37,592 nt of DNA, from contig JAGCVL010000004.1 of the NCBI GenBank assembly GCA_017962365.1, forward strand, positions 1-37,592, in the 5' to 3' direction. Made by a program: the position numbers and the translations under genes. Of this stretch, positions 1 through 37,592 are shown in pieces (the first letter of the stretch is position 1; the number at the start of each line of letters is the position of its first letter). Source of the stretch: Candidatus Saccharimonadota bacterium (GTDB lineage: Bacteria; Patescibacteriota; Saccharimonadia; Saccharimonadales; Saccharimonadaceae). The notes beneath the pieces are model-generated. The model worked only from the letters and a program-made list of their open reading frames with translations, searched no databases and was not told where the DNA came from.

Positions 1-329
1 CCTACTGCATATATCGCATAGCCATCATTGTCATTACATATGGTAGTGAGGGTGGTGGAACCGATACCATTGGCATAGGGGGTGCTGGTACCATTATTAT
101 AAGAAACTGAATATATGCCAGGCATTAAAGTAGCATTATGGGCAGAAGTAGTATTAGCCGTCATAGAACAAGCATTACCTACTGAGACTGCGGCGGTAGC
201 GGGAGTGGACGTAGCTAAGGCGCCAGAGTCACCAGCTGCGCCGCTAAGCAAGGTGGCAGAGAAAATAGTGGCACATAGCAAAATGCCAGCAATCACGTCA
301 AAACACTTTTTATTCAGTGATATTTCCAA
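1..329 (-). CDS. Secreted surface protein, N-terminal part (gene runs off the left edge)
   Basis: The minus-strand frame is open from the left edge up to about 329. The N-terminus is basic (NKK) and is followed by a hydrophobic stretch (FDVIAGILLCATIFSATLLS) typical of a signal peptide. An Ala/Ser/Thr-rich region comes next, then a segment with two Cys (NACSM and TICNDNDGYAIYAVG). This layout resembles the N-terminal part of FISUMP-family surface proteins, and a FISUMP protein lies at the right end of the window. I chose TTG at 329 because an in-frame TAA lies just upstream and an AGG Shine-Dalgarno-like site precedes it; no ATG fits. A TG-extended TAAAAT at 378-383 could be its -10. The product is probably exported. 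The family assignment is inferred because only about 109 residues are visible. Confidence 0.65.
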   Translation of the reverse strand, partial: MEISLNKKCFDVIAGILLCATIFSATLLSGAAGDSGALATSTPATAAVSVGNACSMTANTTSAHNATLMPGIYSVSYNNGTSTPYANGIGSTTLTTICNDNDGYAIYAV

Positions 330-425
330 ATCTTACCTGCCAAATATTATTCATAACCATAATATCGTAAAATGCAAATTTTAGCAATAACATATTTATG
401 TCTTGCACTTCTATGTTATTAGTGA

Positions 426-431
426 TAAAAT
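426..431 (+). promoter_or_regulatory. -10 element of the 459-656 gene
   Basis: An extended -10 (TGATAAAAT) lies 27 nt before the ATG. The short leader carries an AAAGGA Shine-Dalgarno site at 448-453. Confidence 0.5.
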
Positions 432-458
432 AAACATAAATATTAACAAAGGATAAAC

Positions 459-656
459 ATGGCTCAAACAAAAAAGAGACAAGCAATCAAAACTGCGAAG
501 AAAGGCACCACTAAGTGCAGCTCTTGCCAGCAGAAAAAGCGCGTCTGCTGCCAAAGCTGCAAAGAAAAACAGCAGTCAAACATGGTCTTCGTCATTTCGA
601 TGACCGCGCTTGCTGCAACTTTACTCTTTGCGGATCTGCTCATGATAGCAGCGTAA
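459..656 (+). CDS. Small Lys/Cys-rich protein with C-terminal membrane segment
   Basis: 65 residues. The first 40 are very basic (MAQTKKRQAIKTAKKGTTK) and contain a Cys cluster of two CxxC-like knuckles (CSSC, then CCQSC), which could bind zinc. The last 23 residues form one hydrophobic helix. The N-terminus recalls histone-like basic tails, but the membrane helix argues against a simple nucleoid protein. I do not recognise the family. The start is supported by an AAAGGA site 5 nt upstream, and a strong bidirectional terminator follows the stop. It stands alone, divergent from the surface protein and convergent with mnmA. Confidence 0.7.
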   Translation: MAQTKKRQAIKTAKKGTTKCSSCQQKKRVCCQSCKEKQQSNMVFVISMTALAATLLFADLLMIAA

Positions 657-666
657 CATTCGCACC

Positions 667-696
667 AAAAATCACCCTCGCCTTAGGGTGATTTTT
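667..696. terminator. Bidirectional intrinsic terminator between the small gene and mnmA
   Basis: AAAAATCACCCT (667-678) pairs with AGGGTGATTTTT (685-696) around a 6-nt loop. A-runs and T-runs flank both sides, so it can stop transcription from either gene. A near-identical stem follows rplL. Confidence 0.85.
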
Positions 697-709
697 GCTT
701 GTAATATAA

Positions 710-1855
710 TTAGTCGGCAATTATTCCGCCGCCAAGACAAATTTCGCCATCATATAGCACCGCAGACTGCCCCGCCGCCGGCCTTTTTACTTCGTTTTCA
801 AAATATAGCGTTTCACCATCAAAAGTGGCCGGCACTAGTGGCGCGCGATGCCTGAGGCGAACCTGTACCTTCTCTGGCGCGTCGCTCCTTAAGAAGATAT
901 CTTTGAGGTGCAGCTCTTTTTTCCAAATCTCAGCGTGATTTAGATTTTTTGAGACATATACAATGTTTTTATTTAAATCTTTTTTCACGACATAATACGG
1001 CATGCCGTCATTTACCTCGCCCTTATTGCCAGAGATATACAGACCATGGCGCTGCCCAATCGTATAAAATATCGCACCCTCGTGATAACCCAAAACTTTC
1101 TCGGTCTCAATCTCACGAATCTCGCCCGGCTCCACCTCAATATATTCTTTGAGAAAATCTTTCATCCCGACTTCACCCACAAAACACACTCCCATGGATT
1201 CCTTTTTGTAGGCGTTATGTAGCCCCTTCTCCTTTGCCAATTTCTTCACATCCGGTTTCAACATATCGCCAATCGGAAAAAGCGTGTGAGATAAAGCCTC
1301 ATCCGAAATCCGATATAGAAAGTAGGTCTGATCTTTATTGCCATCAGTAGCTCTGAGGAGGACCGACTTATCATCCCACTCGGGGTCGCGTCGCTCGCTC
1401 CCGTCGCCACGGGGCTCGCGCGCTAAACCTCGCGCTGCCGCGCTCCGGAAATCCCCGAGTCGGGACGATAAGCCAGTCCTAGCGTAATGTCCTGTAGCGA
1501 TAAAGTCAGCCCCACTTTCTATCGCTTTTTCGAAGAAGAGCTTAAACTTGATTTCCTGATTGCACATCACGTCTGGGTTTGGCGTGTTGCCTTTCTTAAA
1601 CTCGGAAAGCATATATTCTACAACCTTTTCGCGGTAGGCGTCCTCAAAATCCCACACCTCAAACGGTATCCCAAGCTTCACCGCTACTCGCTTAGCATCG
1701 GCCAAATCCTCTGCCCATGGACATTTCATTCCCGGAAGGTCTCGTGACCAGTTTTTCATATACACACCGGTCACATCGTAGCCTTGCTCGACCAGCAAAG
1801 CTGCCGACATGCTAGAGTCCACTCCGCCGCTCATTCCCACAAAAACTTTAGGCAT
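710..1855 (-). CDS. mnmA: tRNA-specific 2-thiouridylase MnmA
   Basis: MnmA activates U34 of Lys, Glu and Gln tRNAs with ATP and inserts sulfur supplied by a cysteine desulfurase. Visible are the PP-loop SGGVDSS (residues 9-15), the first catalytic Cys in VMCNQEIKF (about 98), the TGHYAR motif, the NKDQTYFLYR stretch, and the second catalytic Cys in GVCFVGE. The C-terminal beta-barrel domain is present. Residues about 126-166 (RSAAARGLAREPRGDG and flanks), between GHYAR and VLLRATDGNKDQ, are not part of the family. They are encoded by a GC-rich palindromic element. Without it the protein has ordinary MnmA length. The start overlaps the end of iscS by 8 nt, so the two are co-transcribed and the desulfurase is the likely sulfur donor. 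Confidence 0.96.
   Translation of the reverse strand: MPKVFVGMSGGVDSSMSAALLVEQGYDVTGVYMKNWSRDLPGMKCPWAEDLADAKRVAVKLGIPFEVWDFEDAYREKVVEYMLSEFKKGNTPNPDVMCNQEIKFKLFFEKAIESGADFIATGHYARTGLSSRLGDFRSAAARGLAREPRGDGSERRDPEWDDKSVLLRATDGNKDQTYFLYRISDEALSHTLFPIGDMLKPDVKKLAKEKGLHNAYKKESMGVCFVGEVGMKDFLKEYIEVEPGEIREIETEKVLGYHEGAIFYTIGQRHGLYISGNKGEVNDGMPYYVVKKDLNKNIVYVSKNLNHAEIWKKELHLKDIFLRSDAPEKVQVRLRHRAPLVPATFDGETLYFENEVKRPAAGQSAVLYDGEICLGGGIIAD
1359..1480. repeat. GC-rich palindromic element, core type A, inside mnmA
   Basis: The arms are 1359-1385 and 1453-1480. They include CTTATCATCCC on the left and GGGACGATAAG on the right, then ACTCGGGG/CCCCGAGT. All three substitutions between the arms become G-U pairs in the mnmA mRNA, and there is one 1-nt bulge. 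On the coding strand the core contains CGGAGCGCGGCAGCGCGAG and the hairpin CCCGT-GGCG-ACGGG shared with other copies. The right arm encodes the family-like DDKSV, so the left arm looks like the inverted copy. Confidence 0.88.
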
Positions 1856-3089
1856 TTCTAAGCCTTTCTTTTTCTGAGGTTACGGCTTCGTTGATAAGTC
1901 TTGCAGCCTCGCGTATTTGCTCCTCGCTGTTGGTTTCGCCCATTGTAATCCTAAGCGACCCAGCAATTTCCGAGTCTGACAGCCCAATCGCGGCAAGAAC
2001 ATGTGATTTCTTACCCTTAGAAGCAGCGCAAGCCGCCCCAGTAGAAACATAAACTCCCTTTTCTTCTAGGAGATAAATTAACCTCTCTGCATCTATACCA
2101 TTATAGCACAAAACTACAAAATTGTCAAGCGTATGCTTTTTATTTACCAGCTCATATCCCTGTAACTCTGACAGCAAAATCTTCCGCCAAGTAGCGTATT
2201 TTTTACGATTTCCGTTTACATGCTCTTTTGCAAGCTCCATTGCTTTAGCAAAACCTACTACTCCGGGGACATTTTCGGTGCCAGACCGAAGACCATTTTC
2301 CTGCCCACCACCGAGCGTGAGGGGATTTAGCTTTACCTCGTGCGAAACATAAAGGGCCCCGACGCCTTTCGGACCATAAACTTTCGCGGCGTTCAGTGTC
2401 AAAAGGTCCACTCCGAGGCGCGCCACATTGATATCGATGAGGCTCGGCGCTTGCGAGGCGTCAGAATGTAGCAAAAGTTGGCGCTTCACTCCGCGTCGCA
2501 ACCTATCAAACTTAATCTCGCGAATCATACTAGTAATTTCGGCTAGTGGCTGGATGGTGCCAAGCTCGTTGTTGACGAGCGACACCGAAATCAGCTCCGT
2601 GTCGTCCGTAATTTTGTTTCGCAAATCGTCTAGGTCTATCACGCCGCTTTGGAGCACCTTGATCGGGACCCCACCATACCGCTCCGCCACCTTCCGTACC
2701 GAATCATGCTCGGTCTCAAGATATAAGACCAAATTCAGAAACGGTGCAACTCGAGGGTTTTCGGAGGTTACGACCGAGAATGAGGGCGCGAGCCCCGTGA
2801 CGACGGGCGCGAGCGACCCGTCCCGAGAGGGCACCGTTTTGAATTTGGTCACTATATTAAGCGCGAGGTTGTTCGCTTCGGTGGCGCCAGCGGTGATGAC
2901 GAGGTCGGACGCCTTGGCGCCAATCGCGTGCGCGATGGTTGCTTTTGCGGCTTCGTAATCTGCCGCCACTTTTTTAGCTGGTAAGTATGCCGCCGAAGGA
3001 TTAAAGAAATCATGCGAAAAATACGGCTCCATTGCCTCGAGCACCCTAGCATCCACTGGCGTCGCCGCCGCATGATCCAAATATATCAT
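1848..3089 (-). CDS. iscS: Cysteine desulfurase, IscS/NifS type
   Basis: A PLP enzyme that takes sulfur from cysteine as an enzyme persulfide, here most likely for MnmA. Visible: N-terminal IYLDHAAATP, the GATEANNLAL motif, ETEHDSV (cofactor-contacting His), the PLP lysine in NAAKVYGPKGVGALYV, and the catalytic Cys loop STGAACAAS followed by SHVL and SLRITMG. The residue before the PLP Lys is Ala, where IscS proteins usually have His. Residues about 80-121 (between NIVTKF and LVLYLETEH) come from an inserted palindromic element, which explains the length of 413. A leaderless-type -10 lies 7 nt before the ATG. It is the first gene of a two-gene operon with mnmA. Confidence 0.95.
   Translation of the reverse strand: MIYLDHAAATPVDARVLEAMEPYFSHDFFNPSAAYLPAKKVAADYEAAKATIAHAIGAKASDLVITAGATEANNLALNIVTKFKTVPSRDGSLAPVVTGLAPSFSVVTSENPRVAPFLNLVLYLETEHDSVRKVAERYGGVPIKVLQSGVIDLDDLRNKITDDTELISVSLVNNELGTIQPLAEITSMIREIKFDRLRRGVKRQLLLHSDASQAPSLIDINVARLGVDLLTLNAAKVYGPKGVGALYVSHEVKLNPLTLGGGQENGLRSGTENVPGVVGFAKAMELAKEHVNGNRKKYATWRKILLSELQGYELVNKKHTLDNFVVLCYNGIDAERLIYLLEEKGVYVSTGAACAASKGKKSHVLAAIGLSDSEIAGSLRITMGETNSEEQIREAARLINEAVTSEKERLRNA
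2727..2850. repeat. GC-rich palindromic element, core type A (reversed), inside iscS
   Basis: The arms are 2727-2747 and 2831-2850. GACCAAATTCA and AAACGGTGC on the left match TGAATTTGGTC and GCACCGTTT on the right, with a single 1-nt bulge. The core carries GCGCGAGCCCCGTGACGACG, as in mnmA, but turned round relative to the gene, so a completely different peptide is read (SLAPVVTGLAPSFSVV). Confidence 0.87.
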
Positions 3090-3096
3090 AACTATT

Positions 3097-3102
3097 ATTA
3101 TA
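3097..3102 (-). promoter_or_regulatory. Extended -10 of iscS (leaderless type)
   Basis: TGATATAAT on the minus strand ends 7 nt before the iscS ATG, with no room for a Shine-Dalgarno site. Confidence 0.7.
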
Positions 3103-3152
3103 TCATATTTTAATAAGTTTTCAAACTAGACGCGGTGCGACTTAGAGTGTGT

Positions 3153-3158
3153 TATAAT
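3153..3158 (+). promoter_or_regulatory. Extended -10 of the HD gene (leaderless type)
   Basis: TGTTATAAT ends 9 nt before ATG 3168. This also decides the start, because an upstream alternative start would lie within the promoter. Confidence 0.68.
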
Positions 3159-3167
3159 GGTCATATT

Positions 3168-3884
3168 ATGGAGGATAATTACAATCTAGTTAATCAGGAA
3201 GTGGTGGGCTATATCAAAACTCAAATTTTCCCACGTTACAGTGCGGCAAATGGCCACGGTCTCGACCATATCAAAAACGTCATCGCACGGAGTCTGGATT
3301 TTGCCAAACGTATTAATAGCGGTGACATCAAAACCGCCGCCAAAGATTTTAAAAATCTACCAAAAGAGCTAAAACCCACCAAAAATCAAAAAGTAAATTA
3401 TGATATGTGTTTTGTGGTCGCGGCTTTTCATGACCTCGGACGCGACAAAAATAATGAGCTCCATCATCTCGTCTCAGCTGGGTACCTTTTGACCGATGAT
3501 TTCATGGCCGAGCATTTTACGAGGGATCAAATTCGTGTCATGGCGGATGCCGTTATGGACCACCGCGCGTCTAATGAGATTGACCCAATCACAATTTACG
3601 GCCGCATCGTATCATCTGCCGACCGCGACACCGACTGCCATGATATCATGCGCCGCGCCTATGCTTATAATCGTAGCCTCCATCCAGATTATACAGAGGA
3701 CGAGTCTATCAAAGAGACCTGTGAGAGGATTTGCAAAAAATTTGCCGGCAAGGACGCCTATGTGACTAGCAAAATGTATTTTGAGAATCCTGCTTTCGAG
3801 GCGATGCTCGCTAAATTTACTGAGTTGTCAAAAGACCCGGAGCTTTTCCACGCCGAAATCAAAAAATCTCTCGCATCAAAATAA
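3168..3884 (+). CDS. HD-domain metal-dependent phosphohydrolase
   Basis: About 238 residues. The HD signature is spread over HGLDHIKNV (first His), AFHDLGRDKNNELHH (the HD doublet and a further His pair), MDHR, and SSADRDT (last Asp). This is the classical H...HD...D metal-binding set of HD hydrolases of the YedJ/nucleotidase type, which usually cleave phosphomonoesters or phosphodiesters of nucleotides. The substrate cannot be read from the sequence. There is no signal peptide or membrane segment, so it is cytosolic. It lies upstream of pyrG on the same strand, but pyrG has its own -10. A nucleotide-metabolism role is a guess from that neighbour. Confidence 0.85.
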   Translation: MEDNYNLVNQEVVGYIKTQIFPRYSAANGHGLDHIKNVIARSLDFAKRINSGDIKTAAKDFKNLPKELKPTKNQKVNYDMCFVVAAFHDLGRDKNNELHHLVSAGYLLTDDFMAEHFTRDQIRVMADAVMDHRASNEIDPITIYGRIVSSADRDTDCHDIMRRAYAYNRSLHPDYTEDESIKETCERICKKFAGKDAYVTSKMYFENPAFEAMLAKFTELSKDPELFHAEIKKSLASK

Positions 3885-3918
3885 TATTTTGTGTTACAAT
3901 AAGCATAATAGTTATCAA

Positions 3919-3924
3919 TATAAT
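3919..3924 (+). promoter_or_regulatory. -10 element of pyrG
   Basis: TATAAT, with TTACAA at about 3894-3899 as a loose -35. It would give a leader of about 27 nt that includes a Shine-Dalgarno-like AAGGTG at 3942-3947. Confidence 0.5.
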
Positions 3925-3956
3925 GGGTGGGAGGAGAACCCAAGGTGCGAACTGAT

Positions 3957-5615
3957 ATGAAAAAAAATACAAATTGTAAATATATTTTTGTGACTGGCGG
4001 TGTTTTGTCCGGTGTTGGTAAAGGTATTACCGCTGCATCGATGGGCGCCATTTTGAAAGCCAAGGGCTTCAAAGTTACTATGCAAAAATGTGATCCTTAC
4101 CTCAATGTTGATGCTGGGCTATTAAACCCAATCGAGCATGGCGAGTGCTATGTCACCCATGATGGCATCGAGACTGATCTTGATCTCGGTCACTATGAGC
4201 GATTTTTGGATTTTGAAACCAGCAAATATTCCATTACGCTCTCCGGCTCCATTTACAAAGAACTAATCGAACGCGAACGCGCTGGTGGTTTTCATGGTAA
4301 GACTGTTCAGCTTGTACCGCATTTTACTGACCTTGTCCAAGAAAAAATCGCCCTCGCTTCGAGAGATAGTGATATTCATATTGTTGAAATCGGCGGCACG
4401 GTTGGTGACTATGAAGGCTTGCCATTTATTGAGGCAATTCGTTTATTTGCCAATAAGGTCGGCCGCGAAAATTGCCTCTACCTTTCAGTGGTTTTCGTGC
4501 CGTGGCTAAACACTTCTAAAGAACTCAAAACTAAGCCGGCTCAGAATGCATTGAAAGACCTTCGCGGTTTTGGAATTATTCCGGACGTAGTCTGTGTGCG
4601 CACTGAAAAGCCAGCTTCGCGCTCAATTTGTGAGAAAATTGCCGCCTTTGCCGGTCTTAACCCTGATGCGGTTTTGAATCTCCCAGACATTGATTCGGTT
4701 TATGATGTGCCACTTAATGTTTTGAGATCCGGCGTACTTGAAATTTTGGATAAATTTGTAGGTAGTAGTAAAACCCCAGACATGAGAAAATGGGAAAAAT
4801 TCTCCAAAATGCGCAGTACTAATTGGCCAGAAATCGTCAAAGTTGGCCTTGTTGCCAAATATGTTGGCAATGAAGACACTTACATTTGTGTTACCGAAGC
4901 CTTAAAAGCCGCCGCCGCCCATAATCACAAAAATCTCGATTTAATCTGGATTAATGCTGAAAAACTAGAAGAATCCGACCCGGAAGCTGTCGGGTTGTTG
5001 CATTCTGTAGATGGCGTAGTGGTGCCGGGCGGTTTCGGTTCACGTGGCGTTGAGGGTAAAATTCTTGCCGCCGACTATTGTCTTGCTCACGACGTTCCAT
5101 ATCTCGGTCTTTGTCTTGGCATGCAAGTCGCCTGCATCGCGGCGGCTCGTCGTGGTGGTGTCAAAGACGCCAATTCTGAGGAATTTGGCGCCACGGCCAA
5201 AAATAATGTAATCTATATCATGGAAGACCAAAAAGGCAAGGAATCTACCGGTGCCTCAATGCGACTCGGTGATTATCCGGCCAAGTTAAAGCATGGCACT
5301 AAAACCGCTAAAATTTATCGCGATGAGGTCGAAGAATGTGGTGAATATGTTTACGGCACCGAGGTGTTAAAAAATGGCGACGTCAAAGTTATCGAGCGCC
5401 ATCGCCATCGCTATGAAGTTAATCAAGATTTCCTCCCAACCATCGAGAAAGGTGGGCTCGTCGTCTCTGGATATTCGCCAGATGGCAAATTGGTTGAATT
5501 TGTCGAGGCGCCAAAACTTAAATTCTTCCAAGCCACCCAGGCTCACCCAGAGTTTAAGTCTCGCCCGCTCCATGTCCACCCACTATTTATGGAATTTATT
5601 AAATCGCTAAAATAA
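3957..5615 (+). CDS. pyrG: CTP synthase
   Basis: PyrG makes CTP from UTP, ATP and glutamine. The N-terminal amidoligase domain shows TGGVLSGVGKGITAAS, CDPYLNVDAG, and HDGIETDLDLGHYERF. The C-terminal class I glutamine amidotransferase domain shows the nucleophile elbow GLCLGMQ and the catalytic His/Glu region QAHPEFKSRP. The length of 552 residues is normal. I start at ATG 3957, preceded by AAGGTG, because the aligned N-terminus begins at KKNTNCKYIFVTGG; GTG 3927 would add ten unneeded residues. The gene is followed immediately by a convergent gene, with only one base between the stops and no clear terminator. Confidence 0.97.
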   Translation: MKKNTNCKYIFVTGGVLSGVGKGITAASMGAILKAKGFKVTMQKCDPYLNVDAGLLNPIEHGECYVTHDGIETDLDLGHYERFLDFETSKYSITLSGSIYKELIERERAGGFHGKTVQLVPHFTDLVQEKIALASRDSDIHIVEIGGTVGDYEGLPFIEAIRLFANKVGRENCLYLSVVFVPWLNTSKELKTKPAQNALKDLRGFGIIPDVVCVRTEKPASRSICEKIAAFAGLNPDAVLNLPDIDSVYDVPLNVLRSGVLEILDKFVGSSKTPDMRKWEKFSKMRSTNWPEIVKVGLVAKYVGNEDTYICVTEALKAAAAHNHKNLDLIWINAEKLEESDPEAVGLLHSVDGVVVPGGFGSRGVEGKILAADYCLAHDVPYLGLCLGMQVACIAAARRGGVKDANSEEFGATAKNNVIYIMEDQKGKESTGASMRLGDYPAKLKHGTKTAKIYRDEVEECGEYVYGTEVLKNGDVKVIERHRHRYEVNQDFLPTIEKGGLVVSGYSPDGKLVEFVEAPKLKFFQATQAHPEFKSRPLHVHPLFMEFIKSLK

Positions 5616-5616
5616 T

Positions 5617-6036
5617 CTAATTAGCGGCCGGTACAAACACAATACTTTTATCTAGTATTAGTTTGCCATCTTTGATTTCGTACTTAAACTCATCGTTCAG
5701 AGTATAAAGCCACTCAGTCTCGATTTTTAGCTCATCGCCCTCTATTGCCCAGATGAAATTATAATCATTCGTGTGGGCATTAGTGGTGAGCGACCCCTTT
5801 CCTACCTCAGTAAAATTCCAAATCACATTAGGTTCATCTTCGCGCTGCCAACTCCCAGTCGCGACTAAGGTTTCAGCATCCTGTGTATCTGGCGCCCGAT
5901 TCAAAGCCAAAACTAAAATAACCACACCGATAATTAGTGTGATGATCCCTATGACTAGCGTAATAATGCTAAAAATTGGTTTTCTATCAGTTTTTTTAGA
6001 GTTTTCATGCTCTTTAGTTACTTCTTCCGCATCCAT
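5617..6036 (-). CDS. Single-pass membrane protein with lipocalin-like (DUF5640-like) domain
   Basis: 139 residues. A charged cytosolic N-terminus is followed by one strong membrane helix (about 22-45, FSIITLVIGIITLIIGVVIL), then an outside domain. Its pattern is GSWQRED..VIWNFTE.GKGSLTTN...FIWAIEGDELKIE...YEI.DGKLIL. That alternation of GxW, FxxxGxG and L-L strands is what small lipocalin-like stress or lipid-interaction domains in Gram-positives look like. The assignment is by pattern only. It has its own -10 (TGCTAAAAT) 6 nt before the ATG, so it is probably transcribed separately from the tatD group. Confidence 0.7.
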   Translation of the reverse strand: MDAEEVTKEHENSKKTDRKPIFSIITLVIGIITLIIGVVILVLALNRAPDTQDAETLVATGSWQREDEPNVIWNFTEVGKGSLTTNAHTNDYNFIWAIEGDELKIETEWLYTLNDEFKYEIKDGKLILDKSIVFVPAAN

Positions 6037-6042
6037 AACTTC

Positions 6043-6048
6043 ATTTTA
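6043..6048 (-). promoter_or_regulatory. Extended -10 of the 5617-6036 gene (leaderless type)
   Basis: TGCTAAAAT on the minus strand, 6 nt before the ATG. It overlaps the stop codon region of the upstream gene. Confidence 0.6.
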
Positions 6049-6435
6049 GCAATAAAGTTGATGCTTCGCAAGTTCAAAGTATGAGCGCACCGCCGTCATG
6101 AAATTCTCAAGCTCCTCATTTTCCAGCATGACGTATTTTCCGCCACTCGACTTCTTGTACACCCCAGTCGGGCGCACTTCGTAACGGATGGTGATGGATT
6201 GCTCTGCACCTAGTTCATCGAGCCAATTTTCGTGCCAAATCCATACATTTTTCTTTGACTCAAAAAACTCACGCTGATGACCGTATGGAATTGGCCCAAA
6301 CAGAGTCCGACCAATTTCACTCTCAGCATTTAAAAGATCGTCATAGGTCACTTGACCGGCACGCCTAGTGCTAGTGTCTTTTTTTAGATTCATAATTGGC
6401 GAAAGGCCTAGTTTTACAGCATCCTTAAACGACAT
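6046..6435 (-). CDS. Conserved-looking protein of unknown function
   Basis: 129 residues, soluble, with no signal or membrane segment. It has an aromatic-rich middle (KNVWIWHENWLDE) followed by an alternating strand segment (SITIRYEVRPTGVYKK) and a helical C-terminus (NEELENFMTAVRSYFELAK). I do not recognise the family. A good Shine-Dalgarno site (GAGGAG, 8 nt before the ATG) lies inside the end of the preceding small gene, so the two are translationally linked. It is the third gene of a tatD operon. Confidence 0.72.
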   Translation of the reverse strand: MSFKDAVKLGLSPIMNLKKDTSTRRAGQVTYDDLLNAESEIGRTLFGPIPYGHQREFFESKKNVWIWHENWLDELGAEQSITIRYEVRPTGVYKKSSGGKYVMLENEELENFMTAVRSYFELAKHQLYC

Positions 6436-6623
6436 TTTTCTAGCTCCTCTGCGATGTTATTTAATTCCTCGTAGTATTTGAAATTGCTTTCAACCGGCTT
6501 AATATTTATTTCTCCGGTAACCACCTCATCAACTTTGACCGTCTCTGTCTTCTGGATGTCAAAATTATTTGCCGACGTTATCGGCAAGTTTGGTATCCTG
6601 AAGACGGTACAATCGTTCTGCAT
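6414..6623 (-). CDS. Small protein of unknown function between tatD and the 6046-6435 gene
   Basis: 69 residues if started at ATG 6623, which overlaps the end of tatD by 59 nt. A TTG at 6587, after an AGGA, would shorten it to 57 residues and reduce the overlap. The N-terminal half is polar; the C-terminus (NFKYYEELNNIAEELEKCRL) is a short amphipathic helix. Its stop overlaps the next gene by 22 nt. The two partners may act together (inference from overlap). No family is recognised. Confidence 0.55.
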   Translation of the reverse strand: MQNDCTVFRIPNLPITSANNFDIQKTETVKVDEVVTGEINIKPVESNFKYYEELNNIAEELEKCRLRML

Positions 6624-7425
6624 TTTTGGTGGTTTCTTTCTCTATAATTTCAAATTCTAGGCCAAGTTTTTGGCTTAACCACTGGGCAATCTCCTTGATA
6701 TACCCCGGTTCATTAATTATACCACGAAATGGCTCTGGAGTCAAGAAGGGAGCATCGGTTTCGAGCAAAATCCGCTCCAGCGGTGGGGTTGGCAAGGTAG
6801 AATACGTCGCAAGCCCATTGACACCCACATAAAAATCCGTTGCTTCTAGGATTTTACGTAAGTTCTTCTTGCTATCCGTAAACGAATGCACTACCCCACG
6901 TATCCCAGGGAAATTTGCCACCACCGGGAAAAAGTCATCAAATGCATTTCGTACATGAAACACTACCGGCAAATCGTTATCCTGCGCCAGCTGCAACATT
7001 TCCTCAAACAACCTAATCTGCCCCCCACGATCGTATCCATCATTATGATAATCCAGTCCCACCTCGCCGATAGCAACCGGCTGGCCGTTAGGACTAGAAT
7101 CCCGCTCGGGGGCGCGTCCGGCCGGCCCGTCGCCACGGGCGGCCGGCGCTAATACTCGCGCTGCCGCGCTCCGTACCCCCCTTCGCCAGGATTCTAGTCC
7201 TAAGCCGTGGTCACTTTCTTCGGGGTGGACTCCGTAGGTCCAATACACATCGTCGTGCGAGCTGGCAAAATCCCTTGCTGCCATCGAATCATCCGGGCCG
7301 GTCCCGATGCATACGATTTTTTGTACTCCCTTTTCCCTTGCTCGAGCCAGCATCTCTTCTGCCTGCTTTTCAGTAAAAAACTGTCGATCGTGCAAATGAC
7401 AGTGTGAATCAATCAAATATCCCAT
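6565..7425 (-). CDS. tatD: TatD-family metal-dependent DNase
   Basis: TatD enzymes are TIM-barrel hydrolases of the amidohydrolase superfamily with 3'-5' exonuclease activity. The metal and active-site residues are visible: DSHCHLHD (HxH), GEVGLDYH (bridging Glu), VFHVRN and VVHSF (His ligands), and LLETDAPFLTPE (catalytic Asp). Residues about 75-113 between GVHPEES and PVAIGEVGLDYH are foreign and are encoded by a GC-rich palindromic element (GVRSAAARVLAPAARGDGPA). The insertion lies in a surface loop just before the catalytic Glu strand. The total of 286 residues equals a usual TatD plus the insert. A leaderless -10 lies 6 nt before the ATG. It heads a small operon with two unknown genes. 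Confidence 0.95.
   Translation of the reverse strand: MGYLIDSHCHLHDRQFFTEKQAEEMLARAREKGVQKIVCIGTGPDDSMAARDFASSHDDVYWTYGVHPEESDHGLGLESWRRGVRSAAARVLAPAARGDGPAGRAPERDSSPNGQPVAIGEVGLDYHNDGYDRGGQIRLFEEMLQLAQDNDLPVVFHVRNAFDDFFPVVANFPGIRGVVHSFTDSKKNLRKILEATDFYVGVNGLATYSTLPTPPLERILLETDAPFLTPEPFRGIINEPGYIKEIAQWLSQKLGLEFEIIEKETTKNAERLYRLQDTKLADNVGK
7088..7203. repeat. GC-rich palindromic element, core type A, inside tatD
   Basis: Perfect 15-bp arms: TTAGGACTAGAATCC (7088-7102) and GGATTCTAGTCCTAA (7189-7203). The 86-nt core is about 80% G+C by my count. From GAATC to GATTC (98 nt) it differs from the dnaX copy at about five positions. The core folds again as a GGCCG-rich stem around CCCGT-GGCG-ACGGG on the coding strand. 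Confidence 0.92.
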
Positions 7426-7431
7426 TTTTTA

Positions 7432-7437
7432 ATTATA
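7432..7437 (-). promoter_or_regulatory. Extended -10 of tatD (leaderless type)
   Basis: TGGTATAAT on the minus strand, 6 nt before the ATG. Confidence 0.7.
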
Positions 7438-7472
7438 CCACATCCCTTATGGACAAAATTCGCTTTTTGTGA

Positions 7473-7478
7473 TAAAAT
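7473..7478 (+). promoter_or_regulatory. Promoter of typA (leaderless type)
   Basis: The extended -10 TGATAAAAT ends 7 nt before the ATG. TGGACA at 7450-7455 is a good -35 at 17-bp spacing. Confidence 0.72.
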
Positions 7479-7485
7479 ATCTCTC

Positions 7486-9309
7486 ATGATTTCAAATAAG
7501 GACTTAATTCGCAACGTTGCGATTATTGCTCACGTCGACCACGGCAAGACTACCCTTGTGGATGGTCTTTTGAAGCAATCGCATACTTTTCGTGACAACC
7601 AAGCTGAGATGCAGCAGACTTTAATCATGGACTCCATGGATCAGGAGCACGAGCGCGGTATCACAATCACAGCAAAACAAACCTGTGTTTATTACAACGG
7701 GTACAAGATTAATATTATCGACACTCCAGGCCACGCCGATTTTTCTGGCGAAGTTGAACGTACACTCAACATGGCGGACGGGGTGCTTTTGGTTGTTGAC
7801 GCCCAAGAAGGTCCGATGCCTCAGACTAAATTCGTTTTGCAAAAAGCCCTAGATTTGAAGCTAAAACCAGTTGTTATTATCAATAAAATCGATAAGCCGG
7901 CTGCTCGCATCGACGAAGTTATCGGCGAAATCGAGAGCCTTTTCCTCGAGCTTGCCACTGACGAATCGCAATTAAACTATCCGATTTACTATGCAATTGC
8001 CCGCGAAGGCCGTGCCGGTAAGACCACCGACCTTGATAATGATTTGCATGTCATCTTTGATGCGATTATCAATGATATTCCAGCCCCAGAAGCCGACCCG
8101 AGTGCCGAGTCCGCGCAACTTCTCGTGGCGGCACTCTCGAGCGACAATTACCTAGGCAAATATTGTATCGGTAAAATCTTCCGCGGCAAGTTAAAGAAGG
8201 GTCAAACTGTCTCAATTTTGCATAATAGCGTCGTACTGCGTGGTAAAATTGAGAATTTGTTCATCTATAAAGGCCTCGGCAAAGAAGAGGTTACCGAAGC
8301 TATTGCCGGTGATATCGTGGCTATCGCTGGAGTTGCTGAGGCCAACATCGGCGATACTATCGCTACGGGCGATAATCCTGAAGCACTCCCGACCATCGAG
8401 CTCGAGCCGCCCACGCTTTCTATTTACATCGGCCCAAACACTTCCCCGCTCAAAGGCAAAGAGGGCGAGTTTACTACTTCACGCCAGATTGCTGAGCGTT
8501 TGGAGCGTGAGCTTGAGACCAATATTGCTCTTAAAATTGAGCCAGACGGTCTTGGTTATAAAGTTTCTGGCCGTGGTGAATTGCATCTCTCTGTACTTAT
8601 CGAGACCATGCGCCGCGAAGGTTATGAGCTAGAAGCTGGCCGCCCAGAGGTGGTTTACCGCGAAATTGATGGTGTTAAATGTGAACCAATCGAGTCGCTT
8701 ACTATCGAGGCTTCTCCGGAATTTGTCGGTGCAGTCTCCGCTGAGCTTGGCATCAGAAAAGCCGAACTAAAATCTCAGGAGCTTACCACCAACGGCTCCA
8801 CTCGCTTTGTTTATGAAATTTCTACTGCCGCGTTAATCGGGCTTCGCAATACTTTGTTAACCGCAACCAAAGGTACCGTCATTATGTCGAGCCTACCTTC
8901 CGGCTATCGCCCGGTCGAGGGACGTTATCGCCCAGAGCGCAACGGCGCACTCGTATCTTTCGAAAGTGGTGTTTCGACCGCCTATGCCCTTGATGCCGCT
9001 CAGGCCCGTGGGGTTCTTTACATCCCACCTCAGGTACCAGTCTATCAGGGCATGATTGTGGGTTTGTCAAACAAGAAAGACGACCTAGACATCAACGTTT
9101 GCCGCGAAAAGCAGCTTACTAATATGCGTACGCACGCCTCAGACGGTGCTATTCAGCTTACCCCATACACTCAGCTCTCACTTGAGCAGTGTTTGGACTT
9201 CCTCCTAGATGATGAACTTCTAGAGGTGACGCCGAAGTCTCTCCGTCTTCGCAAGCGCCAGCTCGATCCTATCAAGCGAAAACGCGAAAATCGTATTTAC
9301 AACGATTAA
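7486..9309 (+). CDS. typA: Ribosome-associated GTPase TypA/BipA
   Basis: A translational GTPase of the EF-G group that binds the ribosome and helps 50S assembly and stress or cold responses. Seen: the P-loop AHVDHGKTT, switch I region [18 protein letters not shown] (G3), NKIDKP (G4), followed by the beta-barrel domain, EF-G-like domains III and V ([18 protein letters not shown]), and the TypA-specific C-terminal domain ([19 protein letters not shown]). 607 residues is normal. No inserted element is present. It is a single-gene unit with a leaderless-type promoter and a hairpin terminator. Confidence 0.97.
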
Positions 9310-9330
9310 ACTGTAGACTATAGTATGATG

Positions 9331-9364
9331 ACACACTTGACTTTTTAGTCAGGTGTGTTATTAT
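9331..9364 (+). terminator. Terminator after typA
   Basis: ACACACTTGACT (9331-9342) pairs with AGTCAGGTGTGT (9347-9358), with one G-U pair and a TTTT loop, followed by TATTAT. Confidence 0.7.
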
Positions 9365-9395
9365 ATGTAGTAAGCTTCTTTTTTAAGGAGCAAAT

Positions 9396-9542
9396 ATGAA
9401 AAAAGGAGAAATTCCTATGAAGAACTTTAAGACTTTTGCAATCATCGCGGCCGCCATCGCCGCAGTCAGCGTGGTGACCAAAGTTGTCATGACGATGTTC
9501 ATTGACGATCCGATCGACGACGGCCTCCAGCTGGACGATTAG
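9396..9542 (+). CDS. Small membrane-anchored acidic-tail protein
   Basis: 48 residues from ATG 9396, or 41 from ATG 9417. Both starts have a Shine-Dalgarno site: AAGGAG 5 nt before the first, and AAGGAG 8 nt before the second, inside the first reading. The protein has one hydrophobic helix (FKTFAIIAAAIAAVSVVTKV) and an acidic C-terminus (DDPIDDGLQLDD). It lies between two terminators, so it is its own transcription unit. Codon use is GC-richer than its neighbours. Function unknown. Confidence 0.65.
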   Translation: MKKGEIPMKNFKTFAIIAAAIAAVSVVTKVVMTMFIDDPIDDGLQLDD

Positions 9543-9560
9543 TGGTACATTTTCATCTCG

Positions 9561-9585
9561 CCGCCCCCCTACGGGGGCGGTTTTT
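9561..9585 (+). terminator. Strong intrinsic terminator after the small acidic-tail gene
   Basis: CCGCCCCC, loop CTAC, GGGGGCGG, then TTTTT: an 8-bp GC stem with a T-run. Confidence 0.92.
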
Positions 9586-9617
9586 AAACCTCTATTGATT
9601 TTTAAGCAAAAGTGTGA

Positions 9618-9623
9618 TATAAT
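9618..9623 (+). promoter_or_regulatory. Extended -10 of the 9632-9838 gene (leaderless type)
   Basis: TGATATAAT ends 8 nt before the ATG. Confidence 0.68.
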
Positions 9624-9631
9624 AATAAGAT

Positions 9632-9838
9632 ATGGCTAACCGAAACAAACACTTAGACCCTAGCTTAGCATACGAACCACCTCGCTGTTGGGTTGGTGAT
9701 ACGCATAAGATTATTTATGCCACCGAGGAAGAAGCGGAGCTGGCGGCTAAAGTTGCCGCCTATGATCATCATCTTGATGCTCCGCTTAAACCTTATAAAT
9801 GTCCTTATGCCAACCACTGGCACCTAAGCTCTACTTAA
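9632..9838 (+). CDS. Small WHL-motif protein of unknown function
   Basis: 68 residues. The C-terminal motif YKCPYANHWHLSS resembles the Y-x-C-P-x-x-x-x-W-H-L-[ST] ending of small actinobacterial and phage proteins in which an arch of Cys/His residues may bind zinc. Only one Cys of the usual CxxC is kept here, with Cys 19 (PPRCWVG) as a possible partner. The middle (TEEEAELAAKVAAYD) is helical. Function unknown. The last 8 nt overlap the convergent cutinase-VWA gene. Confidence 0.7.
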   Translation: MANRNKHLDPSLAYEPPRCWVGDTHKIIYATEEEAELAAKVAAYDHHLDAPLKPYKCPYANHWHLSST

Positions 9839-11636
9839 CTATTCCAGTATCCGGTGTTTTTGGTATCACGACGACTTCTTTAGTCTCAGTTGGTTCTAAG
9901 CTACCTTTTCCCACTTCAGCGGCTTCTTCTATCTCATGGTCTTGCTCTGCCGGTATCTCTACTATATGTTCTATTTCCGTAGTTTTGACTATTACTATTG
10001 GTAGACCAATTTCGGTCGTTTCACCTTTGCGGGATTCGTTTATCGGTACTAGCTCGATTGTATTTTCTTTACTCCTATCGAGCTCGCCAATCGTCACCGT
10101 GTCGCCTTTAGCTATACCTAGCACCGCGTCATTTAAAATTACAATCGCTCCAGTCGCAGCCCCAGTAAATTTTATAGTCACACTGTCGCCATTATTGTCG
10201 AGCACCTCGGTCACTTCGAGTGTTGGCTCTGGGCTATCTTCTACCGATTCTTCTACTCGCGGCAGGGTGTCATACCGCTCCATAATATAGTCCGTGAGTA
10301 AATTGAGCTCGCCTAGCCCAGATGTTGCAAATCCACCAGTCGCTTCAGCTAGTTCGGCCACTTCTGGATGGCTAGTAAGCACCGATTCTTTAGTAATGAT
10401 ATAAATATTTACTGGGTCAATTCGCTTCGATAAGTCAATCACGTCTTCAGCGGTCGTCCCATCTCGGTCTGGCGATAAAAACGGTGCATCTGTCAACACT
10501 ACCAAAGATTTTGTTGCACCACGCTGCCAAGAAAGTTCATGCATTACCTTCATCGATGCGGAAAGTAGCGACTCCTTTTCGTCCCCTCCACCATCCACCA
10601 CGATAGTATCGAGATATTCTTGGAAATTTTCTGCCGTACACGTCTCAAAATTACATCTTGCGACTGGCTCGTATGGATCAATGAGGTCTCGATAGTCATA
10701 TAACGCTACTCGTCCACCCGCCTCGAAAGTCTCATTAGCAAGCCGTACGGCCTCCGATTTAAATCGTTCAATCATCCAGCTCATTGAACCGGTCGAATCA
10801 ATCAAAATCGCCGTGTCGTGTGGCGATGTGTATTCATTTTTTACTCCAAATTCCGTAGTCACCTTGCTTACAATCACGCGCGATGCATCATCGTAGAGAT
10901 TTTCCGACACATACGACGCGTGGTCACTAATGCTTAGATGTGAAGAACAGAAAATATCACGTTTATTGCACCACGTACCTAATTTTTCCACAAAATCATC
11001 CGTCTCATAAGGTATGTATGCTCCGAGTAAGCCCTTGTATGCATAGCAATCCGGCACATACATACGATAATTTGAAAGATTGATGCCCATACAGGCGGCC
11101 GGCATTATACCAGCCCCTTCTGGTAAATACAATTTTGGGTCTCCAAAAGTTGCCGCGTAGATAATTTTATTTGCATCAACTCGTCTTAGTGCTTTTGAGA
11201 CCACCATTGCACCTTGCGAATATCCACCTAGTACATATTTTGTCTCGGGGCAGCTTTTATTTTGAATAATTCTAGTTAGTTCTTTTACTCCAGCATTTAC
11301 ACTCTCGCCAAATTTGTATGCTTCCCCACCCCCAAAATATGCGCCGAGCGTAGTACTAAGATCATCAAGTCCCACTCCGACCGCCGGATAATCTAGATCG
11401 ATAAATTTATAGTCAATACCGGTGTCATTTAGCTTCTCATCAATCCGGTCACGAAACTCTAAATAATTTTGATCTTCCCATCTCGTCCCGCCGGACCCTC
11501 TCGCGAAAATTATTTGAAGCTCGGGGCAACCCTCGGCCTGTGCTGGACTTTCATTTATCACCAATGCCGGCACCATCACGGCCGCCGCCATGAAGGCGTA
11601 GCGCCATTTTATAAATTTTTTTGATTTTTTATGCAT
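9831..11636 (-). CDS. Secreted cutinase-like hydrolase fused to a von Willebrand A domain
   Basis: 601 residues. The signal peptide runs from MHKKSKKFIKWR to about APAQA (cleavage near residue 34). Residues 35-265 are a cutinase/alpha-beta hydrolase: start PELQIIFARGSGGT, nucleophile elbow GGYSQGAM, FGDPK, paired Cys, and a catalytic Asp/His region (CNKRD.FCSS..SISDHASY). Residues 270-450 are a VWA domain with MIDAS DSTGSM and TDAP. A linker and a beta-sandwich-like segment follow. The C-terminus ends IPKTPDTGIVK, a sorting-signal-like PxTG with no hydrophobic tail. Cutinases of this type occur in Actinobacteria, where they cleave esters of surface lipids. In an epibiont it could act on host envelope lipids (inference). 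AAAGGAG precedes the ATG. Confidence 0.88.
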   Translation of the reverse strand: MHKKSKKFIKWRYAFMAAAVMVPALVINESPAQAEGCPELQIIFARGSGGTRWEDQNYLEFRDRIDEKLNDTGIDYKFIDLDYPAVGVGLDDLSTTLGAYFGGGEAYKFGESVNAGVKELTRIIQNKSCPETKYVLGGYSQGAMVVSKALRRVDANKIIYAATFGDPKLYLPEGAGIMPAACMGINLSNYRMYVPDCYAYKGLLGAYIPYETDDFVEKLGTWCNKRDIFCSSHLSISDHASYVSENLYDDASRVIVSKVTTEFGVKNEYTSPHDTAILIDSTGSMSWMIERFKSEAVRLANETFEAGGRVALYDYRDLIDPYEPVARCNFETCTAENFQEYLDTIVVDGGGDEKESLLSASMKVMHELSWQRGATKSLVVLTDAPFLSPDRDGTTAEDVIDLSKRIDPVNIYIITKESVLTSHPEVAELAEATGGFATSGLGELNLLTDYIMERYDTLPRVEESVEDSPEPTLEVTEVLDNNGDSVTIKFTGAATGAIVILNDAVLGIAKGDTVTIGELDRSKENTIELVPINESRKGETTEIGLPIVIVKTTEIEHIVEIPAEQDHEIEEAAEVGKGSLEPTETKEVVVIPKTPDTGIVK

Positions 11637-11790
11637 TACACTCCTTTCTTAATTTTTCGCCACACTAGCACGGGCGCAAAATAAAATCAACCCCCTACCG
11701 CACCACCTCTGTTTTGATAAAGAAACGAGCATTAAAAAATCCGTTTTTCGTATTTTCCGCTCCTGCTTTACGCTGACGCCAGTGCTATGC

Positions 11791-11796
11791 TATAAT
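11791..11796 (+). promoter_or_regulatory. Extended -10 of the dCMP deaminase gene
   Basis: TGCTATAAT with a leader of about 20 nt holding AAAAGGAG. This is a conventional leader with a Shine-Dalgarno site, unlike most single genes here. Confidence 0.65.
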
Positions 11797-11817
11797 AATT
11801 ACAAAAGGAGATAATAC

Positions 11818-12363
11818 ATGAGCAAACAGTCCGAATGGGATGAATATTTTATGGAAATCGCCGAAGTTGTTGCCTCGAGGTCCAAAGACCCTTCTTCTAA
11901 AATGGGTTGTGTAATAGTGGACGAAAATAAGCGCGTGGTCTCGCTCGGCTATAATGGTATGCTCCAAGGCGCCGACGAGTCAAAAATGACGCTTTCTGAG
12001 CGCCCGATGAAATATTACTTTGCTATTCACTCCGAGATGAATGCTTTGATTTTTGCAAAACGCGACCTTACTGGCTGTACCGTATACAATCGCGTTGCGA
12101 CTTGCGAAAATTGTCTTAAATATTGCCTCCAGGCCGGCATTACCCGTTTTGTTTATAAAGAGCTCCGTGTTCATTCCCATTCTACTGACCGTGCCCACTC
12201 TATGACTAATGTCGAGACGGACGAGGCGATTATTCGTTTGCTTGCTTCTATGCCACATGTAAAGACTCTAAACATCACAAACGGCAAAACTTATACCGAA
12301 GATATTCTCGATTCTTACGACAAAGACTCCGAGGAATACGCCAGACTAGCTAAGTGGGCCTAA
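11818..12363 (+). CDS. dCMP deaminase family protein
   Basis: 181 residues. A zinc-dependent cytidine/deoxycytidylate deaminase: HSEMNAL supplies the zinc His and the catalytic Glu, and CENCLKYC supplies the two zinc Cys (the usual preceding Pro is Thr here). The N-terminal SRSKDPSSKMGCVIVDENKRVVSLGYNGML is the standard substrate-binding part of the dCMP deaminase fold. It most likely turns dCMP into dUMP, the precursor for dTMP. Next to it are uracil-DNA glycosylase, thymidine kinase and thymidylate kinase, which fits a dU/dT metabolism cluster. Other deaminase substrates cannot be excluded. Confidence 0.88.
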   Translation: MSKQSEWDEYFMEIAEVVASRSKDPSSKMGCVIVDENKRVVSLGYNGMLQGADESKMTLSERPMKYYFAIHSEMNALIFAKRDLTGCTVYNRVATCENCLKYCLQAGITRFVYKELRVHSHSTDRAHSMTNVETDEAIIRLLASMPHVKTLNITNGKTYTEDILDSYDKDSEEYARLAKWA

Positions 12364-12371
12364 TATCTTCG

Positions 12372-13019
12372 CTACCACTCAATTGGTATCATACCGTGTT
12401 GTTCTAAAAACTCATTGCAACGCGAAAAATGATGATTGCCAAAAAATCCTGCATGCGCCGACAAAGGCGAAGGGTGTGGCGACTCTAGCACTAGGTGTTT
12501 CGAAGTATCAATCAGGGACTTTTTGCCCCTCGCATCTCTTCCCCAAAGCAAAAACACCAAATGAGGGCGTACTTCATTTAGATATGAAATCGTAGCCGTC
12601 GTAAAAGTCTCCCAACCTTTCCCGCGGTGTGACCCAGCTTTATGTGCCTCCACAGTAAGGACAGTATTTAGTAGCAGCACACCCTGTTTTTGCCAAGTAC
12701 GTAAACTTCCAGACGGATTCGCGTGATGTCCGATATCCGCATCGATTTCTTTATAGATATTCACAAGGCTTGGCGGCACTGGTTGAGAGGAAGGTACCGA
12801 AAAAGCCAGTCCCTCTGCCGCTCCCGGCGTATGGTATGGGTCTTGCCCCAGTATTACCACTTTTACTTTATTTAAATCCGTCGTAAAAGCTGAAAACACC
12901 AATCCCTTAGGCGGAAAAATCGTCTTTCGCTCATACTCCTCATGCAAAAACCCCGACAACTCCTTAAAATAAGGCTTCTCAAACTCCGTACCTAAAAACT
13001 CTTTCCAGCTTTCGTGCAT
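12372..13019 (-). CDS. ung: Uracil-DNA glycosylase (family 1)
   Basis: 215 residues. Removes uracil from DNA. Catalytic motif A is VVILGQDPYHTPGAAEGLAFS (water-activating Asp in GQDPYH), followed by LLLNTVLTV, LLWGRDARGK and the minor-groove loop ESPHPSPLSAHAGFFG. I take ATG 13019 as the start. It sits 6 nt after a TATAAT, and translation further upstream would enter the palindromic element. The gene is divergent from tdk and convergent with the dCMP deaminase gene. It protects DNA from dUTP incorporation, which fits the neighbouring deaminase. Confidence 0.96.
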   Translation of the reverse strand: MHESWKEFLGTEFEKPYFKELSGFLHEEYERKTIFPPKGLVFSAFTTDLNKVKVVILGQDPYHTPGAAEGLAFSVPSSQPVPPSLVNIYKEIDADIGHHANPSGSLRTWQKQGVLLLNTVLTVEAHKAGSHRGKGWETFTTATISYLNEVRPHLVFLLWGRDARGKKSLIDTSKHLVLESPHPSPLSAHAGFFGNHHFSRCNEFLEQHGMIPIEW

Positions 13020-13025
13020 AGTAGT

Positions 13026-13031
13026 ATTATA
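13026..13031 (-). promoter_or_regulatory. Extended -10 of ung (leaderless type), inside an element arm
   Basis: CGTGTTATAAT followed by 6 nt and ATG. It mirrors the tdk promoter on the other side of the element. Confidence 0.7.
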
Positions 13032-13116
13032 ACACGACGGGTGACGACTTTGCAGGGGGTCCCCCGAACCAGCGGATTCGGGGGAAAGCAAAGTCGGCAG
13101 GACCCGTCGGACGTGA

Positions 13117-13122
13117 TATAAT
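13117..13122 (+). promoter_or_regulatory. Extended -10 of tdk (leaderless type), inside an element arm
   Basis: CGTGATATAAT, 6 nt before the tdk ATG. Confidence 0.72.
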
Positions 13123-13128
13123 TATAGC

Positions 13129-13716
13129 ATGGCAAAACTATATTTTAGGTACGGAGCAATGGGGTGTGGCAAAACCATGCAGCTTCTTCAAGTTGCATTC
13201 AATTACGAAGAACGCGGCCACAAAGTCTGTGTAATTAAACCAGCGACCGACACGAAAAACGGCACCAAACTACTTACTCGCATTGGCCCAGAGCGCGAGA
13301 CTGACTTTTGTTTTGATCGCAAGACAAACCTTTATGAAAAGATCGCCAAGGATTACAAGGATGTTCATTGCATCCTCGTTGACGAGTCGCAATTTTTGAC
13401 TAAAGCTCAAGTCGACCAACTTATGCAAGTCACTATCGACTTTGATATTCCAGTCATGTGCTATGGCCTTCGTCTTAATTTTCGTCGTGAAGATGGTGGT
13501 TTTGAGGGGGCTACCAGGCTTCTTCAAATCGCCCATGACATCGAGGAGATTAAAACCATTTGTGTATGCGGCAAAAAAGCGACCTATAATGCGAGGTTTC
13601 TAAATGGCAAACTCGTCGCCGATGGCCCCGATGTTTTAATTGACGGCACTAGCGATATTGCTTATCGTGCCATCTGTCCGGCTTGTTATGAAAAATATCT
13701 GAAAGGAGCAAAATAA
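13129..13716 (+). CDS. tdk: Thymidine kinase (type II, zinc-binding)
   Basis: 195 residues. Phosphorylates thymidine (and deoxyuridine) to dTMP with ATP. Visible: P-loop YGAMGCGKTMQLL, the VIKPATDTK segment, DESQFLTKAQVDQL (DEAQ-like Walker B with the catalytic Glu), the lasso zinc site CVCGKKATYNARF and CPACYEKY. It salvages thymidine, probably taken from a host. The stop overlaps the tmk ATG (TAATG), so the two products are coupled and carry out consecutive steps: thymidine to dTMP to dTDP. Confidence 0.95.
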   Translation: MAKLYFRYGAMGCGKTMQLLQVAFNYEERGHKVCVIKPATDTKNGTKLLTRIGPERETDFCFDRKTNLYEKIAKDYKDVHCILVDESQFLTKAQVDQLMQVTIDFDIPVMCYGLRLNFRREDGGFEGATRLLQIAHDIEEIKTICVCGKKATYNARFLNGKLVADGPDVLIDGTSDIAYRAICPACYEKYLKGAK

Positions 13717-14600
13717 TGTATATCGTTATCGAAGGTCAAGACGGCACCGGCAAAGATACTCAGGCCAGAAAGCTGAAAGAATACTATGAGAAACAAGGTA
13801 AGAAAGTCGTCGCCTATGCTGAATCCGGCACTGCGAGTGAAGACCCATTTGTTTCCAAAATCGCAAAATTAAACTATGGCTCAAAACAAGACATTGACCA
13901 CCGCACGCGCGTTTTATTATATTTAGTCAATCGCTACGAGCAATGGCGCAAGCTTGCCGAGCCAGCGCTAAAGCGGGGCGATATCGTTATTACTACGCGT
14001 TGTTGGTTTTCAACTTTGGTTTACGAAGGTTATGGTGGCGGAGTTAGCCGTTCCTTAATCACAAAAGTACACAAACTCGTTATGCCAGAAGTGTATTTTA
14101 GCCCAGACAAAATAATTCTTTTGACTTTAAACGAAAAAGAGCAAGCCAAGCGCCTCGGCACGCAGACCGACAAAAATTGGAATCGCAAAGAAGAAGTCTG
14201 GAAGTCTAAGGGCAATGAGTTCCAACAAAAAATCAATGCGGCTTATCTCAAAATTGCCAAAGAATATAACGTAAACACAGTTGATGCCTCCGGCACCATC
14301 GACGAAGTCTTTGATAAAATTTTACAGGAGCTAACCAGAAAACCTCAGCAACGCAGAGCTAGTCGCCGTTCGCGCAAGCACTTGTTTAATTCTCTGCGAA
14401 CTGCGAGTTATACAGCTCAGCATAAAATCCCCCAGCTGCCAGTAATTTTCGGTGATTCCCCTGCTCCACAATCTTTCCGTCTTTCATCACTAGTATCAGA
14501 TCTGCATTCCGAATCGTCGACAGACGGTGCGCAATCGCAAACGACGTCCGGCCTTCCGTCAAGTTCTCTAGCGAATCTTGAATCAAATGCTCGGTCCTAG
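13716..14600 (+). CDS. tmk: Thymidylate kinase with antisense-encoded C-terminal tail
   Basis: Phosphorylates dTMP to dTDP. Seen: P-loop IEGQDGTGKDTQ, the AESGTASEDP region (DR(E)-like loop), ITTRCWFSTLVYEG, and a LID-type region around LGTQTDKNWNRKEEVW. Thymidylate kinases are usually about 205-215 residues, and the recognisable part ends near residue 207 (VFDKILQEL). The frame then runs on to residue 294. The last 71 or so residues are read antisense to the convergent ABC transporter gene (215-nt overlap) and are Ser/Arg-rich with no fold-like pattern. Either the natural stop was lost or the tail is tolerated. The kinase assignment is firm; the true C-terminus is not. Confidence 0.9.
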   Translation: MYIVIEGQDGTGKDTQARKLKEYYEKQGKKVVAYAESGTASEDPFVSKIAKLNYGSKQDIDHRTRVLLYLVNRYEQWRKLAEPALKRGDIVITTRCWFSTLVYEGYGGGVSRSLITKVHKLVMPEVYFSPDKIILLTLNEKEQAKRLGTQTDKNWNRKEEVWKSKGNEFQQKINAAYLKIAKEYNVNTVDASGTIDEVFDKILQELTRKPQQRRASRRSRKHLFNSLRTASYTAQHKIPQLPVIFGDSPAPQSFRLSSLVSDLHSESSTDGAQSQTTSGLPSSSLANLESNARS

Positions 14601-16158
14601 TATCGACGTTTGAAGTTGCCTCATCCAGAATCATCATTGGCGGATTTGCCACCATTGCACGTGCAATCGTAAGAAGTTGTTTCTCGCCGGCTGAAATATT
14701 ATCAGAGTCCTCCGAGATCTCGGTCTTGTATCCCTTCGGCAAAGCCTCAACCACATGTTCTACGTTGCTTGTTTCTGCTGCACGCTTAATCTCTGCCAGC
14801 GTCGCGTCCGGCCGACCGTATTTCAGATTTTCTTCCACCGTTCCAGAAAATAGCCAAGTATCCTGGAGTACCATTCCAAACATTCCGCGCACATCCGAGC
14901 GTTTCATTTCCCGAATCGGCACCCCGTCCACTGTGATATATCCAGAATCTGGCTCATAAAACCTCATCAAAAGATTAATGATTGTGGTTTTTCCGGCTCC
15001 AGTTGGCCCGACGATTGCAACGTTTGTGCCGGGCGCTACTTTGACCGAGAAATTACGAATAATTGGCGTCTTACCGTCATACGAGAAACATACATCATGG
15101 AATTCCACCTCGCCCTTTACCCTCTGAATCATAAGTGCTGGCTCTGGGTCTGGTTCCTCTTCTGGTTCAGTCAAAAATTCAAAAATCCTCTCGCTCGCCG
15201 CTAGTAACGCCTGAACCGTAGATACCGTTGACGCCACTTCGGTAATCGGGCGATTAAATCTTGACACGTATTGTATGAATGCCTGAATACTGCCGATGCT
15301 TATATTTCCCTCAATTACAAACATCCCACCTAGCACACAGATTGCAATATACCCAAGATTTGTGAAAATATGCGTCATCGGAAAAGACAAAGACGAAAAT
15401 ACTTGAGCCAAAGTTGCTGCCCTAGTTAATTTTTGGTTTGTCTCCGCAAATGATTCAAGCGCTGCGCCTTCGTATGAGTTTGATTTAATAATTATATGGC
15501 CAGCATAATCTTCTTCAATCTTGCTATTTAATATGCCAAGCGTTGCTTGCTGTTCGCGGAAATATTTCTGAGCAAAACCAGCGATCTTACCTACTACGAG
15601 TACCGAAATTGGCACCACCACGAATGATATTAATGATAGTGGTACCGAAATCGTTAGCATCAACACCATTACGCCAATTAGCGTGGTGATTGATAAGGAT
15701 ATATCTGCAATTTCTTGCGACATTGAAGTTGTCAAAACATCAATGTCATTCATCATGCGAGACAAGGTGTCGCCATATTTGTGTTTATCGAAATATGCGA
15801 TTGGCAAATGCCCAATTTTTTCTAGTACTTTAGTGCGCAAATCTTTAGTGTAATTTGCCGACACGATCGCAAGAATAAACCCTTGAGCATAATTTAATGC
15901 CGCCGCTACGCAAAACAATATAATGACAGTGATTGCTTTGCTGGAAATTATACCCCAATCAATTTCTGGGTAAGTTTCAACTGCAACATTTGTCATATCG
16001 CCGAGCAATTTCGGAATAAAAAGTCCAGACATCGCCGAGCCTACTGCTAGTAGTATCGATAAAACAATCGGCCATGCGTAAGGTTTAATCGAACGTCTAA
16101 ATTCTTTCCATGCAAACTTTTTATTTTTTGCTTTTCCGTAACTATTTTGTGGCCCCAT
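14386..16158 (-). CDS. ABC exporter half-transporter, catalytically competent partner
   Basis: 590 residues. An N-terminal six-helix exporter domain (about 25-330) is followed by an ATPase domain: Walker A VGPTGAGKTT, Q-loop MVLQDTWLFSGT, signature ISAGEKQLLTIARA, Walker B MMILDEATSNVD with catalytic Glu, H-loop IAHRLST. The signature has SAGEK for SGGQ. Start ATG 16158 overlaps the upstream half-transporter by 17 nt, so the two should form a heterodimer like TM287/288 or BmrCD. The substrate could be a lipid, peptide or drug and cannot be read. It is the last gene of the operon. Its 3' end overlaps tmk on the other strand. Confidence 0.93.
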   Translation of the reverse strand: MGPQNSYGKAKNKKFAWKEFRRSIKPYAWPIVLSILLAVGSAMSGLFIPKLLGDMTNVAVETYPEIDWGIISSKAITVIILFCVAAALNYAQGFILAIVSANYTKDLRTKVLEKIGHLPIAYFDKHKYGDTLSRMMNDIDVLTTSMSQEIADISLSITTLIGVMVLMLTISVPLSLISFVVVPISVLVVGKIAGFAQKYFREQQATLGILNSKIEEDYAGHIIIKSNSYEGAALESFAETNQKLTRAATLAQVFSSLSFPMTHIFTNLGYIAICVLGGMFVIEGNISIGSIQAFIQYVSRFNRPITEVASTVSTVQALLAASERIFEFLTEPEEEPDPEPALMIQRVKGEVEFHDVCFSYDGKTPIIRNFSVKVAPGTNVAIVGPTGAGKTTIINLLMRFYEPDSGYITVDGVPIREMKRSDVRGMFGMVLQDTWLFSGTVEENLKYGRPDATLAEIKRAAETSNVEHVVEALPKGYKTEISEDSDNISAGEKQLLTIARAMVANPPMMILDEATSNVDTRTEHLIQDSLENLTEGRTSFAIAHRLSTIRNADLILVMKDGKIVEQGNHRKLLAAGGFYAELYNSQFAEN

Positions 16159-17893
16159 GTAACTCCTTCCTGTATTCCGCGTCTGAAAGTTGTGATTGTA
16201 CGATTGATCTATATACTTCAGAATCTCTCAAAAGTTCACGATGTGTACCGCACCCCACCATCTTGCCCTTATCTAGTACTACGATTTGGTCGGCATCACG
16301 AATCGTATTGACTCGCTGTGCTACAATCAAAACTACCGCGTCAGCTGTCACCGGCTTCAGGGCCTCACGTAACTTTCTGTCGGTTTTCATATCTAGTGCT
16401 GAAAATGAATCGTCGAAAATAAAGATATCCGGTTTTTTGCAAATCGCTCTAGCGATTGATAAACGCTGTTTTTGTCCGCCAGACACATTTGTGCCGCCTT
16501 GCGAAATATGTGCATTGTAGCCCCCCTGCATCTTGCCGATAAAATTAGTTGCCTGAGCAATTTCTGCCGCATGCTTTACATCCTCATCCGACGCGTTCGG
16601 CGCACCAAATGCGATGTTCGAGCGCACTGTGCCAGCAAAGAGTACACCATGTTGTGGTACTAGCCCAATTTTTTGCATTAAATCATCCTTGGAAAAATCT
16701 TTTACATTTATGCCGTCGACTAGCACTTCCCCGCTTGTCGCTTCGTAAAATCTTGGCACTAAATTAATAAGTGTAGATTTCCCAGATCCAGTCGAACCAA
16801 TAAACGCGGTCGTCTGACCCGCCTCTGCGCGAAAACTAATGTCGTCCAAAACTTTTTCCGATGCATCCGGATATGAAAAATCGACTTTTTTAAATTCGAC
16901 CGACGGTCGCTTTTCCGGCACACCCTTGGTCTCACTTCGCCATTTCACGGATTCTTTTGTTTTTAAAAGTTCGTTTATTCTACCGGCCGACACGTTGGCC
17001 CTAGGCAACATCACAAATAGCATTGAGAGCATTAGAAATGACATCATCACGAATGTCACATATTCTGAAAATGCCGTCATGTTACCAAGATAAGCAAAGT
17101 CTTGTTTTAATAATGACAACCCAACCCAAGAACAAAGCAGCGATGTCCCGTTGAAGATGATATTAATCAATGGGTTTTGCAGTTCAAGTATTCGGTCTAT
17201 AAAAATCAAAAGTTTGGTTAGCTGCTCATTTGTTTTGCCGAATTTTTTTCGTTCCAACTCGTCATTATTAAACGCCCGGATTACCCTAAGTCCAGTCAAA
17301 TTCTCGCGCGTAATCAAAGTCACACGGTCAATTAGGCCCTGGAAAATCTTGAATTTTGGCCCGACGATTGATAGAATTACCGCCGACGACACGACCACGC
17401 CGGTAATTCCCACCACGATAATCCAGCTCATTTCCGGTGCGGTTTGAATTGCCATCACGAGCCCAAGTATACAGAATAGCGGGGCTCGTAACATCATGGT
17501 TAGTATGAGTGTGATTATCATCTGCACTTGATTTACGTCATTTGTTGTACGCGTGATTAAGCTCGCCGTGCTGTATTTTTTCATGTCCACCATGTTAAAT
17601 TGCAACACTTTTGCAAAAATCGCCACCCTCAAATCTCTCGAAAAATACGCCCCAACTCTCGCTGATAAATAACTCGAAGCAAATGACGCCACCGCAGAAA
17701 CCAGTACAAGTAATAACATCCATCCACCATCTTGCCATATCCGACCCATATCACCCGGCACGATGCCATTATTGATAATATCGGCCATGAGCGCTGGGAG
17801 CTGCAGGGTTGCATATACCTGACCACCAGTCGCTACGAGAAGCAATCCAACTTGCCACCAATATGGTTTCAAAAATCGTGTTAATTTAAACAT
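16142..17893 (-). CDS. ABC exporter half-transporter with degenerate ATP site
   Basis: 583 residues. Six membrane helices, then an ATPase domain: Walker A IGSTGSGKST, Q-loop LVPQHGVLFAGT, signature VSGGQKQRLSIARA, Walker B IFIFDDSFSALD, H-loop VAQRVNT. The catalytic Glu after Walker B is Asp and the H-loop His is Gln. That is the typical degenerate-site subunit of heterodimeric exporters; the partner downstream has both residues. There are 3 nt between the preceding flippase-like gene and this ATG, so translation is probably coupled. Confidence 0.93.
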   Translation of the reverse strand: MFKLTRFLKPYWWQVGLLLVATGGQVYATLQLPALMADIINNGIVPGDMGRIWQDGGWMLLLVLVSAVASFASSYLSARVGAYFSRDLRVAIFAKVLQFNMVDMKKYSTASLITRTTNDVNQVQMIITLILTMMLRAPLFCILGLVMAIQTAPEMSWIIVVGITGVVVSSAVILSIVGPKFKIFQGLIDRVTLITRENLTGLRVIRAFNNDELERKKFGKTNEQLTKLLIFIDRILELQNPLINIIFNGTSLLCSWVGLSLLKQDFAYLGNMTAFSEYVTFVMMSFLMLSMLFVMLPRANVSAGRINELLKTKESVKWRSETKGVPEKRPSVEFKKVDFSYPDASEKVLDDISFRAEAGQTTAFIGSTGSGKSTLINLVPRFYEATSGEVLVDGINVKDFSKDDLMQKIGLVPQHGVLFAGTVRSNIAFGAPNASDEDVKHAAEIAQATNFIGKMQGGYNAHISQGGTNVSGGQKQRLSIARAICKKPDIFIFDDSFSALDMKTDRKLREALKPVTADAVVLIVAQRVNTIRDADQIVVLDKGKMVGCGTHRELLRDSEVYRSIVQSQLSDAEYRKELHGATK

Positions 17894-17896
17894 ATA

Positions 17897-18982
17897 TTAT
17901 ACTATACCTTTCTCATGCTCACCGGGTTTTTGATTATGTTTTTTCTCGATGTGCATATGTAGATAAATTAGTGGACCAACTATCACGTATGAATAATATG
18001 TGAAGAATCTCCACACTAGCATTGCCCAAAACACATATCCTGTGGATAGTGACGAAAACACCGCATAGAAAGTCCCTTCTGCTGCGCCAGCATTGCCTGG
18101 AGTTGGCACAAAATACACCGCCGATGTTACCACAACTGTCGTCGCGAGACATCTGAAGAAGTCCATATCGCCGCCGAACGCTTTCAAAACAAAGTACGGA
18201 ATCACTGAGATTAGAAAATTGTATACCACCGACAATAAAATCACTCGCGCCGACAGCCACTTATTTTTTAGAATTACTTTAACCGAATCCGCATATCTAG
18301 TTACGTTACGTTCTACTTTTTCTAAAGCGGCCTCACGCTTTTTGACGATTTTTATTTTTGCCAAAACTTTCACCACGAACTGTAAAAATTGCGATGTTTG
18401 CTTGGGTAAAAATGTCGTCCCAGCCACCATTACCGGCCAGAATGCATAAAACAAAAGTCCGATTATTGAAGTCACGATCAGTGCTGGATTTTCGCGAAAG
18501 ATCTCACCAGACGCTAGACAACAAAATGCTACTATAAGAAAACCCACTTGACTAGCAATCATCGCAAAAATCGGGATTGATGTGGAATGTCCAGACTCGA
18601 GCCCACTATGCTTTCGCATATAATAAATCTGAAACGGCTGCCCGCCAATCGATGCCGGCGTGACATTGTCATAATATCGACCAAGCATCAGCACTCGCCA
18701 CGACATTTTCCAAATCTGCCGACGAGCCATTTTAGTCTCAGGCGTTAGCGACTCACGGATCATTAGTATGTATTTTAAAACACAGGCTAAGATTGCCACC
18801 ATAAAGCAAATCGTTGCCGGGAGTAGCATCCACCAGTTTAGCTTTACTTCCGAAAGCTCCGCCGCGTTAGATGAATTTCCAAACTCGTTTATAGCCGTCA
18901 CCACAATTACTGTAATATTGATTGCTACAAAAATTCCAGTCAGAACCCACTTGCGCCATTTTTTTTGCTTTTCGCTGATCAC
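17897..18982 (-). CDS. Flippase-like (LPG synthase TM-region / UPF0104) membrane protein
   Basis: 361 residues with about eight predicted membrane helices. Family features: a GRYYDNVTPASIGGQPFQIYY motif and TPGNAGAAEGTFYAVF, the PxxGxxG-type signatures of the lysylphosphatidylglycerol synthase transmembrane/AglD family. These proteins move or modify lipid-linked compounds; this one lacks a transferase domain. It lies between an AI-2E-type permease and two ABC exporter halves, 6 and 3 nt apart. The group may handle envelope lipids or lipid-linked sugars (inference from context). Confidence 0.85.
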   Translation of the reverse strand: MISEKQKKWRKWVLTGIFVAINITVIVVTAINEFGNSSNAAELSEVKLNWWMLLPATICFMVAILACVLKYILMIRESLTPETKMARRQIWKMSWRVLMLGRYYDNVTPASIGGQPFQIYYMRKHSGLESGHSTSIPIFAMIASQVGFLIVAFCCLASGEIFRENPALIVTSIIGLLFYAFWPVMVAGTTFLPKQTSQFLQFVVKVLAKIKIVKKREAALEKVERNVTRYADSVKVILKNKWLSARVILLSVVYNFLISVIPYFVLKAFGGDMDFFRCLATTVVVTSAVYFVPTPGNAGAAEGTFYAVFSSLSTGYVFWAMLVWRFFTYYSYVIVGPLIYLHMHIEKKHNQKPGEHEKGIV

Positions 18983-18988
18983 TTTTCC

Positions 18989-20095
18989 CTACTTTCGGGC
19001 CGTTTTTATATTTGGGTACTCATCGATTAATACCCGGATGCAGCCGGCAATTGGCACCGCAATAATCGCACCAAGTAGCCCAAACATATACATACCGATC
19101 ACGATAGCGACCAAAATCATGACCGCTGGTAAGTTTAAGGCATTTCCTTGAATCTTTGGTGCTATGACGTTATTCTCAATCTGTGCATATATAATATACA
19201 CTACTGCAAAGATTAAGCCGGCCGGCAGACTGTTAAATATCAAAATCAAAGTCACCAAAGTGCCACCGATGAACTGTCCAAACATCGGGATGAGGTAAAA
19301 TAGCATCGTGATAAGACCCATTGGTATAGCGATGCTCATCGGTACATTGGTAAATAATGATAGTATAAATACGATTAATCCAGAAGCACAACCGTCAATC
19401 GCTGCCACAATTGCTTGTCTAGATACATAGGTCGATATCACATTTGCCATCCGCGCCACTACACGCTTTGCTACGATTACTGGCTTTTTATTTTCCTCGG
19501 CAGCCTCTGCGCTGGCCCACAAAGTGGTCGCCAATGCTGGACCTTCTAGCATAAATAGGAGAGTCAAAACTAGGGTCAATATAATTTTCATTGATGCGTC
19601 GGCAATCCCGCTCACTCCAGAAACTAAATTATTGCTGAGCACCCCAAGCACATCGCGTGATAGACTACCGATGGCACTAGTGATACTATCGTGTAGATTT
19701 TCGATGCCGATGGCTTTGCCAAAATTGTTGATCCCATCCCATCCGCCAAATGTCTTTTCGAAAGTCTCAGGAAAATTTTTGACGAAGTTGGCAGTCTCGT
19801 TTACTACTACTGGTCCCACTACGGCAATCACCCCGCCAATCACTGCTACCACGATGAGATATGCAAGCACTGCCGACAAAGTCTGGTGCTTTTTCTCAGT
19901 ACCAAAGTGCTTAGTAAAAAACGAGTTCACCTTGCGTACAAGTGGCTTCAAAGCTAGCGCTAGGAAAATCGAAATCCCTACGATGATAAGCCCAGTCTTT
20001 GCCGAATACAGGAAAAACAAAATTCCCGCAAAAATTAGTGGCACCGACCAAAACTTTACAAAAGTTCTAAAATCAGTCTCAATTTGCTTTGACAT
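18989..20095 (-). CDS. AI-2E family transporter (PerM-like permease)
   Basis: 368 residues. The pattern is two N-terminal helices, a soluble segment (about 95-150), further helices and the conserved C-terminal region (IPMFGQFIGGTLVTLIL ... YIIYAQIENNVIAPKIQGNALNLPA), as in the AI-2E exporter/PerM family. Members export small molecules or act as sodium/proton antiporters, so a quorum-sensing role should not be assumed. A very good AAGGAGG lies before the ATG and a TGATATAAT at 20115-20120. It is the first gene of the four-gene membrane operon running down to 14386. Confidence 0.9.
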   Translation of the reverse strand: MSKQIETDFRTFVKFWSVPLIFAGILFFLYSAKTGLIIVGISIFLALALKPLVRKVNSFFTKHFGTEKKHQTLSAVLAYLIVVAVIGGVIAVVGPVVVNETANFVKNFPETFEKTFGGWDGINNFGKAIGIENLHDSITSAIGSLSRDVLGVLSNNLVSGVSGIADASMKIILTLVLTLLFMLEGPALATTLWASAEAAEENKKPVIVAKRVVARMANVISTYVSRQAIVAAIDGCASGLIVFILSLFTNVPMSIAIPMGLITMLFYLIPMFGQFIGGTLVTLILIFNSLPAGLIFAVVYIIYAQIENNVIAPKIQGNALNLPAVMILVAIVIGMYMFGLLGAIIAVPIAGCIRVLIDEYPNIKTARK

Positions 20096-20114
20096 ATGCC
20101 TCCTTCATGTCACC

Positions 20115-20120
20115 ATTATA
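20115..20120 (-). promoter_or_regulatory. Extended -10 of the AI-2E/ABC operon
   Basis: TGATATAAT on the minus strand, about 19 nt before the ATG, leaving room for the AAGGAGG site. Confidence 0.65.
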
Positions 20121-20142
20121 TCATAAAAATTATGTTTGCATT

Positions 20143-20167
20143 AAAAAGCCCGACATTAAAGTCGGGC
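20143..20167 (-). terminator. Terminator after the 20181-20486 gene
   Basis: On the minus strand: GCCCGAC, loop TTTAAT, GTCGGGC, then TTTTT. Confidence 0.88.
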
Positions 20168-20180
20168 GGGGGTAGGGGGA

Positions 20181-20486
20181 TTATTCGTATGCGAAGCCAA
20201 TCGCGAAATCTTCACGCTCATTGCGGAAGAAGTCTGCGATGACTTCCTCGGCTCGGTCAAAGTACGCGTGTAATTTTTCCTGTTCGCGCGTATGAACAAT
20301 GATGTTCACGTCTTCGCGCGACTCGCCTCTGTCGAGTACGTCAAACACCCTCAATCGAACGTCACACCACGGATCCATCATGCGTGAATAGACCGGTACG
20401 ATGGCGGTAGTCGCACAAAAGAGCGCGTCGCGCAGGTCGTCTTTGACGACACTGGGGTGCATACTGAATGCATGCGTATAGCTCAT
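20181..20486 (-). CDS. Protein of unknown function; true start probably further upstream
   Basis: 101 residues from ATG 20486, mixed alpha/beta, with acidic helices at the C-terminus (YFDRAEEVIADFFRNERED). I do not recognise it. The same frame stays open for about 57 codons upstream, to an in-frame TAA near 20675, and reads like protein (REQAKSGGWYERQENS, SLIEITLTPHCQEADDWL). It contains no ATG, GTG or TTG. Either a rare start codon is used, or a sequencing or mutational change removed the start, or the 5' part is a decayed gene. A terminator follows the stop. Confidence 0.6.
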   Translation of the reverse strand: MSYTHAFSMHPSVVKDDLRDALFCATTAIVPVYSRMMDPWCDVRLRVFDVLDRGESREDVNIIVHTREQEKLHAYFDRAEEVIADFFRNEREDFAIGFAYE

Positions 20487-20649
20487 GGCGTCTCCAGCCC
20501 CCTCATCATCGAAGAAGCTGAGTCCGCCGAGCCAATCGTCGGCCTCCTGGCAGTGGGGTGTCAGGGTGATTTCTATGAGGCTGTTTTCTTGCCTCTCGTA
20601 CCACCCGCCACTCTTTGCCTGCTCTCTTACTTTTTCTCTTAAATTATGG

Positions 20650-20655
20650 TATAAT
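20650..20655 (+). promoter_or_regulatory. Extended -10 of queA-tgt (leaderless type)
   Basis: TGGTATAAT, 8 nt before the ATG. Confidence 0.7.
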
Positions 20656-20663
20656 AATACAAC

Positions 20664-22975
<2,312 letters not shown>

Positions 22976-22980
22976 GTTAA

Positions 22981-24330
22981 TTACTCAGCGTATTGCCAAA
23001 TGGCGCCATCGGCGGTGTCACGAATCGCGATGCCGCGCGTCAAAAGTTTGTCGCGGATTTCATCTGACTTTGTGAAATCTCGCGCCTCGCGTGCAGTCTG
23101 TCGCTCGCGAAGTAAATCATAGATCTCGCTGTCCACGTCTGGCGTGTCTTTGATCAATTTCAGACCAAACAGTTCATCAACTTTTTTCCAATCGTCAAGT
23201 GATAAATTTGATTGCTCAATTATTGCACATGCTTCTGCTGAATTAAGATTATTATTTACTGCTTCCAAGATTTTTTCAAACACCCCATCATCATGCGCGA
23301 CGTCCTTTTGATAGCATTCCGCAATCCGATTTCGCCAGTTTAGTCTCCTTTGCTTCGCTGCGGCGAGCGATTCAAATGTAAAGTTTCTAGTGCCCTGATA
23401 ATGTCCAGAAAGTAACCACATTTTATAATCCATCGGCAAAAACCCACGCGCCTTCAAGTCGTCTAGCGAATAAGTATTACCGAGCGATTTTGAAATCTTC
23501 TGCCCATCAATGGTGATAAAATCACAGTGTAACCAAAATCGCGACAGTTCTCGTCCGTATGCGGCGTAAGTCTCGGCAATTTCATTTGTATGATGTACTG
23601 GAATATGATCAACCCCGCCAGTGTGAATATCGATCGGCTCGCCAAGCTCTTTATGGATGATGGAAGAACACTCTAAGTGCCAGCCAGGATATCCTGGTCG
23701 CCCAAGATAGTCCCAACGCATTTCATGCTGTTCGCTAGGGCGAATAAATTTCCAAACGGCAAAATCCGCCGCATTTTTCTTTTCATCAGAAAATTCTACT
23801 CGTGCCCCCGCCTGAAGGCCAGACAAATTTAACTTTGCAAAATCAGCATAACCCGGGAATTTTGAAGTGTCAAAATATACGCCATCGGAAGTTTCGTAAG
23901 TATATCCATGACTAGTCATTAGGTCGACAGCCTTGATGTCTTCATCAATATAGTCCGTAGCCCTCGCCACTACATCAGCTGGCAAAAATTCCATCTCACC
24001 ATAATAATCAAGATATCGCTTAATGTATCTTTCGGCTACTTCCCAGACACTAATACCCTCGCGCATAGCGCCCTTCTCAAGTTTGTCGTCGCCAGTATCG
24101 CCATCCGATACTAAATGCCCGACATCGGTTAAATTCAGTACTCGCTTTACTTTAAGACCATTTGCCTTCAAAGTTCTTACTAAAAAATCCCAATACGCGT
24201 ACGCCGCAAAATTACCAATATGTGGTTCACTATATACAGTCGGCCCACACGTATAAATCTTTACTACCTTGCCTGCCGGTCGGAAGTTTTCTAGTTTTCG
24301 CGTCGATGTATTATATAATCTAATTCCCAT
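22981..24330 (-). CDS. cysS: Cysteinyl-tRNA synthetase
   Basis: 449 residues. Class I synthetase: the HIGH-like motif is in CGPTVYSEPHIGN, whose first Cys is a zinc ligand. GWHLECSSII supplies another zinc Cys, HTGGVDHIPVHHTNEIA gives further His and the tRNA/amino-acid region, and KISKSLGN is the KMSKS motif. The C-terminal domain is short. A strong GGAGGAG precedes the ATG. It is the last gene of an operon starting with the nrnA-like gene; the tgt and cysS stops converge 5 nt apart. The catalytic domain has no inserted element. Confidence 0.97.
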   Translation of the reverse strand: MGIRLYNTSTRKLENFRPAGKVVKIYTCGPTVYSEPHIGNFAAYAYWDFLVRTLKANGLKVKRVLNLTDVGHLVSDGDTGDDKLEKGAMREGISVWEVAERYIKRYLDYYGEMEFLPADVVARATDYIDEDIKAVDLMTSHGYTYETSDGVYFDTSKFPGYADFAKLNLSGLQAGARVEFSDEKKNAADFAVWKFIRPSEQHEMRWDYLGRPGYPGWHLECSSIIHKELGEPIDIHTGGVDHIPVHHTNEIAETYAAYGRELSRFWLHCDFITIDGQKISKSLGNTYSLDDLKARGFLPMDYKMWLLSGHYQGTRNFTFESLAAAKQRRLNWRNRIAECYQKDVAHDDGVFEKILEAVNNNLNSAEACAIIEQSNLSLDDWKKVDELFGLKLIKDTPDVDSEIYDLLRERQTAREARDFTKSDEIRDKLLTRGIAIRDTADGAIWQYAE

Positions 24331-24342
24331 ATCTCCTCCATT

Positions 24343-25101
24343 TTAAGATTTATATAGCATTTCTTCAAGTACACCTTTAATTTTTACGTATTTTTCGCGC
24401 GCCATTTTGTGTCGCCCTGGTACTTTTACTGCGGAAAGATATTTCGGGTTGGATTTTACTAACTTCGGAATATTATATGATGCGATAATGCGATCACCCT
24501 CACCGTATATTAAAACTGCCGGCGTCGTAAGCTCTAAGAGTCGTTTGTAATTCTTGCGATTTTTGACAATTTTATTTAGTGACTGGTTAAAAGATTTTTC
24601 TTTCAAAATGCCACGATTTTTGATACTTACTGCCTCCTTGAAGCTACTTATTGCGAGTTCAAACGCTGGATTATCTAAATCTTTTTCCGTATATACCGGC
24701 GGCGAGCATAAAATCAGTTGTGAGACGGACTTTTTATGTTCATGAGCATATCTCGTCGCAATTAAAGTACCCATTGAGTGTCCGACTAGCACTAGTGGCG
24801 TACTACATTTTAGCTTCTCTAGTGAATTTTGGAGCGCCGCCAGCTGATCCTTGTAACCATAATCAAGGTTATCACTTTTGTATGACTCACCAGAACCTAG
24901 CAAATCATAAGTCACAAAGCGAACATTTTTTAGCGAAGTGGTACCCTCTAAATATTCCAAGGTTAAAGCAAAAGTCGCCGAGCTAGATGCAATACCATGT
25001 AAAAATACTACTGTTAATTCCGGATTTCCCGACGGACAAAAATCGTGAGTCTTTTTCAGCTCAAGTGGCCTTTTTAGTAAATCATAACTTATGCTAATCA
25101 T
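24343..25101 (-). CDS. Alpha/beta hydrolase
   Basis: 252 residues from ATG 25101. That ATG overlaps the stop of the preceding gene and has a GGGAGAAGAG purine-rich site. The fold shows the oxyanion strand VVFLHGIASSSATF, nucleophile elbow GHSMGT, Asp in LIYGEGDRI, and His in PGRHKMARE. This is the Ser-Asp-His triad of carboxyl-ester or C-C hydrolases. The substrate is unknown. There is no signal peptide, so it is probably intracellular. An upstream TTG at 25116 is less likely. Confidence 0.9.
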   Translation of the reverse strand: MISISYDLLKRPLELKKTHDFCPSGNPELTVVFLHGIASSSATFALTLEYLEGTTSLKNVRFVTYDLLGSGESYKSDNLDYGYKDQLAALQNSLEKLKCSTPLVLVGHSMGTLIATRYAHEHKKSVSQLILCSPPVYTEKDLDNPAFELAISSFKEAVSIKNRGILKEKSFNQSLNKIVKNRKNYKRLLELTTPAVLIYGEGDRIIASYNIPKLVKSNPKYLSAVKVPGRHKMAREKYVKIKGVLEEMLYKS

Positions 25102-26083
25102 TCTCTTCTCCCTCAAGTAGCTCAGGTACGATTTTTACCAAATCGCGCACGACGTCTTCATACGACATGTCATAAGTCCTAAAACCGGCAGCATACGGAT
25201 GTCCGCCACCGCCAAAATACCCAGCCACCATCTCAGCGATTCCCACTTCGCCACTACAGCGAATTTTGCCAGTCACCTTACCGTCTGGGTAAGTCTTCAC
25301 TGCTACGGCGACTTTTACGCCTTCAACCATCCTGAGCTCTTCTAAAATCAGCACGTTTGGATTGTATTCGTCTGAATATTCCGCAATGTCATCCCACGGT
25401 ATATGTACCGTTGCGAGCGCACCGTCGAGCGAATATTCTACGCGTTTGATAAGGTCGGCTTTGTAATCCAAAATTCGCGGTGATTTCTTCATGAATTCAC
25501 GCCGCCTTTCTTCTAGCTCAGCCACATTTGCGCCGAGTTTTGTCAGTTCTGCACAAATTTCAAACGTGCGTGCTGTGACTGCGGAACTAGTTAGACCCAA
25601 AGTATCGGACATGATGCCTTGCATGATGGCTTCGGCTGCCTGCTTTGAAATCTCCATTTTTTCCGTAGAGGCAATCTCGTAAATCAATTCCGCACACGCC
25701 GGACGTGTCTCGATCATACTCTCATGCGGGAATTCTACATCATCTTCCGTTTCGTGGTGGTCCAGTATTAATACTGGTGCAGAGTACAGCCGATTTCTTA
25801 TGGCTGCATCATCAAGCAATTTAGAAAGTAACACCGTAGCCGCTGTATCAACAATAATATAGCCGTCGGCTCTAAAGTCAAATTCATTGCTTACTCTCGA
25901 CCAATCTTCAAAATACCTTAAATATTTTGGGATATCTACGGGGCAATACAAACTAATTTCCCTGTCACTTAGCAAATAATCCAAAGCAATTGCGCTCCCC
26001 AAAGAATCTCCGTCCGGATTTTCCGCCTGAATCACGCAAATTTTATTTTTCCCTGTTATAAACTCACTAAACTTGCTATACAT
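25094..26083 (-). CDS. nrnA: DHH/DHHA1 phosphoesterase (NrnA/bifunctional oligoribonuclease-pAp phosphatase type)
   Basis: 329 residues. DHH domain: NPDGDSLGSAIAL, IIVDTAAT, and LILDHHETEDD, which give the Asp/His set for two Mn ions. The DHHA1 domain ends in the substrate loop GGGGHPYAAGFR. NrnA-type enzymes degrade short oligoribonucleotides and may hydrolyse pAp; cyclic-dinucleotide activity in relatives cannot be excluded. I start at ATG 26083, 7 nt after an extended -10. The 27 codons upstream would run through that promoter. The end overlaps the alpha/beta hydrolase start (ATGATTAG). Confidence 0.9.
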   Translation of the reverse strand: MYSKFSEFITGKNKICVIQAENPDGDSLGSAIALDYLLSDREISLYCPVDIPKYLRYFEDWSRVSNEFDFRADGYIIVDTAATVLLSKLLDDAAIRNRLYSAPVLILDHHETEDDVEFPHESMIETRPACAELIYEIASTEKMEISKQAAEAIMQGIMSDTLGLTSSAVTARTFEICAELTKLGANVAELEERRREFMKKSPRILDYKADLIKRVEYSLDGALATVHIPWDDIAEYSDEYNPNVLILEELRMVEGVKVAVAVKTYPDGKVTGKIRCSGEVGIAEMVAGYFGGGGHPYAAGFRTYDMSYEDVVRDLVKIVPELLEGEEND

Positions 26084-26090
26084 ACTATAT

Positions 26091-26096
26091 ATTATA
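26091..26096 (-). promoter_or_regulatory. Extended -10 of the nrnA-hydrolase-cysS operon (leaderless type)
   Basis: TGATATAAT on the minus strand, 7 nt before ATG 26083. Confidence 0.72.
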
Positions 26097-26133
26097 TCAT
26101 AGCTTGTTATTTTACGGAGTGGACGTAGTGTGT

Positions 26134-26139
26134 TACAAT
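26134..26139 (+). promoter_or_regulatory. Extended -10 of yqeG (leaderless type)
   Basis: TGTTACAAT, 6 nt before ATG 26146. It decides that start. Confidence 0.68.
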
Positions 26140-26145
26140 AATCAT

Positions 26146-26580
26146 ATGACATTTTTACGTGCAAACAAAAAATTTGAACGTTTCGAAGACGTCAAGCCAG
26201 AAATACTTCAAAAAGAAAACGTAAAGCTTTTGCTTTGTGACTTAGATAATACTCTTAGGCTACATTCGGAAAAGGAACCGGCCGAAGAACTCGCAGACTG
26301 GATTGCAGAATGCAAAAAAGCTGGCGTGCAGATTGTGATTATAAGCAACAATGGTCGCAAAAAAATGATGCAAAAATTCTGCGAGCCTATTGATGTGCCA
26401 TGCGTCTGGTGGGCCAAAAAACCGATGAGCAAAAAACTTACCGAAGCGATGGAAGAATACAAAATTTCCCCCAAGAACACTGTAATGTTGGGTGATAAAT
26501 GGTCGACCGATGTCTTGGCAGCAAGATTTGCCAATGTTCGTGCCTGGAAAGTCAATCACCGAAGAGACGTAGTAAAGTAA
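26146..26580 (+). CDS. yqeG: YqeG family HAD-IIIA phosphatase
   Basis: 144 residues. HAD motifs in order: LCDLDNTLRLH (motif I, nucleophile Asp), IISNNG (motif II), the Lys in AKKPMSKKL (motif III), and MLGDKWSTDVLAAR (motif IV). This matches YqeG, related to mitochondrial phosphatidylglycerol-phosphate phosphatase PTPMT1/Gep4-like HAD enzymes. Next to cdsA, which makes CDP-diacylglycerol, a role in phosphatidylglycerol synthesis is attractive (inference). It ends 25 nt inside the convergent cdsA. Confidence 0.9.
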   Translation: MTFLRANKKFERFEDVKPEILQKENVKLLLCDLDNTLRLHSEKEPAEELADWIAECKKAGVQIVIISNNGRKKMMQKFCEPIDVPCVWWAKKPMSKKLTEAMEEYKISPKNTVMLGDKWSTDVLAARFANVRAWKVNHRRDVVK

Positions 26581-27254
26581 GATATAATAAGTAGTACTGT
26601 CATGGTAAATGCCGCAGAGTCCGAGCGGTCCAAAAATCCGCCATGTCCTTCGGAGCCACCGACTAGTATCTCAACCCACCCTAGCCATTTATCATGGATA
26701 ATAATTTCATTCGAATCTTTTACTTTGAATTTTCGCTTCACGTAGCTCTCAAACAAATCCCCCAGGAGTGCCAATGGGCTACATAGCAGATACATCCAAT
26801 CCGTTTTAAAATCCCCCCGCGTCGCCATAAGGGCGACCACCATTAAGATTGAGATAAGAAGACCGAAAATCGTACCTTCCCAAGTTTTATTTTTTGAAAT
26901 TTTTGGAAACGGCCGGGATTTTTTAAAAATTTTTCCACCAATTGATTTACCAAAGAAGTACGCAAAAACATCATATCCCGGCACGCCGAGGATAATATAC
27001 CAAAAATATTGTTGGCTGGTGCGAGCTACAAATATTGCCCCGCAAATCAAAAACACCGCCTCAAGTATCACCAATGCCACACGTGGCGCAGTCGCCCCAT
27101 GCTTTAAAAAGCTAAAAAGCTCAATCATTGCAACGAGCGAAAAGATTGCATACATGATTTTGAATGGAACCGCATCAAAAGCACAAATACCTAGAAGTGA
27201 GACCACAAACATTCCAACCCCCACCAGTACTCTTACCTTGAAGTTCCTGTCCAT
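26556..27254 (-). CDS. cdsA: Phosphatidate cytidylyltransferase
   Basis: 232 residues, about six membrane helices. Makes CDP-diacylglycerol from phosphatidate and CTP. The signature is visible in pieces: FPKISKNKTWEGTIFG, LGDLFESYVKRKFKVKDS, then HGGFLDRSDS. Between KDSNEII and GHGG there are about 17-19 residues (HDKWLGWVEILVGGSE) where CdsA proteins normally go straight to PGHGG. It ends with TGA, the only TGA stop I found here. A leaderless-type -10 lies 6 nt before the ATG. It follows recR but has its own promoter. Confidence 0.93.
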   Translation of the reverse strand: MDRNFKVRVLVGVGMFVVSLLGICAFDAVPFKIMYAIFSLVAMIELFSFLKHGATAPRVALVILEAVFLICGAIFVARTSQQYFWYIILGVPGYDVFAYFFGKSIGGKIFKKSRPFPKISKNKTWEGTIFGLLISILMVVALMATRGDFKTDWMYLLCSPLALLGDLFESYVKRKFKVKDSNEIIIHDKWLGWVEILVGGSEGHGGFLDRSDSAAFTMTVLLIISYFTTSLR

Positions 27255-27260
27255 ATTTTC

Positions 27261-27266
27261 ATTATA
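27261..27266 (-). promoter_or_regulatory. Extended -10 of cdsA (leaderless type)
   Basis: CGTGATATAAT on the minus strand, 6 nt before the ATG. It is the same nonamer context as tdk. Confidence 0.7.
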
Positions 27267-27269
27267 TCA

Positions 27270-27292
27270 CGCCATATATATAATATATGGCG
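27270..27292. repeat. AT-rich inverted repeat between recR and cdsA
   Basis: CGCCATATAT (27270-27279) and ATATATGGCG (27283-27292) are perfect 10-bp arms just upstream of the cdsA -10. It could be a weak terminator for recR or a regulator site. It lacks a T-run in the recR direction. Confidence 0.5.
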
Positions 27293-27295
27293 TTT

Positions 27296-27901
27296 CTAGA
27301 GATTGGTGCGGTTTTCTAGGGCAGCAGATAAGGTCACTTGGTCTGCATAGGATAAATCAACACCTAGTGGCAAGCCGCGTGCTAGTCTGGTGATTTTAAG
27401 CGATGGCTTGGCCTCATGTAAGACCTTTTCAAGTAGTAATGCGGTAGATTCGCCTTCCACTGATGGGTTTGTAGCAATGATCACTTCATTTACTTCATCT
27501 GAGTCTAGTCGTGAGACAAGCTCTTTGATGTGGAGCTGTTCAGGAGTGATTCCATCAATGGGCGACACCGCTCCGCCGAGCACATGATATACGCCGTGAA
27601 AACCATGAGTCGCCTCAATCGCGTAAATATCCAGTGGCTCTTCCACCACTAGTACTGTAGAACGGTCCCGACTAGAATCAGCATAAAGTGGTGACACCTC
27701 GTCATTTGCATCCATTAACGCAAATGTTACGGGGCAAGATTTTACTTCATCATGAAGCTTGCTGAGAGTGTCGGCAATTGATTCGGAAACTTTTGGATTC
27801 GCACGAAAAAGATAGTAAGCGTATCTTTCCGCCGTCCTCTGACCTACTCCCGGCAACATTCCTAAAGCCTGAACTACATCCCTTAACGCCTGCGGCAACA
27901 T
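27296..27901 (-). CDS. recR: Recombination protein RecR, zinc finger degenerate
   Basis: 201 residues. RecR loads RecA with RecO/RecF at gaps. Present: helix-hairpin-helix GMLPGVGQRTAERYAYYLF and the Toprim domain VLVVEEPLDIYAIEATHGFHG with VYHVLGGAVSPIDGI and IIATNPSVEGESTALLL. The usual four-Cys zinc finger between them is reduced to one Cys (KSCPVTFALMDANDEVSPLY). It is encoded 29 nt after ybaB, the common ybaB-recR pairing. The fold may be held without zinc, as is known for some RecR proteins. Confidence 0.95.
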   Translation of the reverse strand: MLPQALRDVVQALGMLPGVGQRTAERYAYYLFRANPKVSESIADTLSKLHDEVKSCPVTFALMDANDEVSPLYADSSRDRSTVLVVEEPLDIYAIEATHGFHGVYHVLGGAVSPIDGITPEQLHIKELVSRLDSDEVNEVIIATNPSVEGESTALLLEKVLHEAKPSLKITRLARGLPLGVDLSYADQVTLSAALENRTNL

Positions 27902-27930
27902 TTTACCTCCAAAGTCGCACCGTAAAAGTC

Positions 27931-28227
27931 TTACATTCCAAGGCCAGACAAACCGCCCATTAGAGGCTTCATCTTGTCCGTTGCAATCTCTTGTGCTTTT
28001 GCGAAACCATCGCGCATACAGTTTTCAATCCAGCGCTCAAGCTCGTGAATGTCGTCAAGATCAACTCGCTCTGGATCGATCGTCACCTTTTTCACTTTTA
28101 GTTCACCAGAAATTTGCACTACCACTGCGCCGTCGCCGGCTTCAACTTCAACGATTTCGTTTTTTAGTTCTTTTTGTGCCTTACGTAGCTGATTAATCAG
28201 CTTCATTTGGTCCATCGTCTGACCCAT
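27931..28227 (-). CDS. ybaB: YbaB/EbfC nucleoid-associated protein
   Basis: 98 residues: an N-terminal coiled-coil helix (MKLINQLRKAQKELKNEI), a small sheet (GAVVVQISGELKVKKVTIDP) and a C-terminal helix ending in MGGLSGLGM, as in the YbaB family of DNA-binding proteins. AAAGGAG lies before the ATG, which overlaps the end of the glycosyltransferase gene by 35 nt. It sits just upstream of recR, as in many bacteria. Confidence 0.95.
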   Translation of the reverse strand: MGQTMDQMKLINQLRKAQKELKNEIVEVEAGDGAVVVQISGELKVKKVTIDPERVDLDDIHELERWIENCMRDGFAKAQEIATDKMKPLMGGLSGLGM

Positions 28228-29668
28228 GTTGTTCTCCTTTTACTGTATATAGATATATTATATCAGAGTTTTCACGCATTGGTGAGGTAATTATGCGATT
28301 TAATGAATAATTTTCCAGAGCCTCCGTCTCACCGCGCAAAATTGCTACACTTCCAGCCAAATATTGTGAATCACTTGGTAGCACCGTAAGGTCAGACGAC
28401 TCTTCCAGGATTTTGTAAAAATCATAATGTTCGTCTACTACCAAAACTTCATCCGTCAAATTATCCCGAATAATGCTAAGGTCATAGTAAAACTCATTTG
28501 CGATTTGTGGGTTATAGCGATAGCCATATAGATATTGCAAAAGACTCGGCACAATCATTACGCTAAAAAGTATCGTTAGTGGCAAAAGCGCCGAAATTCG
28601 TGCGTATGGATTCTCTGGAAATAAGCCATACCATTTTTCAAGCAAATATTTAAGCCCATGTGCTGCCAAAATGGTAATCGGTAGAATGAAAAAGATAATT
28701 GCCTTAGGATTAAAACCGGAAATAATGAGAGTGAAAATTATTAGTAGTGAGGCAATTGAATTTCGTGATGCAAAAAAGCCTTTCGTAGTAGAGAAAAGAC
28801 CGATTAGTGTGAGTGCAAAAAGCGGTAAACTCATAAGTGGAGCTAGGAAAACTCCGCCGACTTGCCCTCGCCATGAAAATACCGGCGCAAGACCAGACCA
28901 AATATTACTAAAGACTCCATGACCGTCAAAATCTCTTGCGAATAATATTTCCATAATGGTACCAGGCTGATTCACGACATTTGTAATTAGAAGCGCGGCG
29001 CCACCGAGAATAATTAATGCCGCAAGTATCAACATTGGCTTTGGTAAATTTTTGACAATAAATCTAAGATGTGGTTGCATCGCTACAAACACTACACAGA
29101 ATATAGCAAAATATATCATATATGGCGTAAATATTGAAAGCAACATTGCGATAGCGAAGAAAAATGAATATTTCGGTTGTGGTCTCGCCTCGCCGTAAAT
29201 TTTCGACCCTAACCAAAGTAAGAGTGTCGGCCAAAATACCAGCATAATCAATGGTGTACCAGACCCAGCTAAGAAAAGAAATGGCGTAGATAGTACTACT
29301 AAGCAAGACGCAAGCAAAGATACGTTGTTTTTAAACCAGCGGTTAAGAAGTAGTATTAGTAGAAGCCCTAGCAATAATCCGATTATAACACTCGGCAACT
29401 TAATAGCGTATGGTGTAAGACCTAGCGTCGCAATTGAAAATTTTTGCAACAAATGATATGGCAAATCCACCAAGTCACCATCCAGTGGCGCATTGAAATC
29501 TAATGCGTGGGAAATTACAGCGGAATCCATTTCAGCTTCGGAAAGTCCGGTCTGTGCAATGAGCGGCAACCCAAAAAGCAACCCTACAAATGCTAACCCA
29601 AGCACAATATAACCAATCATAAACCTATGACGGTATAAAAAGAGTTTAGAAACAATAATTTTCTTCAC
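28193..29668 (-). CDS. Membrane glycosyltransferase of the ArnT/PMT (GT39/GT83) type
   Basis: 491 residues with about eleven membrane helices. The first extracytoplasmic loop carries SEAEMDSAVISHALDFNAPL, in the position of the acidic catalytic loop of lipid-linked sugar transferases. Further: LVDLPYHLLQKFSIATLGLTPYAIKLPSVIIG, close to the PPL..W....FG....RLPS pattern of ArnT-like enzymes. The C-terminal soluble domain follows YGYRYNPQIANEFYYDL. The sugar and acceptor are unknown. I start at GTG 29668, 6 nt after TATAAT; a TTG start at 29686 would lie upstream of that -10. It precedes ybaB-recR. Confidence 0.82.
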   Translation of the reverse strand: MKKIIVSKLFLYRHRFMIGYIVLGLAFVGLLFGLPLIAQTGLSEAEMDSAVISHALDFNAPLDGDLVDLPYHLLQKFSIATLGLTPYAIKLPSVIIGLLLGLLLILLLNRWFKNNVSLLASCLVVLSTPFLFLAGSGTPLIMLVFWPTLLLWLGSKIYGEARPQPKYSFFFAIAMLLSIFTPYMIYFAIFCVVFVAMQPHLRFIVKNLPKPMLILAALIILGGAALLITNVVNQPGTIMEILFARDFDGHGVFSNIWSGLAPVFSWRGQVGGVFLAPLMSLPLFALTLIGLFSTTKGFFASRNSIASLLIIFTLIISGFNPKAIIFFILPITILAAHGLKYLLEKWYGLFPENPYARISALLPLTILFSVMIVPSLLQYLYGYRYNPQIANEFYYDLSIIRDNLTDEVLVVDEHYDFYKILEESSDLTVLPSDSQYLAGSVAILRGETEALENYSLNRIITSPMRENSDIIYLYTVKGEQHGSDDGPNEAD

Positions 29669-29674
29669 TCTATA

Positions 29675-29680
29675 ATTATA
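29675..29680 (-). promoter_or_regulatory. Extended -10 of the glycosyltransferase-ybaB-recR operon (leaderless type)
   Basis: TGCTATAAT on the minus strand, 6 nt before GTG 29668. The palindromic element begins 4 nt upstream, so its arm occupies the -35 area. Confidence 0.68.
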
Positions 29681-29684
29681 GCAC

Positions 29685-29772
29685 AAGAATAACTAAAAAT
29701 ATACTTTTTGGGACCGTAAGCTTGGGCGAGCGCCCTTGAGCGTGTCCCGAAAAGTATATTTTAGTTATTCTT
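29685..29772. repeat. GC-rich palindromic element, core type B, spanning the end of dnaB
   Basis: The arms are 29685-29714 and 29744-29772. AAGAATAACTAAAA and TATACTTTT on the left match AAAAGTATA and TTTTAGTTATTCTT on the right, with one bulge and one mismatch. The right arm contains the dnaB stop and last codons, so the left arm is the inverted copy. The core CTTGGGCGAGCGCC is shared with queA. The hairpin may also end dnaB transcription. Confidence 0.85.
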
Positions 29773-31132
29773 CCCTAGTTTTATCGAGCGACATAAAACG
29801 TAGTAATTCTGGGTGGAAGTAAAGCTCAATTTTGCCGACCGCCCCATGGCGGTGCTTTGCAACCAAAAGTTCCGTAATGTGCGTCTCTTCGTAATTGTCA
29901 TCATTTTGTCGGTAATAGTCTGGGCGGTGCAAAAACATCACAAGGTCGGCGTCCTGCTCGATTGACCCGGATTCGCGAAGGTCGGATAGCACTGGTCTAG
30001 GATCGTCTCGCCCGGTCACCGAACGTGAAAGCTGCGCCAAAGCCACCACAGGAATCTCAAGCTCACGTGCCAAAATTTTAAGACCACGCGAAATCTCCGT
30101 CACTTCCTGCACACGATTCCCTTTATAACGATCGGAACCCTGAATAAGCTGCAAGTAGTCCACGATTACAATCCCAATATCCTTGTCATGCATTGCGCGC
30201 CTTGCTTTATTGCGCAAATCCATAATTGTCATTGAACTCGTATCGTCAATATAAATCGGCAATTCATCCATCTCTCCGAGCGCCTCGCCAATCCGCTGAA
30301 ATTCATCATCCGTCAGATTGCCGGTCCGCATCTTCCAGTTATCAACGCCAGACACATCCGAAATCATCCGGTCCACAATTTCGTTCGCCGCCATCTCCAT
30401 CGAGAAAAACAATACGCCTTTTTTATTCATGCTCGCAATGTTGTATGTTAAGTTCTGTGCGAAAGTGGTCTTACCCATTGCTGGGCGAGCACCGATGATG
30501 ATGAGATCGCCTTTTTGAAAACCAGCAGTTTTTTTATCTAGGTCACGAAAGCCAGTTTTGAGCCCACGCAGTGCGCCTTTGTTTTTGTGTAGTTCCTCAA
30601 TCCTATCAAATGCGTCTGCGAGTAATTCGTCCATCGCGACATAATCACTCTTAACTACCTTGTCGGATACATCAAATAATTCTTTTTCGGCCGAACCAAT
30701 TAGGCTTTGCACATCCGCATCGTCCTCAAACGCTTTATTGGCGATTTCATTGCCAGCTTTGATTAGCCGCCGTCTAGTAGATGCTTTCTCGATAATCTCC
30801 GCATAGGCCTTCGCATGTGTTGCGGCTGGTACAAAATTTGATAGTTCAGTAAGATATGGAGCGCCGCCAATATCCTTTAGCTGCTTTTTAGTTCTAAGTT
30901 CAGTCGTCACGGTCAACAAATCTACTGGCTTATGCTGGTCGTATAGATTCATCATCGCCTCAAAAATCATTTGATGGCGCTCTTCATAAAAGTCTCGCGG
31001 CTTCAAAATCGTCAATATTTCCGGCAATGCGCCGTCAGAAATCAAAATAGCACCGAGCAAAGATTTCTCAGCTTCTATATCCTGCGGTGGTACACGACCA
31101 CCTGATTTAGAATGGGTTGCCTCCTCCGTCAT
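29765..31132 (-). CDS. dnaB: Replicative DNA helicase DnaB
   Basis: 455 residues. N-terminal helical domain (VPPQDIEAEKSLLGAILISD) and RecA-like C-terminal domain: Walker A GARPAMGKTTFAQN, Walker B IVIVDYLQLIQGS, LSRSVTGRDDPRPVLSDLRESGSIEQDADLVMFLHR, and VAKHRHG (arginine-finger region). No intein or insert. I start at ATG 31132, with GGAGAGG just upstream; GTG 31147 is an alternative. It overlaps the end of dnaX by 26 nt and is the last gene of a replication operon. Confidence 0.97.
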   Translation of the reverse strand: MTEEATHSKSGGRVPPQDIEAEKSLLGAILISDGALPEILTILKPRDFYEERHQMIFEAMMNLYDQHKPVDLLTVTTELRTKKQLKDIGGAPYLTELSNFVPAATHAKAYAEIIEKASTRRRLIKAGNEIANKAFEDDADVQSLIGSAEKELFDVSDKVVKSDYVAMDELLADAFDRIEELHKNKGALRGLKTGFRDLDKKTAGFQKGDLIIIGARPAMGKTTFAQNLTYNIASMNKKGVLFFSMEMAANEIVDRMISDVSGVDNWKMRTGNLTDDEFQRIGEALGEMDELPIYIDDTSSMTIMDLRNKARRAMHDKDIGIVIVDYLQLIQGSDRYKGNRVQEVTEISRGLKILARELEIPVVALAQLSRSVTGRDDPRPVLSDLRESGSIEQDADLVMFLHRPDYYRQNDDNYEETHITELLVAKHRHGAVGKIELYFHPELLRFMSLDKTREE

Positions 31133-32525
31133 TTTGTACCTCTCCACCCATTATACCAGAAATCTTAGAAATTAATTCGTCTTTCTTTGCGTTTGGATTT
31201 TCTCCAGCGTCTAAAATTTTTACTTCAAGTCCATTTGCTGCATCGATTAAAATCTTTTTGTTGTTTGCGCGTGACAAAATTGTCTTCGCGATTTTTTTCT
31301 CTGGATAAATTTCCAAAGTACTGCCGCTTACGTTATGCCCAGCCTTCGCCACTTGCGAATAAACTGCATCGTTCATACCCTTCACCTTCTCCAAAAACCC
31401 ATTCCAGTCAAACTTGCCATGTGTGATATTGGCGGGCGACCTTTCAACTTCTTCTGTCGATGCGTCATTTTGGTCTTGTGATGGGGTCCTGACACTTGAA
31501 TCCCGCTCGGGAGCGCGTCCGGCCGGCCCGTCGCCACGGGCGGCCGGCGCTAATACTCGCGCTGCCGCGCTCCGTACCTCCCTTCGCTGCGATTCAAGCG
31601 TCACCCCATCACACAAGGCGACGAGCAACCTCGCTTCTGCAAAAGGTGCTTTCACGTCTGGTAATCTTGCAAGTAACGGCAGAGTTATTGGCTCTGGGTT
31701 ATCAATAATCGTCGTAATCAATTCTTCTGCAATTGTTTCTGCTTTAATACCAGAAGATAACAATTCTTTCAAAGATGTTGTAATTTTTACAACATCACCG
31801 GATAAATAATTAGTAATTAGTTCGGCGATTTTTTCGTCTTCTGGTAGGCCGATAGCTTTTTCTACTAATTCTTTCGTGATTTCTTCATCTGAAAGCGTAG
31901 AAATCTGGTCAAGTAGACTTAGCGAGTCCCGAAATGATCCGCCACCACGTTTCACTACAAGCTTCAAAGCTTCATCGGAAATTTTGATTTTCTCTTTTTG
32001 GCATACTGATTTTAGAAAATCAAACATTGTCTGCCGACTAGCTAATTGAAAAGTGTAAGTCTGAGCTCTGGAAGTAATTGTAACCGGTACTTTATAGGCA
32101 TCGGTCGTAGCCATAATGAAAATCACATGCTCCGGCGGCTCTTCCAAAGTTTTGAGCAAAGCATTGAATGCTTCTTTTGTCAGCATATGTACTTCGTCGA
32201 TAATGTAGACTTTGTACTTTCCCATCGTCGGCGCGATAGCCGCTTTTTCGCGAAGCTCCCGTATATTATCAATGCCACGATTACTGGCACCATCAATTTC
32301 GATAATGTCGACATAATCATCTTCTACTTCATAAGAAAACCCGTTCACCTCGTGCGCTAAAATTCTTGCCACACTCGTCTTGCCACAACCTCTCGGGCCC
32401 ACAAAAAGATACGCATGGGACACTTTGCCAGCTTTCAAAGCCGCCATTAGCGGCTTCGTCACTTGCGGTTGGCCAATCACCTCACCAAGACTTAGTGGTC
32501 GCTCTCGTCGATATAAATTTTTCAT
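31107..32525 (-). CDS. dnaX: DNA polymerase III clamp-loader subunit DnaX (tau/gamma), zinc module missing
   Basis: 472 residues. Clamp-loader ATPase: YRRERPLSLGEVIGQ, P-loop VGPRGCGKTSVA, EIDGASNRGIDNIRELREK, IDEVHMLTKEAFNALLKTLEEPPEHVIFI, sensor 1 TTDAYKVPVTITSRA. DnaX normally has a Cys-rich zinc module between the P-loop helix and EIDAAS; here it is replaced by EVNGFSYEVEDDYVDI with no Cys. Residues about 305-350, in the linker after domain III, are an inserted palindromic element. The ATG overlaps the upstream gene's stop (TAATG). Confidence 0.95.
   Translation of the reverse strand: MKNLYRRERPLSLGEVIGQPQVTKPLMAALKAGKVSHAYLFVGPRGCGKTSVARILAHEVNGFSYEVEDDYVDIIEIDGASNRGIDNIRELREKAAIAPTMGKYKVYIIDEVHMLTKEAFNALLKTLEEPPEHVIFIMATTDAYKVPVTITSRAQTYTFQLASRQTMFDFLKSVCQKEKIKISDEALKLVVKRGGGSFRDSLSLLDQISTLSDEEITKELVEKAIGLPEDEKIAELITNYLSGDVVKITTSLKELLSSGIKAETIAEELITTIIDNPEPITLPLLARLPDVKAPFAEARLLVALCDGVTLESQRREVRSAAARVLAPAARGDGPAGRAPERDSSVRTPSQDQNDASTEEVERSPANITHGKFDWNGFLEKVKGMNDAVYSQVAKAGHNVSGSTLEIYPEKKIAKTILSRANNKKILIDAANGLEVKILDAGENPNAKKDELISKISGIMGGEVQNDGGGNPF
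31477..31613. repeat. GC-rich palindromic element, core type A, inside dnaX
   Basis: The arms are 31477-31502 and 31591-31613. TGTGATGGGGT pairs with ACCCCATCACA, and TGACACTTGAATC with GATTCAAGCGTCA (one G-U in the mRNA). A CCT (AGG in the mRNA) is extra in one arm. The core is almost the same as in tatD and encodes the same peptide (RSAAARVLAPAARGDGPAGR). Confidence 0.92.
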
Positions 32526-33043
32526 TACAGTGCCGCTTCTACTGCTGCCCAAGTCGCATCTTCATTGTTTGCTGGGATTGTAACCGACACTTGTGAACCA
32601 GTCCGAAGTCTAAAATATGTCACCGATGCATATAAAATCTGATATTCACGACCACCAACTTCTACGAAATACTTATCGTCGTGATGTGTCAAAGTGCCAA
32701 TCACGGTCTTGCGCTCGACTGGACCGATCTGCTTATACAAGAATTTTCCATCTTCTGAAATCGTAAGTTTCAAAATATCGCCTTCGACCAACTTTGACTT
32801 TGAAGCATAGTTTGCCGGTACTGGATAATTCTTACCGTCTGGACCAATCATGATTTGGCCATCAAAAATACCCTCAATGACTTTGCCCTCAGGGCCAGAC
32901 ATAATAGTCTCGCTAGGAGCAGTAATGACTTCACCGTCACCAAGTATCGAAATCAAAAGTTCTTTCGCCGCTGCGAGATTTGTCTCAGCGTCGCTAATTA
33001 GCCCCCTAAGTCTTTTTATTTGTTTTTCTGGTATTTCAGACAT
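32525..33043 (-). CDS. Conserved protein of unknown function upstream of dnaX (coiled coil plus beta domain)
   Basis: 172 residues. The N-terminal helix (EKQIKRLRGLISDAETNLAA) is a likely coiled coil. Residues about 45-172 are beta-rich, with conserved-looking turns: GKVIEGIFDGQIMIGPDGK, PVPANYASKSKLVEGD, LYKQIGPVERK, and ASVTYFRLRTGSQVSVTIP. The second half could be an OB-like barrel (inference). I have the impression of related proteins in many CPR genomes but cannot search. It is the first gene of the dnaX-dnaB operon and ends in a TAATG overlap with dnaX. ATG 33043 follows AGGATGCGAGG. Confidence 0.75.
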   Translation of the reverse strand: MSEIPEKQIKRLRGLISDAETNLAAAKELLISILGDGEVITAPSETIMSGPEGKVIEGIFDGQIMIGPDGKNYPVPANYASKSKLVEGDILKLTISEDGKFLYKQIGPVERKTVIGTLTHHDDKYFVEVGGREYQILYASVTYFRLRTGSQVSVTIPANNEDATWAAVEAAL

Positions 33044-33078
33044 CACCTCGCATCCTGTCTACATAGTATTAATATTAT

Positions 33079-33084
33079 ATTATA
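33079..33084 (-). promoter_or_regulatory. -10 of the replication operon (unknown gene-dnaX-dnaB)
   Basis: TATAAT on the minus strand within GGGTATAATATAAT, which holds two overlapping boxes. It would give a leader of about 30 nt with AGGA/GAGG before the ATG. Confidence 0.5.
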
Positions 33085-33167
33085 CCCACCGGGTGCAAAA
33101 GTCAACCACTTTTTACCTTAAGTTTTCCACCATTTTAACACCTACAAACCGCAAAGTGTTGTAAAAA

Positions 33168-34220
33168 TTACTCGTTTTTCCAAAGCCCAGTATGGCGTAC
33201 TCCATCATAAATCATTGTCGGAATTCCTTTTACGCGCAACTGCTTCTCTACAATCTCACGGTTTTCGCTCATTTTATCGGCAATCTCTGGGTAGCTAGCG
33301 ATTTTGCGGACTTCTGCCACTCCGGCTTCGTCTAATCCAAATTCCGCTAGCCACGATTCTAATTTTGCCGTAGCTTCTTCGCTAGTATAATCGTCGTTAA
33401 ACTTATTTTGATACGAAATCCCTTCGCTATTTTTACCAGTAAATAGTTTGTCGATAATTTGCATCGCTAGGCCGCTTCTAAATTGCTCCGCCGCTAGCAT
33501 ATATCGTGCGACTAACCCAGAGTTAGCAAACTTATAGGAGTCATCTGCATCCTGAATCGCAAACGGCACCAATCTTACATTATATTTTTCGAAAAACCCA
33601 GCCACTTTTTGATTGCGATACGAAATCATACAGACCGAGCAACCCGGGTCAAAGATATCTACCGCTATCGGCGCGTCCGCAGCAACTTCGGTATTTACCG
33701 TGACGTAATTAAAATCGTAATCTTCCGCCTTGTAAGTCCTGAACTTGTCTGGTATCGCCTCGAAAATCTCACCCCACTCAGTAAACCATCGCCCAGTCGC
33801 CTCTAGCATATTCGAAGGCTCCGACTCGTCGATCGAACAAACTTCCGCCCCGAGCGAGCAGGCTGAAGGCGTCGTCACGTTGCATGAACCAAGTGCCCAG
33901 AGCGCGAGCAAAGACTTCACTGCGGTGAGTAGTGCCCATACCGCGACCGCCACTATCACGACCGACAATACCTCAATCACCGCCGACAAAGGTTTTACCC
34001 ACTTTGGATGCTTCACGATTACGCGCGATAGTATTGTATTTTTTACATCATCTTTGAAGCCGGTCTCGCACTTCTGAAGTCGTACTTTTTTCCAAAGGCA
34101 CCCCCATGCTTTTTTAAACATTTTCCAGTAGCTTTTCCCCACTTCGGGCTTAAAAATCGAAATTATTGCCACAAAGATGCCAATCAAGGCTAAAATAATA
34201 AATGCAGCTATACACACCAT
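33168..34220 (-). CDS. Membrane-anchored DsbA-like thiol oxidoreductase
   Basis: 350 residues. Two membrane segments: about 4-22 (AAFIILALIGIFVAIISIF) and 78-112. Outside there is a thioredoxin-fold domain with active-site DPGCSVCM (CxxC) and a cis-Pro loop KGIPTMIYDG. Four more Cys lie in a loop just after the second helix (LGSCNVTTPSACSLGAEVC). It probably makes or reshuffles disulfides in exported Cys-containing proteins such as the surface proteins at the window edges (inference). TGCTAAAAT lies 9 nt before the ATG. Confidence 0.85.
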   Translation of the reverse strand: MVCIAAFIILALIGIFVAIISIFKPEVGKSYWKMFKKAWGCLWKKVRLQKCETGFKDDVKNTILSRVIVKHPKWVKPLSAVIEVLSVVIVAVAVWALLTAVKSLLALWALGSCNVTTPSACSLGAEVCSIDESEPSNMLEATGRWFTEWGEIFEAIPDKFRTYKAEDYDFNYVTVNTEVAADAPIAVDIFDPGCSVCMISYRNQKVAGFFEKYNVRLVPFAIQDADDSYKFANSGLVARYMLAAEQFRSGLAMQIIDKLFTGKNSEGISYQNKFNDDYTSEEATAKLESWLAEFGLDEAGVAEVRKIASYPEIADKMSENREIVEKQLRVKGIPTMIYDGVRHTGLWKNE

Positions 34221-34229
34221 AATAAACTC

Positions 34230-34235
34230 ATTTTA
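34230..34235 (-). promoter_or_regulatory. Extended -10 of the thiol oxidoreductase gene (leaderless type)
   Basis: TGCTAAAAT on the minus strand, 9 nt before the ATG. It lies just downstream of the desulfurase start region boundary, so the gene may also be read from upstream. Confidence 0.55.
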
Positions 34236-34238
34236 GCA

Positions 34239-35402
34239 CTAGTTTATTATTTTGCCAAGAGCGTTCATGACCTTGTCGATGTCGGACGCTTTGGTGTGTA
34301 ATCCGAGTGAGAACCGAATCAAAGGTGGCAATCCTAGTACATGATCGAGATAATAATGCACGCAAAAATACCCAGTCCGCGCCATAATCCCCTTGCGCGA
34401 CAAAGCCTCACCGAGCAAGTGCGAACCTACTCCTTCTACATAAAAAGTCATCGTTGGGTTTACCTCGTGATTTACTAAATGCACTTTTGGCGATGCTTTC
34501 AAAAACTCATACAATCTATGGTAGTTGTTTTCAAAATCTTTCCAGGCGGATTTTGGTACTTTTTCTAGCCAGTCTAGCGCTGCGCCAAGCCCGATGATTT
34601 CGCCCCAGGCCTGCAGCCCCGATTCAAAACGCGTATATTTATGCTCTTTGTTTTCCGCCGACAATGCAAACGAATCTCGCTCAACGTCATCTACCATTCC
34701 ACCGCCGAGCCACAAAGGCTGCAAATACGACTCCAGCTCGTCTCGCCACACGATTACGCCGAGCGACGGTGCGTATAATTTGTGTGCCGAGAAGCAAATC
34801 GCATCTACTCCCACGCCACGCAGTACGTCCACGGAATGCGCCATCGCTTGCGCCGCATCTATAATTAAAATCCCGCCCGCCTTATGCACTGCCTTGCAAA
34901 GCTCTGGTAAGTTCGATAATTTCCGCCCGTCAAAGTTTGATGCGCAGTTTACTACCACAATCGCATCGGTAAAATCATAGGCGCCTACATCAATCGTCCC
35001 GTCGTCATTTCGCGGTATCACCTCGCGTGGCAAACCAGTCCGTTTACTAAATCCCATCGTGCCAAGAAACGGCGAGTTGTGTTCGATCTCGCTCGTCACT
35101 ATCTTTTTAAATTTCGACGCGTCAATCTGTGACAGAATCAAATTTATACCATATGTGGTATTGAGTGTAAATGACACGGTGTATTTTCGCGACTTTAATT
35201 TCAAATATTTCAACACCTTCTCTCGGCATCCGTCCACCAAAGCGTCCGTCTCGCGCCCCCACTTGTACTTCACCCGCTCGCCGCATGAATTGTGCTCGGT
35301 ATAATACCTCTCCATTGCCTGAATCACGCATCTCGGCCGTAAGCTCTGACACGCTGAATCTAAGTACACTTCCCCCTCACCTAAATAATCAAAATCATCC
35401 AT
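34239..35402 (-). CDS. Cysteine desulfurase, SufS/Csd type
   Basis: 387 residues. A class V aminotransferase fold with VYLDSACQSLRP, SEIEHNSPFLG (cofactor His), IIDAAQAMAHSVDV, the PLP Lys in CFSAHKLYAPSLGV, and the Cys loop RTGYFCVHYYL. This matches group II desulfurases (SufS/Csd: RxGxxC). It is a second desulfurase beside iscS. No SufU, SufE or SufBCD is seen nearby, so its sulfur acceptor is unknown. It has its own -10 after the rplL terminator and lies upstream of the thiol oxidoreductase gene. Confidence 0.9.
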   Translation of the reverse strand: MDDFDYLGEGEVYLDSACQSLRPRCVIQAMERYYTEHNSCGERVKYKWGRETDALVDGCREKVLKYLKLKSRKYTVSFTLNTTYGINLILSQIDASKFKKIVTSEIEHNSPFLGTMGFSKRTGLPREVIPRNDDGTIDVGAYDFTDAIVVVNCASNFDGRKLSNLPELCKAVHKAGGILIIDAAQAMAHSVDVLRGVGVDAICFSAHKLYAPSLGVIVWRDELESYLQPLWLGGGMVDDVERDSFALSAENKEHKYTRFESGLQAWGEIIGLGAALDWLEKVPKSAWKDFENNYHRLYEFLKASPKVHLVNHEVNPTMTFYVEGVGSHLLGEALSRKGIMARTGYFCVHYYLDHVLGLPPLIRFSLGLHTKASDIDKVMNALGKIIN

Positions 35403-35411
35403 ATATTATAT

Positions 35412-35417
35412 ATTATA
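35412..35417 (-). promoter_or_regulatory. -10 of the SufS-like gene (leaderless type)
   Basis: GTGTATAAT on the minus strand, 9 nt before the ATG. A second TATAAT lies at 35405-35410, too close to the ATG to serve. Confidence 0.6.
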
Positions 35418-35422
35418 CACAA

Positions 35423-35446
35423 AAAATCACCCTTGCGGGTGATTTT
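35423..35446 (-). terminator. Terminator after rplJ-rplL
   Basis: AAAATCACCC, loop GCAA, GGGTGATTTTTT on the minus strand. The stem is almost the same as the terminator at 667-696. Confidence 0.88.
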
Positions 35447-35473
35447 AAGTACAACTAGCTAACCTTTGATGTT

Positions 35474-35848
35474 TTACGCGAGCTCGACAGTCGCGCCAGC
35501 CTCTTCGAGGGCTTTCTTCATCGCCTCAGCGTCAGCCTTAGCGACCTTCTCCTTGACGGTAGCAGGAGCACCGTCGACGATAGCCTTAGCTTCGCCTAGA
35601 CCCAATCCGGTAGCTTCCTTTACAGCCTTGATGACTGCAATCTTCTGTGCACCAGCGTCTTTGAGGACGACGTCATATTCAAACTTACCCTCGTCAGCAG
35701 CAGCGCCATCAGCACCAGCAGCGGCCACAGCTACAGCTGCGACTGGCTCGATGCCATATTCGTCTTTGAGGACGGTTTTGAGTTCATTGACCTCAAGCAC
35801 GGTCATATTGACCAACTCTTCGGCCAACTTCTTAATATCAGTTGCCAT
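35474..35848 (-). CDS. rplL: 50S ribosomal protein L7/L12
   Basis: 124 residues. N-terminal dimerisation helices ([20 protein letters not shown]), an Ala/Gly-rich hinge ([18 protein letters not shown]), and the C-terminal domain [33 protein letters not shown], which recruits translation factors. AAAGGA precedes the ATG. It follows rplJ by 21 nt, as in nearly all bacteria, and is followed by a terminator. Confidence 0.97.
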
Positions 35849-35869
35849 AAAATTAATTCCTTTCTTAAT

Positions 35870-36373
35870 TTAAGCGGTTGCTTTTTCTTCTGCGTGTTTC
35901 TCAAGCCCAGACACGACACCGTTGATACCAGACAAGAGTGTATCGACGACCTGTGCGATGAGCTCGTTCTTGGTCGGAAGTGACCCTAGCGTCTTTACCT
36001 CTTCGGTAGAGAGCGCAGTGCCTTCGGCGTTGAAACCGCCAATAAGCTCCATCTTATCATGAGTCTTTGCGAATTTAGTCAAAACCTTCGCCGCATCGAA
36101 ATCTTCATCCGTGCCGAGCGCATAAAGTAGTTGCCCGGTCAGTCCAGAAGTCTCGGTGTCTTTGTAGGCAGCGATTTCTTTCATCGCGACCTTGACTAGA
36201 CGGTTCTTCACGACCTTGATTTTTACGCCAGCTTCCCGAGCGGCTTTTCTAAGTTCCTGGAGCTCCTTGACGGTCAACCCCTGGTACTTTGCATAGACTA
36301 CCATTTTGGAGTCAGAAAGTAGCTCGGTGAGTTCAGCAACCAATGTGTTCTTTTTATCTTTTGAAATTGCCAT
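35870..36373 (-). CDS. rplJ: 50S ribosomal protein L10
   Basis: 167 residues. Forms the stalk base that carries L7/L12 dimers. Visible: KKNTLVAELTELLSDSKMVV, the YQGLTVKELQELRKAAREAG segment, VVKNRLVKVAM, and a C-terminal L12-binding helix. AAAGGAAC precedes the ATG. Upstream is an L10-type leader RNA for autoregulation. Confidence 0.97.
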   Translation of the reverse strand: MAISKDKKNTLVAELTELLSDSKMVVYAKYQGLTVKELQELRKAAREAGVKIKVVKNRLVKVAMKEIAAYKDTETSGLTGQLLYALGTDEDFDAAKVLTKFAKTHDKMELIGGFNAEGTALSTEEVKTLGSLPTKNELIAQVVDTLLSGINGVVSGLEKHAEEKATA

Positions 36374-36424
36374 AAAAAGTTCCTTTGGTTAATTAATATT
36401 TCGGTTAGCTAATTGTTAAATAGC

Positions 36425-36494
36425 GTCACCAAACAAATACAAGATTTCCTCGGTGGCAAATTAAGCTTATAAAGCAGCCACTGTCTTTGGTAAC
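36425..36494 (-). ncRNA. Ribosomal protein L10 leader (autoregulatory mRNA element)
   Basis: In the rplJ leader, GTTACCAAA pairs with TTTGGTGAC (outer stem, one G-U) and GTGGC with GCCAC (inner stem). Conserved-looking ACCAAAGACAG and GCCACCGAGG fit the L10-leader consensus (L10-L12 complex binding site). The complex would repress its own mRNA when in excess. Confidence 0.75.
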
Positions 36495-36501
36495 TCTTTC
36501 C

Positions 36502-36530
36502 ATTATATCACAGATTGTTGATTTTTGCAA
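36502..36530 (-). promoter_or_regulatory. Promoter of rplJ-rplL
   Basis: -35 TTGCAA (36525-36530), 17-bp spacer, extended -10 TGATATAAT (36502-36507) on the minus strand. It gives a leader of about 120 nt. Confidence 0.78.
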
Positions 36531-36547
36531 TATCTCCGTGCCGCCTG

Positions 36548-37592
36548 CTAGCTACCTAAGACGCACCGGACTGAGTACCCGCTGAAGCGATTGTTGCCAC
36601 TGGCCGAATTGACGTACCCTGAATAGAAGTACAGGAAGTAGGCGAGCGTGCTAGAGCCCGACGTAGCCGACCAATAGCGGCCGTTGCTACCGCCATTGTA
36701 GAACGAGCCGGAATCGTAGTAGCCAGCGAGCAGGAAGTTCGGGGTGGTGCCGGGGCCAGCATTATTATAGAAATTTTTACCAGTAGCCGAGCTGGTATCG
36801 TTATAGCTATTTTCCAAGTTTGCCCCATAAGCCGTAGCGAGAGTATAGAAGTCTCCTGTCTTCCAATTTGGACTGGTATGAGGGTTTGCATTGCTGGTAG
36901 TAGATTTTGGAAGTCTCCAGCCTTTAGGGCAAATACTTGCTGCAGCGTTGTAGCCGGTGCTATTTTGTGCTGTGCTGCCATCAGCTTGCTTGCCGCCTAG
37001 TGTAGCTGCAATCCAGGAATAGTAGGAGTAGCATGGAGTATTCTGACCACTAGCACCACAGTTGGTCTTGTTGCCAGAATTGTAGACATATGCATTACTA
37101 TTAGAAGCAAAGCCAGAAGTGGATGAAGCCGGAAGCGTAATGGTGTTATTTTCATTGTCTTTTGTAAGGCTACCACCCGTAGCAAAGCCATTAATATATG
37201 TACTCGTCACATCCGTATCGTCTGCAGAGAGGACAGTACCACCAGCAAGGTTGAGGTTTTCAATCATCCAGCATTTGTTGTTAGCAAGTTTACCTACAGC
37301 ATAAGTCTGGTCATCACGGATGTCTATCAGTGTACCAGTCTGTCCAGCTTCTACAGCAGTACATATAGCTGAAGTAGCATCCTGCATAGTGTAGTAACCA
37401 TTATGTTTAGTTTTCCCTGCTTGTTCGTAAGCTATGTCAAAGGTTATGACCCCTCTCCACTGCGCATAAAGCGTAATAGTAGTACCAGCACTGGCTAAGT
37501 TAGTAACTTGCTCTCCATTAGTATAAGAAGTACCAGTACCGTCTGGCATAGTATTCCAACCATTAAATACTTTGTTTGCTGGAGCAGTGAAG
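36548..37592 (-). CDS. FISUMP-domain secreted surface protein, C-terminal part (5' end beyond the window)
   Basis: The frame is open from the right edge and ends at TAG 36548. Residues at the edge (NKVFNGWNT, GEQVTNLASAGTTITLYAQW) are an InlB B-repeat/Flg_new-type module. Then comes a FISUMP (Fibrobacter succinogenes major paralogous) domain: NKCWMIENLNLAGG, CPKGWRLPKS, NFLLAGYYDSGSFYNGGSNG, GRYWSATSGSS, and FSGYSVRCVLGS. It has paired Cys (NCGASGQNTPCYSYY). Such proteins are exported and often occur as several paralogs on the CPR cell surface, probably for adhesion (inference). The signal peptide must lie outside the window. Confidence 0.88.
   Translation of the reverse strand, partial: FTAPANKVFNGWNTMPDGTGTSYTNGEQVTNLASAGTTITLYAQWRGVITFDIAYEQAGKTKHNGYYTMQDATSAICTAVEAGQTGTLIDIRDDQTYAVGKLANNKCWMIENLNLAGGTVLSADDTDVTSTYINGFATGGSLTKDNENNTITLPASSTSGFASNSNAYVYNSGNKTNCGASGQNTPCYSYYSWIAATLGGKQADGSTAQNSTGYNAAASICPKGWRLPKSTTSNANPHTSPNWKTGDFYTLATAYGANLENSYNDTSSATGKNFYNNAGPGTTPNFLLAGYYDSGSFYNGGSNGRYWSATSGSSTLAYFLYFYSGYVNSASGNNRFSGYSVRCVLGS

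Follow-up and report, generated by a model that had tools for sequence, protein, structure and literature searches.

A genus-specific repeat of Saccharibacteria carried between locus-specific inverted arms

Rickettsia palindromic elements (RPE) are repeats of about 100–150 nt. They are palindromes that lie in frame within unrelated genes and are translated (PMC10969869), and they are said to lose arm identity over time (PMC6649704). The genes of Nematomorpha mitochondria contain long, perfect inverted repeats with dynamic gain and loss, and arm conversion has been proposed for these coding palindromes (PMC6649704). Template-switch (quasipalindrome) mutation extends short inverted repeats into perfect ones (PMC8604942, PMC8794818). 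It also creates and maintains perfect stems (PMC8794818) and, in yeast, homogenises inverted-repeat arms and inverts spacers in coding DNA (PMC8604942). Here we analyse a palindromic repeat of Saccharibacteria; a limited literature search found no description of such a repeat in this group.

The window, the whole 37,592-nucleotide stretch analysed, is one (C6) of the six contigs of a 625-kb genome (G000). The nearest named relatives of G000 are Candidatus Nanosyncoccus alces and Saccharibacteria MAGs from rumen and gut, and the Saccharibacteria genome to which the window belongs is Nanosyncoccus-like. BLAST placed the repeat, R1, at 12 places in G000, and a covariance model of 28 pairs, 16 of them changed on both sides (covariation), found 17 clear copies. 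The model matched all 24 sampled genomes of the genus and 0 of 16 genomes from other families of the order. R1 is a short, non-autonomous palindromic repeat specific to one genus of these tiny parasitic bacteria. Two candidates for its spread were rejected. The sole IMG/VR pattern match (L225:8831–8858) fell in a phage virion-type gene without a second hairpin and is a chance match, which leaves viral spread without support. An IS200/RAYT helper was dropped as PF01797, with positive controls, was found in 1 of 40 genus genomes, and not in G000.

The copy in tatD (gene at 6565–7425, minus strand) spans 7088–7203, where no Rfam family matches, and comprises 15-nt arms around an 86-nt inner part. 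Its left arm (TTAGGACTAGAATCC; 7088–7102) is complementary at 15 of 15 positions to its right arm (GGATTCTAGTCCTAA; 7189–7203), neither being assigned a strand, which confirms the locus-specific, near-complementary arms of the initial annotation. Between them lies a conserved structured core (7103–7187, minus strand) that matches R1 at 92.6 bits (E = 2.3e-20) and shows covariation. R1 cores are about 81–88 nt long (about 85 nt in tatD) and consist of two hairpins, one of 4 bp and one long, on a closing stem, from which the locus-specific arms run outward. The tatD frame is open across the element, which lengthens the loop that joins VHPEE to VAIGEVGLDY by about 38 residues. At 6565–9309, tatD stands divergent beside typA; in most relatives it is downstream of typA on the same strand.

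Four more genes in the window carry a copy. In mnmA (gene 710–1855) the copy lies at 1359–1480 on the minus strand, with R1 at 1377–1461 and arms at 1359–1385 and 1453–1480 that take in the closing stem of the core; empty alleles of mnmA occur in G001, G002 and G007. The iscS copy (2727–2850, plus strand; gene 1848–3089) is oriented opposite to its gene and has arms at 2727–2747 and 2831–2850 around R1 at 2749–2830. In tgt (gene 21734–22975) the copy spans 22279–22398 on the plus strand (arms 22279–22300 and 22378–22398; R1 22297–22381). Empty tgt alleles are known in the genus and they do not contain EEKVFGQI, which had been taken for a host motif. The dnaX copy (about 31478–31612, minus strand; gene 31107–32552) has arms at about 31478–31502 and about 31591–31612 around R1 at 31504–31588. 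A further copy had been annotated at dnaB, with 28 of 30 arm positions paired. The hairpin there is real (29685–29772, minus strand; a 29-nt centre and arms of about 30 nt), but the R1 core is absent, the nearest core copy being the one further on in dnaX. It begins in the final dnaB codons, one arm holds the dnaB stop codon, and it looks like a terminator. The window also contains a ribosomal protein L10 leader (RF00557; 36364–36508, minus strand).

Pairing between the two arms of a copy holds across the genus. The own-arm score beyond the core had a median of 15 and was at least 8 in 109 of 113 unique genus copies, compared with a median of 4, and a score of at least 8 in 48 of 1,130 cases, for a null of mispaired flanks. 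The same was true of single sites compared between genomes: own arms had a median of 14 in tatD and 15 in truB, against 4 and 7 for cross-genome pairs. The statement that every copy has near-perfect arms is therefore too strong by the remaining four, and older copies carry arm mismatches. A strict scan of loci for perfect repeats overlooked arms with bulges and so returned few elements. Arms were also said to be unrelated between loci, and the mispaired null agrees that they fit their own partner, with two exceptions. In G016 (L276), two tsaD copies within one gene have the core and both arms in common, so that arms can travel with the core. In the tatD loops of L418 and L423 the element and its arms differ at one position and some flank is near-identical too, although the neighbouring tatD is about 85% identical, which suggests a recent exchange of the element between species.

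All clear copies of G000 lie within genes of housekeeping type, and the frames of these genes stay open. Judged by eye from translations, further hosts in this genome are look-alikes of der, tsaD (two copies), leuS, pheT, truB, recX, an rlmD-like gene, a methyltransferase gene, dus, valS, argS and gatA. In the genus as a whole, long open reading frames (ORFs; 180 codons or more) contain 96 of the 113 unique copies, which occur in every phase and face either way. A given frame across the core plus 25 nt is open in just 19–57% of copies; the prevalence of copies in long ORFs therefore indicates that translation, rather than splicing or bypass, is under selection. The open frames are indirect evidence that in-gene copies are probably translated as extra protein loops, and the inserted hairpins would then remodel loops of essential proteins again and again in this genus. 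Several copies outside ORFs lie between genes, downstream of stop codons, and finish with terminator-like T runs (S1, S3, S5 and S6). An RNA-level element with fixed orientation was ruled out, as copies lie both ways in genes.

One arm architecture accompanies several kinds of core. Among tatD alleles, of which 31 of 85 were scored as hairpin carriers with arms of 15–55 nt, R1 and at least two unrelated core types occur between such arms, and other core types with the same architecture were seen in L065, L418, pheT of G023 and tsaD of G007. A second type (GAACCGTCCC..GGGACGAACC) is present in L065, L418, L423, L175 and L178, and further types in L278 and L385 (EHKDLARAARSVSEGHAA) and in G165 (L442 and L443). 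Hairpins with little or no core bear the same arms in the tatD alleles L067, L407 and L409, in tsaD of G018 and at dnaB. The L385 tatD loop holds two different hairpin elements in tandem and is 105 residues long. At one mnmA site the core type differs between G165 and G164, which shows turnover rather than which arm is native.

Cores also invert in place. Between G148 and G084, which are 92–95% identical, the core and inner arms are inverted at site S1, and at site S2 the inverted match is 108/126 against 66/126 for the direct match. Inversion at orthologous sites implies that arm-to-arm template switching acts on established copies, and such switching could make arms after insertion. A polarity rule, in which the native arm is always on one side of the core, was dropped as the core inverts between sister species. 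The initial annotation had proposed insertion by fold-back or template switching; the inversions bear out template switching on established copies, and a fold-back step at insertion stays hypothetical.

The reading that we favour, at about even chances of being correct, is that the core inserts and the arms are made or re-made by template switching between the flanks. The core would enter intergenic DNA or the loop-encoding parts of genes, facing either way, and within genes only in-frame copies would survive, to be translated as extra loops. A replicating strand would fold back or switch strand at the core, copying one flank into the other before a short inverted match let it rejoin its template; the resulting locus-specific arms would lengthen the closing stem of the core, and the same process would flip the core between the arms. 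We infer that template switching rather than the insertion step made the arms, and that the source flank was host sequence. Both arm homogenisation relative to alleles that lack it and spacer inversion at orthologous sites were found, and both count for template switching. Four observations count against it: the extra arm at seven pooled sites, described below, is explained no worse by insertion of a core together with an inverted arm; some orthologous copies (L372 against L376 and L377) retain an uncorrected arm mismatch; a core of about 65–90 nt is a far longer spacer than was inverted in the yeast study (PMC8604942); and no insertion was seen beside a clearly identical host flank, as set out below.

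Comparison of empty and occupied alleles bears on when the arms arose. Of the 48 short tatD loops (70 nt) among the 85 alleles, 45 have no inverted repeat scoring at least 10, and empty alleles without a palindrome were also found at RlmD (G002, G004 and G005), tsaD site 3, mnmA and tgt. As empty alleles mostly lack a palindrome, the arms were not in general a pre-existing target. The closest in-gene occupied and empty pair read, G137 and G130 (roughly 80–93% identity), has core and arms in the G137 gene and neither in that of G130. The expectation had been that one arm would precede insertion and the other appear with the core. Arms are indeed absent from most empty alleles, but in this pair both arms differ from the empty allele and neither is clearly host. 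A close trio (G148, G084 and G068) differs by inversions and in intergenic regions and offers no clean in-gene gain. Among the alleles compared, no insertion event with clearly identical host flank was seen, and the alleles read, few of them close empty ones, contained no direct target-site duplication.

The lengths of these alleles give two different answers. Occupied tatD alleles have 77 nt of host sequence besides the core and empty ones have 70 nt; the arms add no length (P = 0.96), and one additional arm fits less well (P = 0.03). The net gain in occupied RlmD alleles is about that of the core alone. In both genes the arms have taken the place of host sequence. When seven other sites were pooled, occupied alleles had a median of 17 nt more host sequence beyond the core than empty alleles, and their arms scored 13.8 on average. 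The absence of an additional arm is rejected there (P = 0.0045), whereas the presence of exactly one is not (P = 0.67). The proposal that one arm is host and the other an added inverted duplicate thus agrees with the seven sites, and with the conserved host residues HPDEA inside one arm of the L067 and L398 tatD alleles, but not with tatD and RlmD as a whole. The 3′ arms in truB align with residues of empty alleles. By eye, the outer ends of both arms lie within conserved codons of the host in L421, L429, L433, L398 and RlmD, as if the copied strand had returned at inverted microhomology (a short inverted match).

The seven-site excess and the HPDEA arms are also what a one-step event would leave. 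In such an event the core would attach to a host strand that is nascent or nicked, fold back through its closing stem and act as primer for copying the neighbouring host strand, so that core and an inverted copy of one host flank enter together. We regard this as possible but clearly the less probable account. The outward extension of the arms from the closing stem speaks for it, whereas tatD arms add no length, RlmD gains little beyond the core, core-less hairpins bear such arms too, and there is no enzyme candidate, a Y1/HUH transposase being absent from 39 of 40 genus genomes. It is unlikely that the repeat is, in full, a mobile DNA hairpin templated on the adjacent host strand, with every insertion an inverted rather than a direct target duplication. 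If it were, the element would wear a host-made stem and would represent a novel mode of transposition that lacks fixed ends.

Selection on an RNA or DNA hairpin, acting as a terminator, as an attenuator or on mRNA stability, might instead keep the arms paired, with compensatory changes creating them. The intergenic copies after stop codons with T-run ends and the dnaB hairpin are consistent with this, as are the three mismatches in the mnmA arms, all of them G-T pairs by eye. Most copies, however, are inside ORFs, where a terminator would be harmful, and a stepwise route would hardly make arms of 15–55 nt that differ at one site between sister species. This explanation is improbable for the family, and such selection may act only on intergenic copies. 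Still less probable is insertion into the loop of a palindrome whose two arms were both old. A small number of short alleles form hairpins in their own right (L067, L407 and L409, and G018), and by eye a quasi-palindrome in G003 tsaD resembles the G000 arm; the hairpin-like short alleles, however, may equally be remnants after core loss, and the palindrome-free empty alleles of tatD, RlmD, tsaD site 3 and G130 largely exclude this reading. Finally, an RNA element with its ends held together by the arms, either cut out of the mRNA like an intron or bypassed by the ribosome, would suit hairpin inserts in essential genes and has a parallel in bypassed palindromic inserts of Magnusiomyces mitochondria (cited in PMC6649704), but is very improbable given the open frames of every G000 copy, the genus-wide location in long ORFs and the occurrence of both orientations, which goes against a fixed splicing RNA structure.

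Template switching between flanks, our preferred reading, places the repeat between several known systems. Like REP/RAYT elements and MITEs, it is short, high-copy, hairpin-forming and non-autonomous; it differs from them in being mostly intragenic and in its genus being nearly devoid of Y1 transposase, and the mispaired-flank null revealed no terminal inverted repeats common to copies. A DNA transposon with fixed terminal repeats is accordingly unsupported, as the initial annotation had maintained. Nematomorpha palindromes share the dynamic, long inverted repeats in genes but are mitochondrial, and the available sections of their description mention no conserved, mobile-like central core (PMC6649704). 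Template-switch mutation shares homogenised arms, spacer inversion and a setting in coding genes (PMC8604942, PMC8794818), whereas the spacers known from it are short and belong to no family of repeated cores, compared with a genus-wide spacer of about 85 nt here. In this genus, where empty, occupied and inverted alleles coexist, nature would have documented template switching in the coding DNA of a bacterium, and the question of whether inverted arms date from insertion or from later becomes open to test. The closest likeness is to RPE, with which the repeat shares in-frame insertion in unrelated protein genes. It occurs in another phylum, in a Saccharibacteria genus (the genomes searched were of this genus and of other families of its order), and its arms are site-specific and complementary and its intergenic copies terminator-like. 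We describe it as resembling RPE, on likeness of architecture, rather than file it among them. In its anatomy it behaves as a translated palindrome of the RPE type, with a stem that template switching has probably lengthened with host sequence, and RPE-like translated palindromes would then not be confined to Rickettsia.
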